Shown in pieces: positions 1-64,000 of a DNA stretch of 64,000 nt. Source of the stretch: Picochlorum sp. 'celeri' (Eukaryota > Chlorophyta > Trebouxiophyceae); NCBI GenBank assembly GCA_010909725.1, contig JAACMV010000030.1, forward strand, positions 62,001 to 126,000, written 5' to 3'. The position numbers were made by a program, and so were the translations under genes. Position 1 is the stretch's first letter. Every line of letters starts with the position of its first letter. A model generated the notes under the pieces. It worked only from the letters and a program-made list of their open reading frames with translations, was not told the DNA's origin and ran no database searches.

Positions 1-1214
1 AGATCACTACTGCTGTGTCCAAAGTCGTTGTCATCTCCCCACACTTCCGAGCCATCATCTTTGCCTCTCGCTAAATCATCATATTCCTCCCAAGGACGTT
101 GCGGTGCGGTCTCATCTTGGTTGGCAGTAGCGGGCCCATCCCCTGGTGGCACAGACTCCTGATCAGCAGAAGCTGATGGAATTGGCATTGGCATTGGCAT
201 GGGTGGGTGTATCATCGGAGACAGGATTCCAGATCCATACGAATGCCTGGAGAAGTAATCATAATCAATCGATATAGCTGCAGCAAGGGCGACCATTCTC
301 TCGTCCACCTGAAGGGGAGATTTGACCAAGAGCTGGTTCCCACTCGTGCATGGAATGACAGCCTTTGTATCAGGGCCTAACGCGGCTTCGGGAGCTTTCA
401 GCGTTTGCTCCGGGTACGCATTATCTAATGATCTCTGTATGAACTGGGACGCCTGTCGGGGAGTCTCGCCGAAATGGATTGCATATTTTCCTGCATCTGT
501 GAAAATTTCCTTGCCAAATCCGGAAAAGTTCCGGTCGATGAGAGCCAATGGGCTTCCGGACTCGTCCGTCATGAGAAACTCCCAGGCTAATATTGAGGCA
601 TCTATTCGGGCAAACTGCGTGCGATCGATGAATAAATTGTACCTCCTTCGCAATAGATGCCATTCCTGCTGGACTTCTCCAATCACAGCATCATCTGCAT
701 CTTCTATGAGCATCGTCGATGAAATCAAATACGGAGGCCTCCTCAATTTAAAGAGTATTTCAGATCCTGTGCTGTTAAATACTGTGGCGGTGAAACCCCT
801 CCGAGTCCTGAACAACTGCCTCATAAACACACGCCCCAAGCCACCATGCTCCTCTGCAAGAAGGGCTACTACTTGCCCTGTCTCGTCCCTAATGCTATAT
901 TTATTCGCTTGCTCATACCCTAAAAGAACTTGACCCCACTCTACATCACGCGTGACGATCAGTGATGATCGATTGACCAGCGTAAGGGCAGACTCTGGAG
1001 CCTCTTCTTTTCTATTCACTCCATAAACCTGCCGCTGAAGCCCTTTTTTCTCATTCGCTCTCACTAATTTGCGAACTTTGCTCCGCGACTTTGATGCAAA
1101 GCCATTTTGAAACAGATTGGTTTGGTAAATACCCTCAAGAGAGTCTGGAACATGCTTCCACGTGGATTCAAAAGAAAAGATCCTTCTTACAACAGGTCGC
1201 AGTCTGTTCGACAT
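1..1214 (-). CDS. Phospholipid scramblase family protein (AIM25-like), C-terminus cut by window edge
   Basis: Reading the minus strand from the ATG at 1214 gives one open frame of 404 codons that runs off base 1, so the 3' end is missing. The core reads like the scramblase family: EVQQEWHLLRRRYNLFID, then LALIDRNFSGFGKEIFTDAG and the KYAIHFGE beta-strand, then a conserved VDERMVALAAAISIDYDYFS helix. Plant and fungal relatives (AIM25 type) are mitochondrial or membrane-associated lipid scramblases; transport is inferred from family only. The N-terminus is basic (SNRLRPVVRRIF) and could be an organelle-targeting peptide. The tail after residue about 330 is Pro/Met-rich (a PMPMPMP run), then acidic. 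No intron is seen. It follows the EMB8-like gene on the same strand with a 49-base gap. Confidence 0.82.
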   Translation of the reverse strand, partial: MSNRLRPVVRRIFSFESTWKHVPDSLEGIYQTNLFQNGFASKSRSKVRKLVRANEKKGLQRQVYGVNRKEEAPESALTLVNRSSLIVTRDVEWGQVLLGYEQANKYSIRDETGQVVALLAEEHGGLGRVFMRQLFRTRRGFTATVFNSTGSEILFKLRRPPYLISSTMLIEDADDAVIGEVQQEWHLLRRRYNLFIDRTQFARIDASILAWEFLMTDESGSPLALIDRNFSGFGKEIFTDAGKYAIHFGETPRQASQFIQRSLDNAYPEQTLKAPEAALGPDTKAVIPCTSGNQLLVKSPLQVDERMVALAAAISIDYDYFSRHSYGSGILSPMIHPPMPMPMPIPSASADQESVPPGDGPATANQDETAPQRPWEEYDDLARGKDDGSEVWGDDNDFGHSSSD

Positions 1215-1263
1215 ACTATCAACAGCGGCCACGTATCCTTCATACAGTATATATTAAATTAAA

Positions 1264-2502
1264 TTACACAGTTTCCTCGACAGTCTTTTCGGTGTACACG
1301 CCTTTTATTTCATCTTGCTGCATCCTTGGTTCCTTCCTCTCATCCAAAAGCATCTGTACCGCACCAAAATACTGCATCAGAGCCATGTCAGTCCAAGGAG
1401 CATCGAAGATACCATTGTCACCAGAGCACCAGCCAAGGTGACCACCGGTAGGGGTGACGACCAGGATGCAATTCTCATTTGCCTCCAGATGTTGACTAGG
1501 GGTTGCATGGATGGGGGCTATGGGGTCATCGTCAGCCTGAATGACCAATGTTGGCACCCTTATATCTGGTACACTCAAAGAAGAAGAGCTTTTAGCGTAA
1601 TACTCGTCTACACTAGGCCAGTCAAAGGATATTCTAGTGATGGCATCATCAAATTCTCGAATCGTCTTGGCCTTGAGAGCCTTCTCTGGATCAAACGGCT
1701 TGATTCCATCAATGGTTGCCTTTTCAAACATGGCATGGTGCTTTGAATAAATCTTCCGCAGGGATTTGGCCAAGTTCCAGTCGTATATTCTGTTGAAGCC
1801 CTTGTTGAAGTTCTTATCAGATATAGTCAAATCAAATGGGTTGCACATGACTGCTGCAGCTTGCACAGGAGTGCGGTCTCCCTCCTCTCCCAAATATCTC
1901 GTGAGAATATTAGCACCTAGCGACCATCCAGCAGCAAAAATGTGAGATGATGGGTATTTCGAGGCAATATGTGCTACAACACATCTCATGTCCCCAGTGT
2001 ATGATGCACTGTAGAATTGTGCACTCGTCACGGGTGAATTGCTCGTGCCTCTAGAGTTGAATACTATGGCTCGCACTCCAGCCTTTTTGGCATGGATGAC
2101 TGCGTGTTGCACGTATGTGTCCCCCGAACCTCCAGTCAAACCAGGCAATAATATCAACACAGGGGCATCTGGACTCAAGTCTGAGGCCTCATCGTGAATT
2201 TGCGAATCCAAGGCAACCGTACCGCCATCAGGCATATGGAGAAGTTCCCTCTCGTAGGTGATGTGCGGATTCCTCCGGAACAGTGCAGCAAAAATTGTCT
2301 CAATGTGTCCATTATTCAGCAGCGTTGGCAGATGATAGGCTGCAGTCAAATGCGGACACATCCGCTCTATCTTCCTATTCCAATCAGTTTTTTTTGATTT
2401 GATCTTTGGATAAAACGTCTTCTTCATCGATGTCAGCGACACAGCTACGGATATTGCCAAGCCACCGGCTCCTGCTATGACCACGTGTTTCAATGGTACC
2501 AT
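1264..2502 (-). CDS. EMB8/YheT-type alpha/beta hydrolase (ABHD1/ABHD3-like)
   Basis: 412 residues from the ATG at 2502; the frame extends upstream only with non-ATG codons. An N-terminal hydrophobic stretch (residues about 6-24) suggests a membrane anchor. The hydrolase fold shows the expected landmarks: oxyanion region LLPGLTGGSGDTYV, nucleophile elbow GWSLGAN (Ser about 194), acidic residue in QADDDPIAP, and catalytic His in GGHLGW near the C-terminus. The HLPTLLNNGHIETIFA segment before the fold is typical of the YheT/EMB8/ABHD1-3 group, some of which are phospholipases; the substrate here is unknown. It sits between the subtilase (44 bases upstream) and the scramblase (49 bases downstream) on the same strand. 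Confidence 0.85.
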   Translation of the reverse strand: MVPLKHVVIAGAGGLAISVAVSLTSMKKTFYPKIKSKKTDWNRKIERMCPHLTAAYHLPTLLNNGHIETIFAALFRRNPHITYERELLHMPDGGTVALDSQIHDEASDLSPDAPVLILLPGLTGGSGDTYVQHAVIHAKKAGVRAIVFNSRGTSNSPVTSAQFYSASYTGDMRCVVAHIASKYPSSHIFAAGWSLGANILTRYLGEEGDRTPVQAAAVMCNPFDLTISDKNFNKGFNRIYDWNLAKSLRKIYSKHHAMFEKATIDGIKPFDPEKALKAKTIREFDDAITRISFDWPSVDEYYAKSSSSLSVPDIRVPTLVIQADDDPIAPIHATPSQHLEANENCILVVTPTGGHLGWCSGDNGIFDAPWTDMALMQYFGAVQMLLDERKEPRMQQDEIKGVYTEKTVEETV

Positions 2503-2546
2503 TGACAATACTAGTGTCTGGAATATTAAATACAAAATACAAATAT

Positions 2547-5500
2547 CTAATACCGAGGTGGGGCAGCATTATTTTCACTCAGGCTCATGGCAATTGCCAA
2601 GTCAAGGTCATCGTCCACTGGAGTCATGGTGATGGGCTGACGAGTTTCTCTTTTAGAAGCTTCAATGGCTCTCCTGAGTTCTGCATCATCCTCGCCTCTA
2701 GGCTGATTATATCTATTCAATGCTGCTGCTTGGGCTGCTACGGGGTCTTGTGGAATGTCAACTGCCCCTGCAAATGGACGAGCACCAGCAACAGGGTAGC
2801 TTGTGCCATTTGTGTACCCGTTGGTGTACCCATTTGTGTAGTGGCTGGAAAATCCATGGCCATTTCCATTTCCATTCATCTGTCCATTGTATTGGTAAGG
2901 ATACATTGCTCCGTTCATGCTGTTGGGGGGAGGCTTTTTCTTTGTTCGGCAGCAACAGCACCAGAGGATGGAGAGCAGCAAAATGCCAACAACACAGCTT
3001 GCAACAATGATCACAATCAAGGCCCATGTGGGAAGTCCGCTGCTGCTACCTTCAAGCTCAAACGTATATGGCGGGGAAGGTTCTCCTTCGTTGCCTGCGG
3101 CATCTACTCCTTTTGCCCTGAAGGTGTATGTTCCTTGGGCAAGGCCAGCATATGTGCAAGAGGTTAGCGAGCAGTTTGCCCATTTTCCCAGGTCGCCCTT
3201 TCCGAGAACATTTTCTTCAGGAGAATCAGATTTGATGGTGTGAGTCATGAGCGATTTCACTGCCGCATCCCCACCAGGGACATCGGCAGTGACTGGTGCT
3301 TGCTCAGCAACAGTGTCAGCATCCAAGGACAGATATCCTTGCCACAGAACAGGAGATCCTCCGTTTTCTATATCTGGATCTGTTATATTGAAGATCACCG
3401 TGCCACCTGGATTCACCTGGTCTTTTGAGGGCCCGGATGTGATGGTTGCAGTGGGCGGTGCGGTATCCATCCATACACGAATGGGCTCTTGGTTTGAGAC
3501 TCTGCCAGCATTGTCTGTTGCTGTGACTGAAATCTGCCATTCTCCCTCTTCCAAATCAAATGTCCACGGGGATTCACAAGGTTTCGGGGCCCACTGCTCA
3601 CTATCTTCTTCTATTTGTTGTCCTACAAGTTGGATGGGCACAACTTGGCATGTCACATTAGCAATGCCAGACCCCTGTGGTCCATCATCTACGGTGAATG
3701 TCACTGTCATTGTTGGCTCCCTCGTGCCTTGTGGATACTCCAAATTGACAACAGGCGAATCGAGATCCACAATGAAATCAAAGGTAGTGCTGTTGCCTCG
3801 GTTGCCCACCGGGTCTGTTGCCGCGACCTCAAGAACATACCGACCTCCTGTCAAGTTCCTAAACTGCACTGGCCCCACACAAGGAGCCCAGTCCATACTA
3901 TCATTGGTAGAGTCTATTCCAACTAATTTGCACTGAGTCTTTCCTGGTTCCGAGAGTTCAAATTGAAAAGTAGCAACAGAAGTGGAAAATATACTTGGGC
4001 TTCCCACAATATTGACAGTGGGAGCAATTTCATCAACTGTGAAAGTCGACAGTGCAGCACTCTCAACGGGTGCCCCAATGATGCGAGCAAAGAATGTATA
4101 TTTCCCATCATCAATCAATCCATATTCCTGATATCCTGTGCAAGCTTCCCATTGCTGTGGGACGCCTGGATTCTCCAAGTCAGTGGGCCACCGAACCAGC
4201 GAGCATTCCAACTGCTGGCTCACTTCTTGAGTTCCAGCCACCAAGCTCACTGTTTTGAAGGAAACTTCAGATTTTGGGATCGTCATGAAAGGCCCGTCTT
4301 GAATATAAACGACAGGATAGGTTGTGTCCGTTGGAATATTGATCGGGTTTTCCGACAGAGGACTGGTGTTACCAGCCTGATCGATGGCCTTGATAACAAA
4401 GTTCCACTGTCCTGGCAGCATCCAGCCTACTGTAACACCATCTGAGCAATTGAACCACTGGTTGAGAACGATTGGAGAGGCAACAACTTCTCCTCCTGAG
4501 ACCCGTCCTTGACTGCCGGATAAATTTTCTCCCGTGAGCATGCATTGTGTGAAAACTTCAGTCAGATCTTCTGTACTGATTCGGAATTTTGCACTGCCCC
4601 TTGGGACTTCTGCTGGAGTGGTCTCTAGAATGGGTGGCGTTTTGTCCACAACAAAAATTCGATTCGCCACTGAGTTTTCGTTCACTGGTCGGACGCTAAA
4701 CGAATATTCTCCATCATTAAGACCTTGATATGACTGAGGCGAGGTGCAGGGGCCCCAAGGTTGATCTACCACAGATCCATCCTGCACGATCTCCAACTTG
4801 CACTCAAACGATGCTCCGTTAGAAACCCCTGTTCCCAGGCCAAACTCAAAGGTGACAACATCTTCGTTTGTCAAAGGCGGTGGTCCACTGAGAATGTTGG
4901 CAGATATGACTGGGCACTCAGCAGAGCCCTCGGATGGTGATATAATGGTACCTTCGAAATCGCCAATGACAGCTATGGCATACGGCTGTGGACCATAGTT
5001 TTGAGAGTATATTCCCGCACCAAAAACCTCAATCGATACTCTTCCAGCAGGAAGATACGAGAATCTGACCTGTTCCACATTATTCACTGTATCAGGTTTG
5101 GTTGAGTCGTCAATGTCCCCTCCATTCCCAAGAATCGGGATACCGTTGTAACCTTCGCTTCGAACAACCAAATCAATGTTATTCACAAGTGATTTCGGAG
5201 CGCTTGGATTTCCTGGTAAATCTGTCCATGCTACTGTGATGGACAGAGGCCCTCCTGTAGATCTGATGCAATACAAATGTTTATCCCCATCTGTTATATC
5301 CACAGAATCTAGTACCTGGAATCCCTTTGGATTGTATGGATTGTTTTCAACCTTCAAGGAGCCACCCAAATAAACACGTCCATAGCCTTGCCGGAACGAT
5401 GGTGCTGGATCAATGGGCAGTCCTGTATCTGCCTCATACCCTCCTATTTGTTTGGCCCCACCCATCATCACTGCTTTGACCAGCGCAGAAGTAGGCATAA

Positions 5501-7950
5501 AACCATTTTCTGCCACAGGAAATCCTCCTGGATAAAATCCATCCTTAAAGTATTGCTGGACCAAAACAGCATTTCCTGCAGCAACAGGTGTGGCCATTGA
5601 GGTGCCTGCAAATATGGAGGTACTGCAGCTAGTGCCAGCTTTTGCTGATGCGACAATGCCTGGGGCAAGAATATCTGGCTTAACTCGTCTGTCTGGCTGC
5701 ACAGGTCCTTGTGACGAAAACTCTGCCAAATTCTCGTAGCCAATGTCACCCTTGGGGGACGGCCCAAATGAGATGGAGAGAGACTGCCCAGAGTTAATTT
5801 CGGCAATCAGATTCTGTCCGATTCGTCTAGGAATAAATCCAGTAGGAATATTCACTGTTCCTCCAGATGTATCTGGTATGAAATATGCCCCTGCGACGTT
5901 GTCATAAATGATGGCACCTGCTGCTCCTGCCAACTGGGCATTTTGAGCCTTTTCCACAAATTCACAAGTTCCTCGCTCAATCAGCGCAATCTTGCCGATG
6001 ACATCGCCCGAATTTTGAAAAGAAGAGCATCCATCCAATGGATTAGATATCACCAATGCATACTGAGAATTGGTCAACTCGTCAAATCCAGGGCTGAATG
6101 ACGACAGTAGAACTGGGAAACTGTACCCTGCAACCCCGTTAATTTGAATGCTCGCGGTATACGTAGTAAATACACCAATGTTTTGAGCCGTTGTTCCCGT
6201 GGTCTGAGTAGCCCCAACTGCCATGCAATTCTTGGCTGTTGCAGGCGAATTCACAGTTGATGTGCCACTGTTGCCATTGTATGTTGCCCGATCACCATCA
6301 TTTCCAGCTGGGAACACGGGCAAAAAAGTGGGATTTTCCCAACAGAAGGCATCGATTTGTAAAGCCTCATAATCATAATAAATGCTAGTAGAGCCCCACG
6401 AGTCAGAGTGAACAGTTGCTCCCACATCTGTTGTATATTTAAAGTATTGGTTTGCCAAATCCCTCGGGGTCACAATGCGGTCCCCATCTCGAGCAGACGA
6501 TAGATCTGCAACGAAACATCATGTTATATATTAATGTGAATGCATAGATGAGAAATCAATATCAAGTAATCAACATACCTACAAACGCCAGCTTTGCATC
6601 TGGGGCCATGCCGATATTCTCGCCACTTGTCTCTGCAAGAGTATTCCCATATGGAATGCCTGCCAAAGTTCCACACGTATGAGTACCGTGGCCGTTATCA
6701 TCTCGGAAGTCAGCAAACGCTCTATATAGCCTAATTTTTCGATGCGTCGTCGAGGTGAACGTCAACACGTTGTCATCTGTGATAATGTTTGCTGACCAGT
6801 CTGTATCAGGGTCAGCAAAGAAACAATGCTGGTAATCTAATCCACTGTCTCCAATTCCCACGACCATATCCTTTCCAGTAATACCTGCACTCCATATTGG
6901 GTGGTATTCTGGGTCGGTGTTGATGATCCCGGACAGCGGTGCAGGACGACCCGACTGCGTAATTGTCGATGCTTGCCTGTTCAACATTCTCACTCGTGGC
7001 ATGGGCTCCACCCAGTGCACCGCATGGCGTTCAGCCAGCCAATCGATCGCATTTTGAATCTGATTTCCTGGTACATAAACCGTCACAGCATGCTTTCCAT
7101 TGTCCTGGATGTGTGCAACTGGGAATGCCTCTTCCAATGCATCCCTCCAGTCCTTCACAGCAGCAATCCCGCCATGATACCCTGTGGCTATCTTCTTCTC
7201 CCACCTATGGATTCGTCCGTTTTGAATGTCATGTCTGTCATGTTGGTGGTGATGCGGTCTCGGCTTCTGTTGCATCGGGAACAGAGCTCTCACACCGAAC
7301 AGTGCCTCGCCACCCTCCGAATACAGCACATCAATAGGAAGATGCTCATACCCCCTCATGGTGATGTTCTTCGCATGCACATTCGCCAACCTTTCCTCAA
7401 CTGCTTGCATCACTCGTTTCCACTCCGGCGCAATCTTGTGCCCAGCTTGATATGGAACAGACCACTGGACATCCTCGTGTCCCAGTGCCCGCTCCAGTGC
7501 CTCGTGTGGACCCACAACAAGCATGCTACCATTCCCGAAATACCCGGATACGTGGCATCCATGCCTCTCTATATGATCAATAAGCTGATCGCTGTGGCGA
7601 TGGAACCCTACGAGAGCCTGTTTCGCATGCTGCAGCCAACCCCATTCCGTGGAACGCGTCTTGACCTTGTCCAGGCCCAAGCCTGTCGTACCGCGTTCGG
7701 CTCTCAACATGGCCAGCCTCCTCCTCTCCCGTCCATTCAAGCTACTTCTATCGTTAATTATCCCATTCGTAAAATAATTCGTTCTCTCTGATCCCTTGGG
7801 GACATAGACGGGCCCACTTCGTAATTCCAACAGAACGGACTGGTCAAAGCCAAGGGCAGTTGCACCACCATCTATTAGGCCAAAGGACCCAACTATGCTC
7901 CCAAGAGAAACAATGGACAGTATAAATAAAAGTAATACCATGTGTCCCAT
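2547..7950 (-). CDS. Giant single-pass membrane subtilase (S8) with PA insert, Ig-like repeats and ubiquitin-binding tail
   Basis: Two exons, 7950-6579 and 6505-2547, with a 73-base intron; the joined protein is 1776 residues and the junction reads AFVDLSSARDGD. A hydrophobic signal sequence (about 4-24) is followed by a propeptide-like region and an S8 domain with Asp368 (GIGDSGLD), His421 (DNGHGTHTCGT), oxyanion Asn526 (PAGNDGD) and Ser760 (FAGTSMATP), so the triad is intact. A PA domain interrupts the protease domain at about 600-700. Then come about five Ig-like modules, several containing a W..C...Y.GL.DG.Y motif. A transmembrane helix (about 1618-1639), CCCC and basic residues lead to a cytosolic tail with YTNG repeats, two UIM-like helices (about 1729-1745 and 1755-1770) and a terminal PPRY. 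The ectodomain probably cleaves proteins outside the cell or in the secretory pathway; the tail suggests ubiquitin-dependent sorting (inference). Confidence 0.9.
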
Positions 7951-8292
7951 TGTTTCAATACATCATCTGCTCAAACGTGTCGCTGTCAGTTCTGGGACGA
8001 CCAAAGACTGAAAAACGCGTGGTCGTTGAATTCATGAATTTGGACACGTTGTAAAGATATATTGTAATGAAAGATGATATGCGAACCTCATGCCTTGGCG
8101 GGTTTGGATTCTTGACTCAGCATTCATGAATTTGGGAGTCTGTTCGATCCAATTCAATCGTCGACGGTGCCAGATGCATGCATCGCAAATGCAGTCCTCC
8201 ATGGCTGCATGCTGGTTGTTTCCAAGCAGAAAGGAACAGCGTAATATTTATAGATGATAGAATAGGGTATAGTATCTGCGAGAGTGTCCACG
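7951..8292. other. Divergent intergenic region between subtilase and lysine-rich protein gene
   Basis: 342 bases separate two start codons pointing away from each other, so both promoters must lie here. AT-rich patches occur around 8055-8075 and 8245-8275. No convincing coding frame or RNA gene was seen; the ORFs that cross it on the minus strand run on into the antisense of the neighbouring gene. Confidence 0.5.
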
Positions 8293-9009
8293 ATGGTGTC
8301 GATCGTGAGTAAGAGCGACGATGAGGATGTTCCTTTGAGCAAGGTTTTTCCGAAACAGGAGAGCGATGCGGGGCAGGCTGCTGATACGAAACAAAATGAT
8401 ACAATAGTTCAGACTGATAATGGAACACGTGAGGAGGGTTCGAAGAAGAAGAAGAAGGAGAAGAAGGGGAAGGCTGAAGAGAGTGGAAAGGGAGTTGCTG
8501 CAGGCAAGAAGGCGGAGGGCGATGGCGCTCAGAAGAGAGTACGGAAGGTTTTCGATAAGCCAGGGCAAACTCGAGAGACGCCTCCGGAGGAGGATCCTCA
8601 GCGGCGATTTTACACCAGTCTCCTGGAGCAGAATCCAAAGAGTGAGATGGCACAGAAATGGTGTGTTATGAACGGCCTGTTGCCTGTTGAAGAAGCAAAG
8701 AAGTGGGTAGCAAAGCATGGGAAGAAGACCTCAGGGAAGAGTAGTACGAGTGCGAAGAAGGCCTCTGCAGTGAAGAGGTCCTCTGGTGGCAAATCTCCAG
8801 CAAATAAGAAGAAAAAGAAGGAGGGCAGCGAGGTGGAGAAGAAGAAGGCAAAGAAGACTCAAAAGGCGCAATACAAAGAGGAGCCTATTAGCAGTGATAG
8901 TGATCAAGAAATTATTCCCAAGAAGAAAAAGAGGACCCCGTTGCCAGAGGGGGCAGCAAGGCCAGTAGGGAGGGATGCAGTGAGATTTGATGATGATGAT
9001 GATGTCTGA
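8293..9009 (+). CDS. Lysine-rich, probably nuclear protein with one conserved helical segment
   Basis: 238 residues from the first ATG (8293). Most of the protein is low complexity, with long Lys/Glu/Ser runs such as KKKKKEKKGK that look like nuclear localisation signals and disordered linkers. One ordered island, about residues 100-140, contains RRFYTSLLEQNPKSEMAQKW followed by a GLLPVEEAKKW helix. I remember comparable segments in uncharacterised plant and protist nuclear proteins but cannot name a family with confidence. The C-terminus is acidic (DDDDDV). The stop codon is 18 bases from the convergent CPSF160 stop codon. Function not assigned. Confidence 0.75.
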   Translation: MVSIVSKSDDEDVPLSKVFPKQESDAGQAADTKQNDTIVQTDNGTREEGSKKKKKEKKGKAEESGKGVAAGKKAEGDGAQKRVRKVFDKPGQTRETPPEEDPQRRFYTSLLEQNPKSEMAQKWCVMNGLLPVEEAKKWVAKHGKKTSGKSSTSAKKASAVKRSSGGKSPANKKKKKEGSEVEKKKAKKTQKAQYKEEPISSDSDQEIIPKKKKRTPLPEGAARPVGRDAVRFDDDDDV

Positions 9010-9027
9010 CAATGGCAATAAATAAAT

Positions 9028-12000
9028 TTATTTGGATAATTTAATATCTTCGAGCATGTCACATATCGCCCGAATAGATTCCCTGCTTGTTCCTGCTTGG
9101 GAAGCAACTCTGGCCTGGGTCCCGACGTTGGCATGGAGGTACTCTTTGAACAGGTCACCGTCAACAATGCCTTGGGAATACAAGGACAGCGATGGATCAA
9201 AGGGTTTCGCGCCTTGGAGACTTACCAAAGACTTTTGGTATCGTCTTCTGAAAGCTGATGGGTTGAGGCCAGCTCCATGAGGAATGACTGATGATATGGC
9301 TCTTGCTGACCTCGTGGCAAGGCCTGAAAAACTCGATGCCTCAGCTGCTGTAAGAGGGACAACCATGTGCATTCCTCCCAAGTCAGTGCAACACAAAATT
9401 CCCTGTTTAGATTTACTCCTCTGATCCGAGAGGCGAATTCCCTCATTCTCACGAGTGCTCTCAAGCAGAGGGTGAGACACGGGGGTTCTTAGCATGCTTG
9501 AGACACCTTTCCCAACGTGCAGGGCACCCCAATTGTCTAACTTTTGCCCCTTCCAGCTCTTTGGGTCATTTGGAGAGTATGTAAAAGTCCACATGTTTCC
9601 TTCACCATCCGCCATCACGATATGAAGGGACGATGCAGCAATAAGAAACTGGCATGCCTTTGTACAGGCTTGACCAAAATCTTTGGACAACATGTTTATC
9701 TGCTTGCCTTGATCCTTGTACCTCAAAAAGTGCACGCTGTGCTGCGCATCTCCCAGGAGAATAAAGTTCTTCACAACATTCAATGAGGTTATCAGCGATG
9801 GTCCTTCGTAGAAAGCCGATCTTTGAAGCGTAAACAGAATATTGGCATCTGCCACCTCGACTCTTTTTGATTTAAGCATACATGTTTCAATTCTGTTACC
9901 CGTAGATAGCAGTAAGTATCCTTCGACTGCTGTCACATTTGTAACAGGACCTTTGAATTCTCTCGCGTACGTCATCCGACCTGCCCATGCATTGTTCTCT
10001 TGTTTGGTCACTTCAATAAGAATGACTCTACCACTGCATGGATAGTCCTCACCCGCAGCAAATGATGTTCCTACGGCAATCATTGGCACTGTCGCCCCAG
10101 ATTCATGATCTTTCAAGTGCAGTGCCTGAATTGAAATTCCCTTCTCTCCTGGTAAAAGCGGGAAGCTCCACAGGACAGTCCATGTTGAAGGACTAATGAT
10201 TCGAACCTCGTGCCTGTCCAAATGATTCTCTTTAGCACCCTCTATTCCTGCCAGCGAATAAGAATATGCTGCATGTGGCTCGCTTTGTCCATCTTCTGGT
10301 AGGAATGGCGCGTGTGGAGATGGCAAAGACACTATCAAGGCCACAAGCTTTGCCTCTGGATAGTATGTGCAGTCCAAGGGGACAGATTTGATTCCCAGTT
10401 TCCTCTTTGGCCAAGAGGCATCCATCCTCTGTCTTGGAGGAAAATTTGCAATAAGCAGGGATCCATCGCCCTGTACGGCTAAAAATCCATGTGGGCAATT
10501 TTCGTTGTTGAATGAGGTAAAACCGAGTACCACGCTGGACAGAGGAGCAAGCCCATGGTGGGCATAGATGTTCCCTTTGCTAGCAATAAGCCACAAGGGC
10601 ATGTTACCTGCAATAAAGAAGCCAGTAAAAGGGATATGCTCACCAATTCGATCAAAGGTGTGGATATATCTAGACTGGTGCTCTTTAGACTTCTCCTCAG
10701 GTCTTGATGCTACTGCAAGCTTGACCTTTTTCATTCTGATGTTGCCTGGGCTAGCAGGCATTGGACAAAAGAGGCGATAGCAAAACAAAGATCCACTCTC
10801 TGCCAACGCTACGAGAATCGGACTGCTGAATCCATCGAATAATTTCAGTTTGATATCGACTAATCTATTGTTTACGATGCTGTCATCAGTTACGAAATTT
10901 GCCTCTCCTTGAGTGGGCATCACAACATCCACTCCAGAGGATAGTGAATTACTGCACCAAATAGCCTCTTTTTTGCCACTGTCAAGATGATCACAACTCC
11001 AAAGCATCGTGTCTCCATTACTATAGGCTGCGCAAACGTATATACTGCCAGGTTTTGGCTGGCCCATTTGCACTGATAGCCATCCAGAGCTGTCGTGGTA
11101 CAACGTGGCTGCCGTAATCTTCACTGCCTTGCCATGAAACTTGGAAGGTATAGCACTCAAATAAACAACACGGCTCTCTTTTACCTCTAACACATGAGCT
11201 GATCCATCAGTCAGCAAGAGCAAAAGGATGTTCTCTGCAGCATCTGCACTCTTGATACTGCTGCCTTGCTGGAATTCGTCCAGCTGCATATCCGAAAGTT
11301 TTAAATCCTGAGACAATCTACTATTTTTTAAAAGACGCATTCCATTAGAATGTATCTGGTATTGGTTGTCTTCTCCCAAGGTGCCAGCCATCAGGGTCCC
11401 GACACGTGTTGAAAAGTCAGTGTCACTCAGTTCCTCCAAACTCCCACTTCCTGACAGGACTTTTGTCGTCTGGTTTTCAAATCCCAACAATACAACCGCG
11501 GTCTGTGTATCGGACTCTATTGCCCAAACACCTTTCAGCCCTGGCAAAGGGACTGTGGTGATTTTGTCAGGGGCCAGTCCATACTGCATGATGGCCAATG
11601 CCCCATTCTCAGCTGTACCACAGCATGCCAAGAACTGTTGTCCCTCCTCCTGGCCATCTGATGGCACACTGATAATTTTCCGCATCGCTCCAAGACTAAT
11701 GATACTGTCACAGACACGTACATCTACTTCAGATGGGCTTTGCTGATTGTCAGTCATTGCATAAATGGACAATAGGTCTTCTTCCAAGTACTCTTCAAGA
11801 ACATCCTCCTTCTCTTGAATGGCCTGTTCATCAATCTTTTGCTTCTTCATTTTTGGAACACTTTCCTGATCACCTTCCCGTCTCGTGCATGCCAACAGAA
11901 GGCTATCACCTCCTCTGGATCCAACGAAAACCGCCCCACTGCCAATGTGAGTGATGCATGCAGGCTGAGGCCCAGCTGCAACCTTTTTCATGACCAGTTT

Positions 12001-13286
12001 TCGTAGCCCACCGAGTTCCTTTGTAATCTCCAACATAATTATTTTACCATGTCGAAAGCTGATCAACGCAAACGCATCCTCCAACCAAGCAATTGTGGCA
12101 CATGAGCAGTCTATATTCCAATCCTTGTATTGGGCATCGCAGTAGGAAAAGGATGAGGAAGAGACCTTTGGTGCCAACTCTAGACCATACTTTTCTGCAT
12201 ATTGTTTGGCAGTATCTGAGGGATTTTCTTTCTCTGGGTCAAATGCTAGAGGCGGAGCATTCTCAGGAGCAGGAACACCCTCCGTGTGCAGGATCACACC
12301 AGTTTTTTGACTCTGGTTGACATAGAGCACAGAGGTTCCTGTAAAGACTAAAGCGCCACCATCAGGTGTGGCTGATAACTTGTACGCATCTGAGGGTATC
12401 TCCAAAACCTCCCATATCTTTGGGTGTCTTTTGTCAGAGATGTTGATGGACAACGCTGTGAGGCAACAGGTGTCCTTTTTGTCCCGCAAATTACCTGCCC
12501 AGGATGGATTACCGTCATGCAAGCACAGCAGAGTCGGTTCGCTCGTCCCATGCAGAAAGACGGCATCCCGAATATCCCGAACACCCACTTTCCCTAGATT
12601 GTCAATGTAGCTATTTCCCACAGAGGCAGTTGGAACTGATTGCTCCTGTCTCTCGCCAATTGACGAAGGGTCAGGATCCCCAAACAGTCCCATCTCATCA
12701 CTTCCCAACGGTTCTATTGCTGGAAGAATTGCCATTTGATGCCTGAACATAATAACTGCCGCACATCGCCCCTCTGGGTCAGTTGCACAGAATGGCGGGG
12801 ATGGAAAACACACCCTTCCTGTTCTGAGGGATACATCGCTCTCAAAATAATGCAACGAACTTGGCTCCAAGTCCCACACAGCATCATTCCATCCAAGCAC
12901 AGTCAACTTGGCATCCCGGAAGGTCAAAAGCAAAGCATCGCGCCCTCCCTTGAGGGAACCAGAACGAGGCCTTTTCAAAACACTCAGAGACTCCACAACA
13001 CCGAACAAGTTCCTCGTTCTCACCAGCTCCAATCTCGATTTTCCTTCCTCATCAGATCTAATCTTGTAAACATCTATATACGTGTGCCTCACAATCACCA
13101 GATTAGCAAATTCCTCGTCGCGGGGACTGTGAGTCAGGTATGCTGCCGCAGAGTGTGATACAGCAGTGGGCTCATGCACCTGTAATATTCATTAATCGTG
13201 TAAACTCATTTACATGTTTGTAGTTATTGTAACAATCATCGTACCTCGAGAAGAATAGCAGCGTTCTTTTGTTTCGAAGAGTCCAT
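9028..13286 (-). CDS. CPSF1: Cleavage and polyadenylation specificity factor 160 kDa subunit
   Basis: Two exons: 13286-13245 (14 codons, MDSSKQKNAAILLE) and 13179-9028, with a 65-base intron; the joined protein has 1397 residues, close to the usual 1400-1450. The N-terminus after the junction (VHEPTAVSHSAAAY, then ANLVIVRHTYIDVYKI) matches the start of CPSF160/CFT1 proteins. The rest reads as beta-propeller strands, ending in a CPSF_A-type C-terminal region with a helical tail. In the CPSF complex this subunit is the scaffold that helps position the AAUAAA-reading and cleaving subunits on pre-mRNA in the nucleus. The start is diverged head to head from the BolA gene by about 240 bases; the stop codon lies 18 bases from the lysine-rich gene. 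Confidence 0.92.
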
Positions 13287-13497
13287 GGCTATTTGTCAGC
13301 AAATTCCTACATGGATGGGTACATCTGCAGTTTCCGAGTCATGATTTAAACCCAATGAAAGAATTGGAAATGCCGCATCACACATGCTTGCGTTGGATGC
13401 TTGTCTTGCAAGACAATTGGCCCATGGGACACCCTGGCATATAAATGTCTCCAGAAGACCATTGCGTCTGAATCTGGCTTTTAGAAGTATTATTAAC

Positions 13498-13510
13498 CAT
13501 ATATACGTAT
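13498..13510 (+). promoter_or_regulatory. TATA-like/TACGTAT element upstream of the BolA gene
   Basis: The 13-base string CATATATACGTAT ends 14 bases before the BolA ATG at 13525. The identical string ends 13 bases before the ankyrin-repeat gene ATG at 21023. It combines a TATA-like core with a palindromic TACGTA. A promoter role is inferred from position and repetition only. Confidence 0.45.
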
Positions 13511-13524
13511 TTGAATACCTAAAT

Positions 13525-14061
13525 ATGTTCACTAGATTCACATCAGCCCTGACAACAATACGCCAGACGGGCGTTCGTGCTCACCAGCATTTCGCCTCGA
13601 TTCCTTCGAACAAGAGAGGCGTCTTTAGCCTTGGTCGGCAGCAGTATTCTTCAATGCGTATCATGGCATCTGAGGGGCAGATACAGAGCGAATTGATGGA
13701 GAGCATGCGGAATAAGATTCAGGTGGCTTTGGAAGCTGAGGACGTTCAGGTCACTGATATGCAGGGAGATGGGAGGCATGTGGAGATTGTTGTTGTATCG
13801 AGTCAGTTTGAGGGGAAAAGTTCTGTCAATAGGCAGAGAATGGTGTACAAGGTACGCAGCGTATGGTGTGGCAAAGAATACTACCACATTGTCCCATGTG
13901 GGAGGTCGTTCATGTTGGATGAGGGATGTCACACGGGGTTTGTTGTTCGAAAGGGATGTATACTAACTACCCTGTTGATGCAGGCTATCTGGGAGGAGCT
14001 GCAAGACACTGTCCATGCCGTGGATGCTATGGTGACAAAGACTCCTGAGGAGATGTCATGA
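13525..14061 (+). CDS. BolA-like protein, organellar
   Basis: Two exons, 13525-13851 and 13984-14061, give 134 residues. The junction reads MVYKAIWEEL, the expected BolA core: [19 protein letters not shown] then [16 protein letters not shown]. BolA proteins bind monothiol glutaredoxins and take part in iron-sulfur cluster trafficking or redox sensing. The first 45 residues ([20 protein letters not shown]) are basic and Ser/Thr-rich, suggesting mitochondrial or plastid import. An upstream in-frame ATG at 13384 exists but precedes the TATA-like element at 13498, so 13525 is preferred. The 132-base intron is a multiple of three and contains no in-frame stop, so unspliced mRNA would still be translated with 44 extra residues. 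Confidence 0.85.
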
Positions 14062-14098
14062 TGCCTAATGAATAATTACATGTATTTAATATACTCAG

Positions 14099-14727
14099 TT
14101 ATGCCTTGACGGCGAACTTTCTCATTGGGAAGGCTCTCTCCTTTTTAATCTGCTTCAAGGTCTTGGCATTTGCCTGATGCTTGGTCAATCTACGTCTGAT
14201 GGCACGAGTCTTCTTGGTTCTCAAATCAACTGGCACATATTTCTTTCCCGCGAATTCTTCCTTCAAAGCAGCTTTCTGGTTCTGGTTAATGACAGTAAGC
14301 ACGCGAGCGATAGACTTGCGCACAACCTTGATCTTGGAGAGCTTGTTTGGGGCTCCACCGGTGACCTTGGCGACCCTGAGAGCGGCCAACTCTTGTTTGA
14401 GTTCCTTAAGCTGCATCAAGAATGATTTAATCAATATAATGTCTAATTAGAAAGCACATGACAAGCACTGAAACGCAATCATGCCATCCCAAACGAATTC
14501 GACTGAAATGGCGGTGCTGTCGTGAAACATACCTGACTGAGGAGCTCCTCCTTGCCCTTTGGCCTCAATTCGTGTGCCTTTACTTTAACTGCAACGTCAA
14601 ATACAGGAAACGAGTGTGAGTCTGGCGCGTTCGAAGATGAATACCAGGCGCATCCGCTTCCACCGCCGACCGACGGCCAAAGCCCAACTACACCATTTGC
14701 ATCCACAAGGCATGTAGACGTACCCAT
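14099..14727 (-). CDS. RPL35: 60S ribosomal protein L35 (uL29)
   Basis: Three exons: 14727-14724 (four bases, ATGG), 14588-14533 and 14410-14099; introns of 135 and 122 bases. The joined 123-residue protein starts [20 protein letters not shown] and continues [19 protein letters not shown], exactly the length and pattern of eukaryotic uL29. It lies near the peptide exit tunnel of the large ribosomal subunit. The C-terminus ([19 protein letters not shown]) is the usual basic tail. The first donor (GTACGT) directly follows ATGG, a placement common in ribosomal protein genes. Convergent with BolA, 37 bases between stop codons. Confidence 0.95.
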
Positions 14728-14912
14728 TGTATACTAAATAATATATTTTTACTTGAAATATGATGCGATGAGGAGAAGCACCGCTGGTTTGATCCAGCCC
14801 GGTGGAGGCGCCAGAGAGTGTTTGCTTAATCTACGTTTTAAGGAACCTTTTGGGTTGATTTCGTATGCCTTCACGATTCACGTTTCTTTCGATCAATCAG
14901 AGAGCGCACGTT

Positions 14913-14920
14913 TATATATA
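14913..14920 (+). promoter_or_regulatory. TATA-like element upstream of the ABA4-like gene
   Basis: An eight-base TATATATA run lies 16 bases before the ATG at 14937. It falls between the alternative upstream ATG (14865) and 14937, which argues for the downstream start. Role inferred from position. Confidence 0.35.
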
Positions 14921-14936
14921 TGATTCTAAGAAAAGC

Positions 14937-15563
14937 ATGAGAGCAATGGATCGCGGTGTGGCGCCAACTGCGTTCTCGCTGCGAACGACACCCAGCCTGG
15001 TCACGAGAGCACCGTTGCGATGGTCGATTGCAAGGGGCTTCATAGGGCCTCGCATGCTGCGATTGCCAGAAAAGTACGCAAAGGAACCTAGCATGGAGAT
15101 GAGAGCTGTATCACCCACGGCAGTGTTTGATGTGGCAACAGTTGCTGTTATGCCTCTGTATGCCATGATGGTGTGGTTCCCCCAAAGAGCGTGGACCAGA
15201 AATGTCATGGCATCCAAGGTGTTTTTCATCATCTCTTCCATCATATACGTGGCTTTATTGGCTCACTACGGGGTGATCGATCTGATTAGGACTGCGCTTC
15301 AGCAGGAGGGCATGGCTCGTTCTGCCAGCTGGTGCCTCTCGTCCATGGCAGATTTATTGAAAGATACCAGGATCACAGCCATCACCTGGGTGCATTTGCT
15401 TCTCTTGGATCTCTTCCAGGCTCGATGGGTGTATCTCGATGCACTGCAGAGGAATATCGTATCTTCCCCTTCCATTGTGCTCTGCTTCATGGTGGGGCCC
15501 ATTGGCCTCTTGGCCCATGGACTTATGCGCAAGATCACGCCAGCGACCGTGCAGACTGTATAA
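14937..15563 (+). CDS. ABA4: ABA4-like plastid membrane protein (DUF4281)
   Basis: 208 residues from the ATG at 14937; an in-frame ATG at 14865 would add 24 residues but lies upstream of a TATATATA run. The first 70 residues are basic and Ser/Arg-rich, fitting a chloroplast transit peptide. Four hydrophobic segments follow, with landmarks of the DUF4281/ABA4 family: VFDVATVAVMPLYAMMV near the start of the domain, and TWVHLLLLDLFQARWVYLDA, then a FMVGPIGLLAHGL helix near the end. In Arabidopsis ABA4 is needed for neoxanthin formation. Whether this copy acts in neoxanthin synthesis is inference. MED6 begins 53 bases after the stop on the same strand. Confidence 0.82.
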   Translation: MRAMDRGVAPTAFSLRTTPSLVTRAPLRWSIARGFIGPRMLRLPEKYAKEPSMEMRAVSPTAVFDVATVAVMPLYAMMVWFPQRAWTRNVMASKVFFIISSIIYVALLAHYGVIDLIRTALQQEGMARSASWCLSSMADLLKDTRITAITWVHLLLLDLFQARWVYLDALQRNIVSSPSIVLCFMVGPIGLLAHGLMRKITPATVQTV

Positions 15564-15616
15564 AAATGAATATTTATATGTAATAATAATCCACGGGTAT
15601 AGAAAAACCCGCGAGA

Positions 15617-16349
15617 ATGGGGGAGGACGCAGTTGAATTGAAACACATTTCATGGAAGGACGAGGGTTGGATTGCACGAGCGGGTGTACTAACGACATTA
15701 AATGCATTAGACTATTTTTCAAATTCCCCATTCTTCATTGGGTCTGCTCGGAGGGATGATCTGATCGCATCACGTAGGACACAGAGATTGTGAGTGTCTA
15801 TACTTGTATCTTTATGCCTGTCAATGTCATGGTGGTGATGATATTCGATTGATTCGCAGGGAAACCGCAGATGGAAGTATACAGTATGTTCTGCAGGATG
15901 CGCAGCCTCCCCATCTGTTTGTCATACGGCAGGAGACAAAGACTGATGCAGGGTATGACATGCCAGTTGCTGCATACTATATACTGGATGGAACAGTGTA
16001 CCAGTCTCCTTCACTGTATGACGTCTTTTACAGCAGATTTGTACGCTATGATTTTGAAAAAATTCGACATGGATGTGAAGATTGAACCGACGATGTGTGC
16101 ATGCTGCAGAAACGATGTGCTTTTAAAATCAAAGAGACCATGGCATTCCTAGCAGAGGATCTCAACCCAATCAGTGGGGCATCAAAGCAGGACGTCAACA
16201 TGTATGATCGATTGGTGTCCCTTGAAGCTCGACAGCAAGAGGAGTTTTCGTCAAATACGGAAACATACATTCGATCAGACCACATCATTTCGGCCATCTT
16301 GTCGAGCGAGTATCAGCTCCCGACCATACGGGATGACATGGCTGATTGA
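15617..16349 (+). CDS. MED6: Mediator complex subunit 6
   Basis: Three exons, 15617-15789, 15860-16040 and 16110-16349, with introns of 70 and 69 bases; the protein has 197 residues. The MED6 signature is clear: LKHISWKDEGWI, LTTLNALDYFSNSPFF, then YVLQDAQPPHLFVIRQ and PVAAYYILDGTVYQSPSLYD. MED6 sits in the head module of Mediator and links activators to RNA polymerase II. The third exon was chosen because skipping 16041-16109 joins SRF to KRCAFKIKETMAFL and keeps the frame; reading through the intron stops at GCED. SPT4 starts 32 bases after its stop codon. Confidence 0.88.
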
Positions 16350-16381
16350 ATGGCATTAATTTATCATAAATTAGCGTAAAA

Positions 16382-16850
16382 ATGACTGAAACACGACAAG
16401 ATATACATCAATCACTAGGAGGCGTGCAGGAGGGATCAGGTGAAGAAGAAGCCCGTGTCGCACCTGTGCCCGAGGCTTTGAATAGGAACCTTCGCTGCTG
16501 TGTGCCTTGTCGACTAGTGAAGACTTTAGAACAGTTTTTTGAGCAAGGATGCGAAAATTGCCATTTTTTAGACATGGAAGGGGACAGGGAGAGAATTGAG
16601 GATTGCACGACGACCGAATTTCACGTGCGTGTCCTGCGAATTGAATTGAGATCAATATGGATATGATTGATAGCAATTGAAAGTGCAGGGTATGGCGGCC
16701 GTTGTTGATCCAAACGATAGCTGGGCTTCTAAATGGTTGCACCACAGAAAGCATGTGCCAGGGTGCTATGCATTGTCGGTAGAATCCTCCCTACCGCCTC
16801 ATATCTTGGAAATATTGGAGAATCATGGCATTAAATTACGTATAGATTGA
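16382..16850 (+). CDS. SPT4: Transcription elongation factor SPT4
   Basis: Two exons, 16382-16624 and 16689-16850, with a 64-base intron; 134 residues. After an acidic, disordered N-terminal extension of about 36 residues comes the SPT4 zinc finger (CVPCRLVKTLEQF, then GCENCHFL) and, across the splice, TTTEFHGMAAVVDPNDSWAS and WLHHRKHVPGCYALSV. SPT4 pairs with the NGN domain of SPT5 to form DSIF, which controls RNA polymerase II elongation. The only promoter space is the 32 bases between this ATG and the MED6 stop. The stop is 12 bases from the convergent NAA40 stop. Confidence 0.92.
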
Positions 16851-16862
16851 TTGATTTTACTG

Positions 16863-17600
16863 TTACGGCAAAACTTTCTTGGACAATATGAAATATCCCT
16901 CTTCTGCTTCCTCTGTACCGAATGTTGTTCTTCCCTGTGCATCAATTTCTGCCTGGATGGGGCTGGAAGGGTCTACAGTGTATTCTAGATTCCGATAGAA
17001 GTTTATAGCGTTTGTGTTTGAGCAGAAAACAGTTAGCATGATGCGTGTCAACTTGCGATCCTTGGCTATGGCTTGAACATGCTGCATGAGCCAGGTTCCC
17101 AACCCACACCCTTGAGATGATGTGCAGACTTGGAGTTCATACACGTACAGAATGGGTAGGCCTTCTTCTACTTCGAAACGTATGTGGGCAAATGCGACTG
17201 GTGTCTCGTTCTTTTTCATATCAAAGACAACCAAGAACCTTGCATCCTGATGCTCAAACTCAGCTCGTTTACCTGTGTCATCCCAACCCCATCCTGGGCA
17301 TGCTTCGTACATCGACTTCATGTTTGTTCTTGTCAGATCAAGCATCCATGCCAAGAGAGTCATCTTCCCCGCAAGTGGAACGCCAGCGTCTTTTAGACTC
17401 TCCTCTGGGACGGATGTCTCCACCACCTGCGTTGATGTATAATACCTCACGACAAAAAATGACTTGTTTGGAATCGAAAGTCGATCGGATATACTTGTGT
17501 CGTCGTCGCAGGGACTAAGGCTCAGACTGGACGAGTTCAGGGCATTTTGAACTGTTTGAAAGGCTCCACGTCGCGGCCGTTTCCTCCCTGTCTTCTTCAT
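16863..17600 (-). CDS. NAA40: N-alpha-acetyltransferase 40 (NatD, histone H4/H2A)
   Basis: 245 residues, no intron. A basic N-terminus (KKTGRKRPRRG) is probably a nuclear signal. The GNAT domain contains the NatD-specific NMKSMYEACPGWGWDDTGKR, VAFAHIRFEVEEG, YVYELQVCTSSQGCGLGTWL (acetyl-CoA loop QGCGLG) and IMLTVFCSNTNAINFYRNL. NAA40 acetylates the N-terminal Ser of histones H4 and H2A. Family match is strong from the unusual WGW and LTVF..N.NA motifs. It is about 35 residues longer at the N-terminus than the core domain. It is transcribed toward SPT4. Confidence 0.88.
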   Translation of the reverse strand: MKKTGRKRPRRGAFQTVQNALNSSSLSLSPCDDDTSISDRLSIPNKSFFVVRYYTSTQVVETSVPEESLKDAGVPLAGKMTLLAWMLDLTRTNMKSMYEACPGWGWDDTGKRAEFEHQDARFLVVFDMKKNETPVAFAHIRFEVEEGLPILYVYELQVCTSSQGCGLGTWLMQHVQAIAKDRKLTRIMLTVFCSNTNAINFYRNLEYTVDPSSPIQAEIDAQGRTTFGTEEAEEGYFILSKKVLP

Positions 17601-17881
17601 GAGTTCATTTTAATCAATCAATAGTAATTCACTATTGACAGGGTGTGTTCAATTGAGGAGAGTATGAAAAAGCTCACCATCATTGTCATGGCAGTGGACT
17701 TGTATCACAGATACATTGCAATAATGTCTTTTGCAACCCCATAAACATTGCAACAATGCAAGCTTCAACCCCATAAGACTCAATGTTAAACAATAGTAGT
17801 GTCGTATAGTATTGAAAAATAATATGCTGACGAATGCACAAGGACTTCTCTCTAATACAGGTAAAAAATATCGCTCGGGTT

Positions 17882-19151
17882 TTACTTTTTGGATGCCTGT
17901 TTAAGCGTCTCCAGCAATATGCTCAGCTTGTCGGGGGTGGGTTCGGAGGACTGTGCACCGTTCTGTGGCGGAACATCTTGCCTAGAATCACCACCGTGAC
18001 TTGGGATGTGAGGAGCAAGGCCCTGTGGCATGGCAGCCTGCTGAGGGGGCATGACTTGGGTTGGATTCATGGGAGAAAAGTTCTGCCTCATTGCCAGTTG
18101 TGGATTCATGTGTGAACCCATTGCGAGAGGGTCTATTGGAGGACTTGTAATAGCACCCGGCATGTTCAGTTGCTGCATTTGTGGACCCATTGCACTGGTC
18201 TGCAAGACAGGGACCTGTCTCTGTTGCAGCAGTCTGCTCATTGCATGCTGAAGCATCTCCGGCGGAAGGCTATGCTTACTAGGAGACTCTTGGGATTTTA
18301 GTCGAGAGCGATTGCGGGATAGTTCCTGCAGTGCCTGCTGCAACTCCATCACGGCAACCAGTGACCTCACCTTGACCACAGCCGCGTCAGGTGTCTCGTA
18401 CAAACCATCCACCCGCATCGCTTCCAGCACATTCTGTAGTGCACTATTGATCAGTTCATATGCATTTTTCTGCGAGGGAACAGGTGCTGCTTGCTCATGG
18501 TTGTTCCTTGAAGGCACTTGATCCTGCTGGACGATCCTCCCTCCCTCAGCCTCACTCTTTCGTCTGCGACTGTTATGTCTTGCGAGCCTCTTTCTGCATG
18601 ATCTCTTGTCACCATCAAACTCTGATAACAATTGAAACCTCCCACACTGCTGACAGAATCGAATGCTCTGCCCTTCAACAAGCAAAAAGTTGGCCTCCAT
18701 ATGGTAGGGACAGATCTTGTACCTCTTGTAGTACTCTTTCATGTTGTCGATGGGCCGAACGCACCCAGGCACTGCAAAATCAATATAAAAGTATATGTAT
18801 AGTATATGAAGACGTCGATGCTTTTCACAGTGCTTGAGAAACAGCACATGGCAGTACCATAGCCAATACAGCAGGGCATGAGGACACCACCTCACCCAAA
18901 CACCCACCTTGACATGAATTTTTTCCTACAGGCGAATCTTTGAAAAAACTTCGTCCCCTACCTCGCCTGTAGCGTGGACCAGGCGCCGGATTCTGATAGA
19001 CATACGTGTCCAAAGCGTTGGAGAACCCTGGCACCTCCGGAAACGTTATATGCGTCGGTTGGTTACCATTCACCTCACGAATACCATTTGAATCACTGCT
19101 TTGTGTCCGACTATCGTCGCTTTCAGAGCTAGAGCTGCTGTCTGAGGACAT
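17882..19151 (-). CDS. SBP-box (SPL-type) transcription factor
   Basis: Two exons, 19151-18908 and 18771-17882; the 136-base intron falls inside the first zinc finger, and splicing restores SCQVPGCVRPID. The 377-residue protein has a Ser/Asp-rich N-terminus, an SBP domain at about residues 79-155 and a Met/Pro/Gln-rich tail. Finger one (CQVPGC, C, H) is intact. Finger two reads FCQQCGRFQLLSEFDGDKRS then CRKRL: Gln stands where family members have the zinc-binding His (RFH). The basic NSRRRKSE nuclear signal is present. SBP proteins bind GTAC cores; algal members include the copper regulator CRR1. The target here is unknown. Family restricted to green plants and algae. Confidence 0.9.
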
Positions 19152-19230
19152 CTCACTACATCGATCGTGCCCGCCACTGTTGCCTTTGTTCGCAGGTTTT
19201 CTCTAGCAGCACATACAAATTATATATGTA

Positions 19231-19822
19231 TTAATTATACAAAAATGAGTTGAAAGATCTATGCATATTGTCCTTTAGAGGCCGATGACTTGTCACTCCA
19301 GATGCGATTCTCGAATCGACCATGGAAATGACCTCTCGTAATGAATCGCCTTCCGCACATCGCACAATCTGGACAGGACACGTGCCCGGCCATCCGACAC
19401 ACGAGGGCACCAACCTCAGTCAAATCTCACACTCCTGATAATCACGCTGCCATACTCACCAACATAGAGTGTGAGTAGACACTGATGGGACTAGTATCAA
19501 GAAACTGGAATGCTTCATACGCATCTGTATCTGTCCTAATTCTCTGCTAGAGGTGGATATCCATCGCCGTACGCGATGTGGGGCGGTGGCATGCTACCCG
19601 TCAAAGGCGGTGCTTGATGGTAGCCTTGTATTGGGGTCGATTGTCCCATCAGCAGGGCGTCCCACGCCATGCACGGCATGGTGCAAGTGAGTTTACAGTC
19701 CCTATTCGAGTATCCACCGTTCTAATTCTCACTTTTGAGTTTGCTTTTGATATTTGTATCAGACTTTGATCCTTAGAAAGCATCGATTCTCTCTTTTCTG
19801 GGTTTCTCGTCTGACTCGACAT
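19231..19822 (-). CDS. Possible small three-exon gene of unknown function
   Basis: My model joins 19822-19733, 19543-19460 and 19368-19231 into a 103-residue protein. Exon two (RTDTDAYEAFQFLDTS) and exon three (VRCAEGDSLREVISMVDSRI) look coding by composition. Donors are GTGAGA and GTGAGT, acceptors CTAGCAG and TGTCCAG; introns would be 189 and 91 bases, the first longer than the other introns read in this window. A different acceptor would give a Cys-rich end (SCPDCAMCGRRF) with an H-x2-C-x2-C-x2-C spacing. The ATG lies two bases after a TACGTAC, as near other starts here. No family recognised. Plus-strand exons are also conceivable, so the model is tentative. Confidence 0.4.
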
Positions 19823-19897
19823 TGTACGTACAAATTTGCTACAGTCGACTACACAATTGGCGTGAGAGTTGGGCAGAATTGAAGAATACCGAAAACA

Positions 19898-20737
19898 ATG
19901 TGTCAGAAAGGGAACAAAGACCGGAATGCGTGTAGAGCAGCGGCAGCAGGGCGAAGACGGGAATGTCGCGGTGGGGACACCGCACCCAGGAGAGAAGGCT
20001 ATCGGGAAACCGATGAGGAATGTGTCGTTCGATCGACTGTGTCTTGGGATCAGAAGGCATTAGAGGAGAGACTTCAGGTGAGATTAGAGTCAAAAGATAT
20101 CGAATGCGGTGAAGATACGATGGATGATGCGGATGAAGATACAATGCGGGATGAAGACATGTGTTGGATTTGTCACGATGGGCATTGTGTCACCATGCCG
20201 CTGGAGAGGACATGTCGGTGTCCATGGATGAAGGTTCATAGGCAGTGTTTGGCACGATGGCAGCTACAGCAAGCCGGTAAATCGGAGGAGAGGCGGTGTC
20301 GCTTTTGTAAGGACACATTGCCGGATTGGAGAGATGTGCATGCAGGGTTACCCAGAGCCCAGCCCATCATGACTGTTGTCCATGAAGGGGTGACCCATCA
20401 GGTCGTTGTTGAGCCTGGTGAGGAGGGCCAGAGGAAATTTCAGGATGATATCCGCCGAATTTTCGGTTTGGAAGGGCACGAAACAATTCAGCTGACGTTT
20501 GGGTGCCGGATTCCAGATAGCAGGCAAGAAGTGGTGCTTGAGGGATGGGAGTCATATGATGCGGCGGTGCATTGCGCCTCTTTATCAGCAGGTCAACGTC
20601 AAAAGAGGATCCACAGTGTATCTCCAGAGAAACGAGTTGTGTCTAGGAGAATGTCAGGTGGGTCGGGTGTACTGAGGCGACTGTTTTCAAAGAATTTTCC
20701 CAGCAACGAGGAGAGCAGCGGGGCCATGACGCCATGA
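19898..20737 (+). CDS. RING-CH (MARCH-type) zinc finger protein with C-terminal possible beta-grasp domain
   Basis: 279 residues from ATG 19898. The RING-CH finger (C4HC3) lies at about residues 89-145: MCWICHDG, LERTCRCPWMKVHRQCLARW, then RCRFCKDTLPDW. Such fingers are E3 ubiquitin ligase modules. Unlike typical MARCH proteins there is no transmembrane segment. Instead a second ordered region of about 75 residues follows (PIMTVVHEGVTHQVVVEPG, DDIRRIFGLEGHETIQLTFG); its strand-helix-strand pattern suggests a ubiquitin-like or CIDE-N-like fold, which is only a guess. The tail is basic and Ser-rich. The first 60 residues are Arg/Gly-rich and may be disordered; a start at a later Met is possible. 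Confidence 0.78.
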   Translation: MCQKGNKDRNACRAAAAGRRRECRGGDTAPRREGYRETDEECVVRSTVSWDQKALEERLQVRLESKDIECGEDTMDDADEDTMRDEDMCWICHDGHCVTMPLERTCRCPWMKVHRQCLARWQLQQAGKSEERRCRFCKDTLPDWRDVHAGLPRAQPIMTVVHEGVTHQVVVEPGEEGQRKFQDDIRRIFGLEGHETIQLTFGCRIPDSRQEVVLEGWESYDAAVHCASLSAGQRQKRIHSVSPEKRVVSRRMSGGSGVLRRLFSKNFPSNEESSGAMTP

Positions 20738-20996
20738 TCTGCAGGTCTTTTGATTCATGGCGTAATGCCCTTACACTCGGTTGTATATAAATGTCATTGT
20801 GTATATATAAATGTAATTGGTATAGGGTAGTGTATCACGGCACACTGTGAATAGTGCTGCTCACAAGCACTGCATGAGACAATATTGCATTAATGCATGG
20901 AAGACGTGCAGTCCAAATCTATTTCTTAATCATGGACCATCCGTCTCTATGCAGCACTTATCACGCGATTATGCACAATATGTAAATAAATAAATG

Positions 20997-21009
20997 CATA
21001 TATACGTAT
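20997..21009 (+). promoter_or_regulatory. TATA-like/TACGTAT element upstream of ankyrin gene
   Basis: CATATATACGTAT, identical over 13 bases to the element before BolA (13498-13510), ends 13 bases before the ATG at 21023. Together the two copies suggest a core promoter element. Inference from position and repetition only. Confidence 0.45.
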
Positions 21010-21022
21010 CGAAGAAAAAGCA

Positions 21023-22570
21023 ATGGACTCTGCATGTATCAGGGAAAATGTTGACCGAGACACCGTCGATCGCATCTTGGGCCCTGGACTCATTCAGTCG
21101 ACGATCTTGAAATATCTAAGTAATGTATTTTGCTTAAAAGAGGTCCAGGCGTGTGTGAGTCTGCATGCGCTTAGGTTTTTGAGCTGCGAGGACCTGAAGG
21201 TACACTTGGCAAGGCATGTAAAGAAGGCTCCTACGCCGCATGGTTCGAACGACTTCTTTCTGAATCACGAGATTTATCGCATGAAAACTGAAAAAGATCA
21301 CGCAGATACGAATACATCGCTACTGCTGAATAGAGGGAGCCGTTCCAAAATACTGGAGGAATCTAGGCGTGGTTACAGGTGCATGGAATACGTTCCTCTG
21401 GAAGTGTACGAGGTGGTTCGAGCTGGCTTGAATGCAAGACGACAAATGAGGGCGCTGTCTGAGAATATAGATGGTGATGATAATATCAGCAAGGTGTTCA
21501 AGAGCTCGGCACCAAACCATCGAGTCAATGCTCTAGATGGAGCTTGTAAGGCTGGGTTTGATGTGGAGGATATCAAAAGGATCCTTGGCCTCCTGGCCGA
21601 CAACTCGAGCTTTTACTGGACATTAGGGCTGTACAGTGCATCAAAATATGGTCATATACACATTGTCAGATACTTTTGCGAGACGTTGGGCATTAGAGAT
21701 AATTTTGAGCACTCAGCTTTCATGATTGCTTGTGAACATGGTCATATAGACATTGTCAAGTATCTTTATGAGACAATAAAACATATGGATCCGAGTGAGG
21801 TGGATCACAAGGACCGGACAGCATTTATGATTGCGTGTGAACATGGTCACATAGATATCGTCAAATACTTGCATGAGACAATCGGCAACTTGGATATGAA
21901 CGCGAAAGATCATGAAGACCGGACAGCATTTACTCTTGCATGCTGGAATGGTCACATAGATATTGTCAAGTACTTGTACGAGACAATCGGCAACTTGGAT
22001 GCGAACGCGAGAGATCGGGAGGGCCGGACAGCATTTACGCTTGCATGCTGGAATGGCCACGTAGATATTTCAAGGTACCTGTATGCGAAAACAGGCAGCG
22101 TGGATGTGGATGACAAGGATTGTGAAGGAAAAACAGCATTTATGCTTGCTTGCAAAAATGGTCGAATAGAAAGTGTCAAGTACTTGTATGAGGCAATAAG
22201 AAAGGTGAATGTGAACTTAAAGGATGATGAGGACTGGACGCCATTCATGTTTGCATGCTGGAATGGTCACATAGATATCGTCAAATACTTGCATGAGACA
22301 ATTGGCAACGTGGATGTGAACGCGAGAGATCATGAAAACCGGACAGCATTCACTCTTGCATGCTGGAATGGCCACATAGATATCGTCAAATACTTGTACG
22401 AGACAATCGGCAACGTGGATGTGAACACGAGAGATCGTGAGGGCTGGACAGCATTCACTCTTGCATGCTGGTTCGGGCACACGCAAGTCTCAGAGTACTT
22501 GCTTTGCACTGCAGAGGTGGATGTTAAAAAACCTGAACCTACGTCTACAATAGGAAATCTGATGTGCTGA
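21023..22570 (+). CDS. Ankyrin-repeat protein with homogenised repeats
   Basis: 515 residues, no intron. The N-terminal 170 residues (LGPGLIQSTILKYLSNVFCL, RRQMRAL) have no clear domain but could hold an F-box-like helical region. From about residue 205 there are ankyrin repeats of 35 residues with the consensus RTAFTLACWNGHIDIVKYL, ETIGN.D.N..D. Eight consecutive units share near-identical DNA with a 105-base period (21740-22570). Ankyrin arrays mediate protein binding; the partner is unknown. The TAF.LACWNGH form resembles expanded ankyrin families of protists and large DNA viruses, but nothing here shows transfer. The antisense frames over the array are also open and are shadows. Confidence 0.85.
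   Translation: MDSACIRENVDRDTVDRILGPGLIQSTILKYLSNVFCLKEVQACVSLHALRFLSCEDLKVHLARHVKKAPTPHGSNDFFLNHEIYRMKTEKDHADTNTSLLLNRGSRSKILEESRRGYRCMEYVPLEVYEVVRAGLNARRQMRALSENIDGDDNISKVFKSSAPNHRVNALDGACKAGFDVEDIKRILGLLADNSSFYWTLGLYSASKYGHIHIVRYFCETLGIRDNFEHSAFMIACEHGHIDIVKYLYETIKHMDPSEVDHKDRTAFMIACEHGHIDIVKYLHETIGNLDMNAKDHEDRTAFTLACWNGHIDIVKYLYETIGNLDANARDREGRTAFTLACWNGHVDISRYLYAKTGSVDVDDKDCEGKTAFMLACKNGRIESVKYLYEAIRKVNVNLKDDEDWTPFMFACWNGHIDIVKYLHETIGNVDVNARDHENRTAFTLACWNGHIDIVKYLYETIGNVDVNTRDREGWTAFTLACWFGHTQVSEYLLCTAEVDVKKPEPTSTIGNLMC
21740..22570 (+). repeat. 105-base tandem repeat array inside the ankyrin gene
   Basis: Units begin with GGTCACATAGATATCGTCAA or a close variant at 21740, 21845, 21950, 22055, 22160, 22265, 22370 and 22475, a strict 105-base step. 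Units 3, 6 and 7 share long identical stretches while units 4 and 5 are more diverged, the pattern expected from recent duplication or gene conversion within the array. Confidence 0.85.
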
Positions 22571-22652
22571 CGTCAGCACCTATCTCGGTATTAGAGGAGT
22601 TTCCTCGTCACAAGGCAATTACTATCAAACACTAATCTGTGGTATATCCGAA

Positions 22653-22901
22653 ATGTCGGCACGCGACATGATGCACGGGCATGACAACGGCGACAATGGA
22701 GTAGGTTCGAAACCCCTTCTGCAGTCTTCGCAGGACGCTGCAAAGCATCGCATGTTGCGAGGGGAGGAGGAGCACAGGGTTTATGGAGCAACTGGAGTTG
22801 GAGTTCATTACGACATTGGAGGGCTTAAGGATTTTGGGCCAGTGGACACGGAACGTGAGAGTCGCTGCTCTCTTGACCGGCAGTCAACAGACAGCACATA
22901 G
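22653..22901 (+). CDS. Possible small hydrophilic protein
   Basis: An 82-residue frame with ATG at 22653 (SARDMMHGHDNGDNGVGSKP, ending RQSTDST). It is hydrophilic, without signal peptide, membrane segment or recognisable motif. It lies between the ankyrin gene (82 bases upstream) and the convergent deacetylase gene (81 bases downstream), a position free of other genes. It could be a real small gene, a separate exon, or chance. No function assigned. Confidence 0.35.
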   Translation: MSARDMMHGHDNGDNGVGSKPLLQSSQDAAKHRMLRGEEEHRVYGATGVGVHYDIGGLKDFGPVDTERESRCSLDRQSTDST

Positions 22902-22982
22902 TGCCCTTTTTCTCTATTTTTAGCTCTTGACATGTAATTATGAATGAAAAAAACCTGTAGTGTACGAAAATAGAAAAATCAA

Positions 22983-25205
22983 TTACAGTTCATCGTCTTT
23001 TGTCGAATCCATTTTTGGTGATCCACTGTTATCTGACGGTATGGAGTCTGATTCACTTTCTGGAGTTGTTGGTTGGCGCTTCCTTCTTCTAGTCACCATC
23101 ACCACGACTGCTGCAATAATGGCAATTGCTGCCACACCTCCGATTGCAATACCAACTATAGCTCCTGTCGAAAGGCCAGAGCCCCCGTCAGATGATGCAG
23201 TATCTGATGTACTATCAGTGGCTGCTTGTGGTGTGGTCAGTCTCTCTGATCCTTCAGATGCACCGTTCTCAGCAGGATCAGGAATTGAATTTGTATCAAC
23301 ATCCATCGTCACTCCATCTTCTATCACTCGTATTACTGGTGGGCTGATCTCCTGGATCTGGAATGCTTTGAGTTCCTTTGTGTTGAAATCTGATTCCATT
23401 GAGAGGTCTCGTGTGTAATTGGCAAATGCTCCCAAAGGACTTGGGTTTGTTACTGTCAGCTCCACTTCCACCTGTGGCTCTGCTTGCAGGAGCATCCTTC
23501 GGAGGCCTGCAGCAGAATTCAGAGATGTGATGTTCACCACACGTATATCTGCTGCTGTCACATCAATCGCTCTTGCCACCGTTGCTTTGAAAGGTTCCAA
23601 GAGATCCGTTTGTAACTCTGTTTTTGTACGTCCTTGAAGCTTCAGATTGATTCGAAGCCCTGTGGATGGGGGGTCGGGGTCATCTACTCCTGCAGAGGGG
23701 CCCAGAATAACAGGTCTAGCCTCATTGACCACATCCGGGCAATTGTCCTGGTATGGAGGGATCCTCAAAGTCACTCCTGGGCTTAAGATGTCCCCAGGAA
23801 CATCCGTATTTGCTCCTCTCAAGTCTTCAAGTTTGACTTGATATGACTTCGCAATGGATTCCCAAGTGTCACCTGGAATAATGTTGTGCAAGGTACATTC
23901 AAACTTTTCTGTTGTACCCTCTGTGTCACTAGGTGCCTGGGTCACTTGACCTGGCCCTGTGACAGGTTTGATCGCATCTCCAATGCAATCATCACCCCAC
24001 GGAGGAATACGAACTTTCTCTCCGACGGTTAACACAGAACCGTCTCCAATTTCTGGATTGACATCAAGGAATTCGTCTGTAAGGACGGCAAACTTGGTTG
24101 CCACCAAGTATGATGTGTCAGAAGGCTGGACAGTATACTGTTGACATCTCACATCTCCCATAGGAGCAGTAAGGTCCACTGGATTGCATTTTAGCCATTC
24201 TCCCATCTTGGATGCAGGTACAGGATCTTTCATCCACTCAATCAGCTGTCGAGTTGTGATTGCCCACACATCCGGCTGGGCCATGGCATAGTCCATAAAT
24301 TGATTCAGAGCTTCTGTATTCTTGTCAGTAAACCAAGGGGCGTGGAGGAAAATACCGAAAGGAGCTCTGTTGTTCAGATAATTCATGTCAAAGTTCTCCT
24401 TGAATATGGAGAAGACATCTCCTTCAGGATCCATGGAAAACAAATGGTCTCCCGCCGCATTCTGGAGCTCCCACAAGGGAACCTCCCAGACTCCAGGATA
24501 TCTTTCAGAAGTTCTGTTGCATTGTCCATCTGGGTAATTCCAGTTGCAGTCAATTGGTATCCCGTAGTCCATTGTGAATGGCCACACCCGCTCACCTGGG
24601 ACAGTCTGTACCTCACTATCAGGAGAAAACACACTGATCATCGACGAGTCGTATAACATTCCTTCTTTCTGAATTTGGCTTCTCGTTTGGGGATTGTGAA
24701 GTAAGTATGGGTTGCGATACCCAACCAGGTCCTCAAGAGGTATGCCGCACTCCTCATTGAGCCATTTCCTGACGCCGAACATTTCTTGATCAAGAGCTTT
24801 TTCTCCACCTGGGTAATTCGGAACCAATCTGAAATGGTTCACGGTATGCAAAGCAAATTCTGAGTTCTCGTTCCAGAGCTTTTTCACTGTGGCACAATCT
24901 GATCCTTGCTGAAGTGTGTACCACGTCGCAGGAACATTGCAACCATTTGGATTTGTATGCTTATCAATCACATTCCTCACAACTTTGTTGGAGAATGGAT
25001 TCACCGCATCATCATGCGTGATGAGAATAAACTGCGGTGTATCCTTTGGGGCTAACCCACCTGGCGCAGAATTGGAGGCACACATGCAATCAGGGGCTTT
25101 GCAATTCGCCTCATTGCAATCATACCATTCTGGCATTCCATTTGAAGTGTCCAGACCACTGATGAGCAGTAAAGCGCACAGCGTCAAGAGTCTTCTGGCC
25201 GACAT
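22983..25205 (-). CDS. Membrane-anchored polysaccharide deacetylase (chitin deacetylase-like) with two LysM domains
   Basis: 740 residues, no intron. Signal peptide at 1-23 (RRLLTLCALLLISGL). The carbohydrate esterase 4 domain (about 55-330) has motif 1 FILITHDDAV, motif 2 HTVNHF and motif 3 GYRNPYL, so the catalytic Asp and zinc His residues are present. Two LysM modules follow (about 355-405, ending KVRIPPW; about 435-480, ending LRIPPY), which bind N-acetylglucosamine polymers. A beta-rich region with LRRMLLQ, an acidic Ser/Thr linker, a transmembrane helix (AIVGIAIGGVAAIAIIAAVV) and an RRRKR cytosolic stop complete a type I protein ending KDDEL. It probably deacetylates a chitin-like wall or scale polymer at the cell surface (inference). 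Confidence 0.88.
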   Translation of the reverse strand: MSARRLLTLCALLLISGLDTSNGMPEWYDCNEANCKAPDCMCASNSAPGGLAPKDTPQFILITHDDAVNPFSNKVVRNVIDKHTNPNGCNVPATWYTLQQGSDCATVKKLWNENSEFALHTVNHFRLVPNYPGGEKALDQEMFGVRKWLNEECGIPLEDLVGYRNPYLLHNPQTRSQIQKEGMLYDSSMISVFSPDSEVQTVPGERVWPFTMDYGIPIDCNWNYPDGQCNRTSERYPGVWEVPLWELQNAAGDHLFSMDPEGDVFSIFKENFDMNYLNNRAPFGIFLHAPWFTDKNTEALNQFMDYAMAQPDVWAITTRQLIEWMKDPVPASKMGEWLKCNPVDLTAPMGDVRCQQYTVQPSDTSYLVATKFAVLTDEFLDVNPEIGDGSVLTVGEKVRIPPWGDDCIGDAIKPVTGPGQVTQAPSDTEGTTEKFECTLHNIIPGDTWESIAKSYQVKLEDLRGANTDVPGDILSPGVTLRIPPYQDNCPDVVNEARPVILGPSAGVDDPDPPSTGLRINLKLQGRTKTELQTDLLEPFKATVARAIDVTAADIRVVNITSLNSAAGLRRMLLQAEPQVEVELTVTNPSPLGAFANYTRDLSMESDFNTKELKAFQIQEISPPVIRVIEDGVTMDVDTNSIPDPAENGASEGSERLTTPQAATDSTSDTASSDGGSGLSTGAIVGIAIGGVAAIAIIAAVVVMVTRRRKRQPTTPESESDSIPSDNSGSPKMDSTKDDEL

Positions 25206-25889
25206 GTCTACGACAAAAGAGAGTCACGACGAACAAGACCAAGAAAGAAAGATTGCTTCTTTTTCAAAATAATGCAATTATACACCTGAAAAGATGTCTG
25301 ATGCTCGCAATTAATAGAAGATCGAGGGACAACTGCTCTCTGGGTTAGGGACTGCACCGACGCAAATATATACAAAGATTAGCGCTGCAGATCACATCAT
25401 GCATTATGCGCATACAGTTTACTCAAAAAGACAAAGTATATGTAGGAAATGATACCCAAGTCGCCCCAGTCCTTCATGACCACGTTTTCTTCGAGAACCC
25501 GGTTCACACCAAACCCTCTGGCCCCATTCAAATCTATGGCTCGAACATCCCGTGCAGCGACTTACCTGGAATGAAAATGCATTAAAAATGTTATCTTTGA
25601 TTCCAATGCATGTCAGCCATCCTTCCGCACGAGTTCCATCGACGCCGCGTCGACGAATGTGGCGCCGATTTGATTAGGTCGACAGTGAAGTACGGTCCAA
25701 TGTCTCTTTTGAAGGGAAGTTGTTTAAGCGATGAATACATCTTCGTCTTCGAGGACCGGAGCGGGACGCGATGCCGGGAAAAGCCCGGCCCCTGTCCGCA
25801 ATTACTGTAGGGTCTGTGTGTCAGAAAGCTTTACGAGAAAAATCTCACAGGATGATTTGGGATTGTTTACAGGTAGATGGATCGGCGGT
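25206..25889. other. Intergenic region with unresolved small ORFs
   Basis: 684 bases between the deacetylase start and the NOSIP stop. A TATATAC run near 25367 could serve the deacetylase on the minus strand or a plus-strand transcript. Short coding-like frames occur on both strands: plus 25406-25585 (59 residues), plus 25610-25810, and a minus frame ending at 25401. A good GTAAGT donor lies on the minus strand near 25568. I could not assemble a consistent gene. Confidence 0.4.
25406..25585 (+). CDS. Possible 59-residue protein
   Basis: Small frame starting MRIQFTQKDKVYVGNDTQVA and containing HDHVFFENPVHTKPSGP. A TATATAC run lies about 35 bases upstream of the ATG. Composition looks coding but no family is recognised, and the opposite strand is also open here. 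Confidence 0.25.
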   Translation: MRIQFTQKDKVYVGNDTQVAPVLHDHVFFENPVHTKPSGPIQIYGSNIPCSDLPGMKMH

Positions 25890-26957
25890 TCAGTTCAATT
25901 GCAAACCAAACCTACTTCCTCCTGGTGCACTTTGGCCTCTAGCCATGGTGCTTCCGAGGGCAAAGTATTTGGAGGACTGGAGAGCGTCTTTATCATGCTC
26001 GGAAAAACCAGTACCCCCTGCGCAAAGCTCAATGATGTCCTCATCTTGCACTGGGATTCCGTCGTATTGTCCATCTGGCTTGATCATTCTCTTCCAGGTG
26101 TCCCGTAGCACCACATCTCCTGTGGGTTTCAGAACAACTAATCGCGAAGCGTTAGTAAACGAGTCTCCTGATATTGGATCTTCAAATTCATGCACACCTC
26201 CTCCTTTAGATCTTTTGAACTTTAATCGTATCAAATCCTTCATTTTCAGTGGTTTTCCTGAAGCTGGACATCTTGTGTGCACGTCTATCTTTTCAACGCT
26301 GTCCTCTACTTCTGGCCCTTGGCCAGGAACCCAAAAGGCCTTCATGTTCTTTGATCTCTCCTCGTTTTCCTTGATGGTTTTCGCGCTTGACACAGTCTGT
26401 TTCCCTCCCATGATTGCTTTTGCTCCTTGTACAGCCACGTGCTGGATCTTGTCCACAGTAACCTGACTGGATCCTCCGTGATTCCTCCGATCGAATGCCA
26501 ATACAGACACTTCTCTATCTATTGCAGCTTGCTCCATCTCCTTTTCTTTCAGCTTTTCCTGATGCCTCTCCCATGCAGCCAACTTTTTTTTGTTTGCCTT
26601 CTTCTGTGCCAACAGGTTCTCCAAAATAGCCTCTCGGCTGAAAATGTACCCGTCTGGACAGCAAACGGGATCGACGGCTGGCCTCAAAGTCAGCCGACAG
26701 TCATAATAATTGCCCACAGAATCCTACACAAACAGATACCAATCAGGTGTGGAGCAAGGCCAACACTCTTTCTTACACTCACACAGTCGTTCCAGTCGGG
26801 GCATCCTCGCATACACGCGAAAATGATGGTTTTAGATGCTAAAACACACCTTTCCCAATCTCTCATTCGCAGTGCCATATCCTAGTTGTTTTCGCTCGTG
26901 ATATGTCAGTGTTTCCTTCCCAGTGGCTCCTGCATTCTTGCTTTTCTTCCTACCCAT
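25890..26957 (-). CDS. NOSIP: NOSIP-like U-box E3 ubiquitin ligase
   Basis: Two exons, 26957-26850 (36 codons) and 26723-25890, with a 126-base intron; 313 residues. The joined N-terminus reads KNAGATGKETLTYHERKQLG then ERLGKDSVGNYYDCRLTLRP and DPVCCPDGYIFSREAILENL, matching NOSIP proteins. A coiled, Lys/Glu-rich helix follows (AWERHQEKLKEKEMEQ), then the second split U-box half (TRCPASGKPLKMKDLIRLKF, FEDPISGDSFTNASR). Animal NOSIP is a nuclear/cytosolic ligase; nitric oxide synthase binding need not apply in algae. The family is also found with the spliceosome. Confidence 0.9.
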
Positions 26958-27215
26958 GGGACTCTCTCGCGAGTTTGACTAGTTCATCCAATTACAAGCA
27001 CATATTCATGAAAATTTAATGATATAATCGCCGCACTTTTCATTAATTCATGAGAGCATATGCATGTGTTGTTTAGAACTTTTCAAAAATAGATCATTTA
27101 AAATTCGCAGCTCTCCAGCCCAAGGTACTTCATTCATATATACGAATCAATTTAACATCCATTTATATGGATATGAGGTAAACTACTAGACCATTCCACG
27201 AAAAAACGCGTGTTC

Positions 27216-27500
27216 ATGGGAAACTCGACCCCTCCTCAGTACAGTCGTGGCACAGTCCTCAGGTAGGGTATCTTGGACTCTGCAGCCTCATTCGTAGATC
27301 TATCATGCAACATATCTTTGTTTAATATGTCGTGTAGGGCGATAGCCGCAGGCTGTCTTGTTCTTGGGTCAAAGGCAACGATGGTGTTGAAGTCTGGAGG
27401 AGGAGCAGCAAAGGGCTTGAGCCTTCTTCTCGGCGGAGGTGCAGCCGCAGCAGCCGCATATCAGAGTAAAACCAATCAACAGCAGCATCAAGAGCAATAA
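27216..27500 (+). CDS. Small N-myristoylation-candidate, Gly/Ala-rich protein
   Basis: Two exons, 27216-27262 and 27338-27500, with a 75-base intron; 69 residues. It starts MGNSTPPQYS, a good N-myristoylation context, and continues LRAIAAGCLVLGSKATMVLK, then a Gly/Ala-rich stretch (GLSLLLGGGAAAAAAYQ) that could insert in a membrane, and a Gln-rich end. Splicing was chosen because the donor AG/GTAGGG and acceptor GTGTAG keep the frame. No family recognised. The stop is 42 bases from the convergent CDPK stop. Confidence 0.5.
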
Positions 27501-27542
27501 GATTATCGTAGCGATGCATCATATAATAATTACAATAAAAAA

Positions 27543-29336
27543 CTATTCACTTGTATGTGCTCGGTCATCAAAAAATTCCAGTTCGCTTTCATGGTTTGTT
27601 AAGAAGGATTTGAATTCTCCAAAGCTCAATGCACCATCTCCATCAATATCCGCTTCGCGGATAGCGGCATCAACAAGGTCCTCTACATCGCATCCCTCGT
27701 CACCACACAAGAGCCGTTCGACATCCTCCACTCCCAGCGAGTCATCATTATCTATGTCAGCAGCCTCAAAGACTTCTGCAAGAAGGTGTTCCCACTCACT
27801 TGTGTCTCTAACAGATTTCCATTCTGTCATTGCTGCACACCAATCTGCAGGATCCACAGCGTCGTCTTCATCAAACGTCATTTGCAACAACAATTGCTCT
27901 GCCTCCTGGTGTGACAGGTCAAACTCCTCCCCCTGCAATGTATTTCTCAAATCCATTCGCGTGATGCGGCCATCAGGTAACCCAATCACTCCTAAATTCT
28001 TCATTCCATCGGATAGCGCAGTGGAAAGAGGTGATTGAGTCGCCACATGTGCCATCTTTCTTAATGCCCTCTGCTTCAAGAGACCATATGTGCCAAACCT
28101 CTGAAGCCTCTGCACAAACGTCTTCTTCCGCACGACCTTCTCGTCACCTCCATTTAATTTCGTGATCCATTCATGTTGCAATGCTTGGGCCGCTGTGGGC
28201 CTGTTTTCTGGATTTCTCTGAAGCATTTGCTGCACCAAATCCTTGGCATCACTCGGCAAATGCTGCCATGTCTCATCGGAGAAATCCAATTCAGAGTATA
28301 AAATAGCACGGAAAATATCTTTATTGGCACATGCCCCTCCCTTCATGAACTCCTCAGCGACTTCGCCTCCCTCTTCTCCAGAGAATGGGAGGGCTCCGGT
28401 CAAAATCAAATAGGCCACTACCCCAACGCTCCACATATCTGCCTCTAATCCGTAATCACACCTCAGCACCTCGGGAGCAACGTACATTGGGGTCCCTGCT
28501 CTCATATCCACCTTTTCCCCCGGTTCGCAGAACACAGACACCCCAAAATCAATGGCCTTGAGTGGGGCCTTCTTGTGATCCTTTGTCGCAAATAAAAAGT
28601 TATCAGGCTTCACATCCCGTATCATCACCCCTTGTGAATGACAAAGAGCAACCACACGAAGAATATCTCTCACCAAACGACGCATTTCTTCTTCCGTGTA
28701 CAACTCAGTCTCTGAGCACATGATGGCATCCCAGAGAGTTCCTCCCTCACACAACTCCATCACAATATCCACCTTGCCTTCGTCCTCGTACACCTCATAC
28801 ACATACGCAATATTCAAACTTCTTCCAAGATGGTTCCCTATATCCACCTCATTTCGAACCCTTCTGACATAATATCGATCCAAAGTCCCAGTAGGTCCAA
28901 AACGCTTTGGCATCCTCTTCACAGCAAACTGCTGCTGGGACCCTATTTCGGTCACTCTGTACACTCTGCCAAATGTCCCCGACCCAATGGACTCGCCCAA
29001 CTCATACTTCTTCTCGAACCCTGAGAGATACCCAAAATGCTTGGCGGGTTCGTCTTTAGTGTGATATAGGTTCTTGTGGCCCTTGAAACTATGCAGCTGT
29101 GTGGGTACGTGTCTTGACTTATAGTGACCATATTTATGAAATAAACCCTCTCTAGTCCCTCGAATTCCATGCATTCCCCGCGTGGAAGGGCAAGGGTTGG
29201 GGCAACTCCTGTGATCAAGAATCTCACGAACTGTGGAAACCCATGGCCGTGATGCCACGTTGTATGCCATTATGGTCGTTTTAGTACACAAAGAATACGT
29301 ACATAGACCAACGGACCGGGTCCACGGAGATTTCAT
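27543..29336 (-). CDS. Calcium-dependent protein kinase (CDPK) with atypical catalytic loop
   Basis: 597 residues from ATG 29336; an in-frame ATG at 29270 (575 residues) is at least as likely because a TACGTA element lies between them. Kinase domain about residues 108-395: GSGTFGRVYRV, FAVKRMPK (ATP Lys), DFGVS, APEVL. The catalytic loop reads MIRDVKPDNFLF, with Ile in place of the HRD His. A junction region (LRRFGTYG-like, KQRALRKMAHVATQ) leads to four EF-hand positions, of which only the last pair are good calcium loops (DIDNDDSLGVED and DIDGDGALSFGE). No N-terminal Gly, so no myristoylation; the Cys/Arg-rich N-terminus may be a transit peptide. It should couple calcium to phosphorylation. 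Confidence 0.88.
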   Translation of the reverse strand: MKSPWTRSVGLCTYSLCTKTTIMAYNVASRPWVSTVREILDHRSCPNPCPSTRGMHGIRGTREGLFHKYGHYKSRHVPTQLHSFKGHKNLYHTKDEPAKHFGYLSGFEKKYELGESIGSGTFGRVYRVTEIGSQQQFAVKRMPKRFGPTGTLDRYYVRRVRNEVDIGNHLGRSLNIAYVYEVYEDEGKVDIVMELCEGGTLWDAIMCSETELYTEEEMRRLVRDILRVVALCHSQGVMIRDVKPDNFLFATKDHKKAPLKAIDFGVSVFCEPGEKVDMRAGTPMYVAPEVLRCDYGLEADMWSVGVVAYLILTGALPFSGEEGGEVAEEFMKGGACANKDIFRAILYSELDFSDETWQHLPSDAKDLVQQMLQRNPENRPTAAQALQHEWITKLNGGDEKVVRKKTFVQRLQRFGTYGLLKQRALRKMAHVATQSPLSTALSDGMKNLGVIGLPDGRITRMDLRNTLQGEEFDLSHQEAEQLLLQMTFDEDDAVDPADWCAAMTEWKSVRDTSEWEHLLAEVFEAADIDNDDSLGVEDVERLLCGDEGCDVEDLVDAAIREADIDGDGALSFGEFKSFLTNHESELEFFDDRAHTSE

Positions 29337-29409
29337 GCCCGGGGGGGCGACCGGTCGTTAGAACATGCTAATTTAGGAACTTGAGGAATTTTGTTTCCCA
29401 CATGGTGCG

Positions 29410-31366
29410 ATGCGTGACAGGGCTATTCACCTTATTTTTGACACAAAGAATACAATGGTCGGGTCCCAGCATCATCCATCCCAACGGGGTCTTCGAGAGA
29501 TTGTCCATTTCTACGTCACACGGTTGCTTGACACCGGACAACTGCTTCATTCGCCTCATGATTCGAAGCAGCATATGAAGGTTTTAATAGTTGATGATGA
29601 TACAATTAGATATGTATCCACAGTGATGAGTCAGCGGGAGATTTTGGACTTGGGAGTGTATTTGACTGAAAAGGTTGACAAGACTGGGTCTTCCCTTTCC
29701 TCCGACAGCATGAGTGTGGAAGGGATCCCATATCCTCATATGATTGCTGTCTACTTTGTGAGACCTACCAAGTCCAATATCGCGATGATACGGAGGGAGT
29801 TGCGGGAGCCTCGGTTTGGAAAGTATATATTATGTACGTGCAAAGTCATCCGTCTCCATGATCTGGCATCCAATGTCGCTACCTGGTTGTGCGTGTGTAG
29901 ATTTTAGTAATATTGTATCCGATATGAGACTTCAAGATATAGCGGAAGGGGATATTCACGGCGCTGTCGTTGAAGTGAGGGAGGCTTTTGGAGATTTTGT
30001 GGCATTGGATCCTCATCATTTTTATATTCCAATCACACAAACGTACATGGCCTTGGCGCCGATGAATTTGGACTTTGGAGCATCTTCCGATATGGTTGAT
30101 AGGATAACAGAGGGCATTGCGTCGGTGATGCTGTCGTATCGGCAGAGATTCGTGATACGATTTCAGGCTGCCAGCGAGGTGGCTGGCAGAGTAGCATCAT
30201 CACTGCACCAGCTGACGCAGCAGGATCAGCGAGAGTTATTCGATTTTGGGTCTCGAGATGGTCAATACCCGATATTGTTATTATTAGACAGAAAACAGGA
30301 TCCTGTGACCCCGCTGCTGAGTCAATGGACATACCAAGCAATGATTCACCAGGTGTTGGGTATCAGGGACAACATTGTGCAGCTGCCACCAGATGCCTTG
30401 GCGACCCCTCGGCATGATGGTGCCTCGACGGATGAGTTCGTGGTGTCCTCGGCACAAGATGGCTTTTTTAAAAAGAATATGTACGCCAATTTTGGAGATG
30501 TAGGCATGGCCATCAAGAATCTGGTTGATCAGGTGAGCTCGGACCATAAGACTGCAAAAGGCTTTGATTCAATAAATGACATAGCAGAGTTTGTCGAGCA
30601 TCTTCCGGAGACGACGCAGCAGCAAGGAATGACAGCAAAACATGTATCTATTATGAGTGCATTGTCCCGCGAAGTAGAGGAACGCAGTCTCATGACTGTC
30701 TCTGGAGTCGAGCAGGACGTCAGTTGTCAGGCATCCAGTCCTGTGGGACACTACGAGGCAGTCTCGCTCCTATTACGGAATCCATCCATTGCACCATCTG
30801 ATAAAGCGAAACTTGTGCTTTTATACGCACTTCGGTATGACGAGGAAGCTCCTCAGCAAACATCGTCGCTGTTTGGTGCCATGGAAGGAATCTGTGATGG
30901 CATATTGCTCGACACGATGCGATACATCAGAAAGACCTGGTCCACTCAGGGCAAAACCTTGGACCTCTTTTCTGACAAAACCCTCTCCTCACGATTCGCC
31001 AGTCTCGCAAAGCAACACCTAAAAGGAGTAGAAAATGTGTACACGCAACACAAGCCAGCCTTCATGTCTGTTCTGGAAAAGGCAGCCAAAGGACGCCTGC
31101 CAACATCAGAGTACCCATTTGTGAAAGAGACTGAGGCAGCAAAAGCACAGACAAAAGGCAGCAGACTCATCATCGCCTTTATTATCGGCGGTTCAACGTA
31201 TGAAGAAGCCAAATCTGTATGGGAAATGAACTCGGGTTCCTCGGAACATTCTGTGCCAGGAGTCCATGTAATCCTTGGGAGCACAGGCGTTCAAAGCAGT
31301 GACAGCTTCATGCAGGATCTCTCCGAAGTTCGTCGACTAGAAATGTACAAAACATCCAGAAGATAG
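29410..31366 (+). CDS. VPS45: Sec1/Munc18 protein VPS45
   Basis: Two exons, 29410-29833 and 29901-31366 with a 67-base intron; 629 residues (614 if the in-frame ATG at 29455 is used, which fits the family length better). The junction restores GKYILYFSNIVSDMRL, the VPS45 FIYFSN motif. Other landmarks: MKVLIVDDDTIRYVSTVMSQ, AVYFVRPTKSNI, PILLLLDRKQDPVTPLLSQW and a C-terminal RLIIAFIIGGSTYEEAKSVW. VPS45 binds endosomal/TGN syntaxins and guides SNARE assembly in vacuolar or endosomal transport. It is head to head with the CDPK gene with at most about 185 bases between starts, and upstream of the carrier gene. Confidence 0.92.
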
Positions 31367-31562
31367 TTTTAAAATCTATTTATTAGACTGTAATTGACAT
31401 TCGCGACAGTTATATAGAAACCAAGACAGTTTTTGAAGGGATGGGACGTATTCGAGACTGTATACACACGAGATGAGCATCTGATTCGCATGACACGGGA
31501 TTGCTTGTATCTTTTAAAATGAATGCATCATAGCCATAACAATCAGGCCAGGGGAGAGCATC

Positions 31563-32737
31563 ATGCAGGAGAAGAATGTCATGATGGAAGAAACTCCTGT
31601 ATTTGTCCGGGTACGACTCTGAATGCACTGGATGTGGTGGTATTCAACCAGAAATGGTTATACGAGTGATATGGTGTGTGCAGGAGCTTGCTGCAGGGGG
31701 CTTTGCTGGGGCAGTTGCCAAGTCTGTGGTGGCACCTCTGGAACGCTGTAAAATCTTGTATCAAGTACGGTTTTTTTTTCAATATGATGGTCGCATGGTG
31801 TTTTGAGGTGGTGATGCTACACATGTAATTGCAGACGGGAAAGTTACATCACACGGGTATGCTGCCCACGATGCGATCCATTGTCAAGGGCGAAGGTGTT
31901 CGTGGCTTGTTCAAGGGGAATGGTGCATCAGTCCTTCGAATCGTGCCGTATTCGGCAATTCACTTTGGATTGTACGAATACTATCGGCGATATTTCGTTC
32001 GAATAGCATATGGAGAGGATGTGCCGATACACATCTCGCCCATTGTTGATCTGTGTGCAGGGTCAAGTTCAGGGGCAACTGCAGTTCTCCTGACATACCC
32101 GTTGGACTTTGTGCGAACTCGTCTTGCGTACATATCGGAGAGTGGTAGCATCCCTACAGAAGGCTATCGTCATAAAAACAATCATGGGGGTACCAAGGGT
32201 TTGAAATTTAGTTCGGGTCACGAGACGATTAGAACTGTGCTACAGAGTACGCTGAAGCGGGAAGGTCTCCGTGGTCTGTACCATGGGATTGGGCCTTCTA
32301 TGTATGGTATTCTGCCGTATGCTGGACTTAAATTCTTTGTGTATCAGCACTTAAAGCAGCTGTATTGGCAATATGGGGATCCGCGTGATCTGAACGAGAT
32401 GGATCCCCATGATGCAAAGCGCCAAAGACTCTCTGTGCCCCTCATGCTCTGCTTTGGGGGCGTGGCTGGCCTGGTTGCTCAGACAGCGACGTATCCTATA
32501 GATGTGGTTAGACGGCGCATGCAGGTTGAAGGACTCAAGGTTATGGAGTTCGGAAAGCAGGAAATTTTACCCCGCTCAACACCAGCAGCACTGATGAGGA
32601 TAGCGCAACTGGAAGGGTGGGGATCGCTCTTCTCTGGGTTGTCAATTAATTACATGAAAGTTATTCCCTCGACTGCAATTGGGTTTAGCTTGTACGATTT
32701 CTTAAAGTCCCAGTTGAATTTATCGTCCAATTTATAG
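31563..32737 (+). CDS. Mitochondrial carrier family protein (CoA/adenine nucleotide carrier-like)
   Basis: Three exons, 31563-31610, 31684-31764 and 31835-32737, introns 73 and 70 bases; 343 residues. The first carrier repeat starts ELAAGGFAGAVAKSVVAPLE and, across the second intron, RCKILYQTGK. The second (TYPLDFVRTRLAY) and third (TYPIDVVRRRMQVEG) signatures follow, each with a GxxGLYxG-type element. Six membrane helices of the inner mitochondrial membrane are expected. The APLERCKILYQ form and the lengths of the loops fit the LEU5/SLC25A16/SLC25A42 group that imports coenzyme A or related nucleotides; the exact substrate is inferred. Stop codons of this gene and the cysteine synthase are 10 bases apart. 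Confidence 0.9.
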
Positions 32738-32747
32738 TTGTATCATT

Positions 32748-33822
32748 TTAAAATGTCATGTTGTGCACTTCATCTCTGATGTCATCAAACAATGCAGAGG
32801 AGAGGTATCGTTCCCCAAAGGATGGAATGATGACCACAATATTCTTTCCTTTGTTTTCGGGCCTCTTAGCCACCTTCAAGGCAGCGGTCACGGCGGCACC
32901 AGAGGAAATACCCACAAATACGCCCTCCTCGGTCGCAAGACGCCTTGCCATCTTCATGGCATCCTCACTACTTACAGTGACGGCTTCATCAACAATTTTC
33001 GTGTCCAAATTCTTTGGAATAAAGCCTGCACCGATTCCTTGGATTTTATGTGGTCCAGGTCGACCCCCGCTGATGACCGGACTCTCCTCAGGCTCAACAG
33101 CAATCACCTGGCAGTCTGGGTTCTTTTCCTTCAAAAATTTACCTGTGCCAGACAAGGTCCCCCCTGTACCAACACCACCAACAAGGATATCGACATCTCC
33201 GTCCATTCCCTTCCAAATCTCTGGGCCAGTCGTTTCGTAATGCACCTGTGGGTTGGCTGGATTCTCAAACTGCTGAAGAATGTATGAGTTTGGTGTCTTG
33301 GCCGCAATTTCTGTTGCTGTGTCAATTGCAGCCTTCATACCCTTGGCAGGATCTGTCACGACCAATTCCGCCCCAAAAGCACGCAACAGAATTCTCCTCT
33401 CCATGGACATGCTTGCTGGCATCGTCAATATCAGCTTGTAGCCCTTTGCTGCTGCAATGAAGGCCAAAGCAATACCTGTGTTTCCAGAAGTAGGCTCCAC
33501 CAACGTCGTCTTCCCGGGTTCGATTTTCCCCTCCTTCTCCGCAGCTTCAATCATTGCCAAGCCAATGCGATCCTTTACACTGGAACATGGCTCCATGGAC
33601 TCCAATTTAGCAATGATATTTGCCCCTCGCCCCTCCTTATCCACCTTGAGTTTCAACAAAGGCGTATTCCCTGAACAAAGCAGACGTGTGTAATCGCCAA
33701 ACATCCAAATTTATTTTACTCCTGGGCAGTGTCTACATAGAGCAAAGAGTGATAAACGTACCGATAAGGTCGGAAATGTTTTCGGCTACGGCAGTCCGAG
33801 GCTTGCTACTGGAAGAACCCAT
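32748..33822 (-). CDS. Cysteine synthase (O-acetylserine thiol-lyase)
   Basis: Two exons, 33822-33762 and 33670-32748, with a 91-base intron; 327 residues. The junction gives [14 protein letters not shown]-enzyme landmarks: [11 protein letters not shown] with the Schiff-base Lys, [40 protein letters not shown] and GISSGAAV. It makes cysteine from O-acetylserine and sulfide. The N-terminus ([10 protein letters not shown]) is short, with no plastid or mitochondrial transit peptide, so the protein is probably cytosolic; MGSSSS could be N-myristoylated. Divergent from the MFS transporter gene. Confidence 0.95.
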
Positions 33823-34136
33823 ATCGTATTACGCTTCTTTCTCTCTCAGATGATCTACTCGTTGCAATTATATTATTGAATTTTGAAAATACCATGTCTC
33901 TGCCACCTTCTGATGCCTGAGTGCCTATGAAAGTTGCCAAATCTGTCGTATTCGGATGAACACGCCATTGGACCGGACGTGTCGGAATTTCCATTTCCAT
34001 CCTGGCGGTGAGATGGTTCGCCACGCTTGTGGTCCTTATTTCCTCTCAGCGCTGAATCGCTAGCGATTAATACATTGGAATTAAAAAATAGAATGTACAG
34101 TGTAAATGCCATGCCGTCACCGTAGATGCCGGATTC
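33823..34136. other. Divergent promoter region, cysteine synthase / MFS transporter
   Basis: 314 bases between two outward-facing start codons. AT-rich tracts at about 33865-33885 and 34065-34090. Minus-strand frames that cross it overlap the cysteine synthase start and have no coding character I trust. Confidence 0.45.
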
Positions 34137-35378
34137 ATGAACCTTGTAATATTCAAACTTTGGTATTTGTTCTACTTTGCTGCGAATAGTTGTTTGAATC
34201 CGTTTCTAAATGTGATATTTCGGCGTTATGGCATACAAGAGCAAGTAATTGGTGGAATTGCTCTGCTGAGGCCTCTCATCGGCCTTCCGGGAGGCATCAT
34301 TTTCTCAGCAGTGGCAGACAAGTACAGGAAGCATGCTGTGCTGCTGCTGCTCTGTCTGGCTGTGTCCACGCTCATGCGATCCATGTTGTATTACTATTCA
34401 AGCATGGTGAGTCATATAATAGTTTTAGTGTTGATCTCTGGTGCGACGAGTGCTCCATGTACCACTATTATGGATTCTGCATGCTCAGCAGCCTGTTCAG
34501 TGGAGGGTGAAACATATGCTAGGCAGCGTATGTTCGGTGCGATTGGCTGGGGAACGTTTAGTTTTATATCTGGATCGTGTATAGATATGTTTGGAATCGC
34601 GGCGGCGTTCATTTTGCACGGGGTGTTGATGGTTGGAACTGCTGGGCCAACATACAAGGTGGACTTTGGGCCATTAGAAGGAAAGCTACAAGCGCACAGG
34701 GAGCACGCGGCGCAGCCGAGTTTTTCCGAGAAGATTTATATTTTATGGAGCAATATCGATGCACGAGTGTTCTTCTTTATGACGTTGATCATGGGGACTG
34801 CTGTTGGAACTATTGAAGGGTTTTTGTTTTTGTACATTGAAGATTTGGGAGGGAGTTCGGCCCTCATGGGGCTCACGCTGACCGTCACTTGCGTGTCTGA
34901 GACTATTGTATTTTACTTCTCGAGCCATATCATCAATTTTCTAGGGATATCAAGATCGATTCATGTTTGTTTTTTGGCATTCTTTGTGCGGCTCACAGCA
35001 TATGTATCTATGATGTATTGGCCTAGTGTTTGGTTTGTGCTGCCAGTTGAACTGCTGCATGGACTTACATTTGGATTGACCTGGTCCGTTGGGACAAAGA
35101 AAAGTCAGCTGTTGTCTCCTCCTGGACTGGAGGCAACAACCCAGAGTGTTTTCCAGGGATGCATGTTTGGCTTGGGATATGGGCTGGGGGGTCTTCTGGG
35201 AGGTTCCGTTTACAGTCACGTTGGGGCTACAGCAACATTTGTCGTAGAGCTATGTATTTTATCTTTGGGTTGGATAGGATCAGCATGGGCTGAGTATATG
35301 TTGCTGCAACCTGCTGCACCATTGAAACCAAAGTACTCTGGACCAGATTTGCATCATATTGAATTGGCAACATCCTAG
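34137..35378 (+). CDS. Major facilitator superfamily transporter (MFSD6/LacY-like)
   Basis: 413 residues, no intron, with about 12 hydrophobic segments. The N-terminus (KLWYLFYFAANSCLNPFLNV) and the first cytosolic loop (GGIIFSAVADKYRKHAVLLL) match the MFS_1_like family, which includes animal MFSD6 and bacterial nucleoside/sugar permeases. The second half has HGLTFGLTWSVGTKKSQLLS and GCMFGLGYGLGGLLGGSVYS. The protein ends in a short cytosolic tail. Substrate unknown. The start was taken at the first ATG, immediately before the first helix. Confidence 0.85.
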   Translation: MNLVIFKLWYLFYFAANSCLNPFLNVIFRRYGIQEQVIGGIALLRPLIGLPGGIIFSAVADKYRKHAVLLLLCLAVSTLMRSMLYYYSSMVSHIIVLVLISGATSAPCTTIMDSACSAACSVEGETYARQRMFGAIGWGTFSFISGSCIDMFGIAAAFILHGVLMVGTAGPTYKVDFGPLEGKLQAHREHAAQPSFSEKIYILWSNIDARVFFFMTLIMGTAVGTIEGFLFLYIEDLGGSSALMGLTLTVTCVSETIVFYFSSHIINFLGISRSIHVCFLAFFVRLTAYVSMMYWPSVWFVLPVELLHGLTFGLTWSVGTKKSQLLSPPGLEATTQSVFQGCMFGLGYGLGGLLGGSVYSHVGATATFVVELCILSLGWIGSAWAEYMLLQPAAPLKPKYSGPDLHHIELATS

Positions 35379-35677
35379 GGTACGTCATCTGACAATAATT
35401 GTTATTTGTCTACCGACTCGGTGGTGATTTGGCAATAGAGTGTCTGCACTGCATTATGGCAATGCAGACTATGGATCCTGGATGGACATGGGCATGAATG
35501 CACCATTCAGTGCCATTCCATGGAGCCAGCACAATTCATTCTATGTGTTATTTGCCTATAATAATATTAACATTGAACAATGCGCCGGGTTTTGCTGATC
35601 TGAGTATCAATCAGTGGATAGTTACATGCATTGAACATTCAATCAATTTCATTGTGCAGGTACATGTTTTTTTGATT

Positions 35678-36361
35678 TCATTGATTCTTTTCTCTGATAT
35701 TCTCTAGAATCTCCTGAATGAGTATAGAGTTTCTCAGGTGTCTGGGTGGGAACACGTTTCCCTGCATCTCATGGAAGATCTCCAGATTATCCACGAGCTT
35801 GTGCACAATGTTGCAATCTTCACAACGAACAAACACAGACCCGTTCGTCCACGCGTGAGGATTCACGGGCCTATTTTCATTTCTATGGGAACATATATTG
35901 CATGTAAAAGAGATTCTGGCGGTTCGCCGGGGATGCCGAGTCATCTGGCCTTCCTCCTCCTCCTCACTCTGCTGCCCTTGTGGAACAATAGCAAGCCCCA
36001 CATTGTCTGATCCACCACCATGCTGAGAGATACCAGGAACCAAAACAGACAATGCCTCCTGTGTCCTCCCTTTCACAGTAGACAATGCTGTATCCTCCCT
36101 TGTCTGTTGCTGGACAACAACGTCGGTTGGTGCGTTTGCCAGAGCCAAACCCTCTCCACCAATTTTCGGTCGCTCAATCACGAATTGGTCACCGTAGATA
36201 ATTTGGACACTTTTCTTATTTCGATGCGAATTCAACCACCAATATTCCCCGCCCGGAAGCCTCAGTGGATAGTCTCCACTGTCGGGTCGAGTTGCCCAAA
36301 CCTTGCTCTTCGCTGTCGAGGGGCCAAACTTGGTTTTACAGATATATTGCATTGAATTCAT
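35678..36361 (-). CDS. DNL-type zinc ribbon protein (HEP/Zim17-like)
   Basis: 227 residues from ATG 36361. The DNL zinc ribbon is near the C-terminus (about 150-205): RISFTCNICSHRN, RPVNPHAWTNGSVFVRCEDC, NIVHKLVDNLEIFHEM. These proteins keep organellar Hsp70 soluble in mitochondria and plastids. The 145 residues before it are unusual: no clear transit peptide (NSMQYICKTKFGPSTAKSKV), a small ordered region (EYWWLNSHRNKKSVQIIYGD), then a disordered Gln/Thr-rich part. The ATG lies only 13 bases after the CSN4 stop codon on the same strand. Confidence 0.82.
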   Translation of the reverse strand: MNSMQYICKTKFGPSTAKSKVWATRPDSGDYPLRLPGGEYWWLNSHRNKKSVQIIYGDQFVIERPKIGGEGLALANAPTDVVVQQQTREDTALSTVKGRTQEALSVLVPGISQHGGGSDNVGLAIVPQGQQSEEEEEGQMTRHPRRTARISFTCNICSHRNENRPVNPHAWTNGSVFVRCEDCNIVHKLVDNLEIFHEMQGNVFPPRHLRNSILIQEILENIREKNQ

Positions 36362-36374
36362 TTTAATAATTTAA

Positions 36375-37701
36375 TTACTGAATAAGACCTTTACTTTTAG
36401 CCATAGTCAAGGCTTTGTCAGCGAGTCTTAGGGCTTCTTCGACATGGTTGTTTGACGACTTCGACTGGGTCACATGGAATACGACGAGGTCCTCGACATG
36501 ATCAATCTCAGCTGGTAATCGTCCCTCTCCAATCATGGTTGCTACTATATCTTGAGTTCTATCCCGTGATATGTGGAGTAGGTCCGCCAATGATGCTACG
36601 GTAATGTTACTGTACAGTTTGGAGCATGCCTCCAGGTTGTGTTGGATCACTGCCATGTCCAGCGCTGTTGATCCGTCTGCAGTCTCGGTGTCCACGTGAT
36701 TCTTTGAAAGACTCTTGGAGAATGCTTCCACATCCTCAGAGGATAATAGTCTCTCCAGAAAAACCTTTTCCAGTATGGAATACAATGGTGTCAGAGCACT
36801 CCTCTCATCCTTGTACAGTGTGGACAGGAGGCGTGATCTCTGTGGGCCTGCTGCCGCCAATATGGCGCATTTAATGGATAATTCAAGCGCCTGAAGTCTC
36901 TCTTGCGAGTCAATCGTAGATTCAAACGTACTCAAGTCATAATATCGTGCGGATGCTTCTGTGAATTTCCTCTTGGTGTCCAGAATCCTAGCATAGCAGG
37001 ACTGGTACTGAAAAATCAGTGACTGGTCATTCGTTGTCGTCAAAAGAGAAGAAGCCTTCTTGATATACATATCTGCCAAGGTGATATTACCATCCTCCAA
37101 GTACAAGGCGGCTATCTTGACATACTTGCCCAACTTGTATCCAGAGTCAACCACTCGCATACCAGACTCAAGGTCAATCCTGGCAAGGGTGTTTGCTGCC
37201 TCGCTCCACTCCTCTTGCTGTTGAAATAGTTCAGACAGATATTCACACATTTTCATCAGCGGCTCCTCATAGCTCACGGCACGAGGTTGAATCCGTTCAA
37301 TCACACTGCAACAACACACTAGTAGTACATAGTACATGCTTCAAATTCCAGGTCATGACTGATACCGTACAATTGAGAGAGAACCTGTTGCAATTCTTTA
37401 GGTAGAGAAGGCATGCATTCTGATAAATTTGTGATCAGAGCTCTGCTCATGACCAAAGGTACAGACTCTGACAGCACTGCAAATACACATACAACCAGTT
37501 GGAGCAACGTATGATCCGATATCTTGCATCCCCAATAAGGTTATACTCACCGTGATCTACATAGGATTTACAGGATTCGATATCCTCATTCTGAATTGCT
37601 CGCAGAATAAACTCTTGATATTTTGTCTGGCGTTTCGTTGCATCTTCTACGCCACTAATGTCCTCGAGAGCCTGATGGGATTGGTGATCTAAATCCATCA
37701 T
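36375..37701 (-). CDS. CSN4: COP9 signalosome subunit 4
   Basis: Three exons, 37701-37551, 37476-37371 and 37305-36375 with introns of 74 and 65 bases; 395 residues, as usual for CSN4. Junctions give SYVDHVLSESVPLVMSRAL and SQFVIERIQPRAVSYEEPL. The helical repeat region (QQEEWSEAANTLARIDLESG, KLGKYVKIAALYLEDGNITL) and the PCI/winged-helix end (YSNITVASLADLLHISRDRT) are clear. The COP9 signalosome removes NEDD8 from cullins; CUL1 is encoded at 54979-57267 in this window. The DNL protein gene starts 13 bases downstream. Confidence 0.93.
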
Positions 37702-37909
37702 ATATACTCATTACTGAATCGAGTTTTGAAAACAGCCTTTGAGCAGACTGCTTCCTTCCCTTGTGTGTTGCTGAATATTTATTTAATGTTCCATTTACGA
37801 CATACGCTCCCAATGGTTTTGATTCAACACAGAGATATAGGCATTTCATTGTAGAAATTTCTCAGTTTTTTAATTGATATGACGGTTGGCTGATACGTGG
37901 CAGCGCAAC

Positions 37910-39037
37910 ATGCCACCCCGGCAGAGAAGGAACGTTCCTGCTACTGGTGGTGGCAACAAGAATAACGACAGGGTCCCTGTTGCAGCAGCCTCTGGCTTGA
38001 CGCCATATCCTCTGCTTTACTTGGGGACTGGTGTGGTCATTAGTTTATGGAGTCAGCGCATCACAAACCTACGGTTCTTCTCCTTTGAAGCTCATGTGCT
38101 GCCATGGGTCAAGTTCACATCGTCTCTGTGCACTGGTGTTTTGATGGGCCGAGGTGTTGGTCTGTTTCGCCATGACCGCGTTACCAGGAGGCAGCGGACC
38201 CTTATGGTGGTCATGGGGTTGTTGGAAACGACGGCGTACGTCTTCTTCTGCCTGGGCTTTGGGTTCTGTGGAGCTGGCACCACAGCGGTCATACTACCTG
38301 CTCTTGGTCAGATTCTGACTGCAGCATCTACAAGGTTTTTGCTATCAAAGCGCCTCCCCATGATGAAATACGCAGCGGTACTGTGTGTTACTGTTGGAAT
38401 TTTAAGCAAAGCATGGGATGTTGATATGCTGGGGGGTGGTGCTGAGTGTCTGCAAGGGATGCTTTGTCTTGTTGTGGCAGCAACATGCTACAGCCTTCTA
38501 GGAGTCTCATACGAGGCTTTAGTGAGTACAAAAGGTGCCCCTGTGCCATCACATTCTCATATTATGCTACATTCGAGCATTATCGGAACAGTTCTGAGCA
38601 GCGCATATGAGGTGATCTACGTGTTTCCTCGCTGGAATGAGTTGATACAGCAGCCATTGGAGTCCAGCGGTGTGCCAGCAAGCCATGCAATCCTGATGGT
38701 TGCCGTGTTCGGAGCCATGTATAATGTCCATACATTCGCCCAAGGTCTCGTATTTCAATCCGACGGAGCGCTTGGAGTGGGACTTGCCAATGCTGTACGG
38801 GGATCAATCATCAACGTTGCAGCATCGCTCCTGTTCTGTCCATCACATGCCCATCGTATACAGGATTGCCTATCGATTACATCTCTTCTCTCTGGACTCA
38901 TAGCTACCACTGGAGGTGTCATGTGGACTCTATCTGGATCTGTCCAGCAGTATACAGAAGCCAAGAACCATAGTAATAATACTAAGGAGAATCAGAAGAG
39001 TCAAGACTTGGTTGACAAGAAAGAGAAAAAACAATGA
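37910..39037 (+). CDS. DMT-superfamily (nucleotide-sugar-transporter-like) membrane protein
   Basis: 375 residues from the first ATG (37910). About ten hydrophobic helices (for example LLYLGTGVVISLWSQR, VVMGLLETTAYVFFCLGFGF, AVILPALGQILTAASTRFLL) arranged as two EamA-like halves; the FLLSKRLPMMKYAAVLCVTV segment after helix five is typical of UAA/solute carrier 35 relatives. The C-terminal tail is Lys-rich (KKEKKQ), reminiscent of a KxKxx ER retrieval signal. Substrate unknown. An upstream TACGTG lies 16 bases before the ATG. Convergent with the TMEM53-like gene, 14 bases between stop codons. Confidence 0.78.
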   Translation: MPPRQRRNVPATGGGNKNNDRVPVAAASGLTPYPLLYLGTGVVISLWSQRITNLRFFSFEAHVLPWVKFTSSLCTGVLMGRGVGLFRHDRVTRRQRTLMVVMGLLETTAYVFFCLGFGFCGAGTTAVILPALGQILTAASTRFLLSKRLPMMKYAAVLCVTVGILSKAWDVDMLGGGAECLQGMLCLVVAATCYSLLGVSYEALVSTKGAPVPSHSHIMLHSSIIGTVLSSAYEVIYVFPRWNELIQQPLESSGVPASHAILMVAVFGAMYNVHTFAQGLVFQSDGALGVGLANAVRGSIINVAASLLFCPSHAHRIQDCLSITSLLSGLIATTGGVMWTLSGSVQQYTEAKNHSNNTKENQKSQDLVDKKEKKQ

Positions 39038-39051
39038 ATGAATACTTGTTA

Positions 39052-39873
39052 TTACAATTTATTCGGGCGCAACTGCGCCATGACACGACTCGTAAACCTT
39101 TCAACAAATCTACCATACTCTACAGGATGCTCTGCATAATGCCGACAGTGCCCGCTCACAGCCCATGACACACTGTGGACTGCATGTCCTCTGTTCAGCT
39201 TGCCTACAATCAGCCCATACAACTTCTCAGCATCACATAACGGATCATCCTCGCTATATAGATAACATATCGGACAAGAATCCAAGTCTTCCATCATCTT
39301 CCAATACCTAGCCCCGCGCTTCCCATCCAAAAGGCGAGCAATCACCCCCAAACACTGTTGCCCCATTCTGGCACTCCATCGACGAATCCCAGGCACAGGA
39401 AACACCTCTTCAATCACTCGACTCGCCACCTGCGGTGTCATATACCCTGGAGCACTATCAAATAGTATACCGACAATGCGCGACCTCAAAAACCCATAGT
39501 TCTCAGGGTACCGTTCCATCAGCTCAAACAGCTGCTCCACCACAAACCCCCCTCCATTGGAAAATGCATACACAAGAACGGGTACCCTCCCCTCAGGTCC
39601 GCCCACGGCCTCTTCCAACTCTTTGATAACCATATCCTTCACCCACCTAGTCCTAGGCCACGCCACAGGGGAAAAAATATACTCCACAGGCAAACTCTTG
39701 CTCAGACACACCACATCACATCCAGCGCTGGCGTTGTCTTTCCTCACCCCTTTCCCAGCATGTCGAATAATACATTGACGAATCAAATCTTCATACTTTT
39801 TCAAATGCTTTGGGTGTGATCCAGCCCATCCACACAACACAACGACACATTTGTCGTCTCGCAAGACCACCAT
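39052..39873 (-). CDS. TMEM53/DUF829 family alpha/beta hydrolase
   Basis: 273 residues. N-terminal KCVVVLCGWAGSHPKHLKKY is the family hallmark, followed by nucleophile elbow YAFSNGGGFVVEQ, acidic residue in YLYSEDDPLCDAEK and His in AVSGHCRHYAEHP, so the triad appears complete. Animal TMEM53 is a nuclear-envelope protein; here there is no obvious transmembrane helix. The reaction is unknown for the family. The start was taken at the ATG that opens directly into the conserved strand. Confidence 0.85.
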   Translation of the reverse strand: MVVLRDDKCVVVLCGWAGSHPKHLKKYEDLIRQCIIRHAGKGVRKDNASAGCDVVCLSKSLPVEYIFSPVAWPRTRWVKDMVIKELEEAVGGPEGRVPVLVYAFSNGGGFVVEQLFELMERYPENYGFLRSRIVGILFDSAPGYMTPQVASRVIEEVFPVPGIRRWSARMGQQCLGVIARLLDGKRGARYWKMMEDLDSCPICYLYSEDDPLCDAEKLYGLIVGKLNRGHAVHSVSWAVSGHCRHYAEHPVEYGRFVERFTSRVMAQLRPNKL

Positions 39874-40280
39874 GGTGATTGGGAATGACCGATTGCGATA
39901 CGAGAAGAAACGAGTCTACATCTCTTCAAATTAAAAAGTTCATGCACATGTGCGGAACCATGCAGACCCAACTGAATTAAAAGTAGATTGCATGGTGCAT
40001 GAAGTCTTCATGACGGTCCATGTGTCCCTTTGCACCACAGTGCTGATGGGACCATGGCATCTTCAGGTTCCCTAGAAGCGCGATGTGTCGCAGTATCATC
40101 CACATATTCACAATTACTGCTATTATTGTTCATATAAGATACTTTTCATCGAGTATACTGTGTCAATGGAGAGACAGGCAGTGGCAAAACGTATAGCGCA
40201 GTTACAGGGCAGGGCCGTTGCGGTTGGGTTGGGTCGGACGAATATTCACTAGCCTAGAGTGGTATTTTGTATACGAAAGT
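39874..40280. other. Intergenic region before the four-TM protein gene
   Basis: 407 bases. It must hold the divergent promoters. A short frame beginning at the ATG at 40165 (ERQAVAKRIAQLQGRAVAVG) could be a first exon: removing 64 bases ending at the TTTTTTAG at 40290 would join it in frame to the next gene. The donor GTTGGG is atypical, so this is only a possibility. Confidence 0.35.
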
Positions 40281-42218
40281 ATGTTTTTTAGAGGAGGTGG
40301 AGAAGGGAGGTCGCTCGAGGAAGGGATACACCGCGGGGACCACGCTGCATATGTGCCAGATCACTCCACCATGGACTCTGGGTGGGCACCCCAACCCAGA
40401 GCCCTCTCTATTCGAAGGCTTGCGACAAATCTCCCGACCAGAAGAAAGAGGAGGGGATCGAAGGATCACGAGGTGGAAAATCAGAGTATGCCCAAGAACA
40501 AATGGCAGCTGGTCCCATGGACTGCGGTTGTTGGAGTAATTGTGATGATCATCGGTCTGCTTATGTTTGTGATAAGCGGTAGTTTTGGGCATCACTATTC
40601 TCGTATGATATTTAATGGGCTGCAGTCGTCGTTTTCGTCGAAGAAATTGTTCAGTGCTTTATTCATTGCCGCTCAGGTTGTGTCTGGAGTTTTTGTTATT
40701 CTGTCCATAGTTTCCATCTACGTGCTCTTCAAGCAGGAGATGAAGATGGAGTGGAGGAGGTTGGGGATGGTAAAAGGGTCGGATAATATGCATGAAATTC
40801 CTGGCCTTCGAGGGTGGACATCCAAGAGGATGTTACAATTCATCATAGGGTTATCTTTTGTGTTCACACTGGCTGCCTGCTGGTATGTGGTCACGATTGT
40901 CGGTGCAGCAACGTTGGTTATCGTGTATAACGAGTTGGAGATCTCAACATCTCCGTATAACATAACAGAGTCATATCCCGACGCGGCATTGGATGCTGGT
41001 GTGATAGAGAGAGAGGTTGATGCACTCATTGTTGAGTTTCAGAATACGCTGAATGCTTCTCAGTTCAATCTCGAGGAGGTAGAGAGGATCTTGTGCCCAG
41101 CAATATCATGCGTTGACTTTTCTTCAATATCATATGTTGCGACAGAGGAATGTGTTTGTGATCCAGCGACCTTGGAGTCGGTGAGCAATTGGGCACATGA
41201 GGCCAAATCTTCATATATTGCAGCACTAGTTGCTGCATGCTTGATGTTTCTGTCCGCATCAGCCCTTGGATTACGATGCATGATTGCTGGAGCAACAATA
41301 AGGGTGAGGTTGCAGCATTGGGAGTATATGCAACCTGTTTTAGTCGCATCAGAAGGGCGACCAATTGATCAGCGGCATGAGAGGACACAGAGTCAGTCAA
41401 GTGATCTCGGAGGCCTTCGGCCTCAAAAGCCCAAGTTTGTTCAGACGCCCGAAGGAGTTATTGTAGGCGACGGTGGATTAGATGTTGAGCAGATGCATGT
41501 GGATTTTGAACGCTTGTTCCCTACAACCGAGCAAGAGGATATCATTGAGCACATGCCTATTGATAAGGGCAGGGGCAGGGCGCACATTGATGATGATGTT
41601 GATCATGATATTGAGCGTGGATTGGGTGGTACTGTTGATCGTGATCCTGTTGTCGAGTATGAATCCAGACATTCGGGCTATAGTAAGATGCAAAGTAGTA
41701 CGATGAGTGAGTCTGTGTCCATGAATAACATAGGGGACATTGTGTCTGAAGGTACATCTTCATCGATTGCACGCGTTCCTGGACAAGTTGACTTTCAATT
41801 TGATCATCATATACAAGAAGACTCACTCAAAGGTGAGGGTTCTAGAAATAATGTGCGGCTTTTGAATATGGAAAAAAGTGTGATGGACGGAACAACGAAG
41901 AGAAAGGCATCGTTATACCAAAGCAGGCGCGGTGATGTGATGAATGACATGGTGGTGTCCAAGGCACTGTTCACGTCCAAGGAGGATACGGCAACCAAGA
42001 AGAACAACAAGAGGCGAACAATCGTACATGCATATGAATCCAATGCGTCTCCACTGAAGACGATAGTGCACAGTTGGAAAAATTCTGTGACCTCAATACA
42101 AGGGTTGACAGAGGATATAGATGACACGTCTGATGGAACCAATAGCACAGGAAAGTCCAATCATTACAACCCTTTCCTTCGTTGGGAGAAGGGCGGATCA
42201 GATAGTTCCGAAGATTGA
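40281..42218 (+). CDS. Four-transmembrane protein with cysteine-rich loop and long disordered tail
   Basis: 645 residues from the first ATG in frame. Four hydrophobic segments at about residues 75-97, 118-145, 187-220 and 312-335. The loop between the last two is about 90 residues with NITE and NASQ glycosylation sites and four cysteines (ILCPAISCVDF, EECVCD). This arrangement resembles tetraspanins, but no CCG motif is present, so the family is not assigned. The C-terminal 300 residues are hydrophilic, rich in Ser, Asp and His. The stretch about 440-500 has alternating Asp/His (HIDDDVDHDIERG). The start could instead be a spliced upstream exon at 40165. Confidence 0.7.
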   Translation: MFFRGGGEGRSLEEGIHRGDHAAYVPDHSTMDSGWAPQPRALSIRRLATNLPTRRKRRGSKDHEVENQSMPKNKWQLVPWTAVVGVIVMIIGLLMFVISGSFGHHYSRMIFNGLQSSFSSKKLFSALFIAAQVVSGVFVILSIVSIYVLFKQEMKMEWRRLGMVKGSDNMHEIPGLRGWTSKRMLQFIIGLSFVFTLAACWYVVTIVGAATLVIVYNELEISTSPYNITESYPDAALDAGVIEREVDALIVEFQNTLNASQFNLEEVERILCPAISCVDFSSISYVATEECVCDPATLESVSNWAHEAKSSYIAALVAACLMFLSASALGLRCMIAGATIRVRLQHWEYMQPVLVASEGRPIDQRHERTQSQSSDLGGLRPQKPKFVQTPEGVIVGDGGLDVEQMHVDFERLFPTTEQEDIIEHMPIDKGRGRAHIDDDVDHDIERGLGGTVDRDPVVEYESRHSGYSKMQSSTMSESVSMNNIGDIVSEGTSSSIARVPGQVDFQFDHHIQEDSLKGEGSRNNVRLLNMEKSVMDGTTKRKASLYQSRRGDVMNDMVVSKALFTSKEDTATKKNNKRRTIVHAYESNASPLKTIVHSWKNSVTSIQGLTEDIDDTSDGTNSTGKSNHYNPFLRWEKGGSDSSED

Positions 42219-42271
42219 ATCTATTTGTACTATGATACTATTGCTGAAAGAGAAATAAATAGTAATTATTA

Positions 42272-44620
42272 TCACAATTCGTCATGATTCATTTCCTCCT
42301 CAAAATCTGCTCCTGTATCCTCCTCGTCTGCATACTCATCATCTTCTTCCTCCTCCTCCTCCTCCTCTGCATATTCCGTTTCCAAAACCTCTGAAGCTTT
42401 CACATCCGCATCTTCGTACTTCTCATCATCACTAAGTCGGCTGTCATCGGGGTCCACCAGAGCACCATCATCCTGTAAACTCGAGTTTACTGCAAGTTGG
42501 TCTGATTCACAGAGATCAGGTATATACACCTCTATTGTATATAAGCATCTCGTCCCTTCATCAGTCGTCATGTGAAGGTGTGAATCTGGAGAGCACATGA
42601 AATATACAACGGATTTTCTATGAGATGGTCTGCCAGCATCGAATGCTTCATCATATTCATCTTCAACTGTGCACTCATTCCCATCAGTGTATTCTTGTAC
42701 AACGGCAGGTATCTCCCTTAATTCATATAATGCAGACTTTCTTTGTACAATGTCCCACTGAGGAGTAGATTTCAAATCTCCAAGGCTAATGACCCATTCT
42801 GGCTTGCCTTGTGGGGCCTCAACATGGTACTGTTGGACCGAGATCCCATAACACAACTGATAATTCCAGTATCCTTGGAACGAATAAATGCACCTATCAT
42901 TCAGAACCTCCCACAGTAAAGTTTGTGGATCTTTAGAATCTGGGTCGAGATGCGGTGGCTTCACCAGATCGGGGTAGCTTTTTGAGTCTGATGGCAGTGC
43001 AACAACTGCCTTTGAATGTGCAGACACCATACTGATTTCAGTTCCTCTGCTGGATTCCTCCTCCTTGTTTGACAGAGCAGAGGGTGTGAACATTTTGATA
43101 CTTATTGGACCAATAACACGCTGTATTTGCTCGGAGACACTGGCGAGAGAACTCGAATGATTCTTCAGAGTAGCTCCGAGAGACTCTTTGAGATTCACAT
43201 CATCTGATACAACAGCATGGGGGCATCCTTGTATCATATTCGAGGTCAAAATCTCCATGTATGCATCCTCTAACATCTGAGCATTCTTTGATGATAAATC
43301 AATAGGCAGCGCCTCCAACTCGGTCTTCTCGCACACCCCACAAGCCAGCCTGCATTGTCCGGTTTTTGCTGTGCCCACCATGTATTTTGGGTTGGCACTA
43401 CATTCTCCTTTCCTGGCCCAATAGTCGCATAACGGGTGATAATTGACGCACATTCTGTTTACTCTAGGGGGTATATTTCTATCATGATCATGATCATCAT
43501 CTGCTGCAAAGTCTGAATCGGAGCCCATTCCGCTAAAATCAATGGCACGGCCCGCCACCCTGGCATATGATCTTTGTGCTCCCAGTAGCGCATTGCGCCA
43601 ATTCTCGTTCCGCAAAACCTGAGAACACGATGCTTTAATCGTATCGACCTCCATTTGAAGTAAATGCTGCGAATGTCGCGTCAACATCACCAAATAATAT
43701 TCCTGCTCCTGCTCTGACTTCTTGAGAGTCCCCTGAGGATTTGAGAATTCCCGTTTCAAGGAGTTTTTCAAAGCTCTGGGTTCTACGTGCACAACGTCAG
43801 CAATTTTCTCCACGTGCGCATCCAAAGACTCATTCAAAGTCAATATTGTACTAATCTGATGAAGAGTGTCTTCGTCAAGCCCATCCAACAGCCCTCCAAA
43901 CGAATCACTCAGAGAGGAACTCTCCCGAACAATCACAATCTGCATGAGCGAATTATCCTTCAGAACCGCCACAGGGACCTCTACTTTGCACACATCTGCC
44001 CCGATATCCATCAGCTCTTTGTCGGTGATTTCTCTCCCGCTCAGGAGCGTCCAATTCCCTAAAATTGGCCAAAGAATGGTGTTCAATGCTTGCTGCACAT
44101 CACAATCAACCAAATCCGACACGAGCTTCCCATCATTCAAAATCGTATCCAACACAAGTCCTATATCCTGATTCTGACCCACAACACCCATCCGAATATC
44201 GACCACAGGGTTGCTCTCCGTCACCTCGTGGTCTTTTTCTTTTCCAGCAGCAACATCCTCAGGGGATCTTCCATCCCTCAACAGAAACTCCACCACATCA
44301 TCATACCCCCCTCCCAGCATCGTACTCTCAAATGACCCACCCTCAAGAGACTGCACATAATCTACAAGGTACTGAGAACGCCCGTCTCCCGTCTCTTGCT
44401 GTGACGCACTCTCTTGAAAAGGTTTGGAAAACAGCATTGCTCTATAAGGAAACTCGAGAGTATATTCCGACCAACGGCTCTTTGTCCATAACAATTCATC
44501 ATAAAATCTCCCTTTCTCTCCTCGAACTGGCTGAAAGACGCACAGCAAGAGGACATGTAACCACACCACTGCAGTCAAGCTCATCCTCCTCTCCTCTCTC
44601 GAGAAGCGAGTCATCACCAT
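42272..44620 (-). CDS. OS9: OS-9-type ER lectin with ShKT domain and HDEL retrieval signal
   Basis: 782 residues, no intron. Signal peptide about 13-36 (SLTAVVWLHVLLLCVFQPVR). The MRH lectin domain lies in the last third: CIYSFQGYWNYQLCYGISVQ, YTDGNECTVEDE, YFMCSPDSHLHMTTDEGTR, CLYTIEVYIPDLC. An acidic Glu/Asp-rich tail ends NHDEL, an ER retrieval signal. OS-9 and XTP3-B read trimmed mannose on misfolded glycoproteins and hand them to ERAD ligases. A ShKT-type six-cysteine module (MCVNYHPLCDYWARKGEC, then CRLACGVC) sits at about residues 395-435, which is not part of known OS-9 proteins. It is a common algal extracellular module, not evidence of a toxin. Confidence 0.85.
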   Translation of the reverse strand: MVMTRFSREERRMSLTAVVWLHVLLLCVFQPVRGEKGRFYDELLWTKSRWSEYTLEFPYRAMLFSKPFQESASQQETGDGRSQYLVDYVQSLEGGSFESTMLGGGYDDVVEFLLRDGRSPEDVAAGKEKDHEVTESNPVVDIRMGVVGQNQDIGLVLDTILNDGKLVSDLVDCDVQQALNTILWPILGNWTLLSGREITDKELMDIGADVCKVEVPVAVLKDNSLMQIVIVRESSSLSDSFGGLLDGLDEDTLHQISTILTLNESLDAHVEKIADVVHVEPRALKNSLKREFSNPQGTLKKSEQEQEYYLVMLTRHSQHLLQMEVDTIKASCSQVLRNENWRNALLGAQRSYARVAGRAIDFSGMGSDSDFAADDDHDHDRNIPPRVNRMCVNYHPLCDYWARKGECSANPKYMVGTAKTGQCRLACGVCEKTELEALPIDLSSKNAQMLEDAYMEILTSNMIQGCPHAVVSDDVNLKESLGATLKNHSSSLASVSEQIQRVIGPISIKMFTPSALSNKEEESSRGTEISMVSAHSKAVVALPSDSKSYPDLVKPPHLDPDSKDPQTLLWEVLNDRCIYSFQGYWNYQLCYGISVQQYHVEAPQGKPEWVISLGDLKSTPQWDIVQRKSALYELREIPAVVQEYTDGNECTVEDEYDEAFDAGRPSHRKSVVYFMCSPDSHLHMTTDEGTRCLYTIEVYIPDLCESDQLAVNSSLQDDGALVDPDDSRLSDDEKYEDADVKASEVLETEYAEEEEEEEEDDEYADEEDTGADFEEEMNHDEL

Positions 44621-44884
44621 CCTCTGCTATTACAATATCAAAAAAGTAAATCCTCAAACCATATGAGGAATGAATGAATCCATCCTAGTCTTATACCACT
44701 GGTATGATCGATTCCAATAGAAATTCCTTACTTGAGTATATTAAAAAATGTGTCATCATCCTATTTACTCGATAGACATACTCGTATTTATTCTTTAAAA
44801 CAAAATCGATTCCATAAAGTAAAGAAAAGGAAAGGAAAACGACGTAGCATTAGCGAGACCCCGCCTGCTTTGGGTGGTTTGTGA

Positions 44885-45643
44885 ATGAAGCACTCGTTTT
44901 CTTCAAAGCATAGAAAAATGTTACAACCTCAGAATCCAGTGAACGGAAGGCTCAGAGACGTACCATTCTTGGTTTTAGTAGTACTTGTTTTGGTTTTATC
45001 CATTGCGTTGCTGTATAGTGGGAGTCAGGCAGGTCAAGGTGAAGGGAAGCAGCCTTCTTCCCAAGGTGACGCCCGGGTGCGAGTGGATTTCTATGGGGAA
45101 TCGCTTTGCCCTGACTGTAGACATATGGTATTAGATGTACTCAAGCCTATGATGGAGGATGGGTTTGGGGATGTGATGGACCTGAGGTACATTGCGTATG
45201 GAAAGGTGCAAAAGTCTGTAGGAGGAGAGCTGCACTGCCAGCATGGGGAATTGGAATGCTTGTATAATAGATATATCAATTGTGCGCAAGAGGAAGGCGA
45301 TCTATCGAAATGGATGGGTTATGTAGAATGTTTGGCACAGGACCTGGGCAAGCTTCGAAAGGGTACTGGGGTGAATGAATGCGCATCGTCTCATGGGTTA
45401 TCGGCAGATGCCCTACAAAAGTGTGCAGAGGGCGACAAGGGGGCTGCGTTGGAGGCTGATGCTGGAAAGGAAACGACATCTTTGAATCCAAAGTTGAATT
45501 TTGTCCCGTGGATTGTGGTGAATGGGGTCCCTATTGGTGCAGACTTTGAAAATCTGGATAGATATGTGTGTGCGGCGTTAGAGTCAGAGGATGCCAGACC
45601 CAAGGCATGTAGCTCATTGCCGAGGGGACTTGGGCATCAGTAA
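44885..45643 (+). CDS. GILT-family thiol reductase
   Basis: 252 residues. A basic N-terminus then one hydrophobic helix (VPFLVLVVLVLVLSIALLYS) make a signal anchor. The GILT domain has the CPDC active site (ESLCPDCRHMVLDVLKP), the family signature CQHGELECLYNRYINC, and NFVPWIVVNGVPIGADFENL. GILT enzymes reduce disulfides in acidic endosome/lysosome compartments; the plant and algal role is not established. Conserved Cys pairs later in the domain are present. Convergent with the PAP2 gene, 40 bases between stop codons. Confidence 0.9.
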   Translation: MKHSFSSKHRKMLQPQNPVNGRLRDVPFLVLVVLVLVLSIALLYSGSQAGQGEGKQPSSQGDARVRVDFYGESLCPDCRHMVLDVLKPMMEDGFGDVMDLRYIAYGKVQKSVGGELHCQHGELECLYNRYINCAQEEGDLSKWMGYVECLAQDLGKLRKGTGVNECASSHGLSADALQKCAEGDKGAALEADAGKETTSLNPKLNFVPWIVVNGVPIGADFENLDRYVCAALESEDARPKACSSLPRGLGHQ

Positions 45644-45683
45644 TATGTTGTTACCTAGTAAAGAATATATATTTTTTATTTTA

Positions 45684-46646
45684 TTATAGAGAGGGGTTTT
45701 GTCCGAGGGATATCTCCATCTCGTCCGCATCATACGAAGACGCATGCGTCTCATCAAAGATGTCCATGTAGTCATTGCATTGCTGTATGCTTTTGAAGAG
45801 AAACGCGACCGCCACACATGTGCCCAGAAAAGCTCCAGCTATAATATCACTTTCATGGTGTTTATGATCCATCACGCGAGATACTGCCACTCCCCATGCC
45901 CAGCCAATCTGACACAGGATCCAGAGAAACACAAGTTGTCTTCCACATCGATAGATGAGAGACCTCTTCCTGTGCTGTCCCCATCGGCATACCAAGATCC
46001 ACGCACAATAGCCACTCACAAATATACCCAGACCAAAGGCGGTACTCGCATGACCCGACGGAAAGCTCTTCATCCCGTCATTCATCTTGCTCTCTGACAA
46101 ATCAGATGTGCAGGCAGGATTGTCCGCAGCACTGAGACCAAACCCAGGTATACTCACAGGGTTATCAATCTCTGGTTGACACCGACTAAGCCAATCTGGT
46201 CTATACCGACCAACCAAATTCTTGGTGACCTCTGTGATTAACCCAGTCACCACGCCAGCACCCACAAAGTCTAGGAAGAATATTATACACACCCCAATCG
46301 CTTGTGTGACCCCAGAACTCTTCAGCCTGGCCAAAGAGTACTCCAGGATAACGAAACTTAGTAACAAAGAGAACAGGGGTACCAAAATGGCGACATAATA
46401 CGGAATCGTACTGTCGACTTGGTAGGAGAAGCTAATTGTTGCATCGTAAGTCACGAAAGAGGCTGTGCTAGGGTTTACAGTGGTTCCGACAATAATCAGA
46501 ACAATAATCTCAGATACCAAGACTATTAGAGAGTATAAATCCTGTACATTGTGTCAGCATTCAAACACATTAGTATTGAAGAAAGAAAGAACGCGGTTCA
46601 AGTCAACGCGTACCAGAGATTCTTTAAGAACAGAATACGACAACAT
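45684..46646 (-). CDS. PAP2-type lipid phosphate phosphatase
   Basis: Two exons, 46646-46614 (11 codons) and 46541-45684, with a 72-base intron; 296 residues. Six hydrophobic segments and the three PAP2 motifs: KNLVGRYRP, FPSGHAST, and SRVMDHKHHESDI, all catalytic residues present. The family dephosphorylates phosphatidic acid and related lipid phosphates at ER or plasma membrane. The ATG overlaps the TGA of the upstream ankyrin-kinase by one base (TGATG). The first exon is short and is supported only by the frame and splice sites (GTACGC donor, TGTACAG acceptor). Confidence 0.85.
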
Positions 46647-49600
46647 CACTCTTTACAGGTATACTTTTTAAATATAGTTTCAATCGCTCGCAGCTCAGAG
46701 TATACTTCATTCGTATCAGGTCGATCTTCTTTCCTCTGGGACCAACATGCCTTCATCAGGTTGATGTACAGTTCCAAGGCTCCGGAGGAACTAAAGTTTT
46801 CATTATCACGCTCATCACCAGGCAAGGATGTTGGGATTTTGGGTCGGTTGCCACCGTTGATCAGATTGTAGCACATTTCTATGGTTTGCGTTCGGAATGG
46901 AGGCTGGAAGGTCAGGAGTTCAAACAGCAGCATTCCGAATCCATACACATCGCTTGCTGGTGAAAACTCCACATCTGTCGAGTCTTGAAGAATTTCTGGT
47001 GCCAACCATCGTGGGTTGGTGGGAGCTGCCAGGTATGGCTGGGATGTGGAGTCTCTGGCGGCCCTGGTGAAGCCGAAATCTCCCACATATGCAGTCCATC
47101 TTTCATCAACAAAGCAGTTGGCTGCCTTCAAATCTCTGTGTATGACTGGCACGTCTTGATTGTGCATACACATCATGCCTTTGTTGATGTCTTTGGCAAG
47201 CTTGATCCTCCTGGACCAGCACAATTGTTTTGCTGCATCACTGTTTCTTGAGGCTTTCTGCAGGATGGTGACCAAGGATCCACGGTCGTAAAATGCAGAA
47301 ACAATGGCTGGTCCTTCATCCAATTCAGTGTATCCTCTAACACTCTGAATGTTGTCATGTCGCAGGCGACTCATGACCACGAGTTCGTCGATGAAGGCTT
47401 GTCTGCTCTGATCAAACTTTTCTGGTGAGGGAGTATTCCTCACACTGTTTTGCCTATTCTCCTGTTTCAAAATCTTAACTGCTACTCTATTCCCATGGAG
47501 CATACCCAAGAAAACGATACCAAACGATCCTTCTCCTAATTTGTGATTTTTATAAATCGTAAGGTGTTTGGGTTGAATGTACAGCGACCCGTGCTCTGTG
47601 TCTGATGATGACCTGGTAGGGCGCTGCTCAATGGGGGGCTGCTGTATGGGTTCTTTTCTACGTGCACTGCCCTGAGAATTGAGAATCCGTTGTTGGGTTG
47701 TCTGATCCAGTGCAATCTGGCCGAATGGACTGACGATATCTCCATTAGTTGGTGCACGGACGGCGCGAATTTTTCTAGAACCTGCTTCAACCACATTTGA
47801 GTGCTCACGCAGAGGAGGATCTGGAGCTTGCATTTGGACTGGGGATGTCATCAACGACATGGAGTCCGACTCCTCATCTAATTCCACAAAACTCTGTTCA
47901 GATTCAGTATCTGATCCATGGTCCATGTCTATCAGATCAGGAGCATTGACGCTGGTGGGATAGACCAATCGATTCCCACTGGCTTCAGCCACCTGCTCTG
48001 GGGTCTCACCCAGATTGTTCAATTCAGACAGACTCGCCCCATGTTGGAGAAGAAGGGTGACAATGGCTCTGCTATTTGTTGGAGATCCCCAGAGTGCAAC
48101 TAAATGAAGCGGAGTATTTCCTCCGTATCTTTGCCTCTCATTGGGATCTGCACCAGCTTCGAGCAGAGCCTTGACAGCATCATATTGAAGTTCGCACACC
48201 GCCTCATGAAGGGGTGTATTGCCCTTCTCATTCACCACAGAGGTCGATAAGTAGCACTCGTCCAAAATCAACTTGACAATATCCACCCATCCTTCACGAG
48301 AGGCGATATGAAGGGGGGTGTCTCCATCTGATGTCGTGTCATAGACCAAGTTGAGGTCATGATTGAGCAGGATACGGACACATTGCAGTTTACCTGCTTT
48401 GCACGCAATGTGGATACATTGTTCCCCCACATCATTCACCTCCCCTACCGGAACATAACCTTGGATTAACCACTTGAGAATATCCGCATGACCACCTCGA
48501 GCAGCCACGTGGGCAGCACTCAATCCAGCAAAATCTTTGACATGGGCGACATCAACACCTGCCTGCTGAATCTGCTGGACTGCTTCCTGGACACCCAACA
48601 AACTCCCACTCTCTACAGCCCTGAACAACAAGCATTCTGTTATCAAGTTGAAAATCGATCTGTCATATTGTCTCGCGATCGAGAGCGGGGTTCGCTGGCG
48701 ATTGTCTAGAGCAAGTGGGTTTCCACCACATTCCAAAAGATGCCTCATCACCATCTGGTTGGAACCTGAGGCAGCCCAGTGCAAAGGTGTTTTGCCCCTA
48801 TCATCTTTTGCATTTGCATTTGATCCCCGTAGAAGCAATATATATATCAAATGCTCGTGCGATTTGATTGCTGCATGATGCAATGCTGTCAAACCGCCAG
48901 AATCTCTCGAGGTCAACACTGTCACCTCTGGTCGCAATGACATATTATACTCCGCCTGGATCATTTTATAGATAACCTCCTCCCTTCCATATCTGGCAGC
49001 CAAATGAACTGGTGCGAAACCTGCCGAATTCTTGGTCTCCACAGCAACACGATAGGCATCAGGAGATGACTGCAACAGACATTCAACAATTGCATCATGC
49101 CCTCCTGCTGCGGCAAGATGCAATGGAGTATCCCCACCATCATTCTGTTGACACGATACATCTTCAATATCAAATGCAGATGAATTGATCAAGCTTTGGA
49201 TCACAGAAAGATGCCCCTTTCGTGCAGCAAGGTGAGCTGGAGAGTCTCCATAGGCATCCAAACAGGACAAAGACTTTTCCGAACTGTACCGCAGCGCCAA
49301 CTCCACCGAGTCCTCCATTCCAGAATGCGCAGCAGATAAAAGCATGGCATCGCCCAGATACTTGGCCACCTTTGTGTTCCCAGAATGAGAGGCAGTCTGC
49401 GCCGCAGTCTCACCAGACGTGTTCTGTACCATGGCAGTTTCAGGAGACATCGCTACAAGCTTGCGCACAATATGCAAATCCTCATCACTGCACCGTGCAG
49501 CTGTATGTATCGGAAGATCTCCAAACCCGTCAGCATATTGCAGGCTATCCTTGTGCGTTTCAAGTATCTTGTCAACATACTCCCACATGCTATTCTGTAT

Positions 49601-50264
49601 CATCACATTCAGCGGCGTGCACTGATGAGCCCCAAGGAGCGATAAATCAATCCCATCAAAATCTAGTAAACTATCCAAAATTCGGCCGCGCTCCCGAGTC
49701 CGCTCAGATGCAAATAGTATGACAGCAAGGTGAATAGGAGCATCCCCTTCCAGATCCTTAATATTCACATTGATACCCTTCACATTCAATAAACTGGCAC
49801 AGCAATCATAAGATCCAGACCGAACAGCCAAATGAAGGGCGGTAAAGCCCCTCCCATCCACTGCATTGATGAACTGACAGCGTCTCTCAACCAACCCAGT
49901 AATCAATTGCTCCATAATCACCAATAATCCATTCTCAGCCGCGATATGCAACGGCGTTTTCCCTTCTTCATCCACGACCTCCAAAGATATCTCAGTCGCA
50001 ATCAATCGATCCAGTTCGATGTATGCATCATTCGGATGATCAATACCCATTCGAACAGCCCGGTGCACTTCCAGCCCATCCCCCACCTGTCCCACATCCC
50101 CAAACAGTTGGCTATTCCCCGCATACTCGGATATAAAAATATTTTCACCCTGATCTCCTACTGTTTGAGAAGGTTTTGAACTACAGAATATACATATCAC
50201 TCAAGTATCAGCACATTAAGAAAAGCTCGAAGAAGGCTCTCATGACCCACCTGAAACAACCCAT
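46646..50264 (-). CDS. Ankyrin-repeat TKL protein kinase with acylated N-terminus
   Basis: Two exons, 50264-50251 (14 bases) and 50180-46646, with a 70-base intron; 1182 residues. Splicing yields MGCFSSKPSQ, a strong N-myristoylation plus palmitoylation signal. About 20 ankyrin repeats span residues 60-770 (for example GNTPLHEAVCELQYDAVKAL). A disordered linker follows, then a kinase domain (about 885-1175): GEGSFGIVFLG, VAVKILKQ, IHRDLKAANCF, DFGFTRAAR and APEILQDSTD. The HRDLKAAN form is characteristic of TKL/tyrosine-like kinases. It could act at membranes as a sensor kinase; ligands unknown. The stop codon overlaps the PAP2 start. Confidence 0.88.
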
Positions 50265-50868
50265 TCCTATTTCATACCAGACACCCTAAACCTCACTATA
50301 ATTTTCATACAATAGACCATGGTGCCATCGTTTGCTACTAGCAGCCGCGTACTCTTGTGACAGACACGTATGGAGTTCAAAGAATCACGTTGCACGAGAC
50401 AATCAACGGGCAAGATCTATTCAATATCCATAGTCGCATCTCTCATGAGATGCAATTTCTGAAAGAATACGTATGTATCCGGCATTGGCTTTCCAACCAA
50501 TAAAAAAGAAAAGGACCAATGTAGTATTCAAAGGATCTCCGGTCAAAGGCATGACACGATGGGGTATGTACCACTTGTACCATCGCACTCGTCCGTTGAT
50601 GGTGACAGTCCATCAACAATACGAATCTACAGCCTGGGTTGCGCTCGATGCTTCCTAGACAGCCTACTGACTGATGGCACCCAGAAATAGAAGCGCTACC
50701 ATAGGGCACGTGTGCACCCGTTTACAATAGAAAGAATTAATTGCTTCGTACAGGAGCACCATCTGCGTATTATTAGAATCGTGAACAGAGTCGTACGTAG
50801 GGTGTAGCCGCGATCTTTCCGCTCCCGATCGTTCTCATCTGCAGGGTTACGTGTCACTAGAAGCAACA
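50265..50868. other. Divergent intergenic region with possible small exons
   Basis: 604 bases between the ankyrin-kinase and GMD starts. Coding-like plus-strand frames occur: one open from about 50333 (THETINGQDLF-like text, ending near 50503), preceded by a CTACTAG acceptor-like site, and one at 50473-50658 starting inside a GTATGT. They do not join in frame by any splice I could find. Confidence 0.35.
50473..50658 (+). CDS. Possible 61-residue protein
   Basis: Starts MYPALAFQPIKKKRTNVVFK and contains GMTRWGMYHLYHRTRPLMVT. It is basic and mildly hydrophobic. The text looks coding but there is no recognised family and its ATG sits within a potential GTATGT donor. Low confidence. Confidence 0.25.
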   Translation: MYPALAFQPIKKKRTNVVFKGSPVKGMTRWGMYHLYHRTRPLMVTVHQQYESTAWVALDAS

Positions 50869-51933
50869 ATGGCCCCAAAGAAAGCACTCATCACTGGTAT
50901 CACTGGTCAGGATGGTGCGTACCTGAGTGAATTTTTGCTGAACAAGGGGTACGAGGTGTATGGTATCAAGAGACGTTCTTCTAGCTTCAACACGTCTCGT
51001 ATCGACTCCATCTACGAGGATTTTCACGGGGAAAACGTGAAATTGAAGCTCTATTATGGGGATCTGACGGATACTGGGAGTCTCGTTCAGATTATAGGGA
51101 AGATCCAGCCAGACGAGATTTACAACTTGGGTGCCCAGAGTCATGTGGGGGTGTCCTTCCAGTGCCCAGAGTATACTGCTGATGTGGATGCTCTTGGGGT
51201 GTTGAGAGTGTTGGAGGCCATCAGAATTTTGGGTATGGAGAAGAAGTGCAAGTTTTATCAGGCTTCCACCTCTGAGCTGTTTGGAAAGGTGCAGGAGATT
51301 CCCCAAAAGGTGACCACACCCTTCTATCCACGTTCCCCATATGCAGCAGCAAAACTGTTCGGGTACTGGATCACCGTCAACTATAGAGAGTCATACGGTA
51401 TGTTTGCCTGCAATGGTATCCTGTTCAACCACGAGTCCCCTCTGAGAGGTGAGACATTTGTGACAAGGAAGATCACACGAGGTCTGGCGAGGATCAAGGC
51501 TGGTTTGGATGACGCACTGTACTTGGGAAATCTCGATGCGAAGAGAGATTGGGGGCATGCAAAGGATTACGTCGAGATGCAGTGGCTCATGCTCCAGCAG
51601 GATGAACCAAAGGATTATGTGATTGCAACTGGAGAGCAGCACAGTGTTCGTGAATTTGTCAACCTTTCCTGCGAGGAGCTCGGCATCAAAATCCGCTGGG
51701 AAGGCACCGGTGTGGATGAGAAGGGAATTGATGAGGAGACTGGAAAAGCTATTGTCAAGGTCGATCCAAGATACTTCCGCCCAGCAGAAGTCGATACCTT
51801 GCTTGGTGACCCAACAGAGGCCCAAGCTCTCTTGGGATGGACTCCCAAGATTTCTTTCGAACAGCTGGTGAAGGATATGGTGCAAAGTGACCTCGAGGCA
51901 GCCATGGCTGAGAAGAAGAATCAGCAGAAGTAA
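50869..51933 (+). CDS. GMD: GDP-mannose 4,6-dehydratase
   Basis: 354 residues, no intron, starting [20 protein letters not shown]. The Rossmann motif GITGQDG, the [12 protein letters not shown] segment, the STSELFGK catalytic Ser/Thr and the YAAAK Tyr/Lys pair are all present, as is the [20 protein letters not shown] motif. The enzyme makes GDP-4-keto-6-deoxymannose, the first step to GDP-fucose and GDP-rhamnose-like sugars for wall or glycoprotein glycans. The protein lacks a signal peptide, so it is cytosolic. The ATG at 50869 opens directly into the fold. Confidence 0.97.
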
Positions 51934-52426
51934 AGTGACCCAACGTATTATTATTTGTTCATATGAATCCGGTACATATATACATATTGCGTCCTCTTCA
52001 ACAACAGGAAATCAATAGGAAATCTCTGTCTATAAATTCAAATCAATCGTATATTCCTACTGTAAATATCATATACATATCATTGAGATGGAATCGATCG
52101 ATGCCGCACTACATATACGTATTGGCTGCAATTGCAAGCAGCTGAGAGAATATTCTTCTCATGAGAGGAAGATTTCCATCCTCAGGGTGATTATTTTTTA
52201 TTTATGACATCCCACTCGATCTGGCTATTGATCTACCGTGTACCATTTCTATTCATTTTCGAATAAGAAGATCTAGTACCGGAGTTGCCAGGATATCCAG
52301 AGAGAAGTTGTGACTGTGTGCATTCGTCTTCAAAAACAAATTACATGACTCCTGTTGACGAGAAAGCGCAGTAGAAGCCACGTTCTATATGTTTTAGTTT
52401 TTTTGTAAATTATAGAGACTATTAGG
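51934..52426. other. Intergenic region between GMD and MRS2-like genes
   Basis: 493 AT-rich bases, rich in TATA-like strings around 51970-52120, including CATATACGTATT near 52106. Two short frames occur but lack coding character. The upstream part is 3' region of GMD and the rest is promoter of the MRS2-like gene. No RNA gene was recognised. Confidence 0.4.
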
Positions 52427-53892
52427 ATGGCTGTGGGAGGGATAATGGATGCACTGTTCCGTCCTGGGTTGAAAGGGAAGACTAGGAAACCCTGGAGCAG
52501 CGGTCGAAAGAGTTCTTCGAAATCGTCAAAGGATGGCGAGGCGTTTGATGTGAAACCTCCAGTGTTGAAGCAAGTGCAGCAGGTTCGTAAATGGCTGTCC
52601 CTTACTCCTGATGGTGATGCGTCGTCGTTGGAGTTGAGTAAAATAAAGGTGACACAGCAGCTTGGGATTCCTCTACGGGACTTGCGTATTTTGGATCCTT
52701 TGCTGGCGACGAGTTATCCTTCTGCTTTGCTTGCTCGAGAGAAGGCTATTGTTGTGAATTTAGAGTTTATAAAGATGATTGTTGGAATGAATACATGTTA
52801 TGTGACCAACTTGGATGATCCCAATGCGGCAGATTTTGTAGAGCATTTGCAGCATCGATTAAAGTATGGTCCAACGAATACAGGGGAAGAACAGCATCCT
52901 CATCAAAAGGATGAAATAGTTGATGGGAAGAAAAAGGGGAAAGGGATGGATGAGAAGAATGCTAAAACTCTTGGTAATCAATCAAAGAGTTACAACATAC
53001 TTCCTCCTGTAAATCCGCTGCCAGAGCTGCCATTTGAATTGCGGGTGCTTGAAACGGCGTTAGATTATATATCAAAGTATTTAGAGCAGCAAGTTTCTGA
53101 TTTGGAAGCGTCAGGGCACCCTGCATTGGACGCCTTGACACAGAAGATTAGCACATCCAATCTAGAGAGGGTTCGGCGTATTAAGAATCGAATGGTTCGA
53201 TTGAACACGAGGATCGAGACGGTGCGTTTGATTTAAAATACATATTACTATAATGGGGAATACTAAAGATGTATCATGGCCACATGCAGTTGAAAGAAGT
53301 GTTGGAAAAGACATTGGATGATGATGCCGACATGAAGGATTTCAACCTGTCGGCACTGGAAGAGGAGCGTGTAGAAAATTTACACAGACAAGCTCTGAGG
53401 ATGTCATCGGGGACTCCTTTTGATGCTCCAATCACCCTATCATCGAACTTTGGTGGATTGGAGAGGGTTTCGATGCGCATGGACAAGTCTGTGGCAACCT
53501 CGGCGTCTTCTGATACATCATTGGATGATGATGAGGATGTCGAGGTGGTTGAACAGTTGCTCGAGAGTTATTTCATGCGTTTGGATAATACATGGAATCG
53601 GTTGCAAAATCTGACGGAATACATTGACGATACGGAGGATTTTATCAATATTGAGTTGGATTCACATAGGAATCAATTGATTCGACTTGATATTGTCCTG
53701 ACATGCTTTACAGCTTGTATGGGACTGATCACAGCTGTGACGGCTTTGTTTGCTATGAATCTGGAGATGGCACCAGGCCAGGAAGGAGCCCCATATTGGT
53801 GGTTTGTTGTCATTTCCATCAGTGCCAGCATGGGGGCCATTGGCCTTTTCAGTTCGGTGATGGTATATTGCAAGATTAAGCGGCTTTTGTGA
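52427..53892 (+). CDS. MRS2: MRS2/CorA-like magnesium transporter with AMN motif
   Basis: Two exons, 52427-53221 and 53290-53892, with a 68-base intron; 465 residues. The junction gives RIETLKEVLEKTLDDD. MRS2 landmarks: GIPLRDLRILDP near residue 80, ILDPLL.TSYPSALLAREKA, the LPFELRVLETALDYISKYLE helix, and two membrane helices at the end. The pore signature that reads GMN in MRS2 and CorA here is AMN (TALFAMNLEM). The region about 310-350 is variable and acidic. Plant MRS2 proteins lie in plastid, mitochondrial, vacuolar or plasma membranes; no transit peptide is obvious here. Confidence 0.88.
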
Positions 53893-54040
53893 GATGTCCT
53901 TGATACTTTTGCACTAATTTTAAATATTGTATGTAATTGTGGTGGTAAAGTCCGAAAAACTCGTCGTTTCGAATGGAGCAGTCTGTAACTGACGACAGTG
54001 TCCCTCTGCGTAGAAAAACAATAGCAATAGAGTATGCGGC

Positions 54041-54967
54041 ATGACGCTATTCAAGACAATATCTTTAAAGATTGACAGTTATTATATTCGCATAGGCGCG
54101 GCATTGGTCGCTGCATTTTTGGTGGGTCTGTGGTCGTGCCGACTGGGTAGTGTGCAAGCAAACGACCTGTTGGTGTTCAGACATCCAGCCCGTGGAGGCA
54201 CGTGTGGTAGAGAACCATTAGTTCTGGTGTACAATAGAATCCCCAAAGCAGGTTCGACGACATTTATGGCCTTGGCGAAAGACTTGGCCGATACAAATGG
54301 GTTCAGGATGGTGACACCAGAGCCGTACTATGACCATTCTAAAATTCGACGTGCCATCTTTGATGCGATCGTATCGGATACAAAGACACTCGTGGTGAAT
54401 CATTTTTACTTTCCAGAGATCGTGTATGGGGATCAAATTGCGTATATGAACATTATGAGGGATCCAGTCAACCGGAGTGTGAGTGACTACTATTATCTTC
54501 GGTACAGTTCTCGGCGTGGGAACCATGCCGTAAAATATCGCGAGACCCATGGGGATTTGAGCCTAGATGAGTGCTTATTTAAGAAGAATAATGAGTTTGC
54601 TGGAATATGCGAGCCTGATGTCAATCTGCAGAGCAATTTCTTTTGTGGAAGGGAAGGTCACCCTTGCCATGATCAACCCAGCATGTTGGAGTCTTTTGGA
54701 TTGAGGAATATGCGAGACCATTTCAGCGTAGGAGTGGAAGAACGATATAGAGAAACACTGGAAATGTTAGAAAAGACATTTCCCTCATTTTTCAAGGGTC
54801 TGAGTGCGATGTACAGCGATATCGAGAATGGATCATTGAATTCAAACTCCCACCCTGAGCCTTCATCGAGGGCAGAGAAACATCTTACACGTCTCAACAA
54901 TGTTGATTATTCCCTGTACCAACAGGCCAATAGATTACTGGATGAATACATTCGAACATGTTTATAA
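54041..54967 (+). CDS. 2-O-sulfotransferase-like type II membrane enzyme
   Basis: 308 residues. A signal-anchor helix at about 17-35 (IGAALVAAFLVGLWS) suggests Golgi location. PAPS binding motifs: 5'-PSB in YNRIPKAGSTTFMALA and 3'-PB in MNIMRDPVNRSVSDYYYLRY. These, with HFYFPEIVYGD before the 3'-PB and a CxxxxGHPCH cysteine region, match the heparan/uronyl 2-O-sulfotransferase family. It probably sulfates a wall or scale polysaccharide; the acceptor is unknown. One N-glycosylation site (ENGSL) near the end. The stop codon is 11 bases from the convergent CUL1 stop. Confidence 0.85.
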   Translation: MTLFKTISLKIDSYYIRIGAALVAAFLVGLWSCRLGSVQANDLLVFRHPARGGTCGREPLVLVYNRIPKAGSTTFMALAKDLADTNGFRMVTPEPYYDHSKIRRAIFDAIVSDTKTLVVNHFYFPEIVYGDQIAYMNIMRDPVNRSVSDYYYLRYSSRRGNHAVKYRETHGDLSLDECLFKKNNEFAGICEPDVNLQSNFFCGREGHPCHDQPSMLESFGLRNMRDHFSVGVEERYRETLEMLEKTFPSFFKGLSAMYSDIENGSLNSNSHPEPSSRAEKHLTRLNNVDYSLYQQANRLLDEYIRTCL

Positions 54968-54978
54968 CATATAAGTGA

Positions 54979-57267
54979 TCATGCGATGTATTTGTATGTC
55001 TGAGTCTTTGAGGAATCCCTTTCTATATACTCTCGGTCGATCAACCCCTCAATGCTCTTCTTTATAACCTTCACATCTGGGTGGAACGCTCGTTGAAGCT
55101 GTGTGATGACCTCTCCCATGAGATCGCTATGCGACAGTGTTTTTCTGCTCTTCATTATTCTGACAATGGCAGCATCCACAGCATGCTTCCTATCCTTGTC
55201 TACTTCTTCATGGACTTTGCGGCGATCATCAACAGGAGGGAGAGGCACGCGAATTCTCCTGGCCCTGTCCACGAACTTGTTATTGATCGAAAACGAATCC
55301 GTCGTCAGGATTTTCTTCTCTGGTGTTGATTTCAGCAAGAGCTTGTATTTGCCAAGGCACAGCGAATGAAGAGACCTGGACAAATCTTCTTGTGGGATTT
55401 TCATGGTGTCCATCAATTGCTGAAACGAGAGGGTGTCTTGAGACAATGTATCAAAAGACAGCAGTACCCCCGCCTGAACTGGGCTCAATATTAATTCATA
55501 GGATTTTCCAAACGTGGCCTTGAGGTGAACAGAGCCAAGGCCCAGCTGCCAGGTTAATCTGCGGGATTTGGCAGTCTCCTCGTGGAATTTGGAAAAGTAT
55601 TCCAAGGACTCGACCATCTTTTCAGGGAGTTCCATTTCCAGAACTTTATACGAAGGCCAGTACCCAGTGGTCAGGACTGTCACATTCATGTCAACTGGCA
55701 GAGATGTATTATTCCTGTCCAGCCAACTTCTAAAGTCTAGCTCCTTTTCCCTTGCAATCTGAAGATCTTGCACCATGCCTTCCATCTTGGACGTGTATTG
55801 CTGTCCACATTGCTGCTTCAACCTCGTCAGCATACCCTTCTCTGCGTCCTCACCGCATGACGTTGAATACAAGAGCCTCCTTGCCAACTTCTTGCGGTAA
55901 AATTCTGCAAACATGTCTCTATCAGAGATGTATGCCAAAAACTTGACAACCTTGTCCAATGTCCCATCCATATCATCTTCAGCCAGTTTTGAGGCTCCCC
56001 CTTTCCTCAAAATAGCGTCTGCGAATAGCGCCATGAGTTCAGGAACAGATCTACCAGACACCGTCTTGTTGAAAAATGATTCAAATGCCTCCCTCAAGGC
56101 TTTATGAAATAGCGGAGCGGAATCAAGACTCCCATTCACAATGCCCGTAAAGGTGTCATGTAGAGATATCGCCTTTTTAATAAACGTGTGATCAGCAGCA
56201 TCCTTGCTGCTCTTCTGAGCATTCGCAGTATCCAACTGTCTAATCAGATCAGAGCCCTTTTCCTCAATATAGGCTTTGAACACTTTTGCCATGGGCTCCA
56301 AGCCCTCAGGAAGGCGCGAAAATAATCTAAACATCCTATTTATATCCTCGGTTCTTTCATCAGACAACAGAACAAACAGCCCCGAATCAGGCTTTTCCAG
56401 GAGCCTCATCTCATACTCCTGCAATAATGTTGCGTCTGCTTCCCTCAATAAATTAGATTTCCCTTCTACATGCAAATACTTATCCACCCGAGCCTCCTCT
56501 TCTAACAATCGAGCCTCCGCCTTTCTCAGATAATCAGGAGTCGTGTCTTCCGCAATCCATGCCGTGGCACACTTTCTATAATACTTTTGTGTAGACTGCA
56601 ACATGTACACCTCGAAATCATTCTCATACGCCTCCATACTTCCCATACCAACCTCTTGGAATATAGCTAGCGTATCACGAAGTAAATCCGTATCTACAAT
56701 CTCCCCTTCCCTGTCCTTTTCCATCTGCGCCAACACAGCATCTCTCGCTTTACCCTTGACCTCTTCATACACAGTGCTTTTGAATGCATCCACTCCGACA
56801 GCTTGAAGATCCACTAGATTATACCGAACTACATAATATCTATCCAGATAGTTGAAAATCTTTTTCATCCACCTGACCATAAGCTTGTGATTCTTCCAGC
56901 AATGAACAAACTTGCGCAAGAAAAACTCATCGTGCGTATCCTTCAACGCAGGTAGCACAGACGCGTGAATGTAATCATCAAATATCTGTTGATACCTCAC
57001 ATATAGGTTCTTCGAGTGATCATTGGGAGTTTTCTGAGTGCACATATTGTACACAATCGTGTACAGACTCATGTTGACTGTTGCACTTTCTGGCTTCTCC
57101 TTGACCCCCTCCAGGAAAAGCTTGAATTCCTCGACGCCAGCCTACAATATCAACCATATGAACACGTCACCTACTGTATTGGTATATCAGGTATACTATA
57201 TATCACATACATTGATCTCGCTCCAACCCTGCTCAAAGTCGATGGTTTTCCGAGTATCCACGACCAT
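54979..57267 (-). CDS. CUL1: Cullin-1 (SCF ubiquitin ligase scaffold)
   Basis: Two exons, 57267-57211 (19 codons) and 57141-54979, with a 69-base intron; 739 residues. The junction reads FEQGWSEINAGVEEFKLFLE. Plant CUL1 features: LYTIVYNMCTQKTP, HDEFFLRKFVHCWKNHKLMV and RWMKKIFNYLDRYYV for adaptor binding, the cullin homology region (RDMFAEFYRKKLARRLL), and the neddylation site IVRIMKSRKTLSHSDLM with the acceptor Lys, then the terminal YIERD..TQTYKYIA. It organises SKP1/F-box ligases. CSN4 in the same window is part of the enzyme that removes NEDD8 from cullins. Head to head with RNF121. Confidence 0.95.
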
Positions 57268-57515
57268 CTGGACAGTTTTCGTATTCTATGCCCTGGCGCC
57301 TCTTCCAACCTTTCAAAAGGTGAGTTACCTACTAAAACTACGTTTGATAAAATACTATGCGTAAATTCTTTATAGAATTGGGCGGGTGAGCCCGAGGCAA
57401 CAATATCTCGGTTCGAACGTTCTTCCTTGTAATAAAACATTTAAAAAACATTCCTTGATACGGACAGTACAGGGGCCATGGCTATTTGAGTCCATCAGAG
57501 ATGGCCGTATCCCAA

Positions 57516-57522
57516 TATATAT
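57516..57522 (+). promoter_or_regulatory. TATA-like run upstream of RNF121
   Basis: ATATATATTT lies 15-20 bases before the ATG at 57539. It sits within the reading frame that would extend the protein upstream, which supports the later start. Position-based inference only. Confidence 0.3.
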
Positions 57523-57538
57523 TTACAGAATTGTCACC

Positions 57539-58633
57539 ATGGATGGGTCGATTGTGGTATCAGCAGTGCTGCTGCTGATGGGCAATAGTGCTCTAGGAGC
57601 AGAGACACAGGGTGATGCCTCTGCTCGGGCGGATGCGGGTGGGAGTGAGCATAAAGCCACAAATAAGACGTCTCTTGGGGATGGAGAACCGGAATTGACC
57701 GAAGAACAAGTGCAGCGTTCGGTGCTGATCTTTTACATTGTTCTTGTAGTCATGATTGCAGCGCAGAGTGGGCTGGTGAGGTGGAGAAGGGCACATAAAA
57801 GATCATATGAGCTCGTGACATTGATAGGATTGTGGTTGGTGCCGGCCATTATTAGCCTTCACCTCATGTTCTGGAGGTTTTTGATTGTGTGGAGTGGGTA
57901 TTCTGGGGTTACTGGAATGTACCTGTATAAATGTGTGTATACGGACCTGTGGGATACCAATGTTCCAAAGAATATCTATAGATGGTTTTTGGGAGTGTTC
58001 CGAGTGAGTGTGGGCGTGGGACTGACTGGATATATCATGCTCTTGGTGGACATCTTGTCTGGAGGGCTCTTGTTTGCCCCTCTGGTAGAGTCTGGGTTTT
58101 CTCTTCTTCTGATCTGGTATGGGTTATATTTCGGTATCCTCACAAGGGATTGTGCAGAGGTTGTTAGTGATAGAATGGTGGGTTCATTTAGTAAGCATCT
58201 CAGGGCGAGGGCATCAGTGAACACGGTGCGGGACTGTGCCTTGTGTGGTCAGGAGCTGCGAGATACCATGACGCATATTGCGGATGGTATGAGTGATTCA
58301 AAAGAATCGAATAAAGATGCGAGCAGCGTTCAGTTGAATTGTAAACATATATTCCATCCCGAGTGCATCAAAGGATGGTTGATTGTTGGAAAGAAGGATT
58401 CGTGTCCAGCATGTAATGAAAAGGTTGATCTGCGGAGATTGTACGCGGACAAGCCTTGGGAGACTCGAAATCTGTCATGGATACAAATGCTTGATATGGT
58501 TAGATATCTGATTGTATGGCAGCCCACCATCATGACGGCGTTGCATTTTGTCTTTCATGTCTTGCACATGGATGAAGATCTAAGTCCTCCTGATGCAAAC
58601 GCCCATATCAATGCAAATGCAACCGATTCATAG
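57539..58633 (+). CDS. RNF121: RNF121/RNF175-type transmembrane RING ubiquitin ligase
   Basis: 364 residues from ATG 57539; an upstream non-ATG extension is unlikely. Signal peptide (SIVVSAVLLLMGNSALG), then about five membrane helices, then the RING (CALCGQEL, NCKHIFHPECIKGWLIVG, DSCPACNEKVD), then another helix. The family motif RRAHKRSYELVTLIGLWLVP and the C-terminal TRNLSWIQMLDMVRYL are RNF121-like. In animals RNF121 is an ER/Golgi ligase for membrane protein quality control. Divergent from CUL1 with about 270 bases between starts; convergent with the tail-anchored gene, 35 bases apart. Confidence 0.87.
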   Translation: MDGSIVVSAVLLLMGNSALGAETQGDASARADAGGSEHKATNKTSLGDGEPELTEEQVQRSVLIFYIVLVVMIAAQSGLVRWRRAHKRSYELVTLIGLWLVPAIISLHLMFWRFLIVWSGYSGVTGMYLYKCVYTDLWDTNVPKNIYRWFLGVFRVSVGVGLTGYIMLLVDILSGGLLFAPLVESGFSLLLIWYGLYFGILTRDCAEVVSDRMVGSFSKHLRARASVNTVRDCALCGQELRDTMTHIADGMSDSKESNKDASSVQLNCKHIFHPECIKGWLIVGKKDSCPACNEKVDLRRLYADKPWETRNLSWIQMLDMVRYLIVWQPTIMTALHFVFHVLHMDEDLSPPDANAHINANATDS

Positions 58634-58668
58634 CACTATTTATTATTACATTCTTTATGTACATATTT

Positions 58669-59745
58669 TTATTGGCGATGGAGCTTGGTCCCAATCAACA
58701 GAATATGAATCAGAACAATATAGGCAATTGCAGCAACAGCCCACAAGCGAGGCTTGCCAACATTATACAGTACCTTTCGTTTGCCTAATACGTATGGCAC
58801 AATCGTATCTTCCAATACACGGACAATCTTTGTCGGTGACTGTTTCTTCAGTTTCGCATACGACAGTCTCAGGTGATGCCCAATCCCAGGCAATGGTGGC
58901 TTTTGTGCACCCCCTGTTTCAAAATAGTGCACGAGCGGAGCAACACCCTTCTCACTCACCCTTCCTTCTTCCAACATCTCTATCGCTTCGGAACAATCCT
59001 TGTCTTGTGTCGTCTGTTCAGCCTGCGCTGCAGGCGAGGATGGTACAGGCATGATGTTTTTCTTCCGTTCCTCAATCTCCCGCATCCTTCTCAGTAACGG
59101 AGAGGCATTGCCCATATCTAACACTACATTTTCGTCTTTTGTATTCCTTTGTGAATCCACATGCTTTTTTCGAGGAGAAGGAGACGCCATAATCGTGAAA
59201 TCCTCCTCCAACCTTGCATCATCATCATCAAAAGACAATGCCTTGCCCCCCATCTCTGGCGAAAACATTTCCTTCATAATGGCATCAAACATATCATCCA
59301 AATGCTTGTTCATACTCTTCACCGCAGAGACATCCAATACCTGCGGTGAATCCTCACCCAGAGAAGAAATGCCCCTTGTGCCACCATGCACTGGAGTACT
59401 CTCCACATCCAGAGGCAAGACATCACCAACTCCGTCCCCCTCAATAGTCATATCATCGTCATCGTCCATTTGTCGCAAGAACGCTTTGCGCGTCTCTCTA
59501 TCCATGACAGGACCGCGTTTGGTCGTCACTGCCTTGTTGACCACTGAGTCATCGCGCCTCTTCCCCGATTCTGGGCGTATAAACCCACCCAAAATACTTC
59601 CATATGATTCTTTTGTACTCATATCCTCATCAGCCTCCGATTCTCTGCTTCTATAAAGTCCTGTATGCTGCTGACCTTCGCCCAGCCAATGGCGCATCCC
59701 GAAGGAAACAGATCCACCAAATGTCGTCTGCTGTCGATACGACAT
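58669..59745 (-). CDS. Tail-anchored protein of unknown function
   Basis: 358 residues. Mostly hydrophilic, acidic and Ser-rich; a helical segment (MNKHLDDMFDAIMKEMF) lies near the middle. The last 90 residues are ordered and basic: LVHYFETGGAQKPPLPGIGH, then LSYAKLKKQSPTKIVRVLED, then one hydrophobic helix (LWAVAAIAYIVLIHILLIG) and a four-residue end (KLHRQ-like). This fits a tail-anchored ER or Golgi protein, perhaps a tether. No family recognised. A non-ATG codon precedes the chosen ATG. Convergent with RNF121. Confidence 0.7.
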   Translation of the reverse strand: MSYRQQTTFGGSVSFGMRHWLGEGQQHTGLYRSRESEADEDMSTKESYGSILGGFIRPESGKRRDDSVVNKAVTTKRGPVMDRETRKAFLRQMDDDDDMTIEGDGVGDVLPLDVESTPVHGGTRGISSLGEDSPQVLDVSAVKSMNKHLDDMFDAIMKEMFSPEMGGKALSFDDDDARLEEDFTIMASPSPRKKHVDSQRNTKDENVVLDMGNASPLLRRMREIEERKKNIMPVPSSPAAQAEQTTQDKDCSEAIEMLEEGRVSEKGVAPLVHYFETGGAQKPPLPGIGHHLRLSYAKLKKQSPTKIVRVLEDTIVPYVLGKRKVLYNVGKPRLWAVAAIAYIVLIHILLIGTKLHRQ

Positions 59746-60192
59746 CAACTATGAGTTATATTTTAAAATATATAGTTCATGCAGTGGTGGTTAACACTCC
59801 GACACCATGAACCAACGCATGCCGAGTCGGTTGGAACCAACCAACCAACCGTCACTGTTGTCAATGAATGGTTCCTATCCAAGACTATGCTTGACCGAAT
59901 TGATTCCCGTATGAGCCATTGTCTGGATCTGGGCCTCGGGCAAAGCTTCTGTATATGCACAAATACATTGGTTGATGTTTAAATACCATTACATACTAAA
60001 ATTGTGACTTGATCAATCTCGAGGTATGGGTTTCATGGCTGCATTGTATTGGGTCTTTGGGAGTGACGTAGACGATGGTCGTGCATCTCTCTTGTGTCTC
60101 ACATGTTTCTGGAATGTGATCACTATGTGTTATGTATCTATATGTGCAGACACTGTCTCTCATTGCGACGGAAACGAACAGAGTTGTTGGGC
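59746..60192. other. Divergent intergenic region, tail-anchored / AlgH genes
   Basis: 447 bases containing AT-rich tracts near 59755-59780 and 59980-60005. No frame looks coding; an open plus-strand frame that joins the AlgH gene begins at 60094 but precedes the likely transit peptide. Holds both promoters. Confidence 0.4.
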
Positions 60193-61101
60193 ATGACTGG
60201 CGTTGTTTCGGTGGGGAGGTTGTCGAGTCACCGAGGTGGACCAAGGCATCTTTTGCATCCACTTGGTACCAAGACGAGCATGATATATTCCAGTTCTGAG
60301 TATCGAGGCTGTCGACACAAGGCACGGGCCTCGTCTGGTGGGGGCGAGGAGGAGGAGGACCATGTCTTCTACTACTATGGGGATGAGATGGGGTATGATG
60401 TGGATGCTGTTACTGCGGATTGGAGGGAGTATCGGGCAGGGATGGTTGCGAAGGAGCACCGCCATGCTGGGACAAAGGAATGGGCAGGGTTGGGTCGGGA
60501 GGGTGTTCAACAGACCAGTCGTCGGTGGTCGCATCAGATCTCTCATCCCGAGAAGGGATGTTTGTTGGTAGCTCGTCGACCTGATTTGGGGATGTTTTCA
60601 TACTCTGTTATACTGATTACGGAGCACGACGACGAGATTGGGTCCAGTGGCCTGGTGCTGAACATGCCCACACCTCTGCACATTGCAAATTTGGGCTTGG
60701 AGGTGCATATTGCCGAGTCTCTTGGGCAGTGCCCATTGTATATAGGTGGTCCAGTGACTCGGAATTTGCTCCATGTGCTGCATGGAAATGAGTCTGTGGA
60801 GGGATCCATGGAGATTATCAAAGGCGTGTATGCTGGAGGTGTTGAAAGCGCTGCTGAGCTGGTGCTTCAAGGGGCTGTGGATCCATCAGAGTTTCGCCTG
60901 CTGGCAGGATATAGTGGCTGGGAGCCTTATCAATTAGCGACAGAGATACAGAATGGGGCATGGCATGTGATATCAGCCTCGTCCGATGTGATCAACGGAT
61001 GCATCAAGGGAGACTACACAGGTTTTGGACAATTTTCCATGAATGATACAAAAGTTGACTGTTGGAAAGCCATTTTACACGAGACTGGTATTCCATTTTA
61101 A
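60193..61101 (+). CDS. UPF0301/AlgH family protein, plastid-targeted
   Basis: 302 residues from ATG 60193. Basic, Ser/Gly-rich N-terminus (SVGRLSSHRGGPRHLLHPLG) fits a transit peptide; an upstream ATG at 60094 would add Cys-rich text with no coding character. The AlgH domain (about 135-300): GCLLVARRPDL, SVILITEHDDEIGSSGLVLN, CPLYIGGPV, FRLLAGYSGWEPYQLATEIQ. The function of this widespread bacterial/plastid family is not known. Acidic, Tyr-rich linker before the domain. Convergent with PsaO. Confidence 0.85.
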   Translation: MTGVVSVGRLSSHRGGPRHLLHPLGTKTSMIYSSSEYRGCRHKARASSGGGEEEEDHVFYYYGDEMGYDVDAVTADWREYRAGMVAKEHRHAGTKEWAGLGREGVQQTSRRWSHQISHPEKGCLLVARRPDLGMFSYSVILITEHDDEIGSSGLVLNMPTPLHIANLGLEVHIAESLGQCPLYIGGPVTRNLLHVLHGNESVEGSMEIIKGVYAGGVESAAELVLQGAVDPSEFRLLAGYSGWEPYQLATEIQNGAWHVISASSDVINGCIKGDYTGFGQFSMNDTKVDCWKAILHETGIPF

Positions 61102-61142
61102 GTTTTCCCACGTATAGAAAAAATGAATGACCATGTAAATGC

Positions 61143-61685
61143 TTACCAGTACTCCTGCTTGCGGCCCTGGATTCCAATCTGAGCGAGAGTCAGGGTGACA
61201 AAGAGTCCAAGGTGCCATGTGACCATGTACAACCAGAACTTGTCATCGAGGGCTGGTCCCTGTGGGAAGTTTGCTAAGTTGGCTCCAATGGACTCTGTGA
61301 AGAGGCCAAAGAGGGACTTTCCTCCAAAGGCAGACACCCCAATGTTGGATGGGATGAACCATCCAGCAGATCCAATCATCAATGCAAGTGGCTCCTTCTT
61401 AAGCCATTCATATCCCTCGTTGGCGGCAGCACGGACGACAACCTGTCTGGAAGAGGCTCTGCTTCTGCTCAGAGGTGTTGTCCTCAATCCTGCACATCAA
61501 TACACGCATCATGATGAGCATTGAAGATGCTTTAGTCTTAGAATATTCTCTTTGGACCATCATCCATTCGCACAGAGAGCCATCAAAGAGGATTGTCCGC
61601 GATTGGATGTCGACGGGTCAATCCATCAGCCTTTCACGGCGTACGTACCAGATACCAAAGATGGGCGGGCGATAGTGGTCTGCAT
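61143..61685 (-). CDS. PSAO: Photosystem I subunit O
   Basis: Two exons, 61685-61649 and 61489-61143, with a 159-base intron; 127 residues. Splicing joins RPSLVSG to LRTTPLSRSRASSRQ, a chloroplast transit peptide ending near VVVRAA. The mature part has the PsaO signature: WLKKEPLALMIGSAGWFIPS, FGGKSLFGLFTESIGANLAN, and YMVTWHLGLFVTLTLAQIGI. Two membrane helices. PsaO lies near PsaL/PsaH and helps LHCII dock to photosystem I in state transitions. Green lineage and red algae; strong evidence for a photosynthetic host. Confidence 0.95.
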
Positions 61686-61819
61686 GTTGATTGCTATTTG
61701 TGCAGTGATGAATACTTGAGTATTAAAGTACAATGACGAGAGCGATGTCGGGATCCTAAGATCTATCCTGCAAAGATTGCGATCGGAATTCATCCATATC
61801 CCATTGACGGGATCTTTTC

Positions 61820-62440
61820 ATGGGAAGATATTCCAAGAAAGGATTTCTTCCAAGAAACCAAGAACATTGCAACATACACGTCAGCACAATGCGAAATGAA
61901 ATAATTCGATCAATGGTTGTGGAAAAGGTTGCCGTAGATATCCTTGAACCCAATGGTAGGGAGCGGTTTTCTGCCTGTGGGGAACTGGTGTTGCCAGGGG
62001 AGGATGGGGCGGTATTTGACCCATCGTCGTCGATGGATTGTGATCTAGACCTCTCTCAAGGGACTCCTAGATTTTATATAATGCGGCTGAGGGACAGAGA
62101 GAAACGGTTTGATAGGATTACGTACCATGAAAAGGTGACCCAATGCCTGGCCCTGTCATCACCCAGCACGCTGTCTGGATGGTACTTGGCAGTGGCTCCT
62201 CCAACGTATACGCAGGGAGATGAGACGGTGGTGTATCCAGATTTAGAAAAGGATGTGGTTGTGTATCGCATTCCTCATGGCGTGATTGTCAAGTTGCATA
62301 AAGGGACATGGCATGCAGGGCCTTTGTGGGATCCTAAAGAGGCCAGTGTGGCCGAGTTTATGAACTTGGAGCTGAGCGATACGAATGTGGTTGATCATCA
62401 TACGCATGTATATGGAGATGGAGGGGCTATGGTGGATTAA
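61820..62440 (+). CDS. Ureidoglycolate lyase/hydrolase-like cupin protein
   Basis: 206 residues from ATG 61820 (183 if the in-frame ATG at 61889 is used). Cupin-like strands with GTPRFYIMRLRDREKRFDRI, then ITYHEKVTQCLALSS, then VKLHKGTWHAGPLWD and MNLELSDTNVVDHHTH. These are hallmarks of the family annotated as ureidoglycolate lyase/hydrolase in plants. Bacterial AllA splits ureidoglycolate into glyoxylate and urea; the plant function is assigned by homology. No transit peptide. The stop is 11 bases from the stop of the ureidoglycolate amidohydrolase gene, a likely functional pair. Confidence 0.82.
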   Translation: MGRYSKKGFLPRNQEHCNIHVSTMRNEIIRSMVVEKVAVDILEPNGRERFSACGELVLPGEDGAVFDPSSSMDCDLDLSQGTPRFYIMRLRDREKRFDRITYHEKVTQCLALSSPSTLSGWYLAVAPPTYTQGDETVVYPDLEKDVVVYRIPHGVIVKLHKGTWHAGPLWDPKEASVAEFMNLELSDTNVVDHHTHVYGDGGAMVD

Positions 62441-62451
62441 ATCAGTGTCTA

Positions 62452-63828
62452 CTATAATTCTGTGTGTTGTTCAACAGACCCGGCCAGGTTTGCCAGGGTG
62501 TATGCTAGGACCTCAACACCCTGGCGTATGTAACGAGGAGCTGTAAACTCATCAGGTCTGTGACTCTTCCCTTCTTCTGAGGGAATAAATATCATTCCCA
62601 TATCGCTTATCTGCGCCATGAAGAGGGAGTCGTGGTATGCGCGGCTGATCATACGTCTAGAAGAGAGATTGAAATGGGATGCAGCAGCCTCAATCGTCTC
62701 CACGATATGACTCTTGGATATTGCGGGAGGATCAAGGTTGAGGGTTTTGAATTCATATTCAACCCCACGTCTCGACGCGATGCTTTTGGCAGCTTCTTTG
62801 AGCTGGTCAATCACCTTTGATCGTCTGACTGGGTCTGGGTCCCTCAGATCAATCTCCAGTTCTGCAACTCTGGGCACGCTGTTGATGGCGCCGGGCGATA
62901 TCTGCCATTTCCCTACAGTCCCAACAATGTCGATAGATCCAGTCGACACGACTGACTTTTCTACTTCGAGGGCCAATTCCGCCGCAGCAAGACTGGCATC
63001 ATGCCTGTCTGGCATGAGAAGGGCACCAGCATGTCCTCCTCCTCCCTTGAAGCTGACATAGAAAGCAGAAGGAGCAGCAATGGCAGTTACAACACCAATA
63101 TCCGTATTAGATGCTTCCAATTCCGGCCCTTGCTCTATATGCAACTCGACAAAAGATGCAACAGAGTATGAGGAGACATTCTTGATGATATCCTCCTCTG
63201 ATTGAATTCCATCAATACCAGCTTCCCGAGCTGCCTGTATAAATGTCTTACCTTCATTGTCTTGTAACTGCGACAATTGCTCAGCTCCTAGAGCCCCCGC
63301 CATGGCCCTACTAGAGATACAACTCAAGCCAAACCGAGTGGGCTCTTCAGAAGTGAACATGATCACTTGTATAGGCCTGCTGGGAACAAATCCCGACGCT
63401 TTCAATGCCCGCACTGCTTCAATACCTCCCAAAACGCCAACAGTACCATCATACGCTCCTGCCAATGGAATAGCATCGCAGTGACTTCCAGTCATCACAG
63501 AGCCAACAGAGCTCCCACTCCCATCAGGTACCCACGTTCCTACAATGCTCCCCATGGCATCCACATGCACCTCCAAACCAACATCCTCCATCAACGATAT
63601 GATGTATTTCCTCGCAAGGACATCCTTCTCCGTAAATAAAACACGAGTCACAGCGGGATGTGGGTCGTCAGAAACCCTAGCAAGTTGAGCAATTTGACCC
63701 ACCAACCTCCGCTCATCCACCCGAATATCCCCCACTAGACTATTGCAGAGTCCATGAATAATGCATAGATTGAACAGGACCGCTACTAAAAAGACTCCGG
63801 AACAGTTTCGAAACGATCCCTGAAGCAT
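62452..63828 (-). CDS. UAH: Ureidoglycolate amidohydrolase
   Basis: 458 residues. A hydrophobic N-terminus (GVFLVAVLFNLCIIHGLC) suggests ER targeting, as in plant UAH. M20/M28-type amidohydrolase landmarks: TGSHCDAIPLAGAYDGTVGV, FTSEEPTRFGLSCISSRAM, VELHIEQGPELE, GGGGHAGALLMPDRHDASLA and ISRAYHDSLFMAQISDMGMI. Metal-binding His/Asp/Glu residues are in place. The RFGLSC and AYHDSLFM forms favour UAH over allantoate amidohydrolase; that distinction rests on remembered motifs. It converts ureidoglycolate to glyoxylate, ammonia and CO2, the last step of purine breakdown. Confidence 0.88.
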   Translation of the reverse strand: MLQGSFRNCSGVFLVAVLFNLCIIHGLCNSLVGDIRVDERRLVGQIAQLARVSDDPHPAVTRVLFTEKDVLARKYIISLMEDVGLEVHVDAMGSIVGTWVPDGSGSSVGSVMTGSHCDAIPLAGAYDGTVGVLGGIEAVRALKASGFVPSRPIQVIMFTSEEPTRFGLSCISSRAMAGALGAEQLSQLQDNEGKTFIQAAREAGIDGIQSEEDIIKNVSSYSVASFVELHIEQGPELEASNTDIGVVTAIAAPSAFYVSFKGGGGHAGALLMPDRHDASLAAAELALEVEKSVVSTGSIDIVGTVGKWQISPGAINSVPRVAELEIDLRDPDPVRRSKVIDQLKEAAKSIASRRGVEYEFKTLNLDPPAISKSHIVETIEAAASHFNLSSRRMISRAYHDSLFMAQISDMGMIFIPSEEGKSHRPDEFTAPRYIRQGVEVLAYTLANLAGSVEQHTEL

Positions 63829-64000
63829 GGAGCTGTTTTCAGTTCAATTGCAATCCAACGCTCATTCCTTGTTCTATGAAAAAACCCTCGTCTACTTGAA
63901 AAAATATTACACTTGAGAAGATTATATGATCACGCAAGAGCAGCCATCGGTATCATTGTGTTTCCTGCCCTCGTCCTGGCCCTGATGATGATCCGGGTGG

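Follow-up and report, generated by a model that had tools for sequence, protein, structure and literature searches.

The window (the whole stretch of Picochlorum sp. 'celeri' DNA analysed, 64,000 nucleotides) encodes a subtilase in which a predicted membrane helix is followed by a tail carrying two UIMs. We give an even chance to the reading that this is a green-algal type I membrane subtilase with a cytosolic tail that serves as a ubiquitin receptor, where the UIMs would bring the protease to ubiquitin-marked membrane proteins. This arrangement suggests that ubiquitin tags may steer where, or on what, the subtilase cuts.

Gene structure and protease domain

The subtilase gene is located on the minus strand (7950..2547) and its product of 1776 residues is read in a single frame across two predicted exons (Table 1). 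Residues D368, H421 and S760 were found in family motifs and Peptidase_S8 (PF00082) was matched above the cut-off in both exons. PA and Ig-like domains also scored above the cut-off. The Asp-His-Ser triad together with the profile match places the protein in peptidase family S8 (subtilase), in agreement with the intact triad reported in the preliminary description.

Table 1. Features of the subtilase gene, with positions in the window.
Feature	Position	Strand	Remarks
Exon 1	6579..7950	-	signal-peptide-like N terminus, pro-region, Asp and His portion of S8 domain
Hydrophobic N terminus, residues 1-24, probable signal peptide	7879..7950	-	hydropathy only
Catalytic Asp368 (GDSG)	6847..6849	-	family motif
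Catalytic His421 (GHGTH)	6688..6690	-	family motif
Predicted intron	6506..6578	-	73 bases, GTATGT...GCAG, within catalytic domain
Exon 2	2547..6505	-	remaining S8 domain (PA insert included), Ig-like repeats, membrane helix, tail with UIMs, stop codon TAG
Oxyanion-hole Asn526	6300..6302	-	S8 domain
PA domain, PF02225	5808..6059	-	Pfam
Catalytic Ser760 (GTSMA)	5598..5600	-	family motif
Single C-terminal membrane helix, core residues 1620-1638	2964..3020	-	hydropathy; model helix pLDDT ~95
CCCCRTKKK, Cys cluster and basic stop-transfer patch	2934..2960	-	after membrane helix
DPVAAQAAALNRY, probably a decayed first UIM	2709..2747	-	alignment A2
UIM1, EDDAELRRAIEASKRE	2646..2693	-	residues 1729-1744; Pfam, alignment A2, PDB profile search
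UIM2 as Pfam matches it, DDDLDLAIAMSLSEN	2571..2615	-	residues 1756-1768; E1768Q in other haplotype
Terminal PPRY, not conserved	2550..2561	-	residues 1773-1776

The 73-base intron lies between His421 and Asn526, and exon 2 holds Ser760, the Ig-like repeats, the membrane helix and the tail together. Since the intron falls inside the catalytic domain while Ser760 and the tail are both in exon 2, the joining of protease and tail does not depend on this intron alone. The same joining, which had been proposed for the window's gene, was observed in 28 relatives where the D, H and S motifs and the tail occur in one predicted protein, and UIM cores are present in 26 of these. Loss of the tail through splicing is therefore unlikely. 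In the other haplotype (G000:C4) the gene is also present, differing at 33 of 5404 bases and by six amino-acid changes, among them E1768Q, which replaces the final Glu of UIM2.

Membrane helix and predicted topology

Hydropathy gave only two hydrophobic stretches in the whole protein, the N terminus and residues 1611-1646. The latter, being the sole C-terminal one, bears out the earlier claim of one membrane helix linking the protease to the tail. The tail beyond the helix has 138 residues, and the first 20 tail residues were observed to be net basic in all 38 family tails. Judged from hydropathy and charge alone, the N-terminal hydrophobic stretch, the one C-terminal helix and its basic side fit a type I layout, from which we infer that the subtilase is a type I membrane protein with a cytosolic tail. 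The Cys cluster of the CCCCRTKKK patch is a possible site of palmitoylation.

UIMs in the tail

The tail shows the acidic patch and the hydrophobic, Ala and Ser core of the UIM family and matches its profile. On the last 167 residues, PF02809 (UIM) scored 23.4 bits and UIM_2 19.7, each against a cut-off of 21. The UIM score varies with the stretch scanned: on the whole 1323-residue exon-2 product it was 17.0, under the cut-off of 21, and in the six-frame genome search the gene scored 17.3 and 16.6, again under the cut-off and behind an amine-oxidase/CMAS protein (19.1) that is probably a chance UIM match. The single-sequence structure model has a helix at each of the two UIMs, with low confidence. 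In alignment A2, P0015 and P0020 show DPIEAQELALALAAS where the window's tail has DPVAAQAAALNRY. The two UIM-like motifs that the preliminary description had seen are thus upheld by the PF02809 match above the cut-off on the tail and by cores in the tails of 21 of 23 non-redundant family members.

Elsewhere in this genome, two UIM matches above the cut-off were found, belonging to a VWA-UIM protein (RPN10-like) and an OTU protease. Among the 30 S8 matches listed, only the window's gene has a UIM match too. Matches to VHS, UEV and Snf7 are also present in the genome.

Conservation of the UIMs

Conservation in relatives had been named at the outset as the test of the UIM claim, and the UIMs were found to be kept in relatives of only ~33-45% identity (matched part). 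The 21 tails with UIM cores are counted among 23 non-redundant family members reaching a tail, whereas shuffled tails average 1.3. P0040, whose best hydrophobic stretch is not C-terminal, had been removed by hand before this count. With overlapping registers counted, the 23 tails contain 52 UIM core motifs, whereas 2000 rounds of shuffling gave 1.36 on average and never more than 7. Chance UIMs were rejected on these composition-keeping shuffles. The cores are concentrated in the tails (52 per 3576 tail residues, but 16 in the 36335 residues of the corresponding ectodomains), and a core within the last 150 residues was observed in only 3/99 of the other search matches.

In alignment A2, which has 348 columns and comprises 21 UIM-bearing tails, the only invariant columns are 204 (Ala) and 208 (Ser), the UIM signature. 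The profile of these tails found 17 PDB sequences at E<=1, all of them UIM proteins by title, with the tandem UIM of Vps27 as the best match (1q0v, 3e-7). P0051 and P0052 were kept out of A2 on account of their zinc-finger tails, so that the invariant columns and the PDB result cover the other 21 tails only. PF02809 was matched at E<=0.01 in only 12 of the 21 tails and UIM_2 in six, and the Pfam lists precomputed for the relatives do not include UIM. It might be argued that the motif forms an acidic amphipathic helix serving some other, non-ubiquitin role, as UIM-like cores arise more easily in the Ala-rich tails of some relatives (P0043, P0044). The composition-keeping shuffles and the restriction of the PDB matches to UIM proteins speak against this, and we regard such a role as quite improbable.

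The number and spacing of UIMs differ among family tails, several of which have a single UIM. The Ala-to-Ala spacing is 24 in the window's tail, and in the family as a whole, overlapping registers aside, motifs lie 13 to 100 apart; an assignment of ubiquitin chain type from UIM spacing was dropped for this reason. The named UIM-family tails include ones from Picochlorum, Micractinium, Coccomyxa and Bryopsis. Neither helix nor tail was seen in the Tetraselmis transcript P0047 or the Nannochloris model P0037, which are perhaps cut short.

Zinc fingers take the place of UIMs in the tails of P0051 and P0052. By eye, four of the six fingers have an Asp two residues past the first zinc His, which makes a UBZ (ubiquitin-binding) identity an attractive reading. 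Their Pfam matches listed are to general C2H2 and Di19 models, with no UBZ model among them, and the P0051 tail gave weak matches only in the PDB (CTCF 0.023, Helios 0.097, DNA polymerase kappa 0.4 and KCMF1 0.8). If ubiquitin guides ectodomain proteolysis in this family, P0051 and P0052 would have swapped ubiquitin readers for zinc fingers.

The terminal PPRY

The preliminary description read the terminal PPRY as a PPxY motif, of the kind that recruits Nedd4-type WW-HECT ligases, and suggested that the tail could tie surface proteolysis to ubiquitin signalling. PPRY is present in the window's tail and PPxY occurs in 4/23 tails, where shuffling gives 0.86 on average; this is only weakly above chance, with ~1% of rounds reaching 4. 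P0001, the closest relative, ends in PRRY, however, and the other tails with PPxY have it elsewhere. The best WW and HECT candidates in this genome were found at least 28.5 kb apart when searched exon by exon, a procedure that an intron-split WW domain could escape. The WW reading frames scanned (8/11) contain KH, CCHC, PH, FF, CobW, cap-methyltransferase, CCCH or WW alone and no HECT, and WW was absent from the HECT frames scanned (2/5). As PPRY is not conserved and no WW-HECT gene was found among the best candidates in the genome, Nedd4 coupling was rejected; we consider it very improbable indeed.

Comparison with known systems

The closest solved S8 sequences to the relative P0002 are 1wmd (3.5e-33), which we take to be KP-43, and SubHal 5fax, followed by C5a peptidases. 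Subtilases of the KP-43/C5a-peptidase type differ in being bacterial enzymes, and to our knowledge none has a UIM tail. Furin and kexin, which are type I subtilases, carry sorting signals in their cytosolic tails. We know of no UIM in furin, and the furin/kexin P-domain PF01483 is absent from the Pfam lists of the window's protein up to E 10.

VLE1/sporangin and other algal subtilases are likewise S8 membrane proteases from a green alga. In the available text of PMC6313938, VLE1 is described as a type II protein of 1117 aa with its helix at 37-59, whereas the window's helix is C-terminal; by description only, a nearer counterpart may be Cre03.g190250 (1229 aa, helix 1149-1171). The same text lists the SKI-1-like Chlamydomonas subtilase Cre14.g628800 as type I, with S8 at 837-1103.

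The mammalian ER rhomboid RHBDL4 is also a secretory-pathway membrane protease with a cytosolic UIM. A changed UIM in RHBDL4 leads to weaker client capture or binding (available part of PMC10920636), which provides a precedent for a UIM-bearing membrane protease. RHBDL4 differs by its rhomboid fold and VCP-binding motif, while the window's protein is a subtilase of family S8 that has an ectodomain of 1600 residues, a single C-terminal helix and two UIMs; its Pfam lists contain S8 and no rhomboid match. Among solved structures, the tail profile is closest to the tandem UIM of Vps27/HRS (ESCRT-0), which belongs to a soluble adaptor restricted to opisthokonts according to the available part of PMC12051064, whereas the window's UIMs are built into a membrane enzyme. 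No match to the ESCRT-0 layout (VHS with FYVE or SH3) was present in the Pfam lists of the window's protein.

No precedent for a subtilase with a UIM tail was found in the open-licence literature, nor anything on Picochlorum subtilases or on UIM and subtilisin in green algae. It likewise yielded no paper on Nedd4-type HECT ligases and WW domains across plants and green algae, and the lack of a WW-HECT gene is accordingly put forward for this genome only. Of the open-licence papers on subtilisin-like, UIM and transmembrane, PMC1779556 deals with other matters and PMC11546751 with RPN10, as far as their available text goes, and the term 'ubiquitin-interacting' was not found in the available part of the Chlamydomonas protease review PMC8643629.

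Proposed role of the tail

In the proposed role, the UIMs would recognise ubiquitin attached, on the cytosolic face, to other membrane proteins or to machinery travelling with them. The protease would then gather at the plasma membrane or on endosomes together with membrane proteins that carry ubiquitin, and may enter the ESCRT route alongside them. Its outer or luminal catalytic domain could cut the ectodomains of its neighbours, or vesicle and wall proteins, and cytosolic ubiquitin would in this way select the site, and partly the substrate, of a protease acting beyond the cytosol.

Alternatively, the UIMs may choose no substrates and only sort the protease itself, to multivesicular bodies, the vacuole or shed vesicles. 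One use of such sorting could be the digestion of the mother wall when autospores are released. This is in keeping with Vps27 of ESCRT-0 as the nearest profile match and with NPF motifs, ligands of endocytic EH domains, in 6/38 tails (P0015-P0017, P0019, P0021 and P0121). Membrane cargo is, however, normally sorted by soluble ubiquitin receptors and needs no receptor of its own. The Chlamydomonas hatching subtilase VLE1 offers a further parallel, although Picochlorum is not known to have cilia. VLE1 exits in ciliary ectosomes, where sorting appears to use ESCRT and/or protein modification (available parts of PMC6313938 and PMC10886904), but its type II form with an N-terminal helix (PMC6313938) is a different protein design. 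We consider traffic of the protease alone possible, though somewhat doubtful. Ubiquitin-dependent sorting of the protease is as such plausible, and the evidence for it is no stronger than that for substrate capture guided by ubiquitin.

The UIMs could also act in cis and promote the protease's own monoubiquitination and turnover, limiting surface activity. Coupled monoubiquitination by endocytic UIM proteins is known from work on epsin, Eps15 and Hrs, and a lysine was found within the first 20 residues of 28/38 tails. None of the 15 A2 columns with the highest conservation holds a lysine, however, and the tails with a single UIM also argue against this explanation, which seems unlikely to us.

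Returning to the ubiquitin-guided protease, the two invariant residues (UIM Ala and Ser) offer a clean mutant for testing the role of the UIMs, and Cas9 and Cre-lox work has been published for Picochlorum celeri (PMC10808502 and PMC12301381, available parts). Canonical ESCRT-0 is absent from plants and other organisms outside animals and fungi, according to the available text of PMC12051064, and a membrane enzyme with an ESCRT-0-like tandem UIM is therefore relevant to the question of how membrane proteins marked with ubiquitin are sorted or pruned in green algae. Tentatively, these proteins may represent an old chlorophyte enzyme class in which ubiquitin on the cytosolic side marks a membrane protein for outer or luminal cutting by a tethered subtilase. 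If the proposed role is true, the tail would form a direct physical link between cytosolic ubiquitin signalling and proteolysis across the membrane, and this link would be kept in green algae as distant as Picochlorum, Micractinium, Coccomyxa and Bryopsis.

Gene structure and domain order

In the window subtilase (Table), a hydrophobic N terminus and a pro-region precede the S8 domain, which contains a PA insert. Ig-like repeats follow (Big_13 among the Pfam models matched), then a single hydrophobic helix close to the C terminus and a tail of 138 residues. Its S8 catalytic-site residues are Asp368, His421, Asn526 and Ser760, which bears out the intact triad of the preliminary description, and the C-terminal helix is the single membrane helix that it had placed between protease and tail. 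As the intron falls between His and Asn, exon 2 encodes Ser760 together with the Ig-like repeats, the helix and the tail.

The window belongs to an assembly of 30 contigs totalling 27,412,692 bases, and the Picochlorum celeri genome is described as a phased diploid of 27.43 Mb with two sets of 15 scaffolds and 46% GC (PMC7225527). The second-haplotype copy of the gene differs by 33 mismatches in 5404 bases yet by only 6 amino-acid changes, which looks like constraint. One heterozygous change, E1768Q, alters the last acidic position of UIM2 (residues 1756-1768) in the copy on contig C4.

Features of the window around the subtilase gene
Feature	Position	Strand	Remarks
Subtilase gene	7950..2547	minus	two exons; 1776-residue product
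Intron	6578..6506	minus	73 bases, GTATGT...GCAG
E1768Q	2574-2576		heterozygous
Phospholipid scramblase	6-1253	minus	just downstream of subtilase, same strand
Alpha/beta hydrolase	1267-2502	minus	just downstream of subtilase, same strand
LysM protein	22986-25205	minus	740 aa, two LysM domains; podoplanin-like match at the C terminus, below threshold, possibly a membrane helix

Conservation of the UIM tail

Three protein searches, which gave 10 proteins, 490 at E<=1e-3 (best 120 of the 490 listed) and 58 at E<=1e-30, revealed a family of matching layout; in the second and third, scoring was confined to the 7993 candidates with most words in common. Named members among the matches listed are from Bryopsis and Tetraselmis and from the green algae Micractinium, Coccomyxa and Nannochloris. 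Among the window protein and 53 matches (P0001-P0052 and P0121), 38 reach a tail after the C-terminal helix and 16 do not; the 16 include Nannochloris P0037, Tetraselmis P0047 and also P0040, which was removed by hand. Reduction to less than 70% ectodomain identity left 23 proteins.

At least one UIM core was observed in 21 of these 23 tails, whereas 2000 composition-keeping shuffles averaged 1.3 such tails and never exceeded 6. When acidic residues were also required on the flanks, 20 tails still matched (shuffled mean, 0.03 motifs in all). Core density in the same proteins was 52 in 3576 tail residues versus 16 in 36335 ectodomain residues, and 3 of 99 other matches carry a core in their last 150 residues. 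The alignment of the 21 UIM tails, from which the zinc-finger tails of P0051 and P0052 were excluded, spans 348 columns with a mean identity of 21%, and its only two invariant columns are the Ala and Ser of one UIM. Scanned singly, 12 of the 21 matched UIM and 6 matched UIM_2 at E<=0.01. The 21-tail profile gave 17 matches at E<=1 among 177,635 distinct PDB sequences, with Vps27 the best (3e-7), the others including RAP80, proteasome S5a/RPN10, ataxin-3, USP25, USP28, ZFAND2B, STAM2 and a 'VWFA domain-containing protein' that is presumably RPN10; judging by titles and by what these proteins are known for, we take all 17 to be UIM carriers. The UIM motifs first proposed for the subtilase tail are upheld by their retention in these 21 tails.

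The UIM profile search that had been suggested as a check likewise succeeded on the last 167 residues of the window subtilase, where PF02809 scored 23.4 bits (cut-off 21) and UIM_2 19.7 bits, slightly under its cut-off. When all of the exon-2 product was scanned, UIM fell below the cut-off at 17.0 bits, and routine annotation would therefore miss it. The window tail alone gave 6 PDB matches at E<=10, namely S5a at the top (7.4e-4), four further matches to UIM proteins and one to a designed repeat protein. A single-sequence structure model predicts a helix at the membrane segment and at each UIM, with low confidence at the UIM helices (mean pLDDT 58).

P0051 and P0052 have the family ectodomain layout and three C2H2 fingers per tail without a UIM; the best Pfam models were zf-C2H2_4 and zf-C2H2, with Di19 weaker. 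In addition, NPF motifs lie near the C terminus alongside UIMs in P0015-P0017, P0019, P0021 and P0121, a pairing found in endocytic adaptors such as epsin.

Linkage of tail and protease

Among the 38 tailed proteins, 29, that of the window included, combine tail and D, H and S motifs in one predicted polypeptide; UIM cores are present in 27 of these 29, the other two being the zinc-finger proteins. The sole named transcript model, P0047, is without the tail. The window subtilase and many full-length relatives begin with a hydrophobic N terminus, although hydrophobicity there is low in some relatives; no third hydrophobic stretch was found in the window subtilase. The first 20 tail residues have a net positive charge in all 38 tails, many of which also start with two to four cysteines. 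The pattern fits a putative type I membrane protein whose tail is predicted to be cytosolic.

UIM and S8 proteins elsewhere in the genome

A six-frame UIM search listed 17 matches, both haplotypes together. Two proteins account for those above the cut-off, an OTU protease and an apparently RPN10-like VWA-UIM protein. Lower-scoring matches came from an amine-oxidase/CMAS protein (19.1 bits), whose own Pfam scan showed no UIM, from additional motifs in the RPN10-like protein, from the window subtilase (17.3 and 16.6) and, weakly, from MCM2 and a hydrolase. Among the 30 S8 matches listed, S8 and UIM occur together only in the window subtilase gene, which gave two UIM matches from its C30 copy and one from its C4 copy. 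The OTU cysteine protease with UIM (locus L009:1327-2004) is probably a deubiquitinase. An S33-type alpha/beta hydrolase (locus L024:427-1662; G000:C15:807784) has a weak UIM-like C terminus of 14.2 bits, below the cut-off.

The PPRY terminus and WW-HECT ligases

The terminal PPxY of the preliminary description was not conserved, as the closest relative, P0001, reads PRRY (tail identity 91%) in place of PPRY and other relatives end differently. A PPxY of another kind was observed mid-tail in P0015-P0017, P0019-P0021 and P0039. The proposed link to a Nedd4-type WW-HECT ligase also failed to find support. In each haplotype at least 5 genes have HECT matches, and in one haplotype at least 11 reading frames match WW; the closest WW-HECT pair among the matches listed is 28.5 kb apart on contig C14; the WW search ran exon by exon, such that an intron-split WW domain could escape. 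The 8 of 11 WW frames scanned hold KH, CCHC (weak), PH, FF, CobW, cap-methyltransferase or CCCH domains, or WW alone, and no HECT; no WW was found beside HECT in the 2 of 5 HECT frames scanned, each with HECT alone.

A PH and WW protein (locus L030:511-1590) is a possible WW partner at membranes. One HECT gene (G000:C8:946301 and C17:958691-959558) matched piecewise with in-frame stops, more of them on C17, which may reflect introns or a decayed allele.

Possible role of the tail

The one good precedent located for UIMs in a membrane protease is RHBDL4, for which a UIM change is reported to lower client capture (PMC10920636). By this analogy, the algal tail would recruit a subtilase on the luminal or outer side to membrane proteins that carry ubiquitin. 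Alternatively, the tail might only route the subtilase, without such recruitment. The Chlamydomonas hatching subtilase VLE1 is described as released in ciliary ectosomes, and ESCRT and/or protein modification seem to take part in sorting into such ectosomes (PMC6313938, PMC10886904); VLE1, however, has type II topology, unlike the putative type I window subtilase. As for the sorting machinery, canonical ESCRT-0 is reported to be absent from plants, which use TOM1-like proteins instead (PMC12051064); in this genome VHS and UEV matches were each found at one place per haplotype, and Snf7 matches at several.

Where database names are given, family proteins are named for the protease part or as hypothetical. 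Subtilases are already known, as are UIMs, and no union of the two across a membrane was found in the open-licence PMC papers searched. The candidate new element is this membrane-spanning union of subtilase and UIMs; the subtilase-UIM tail is conserved enough to be real, and it is simple to test.
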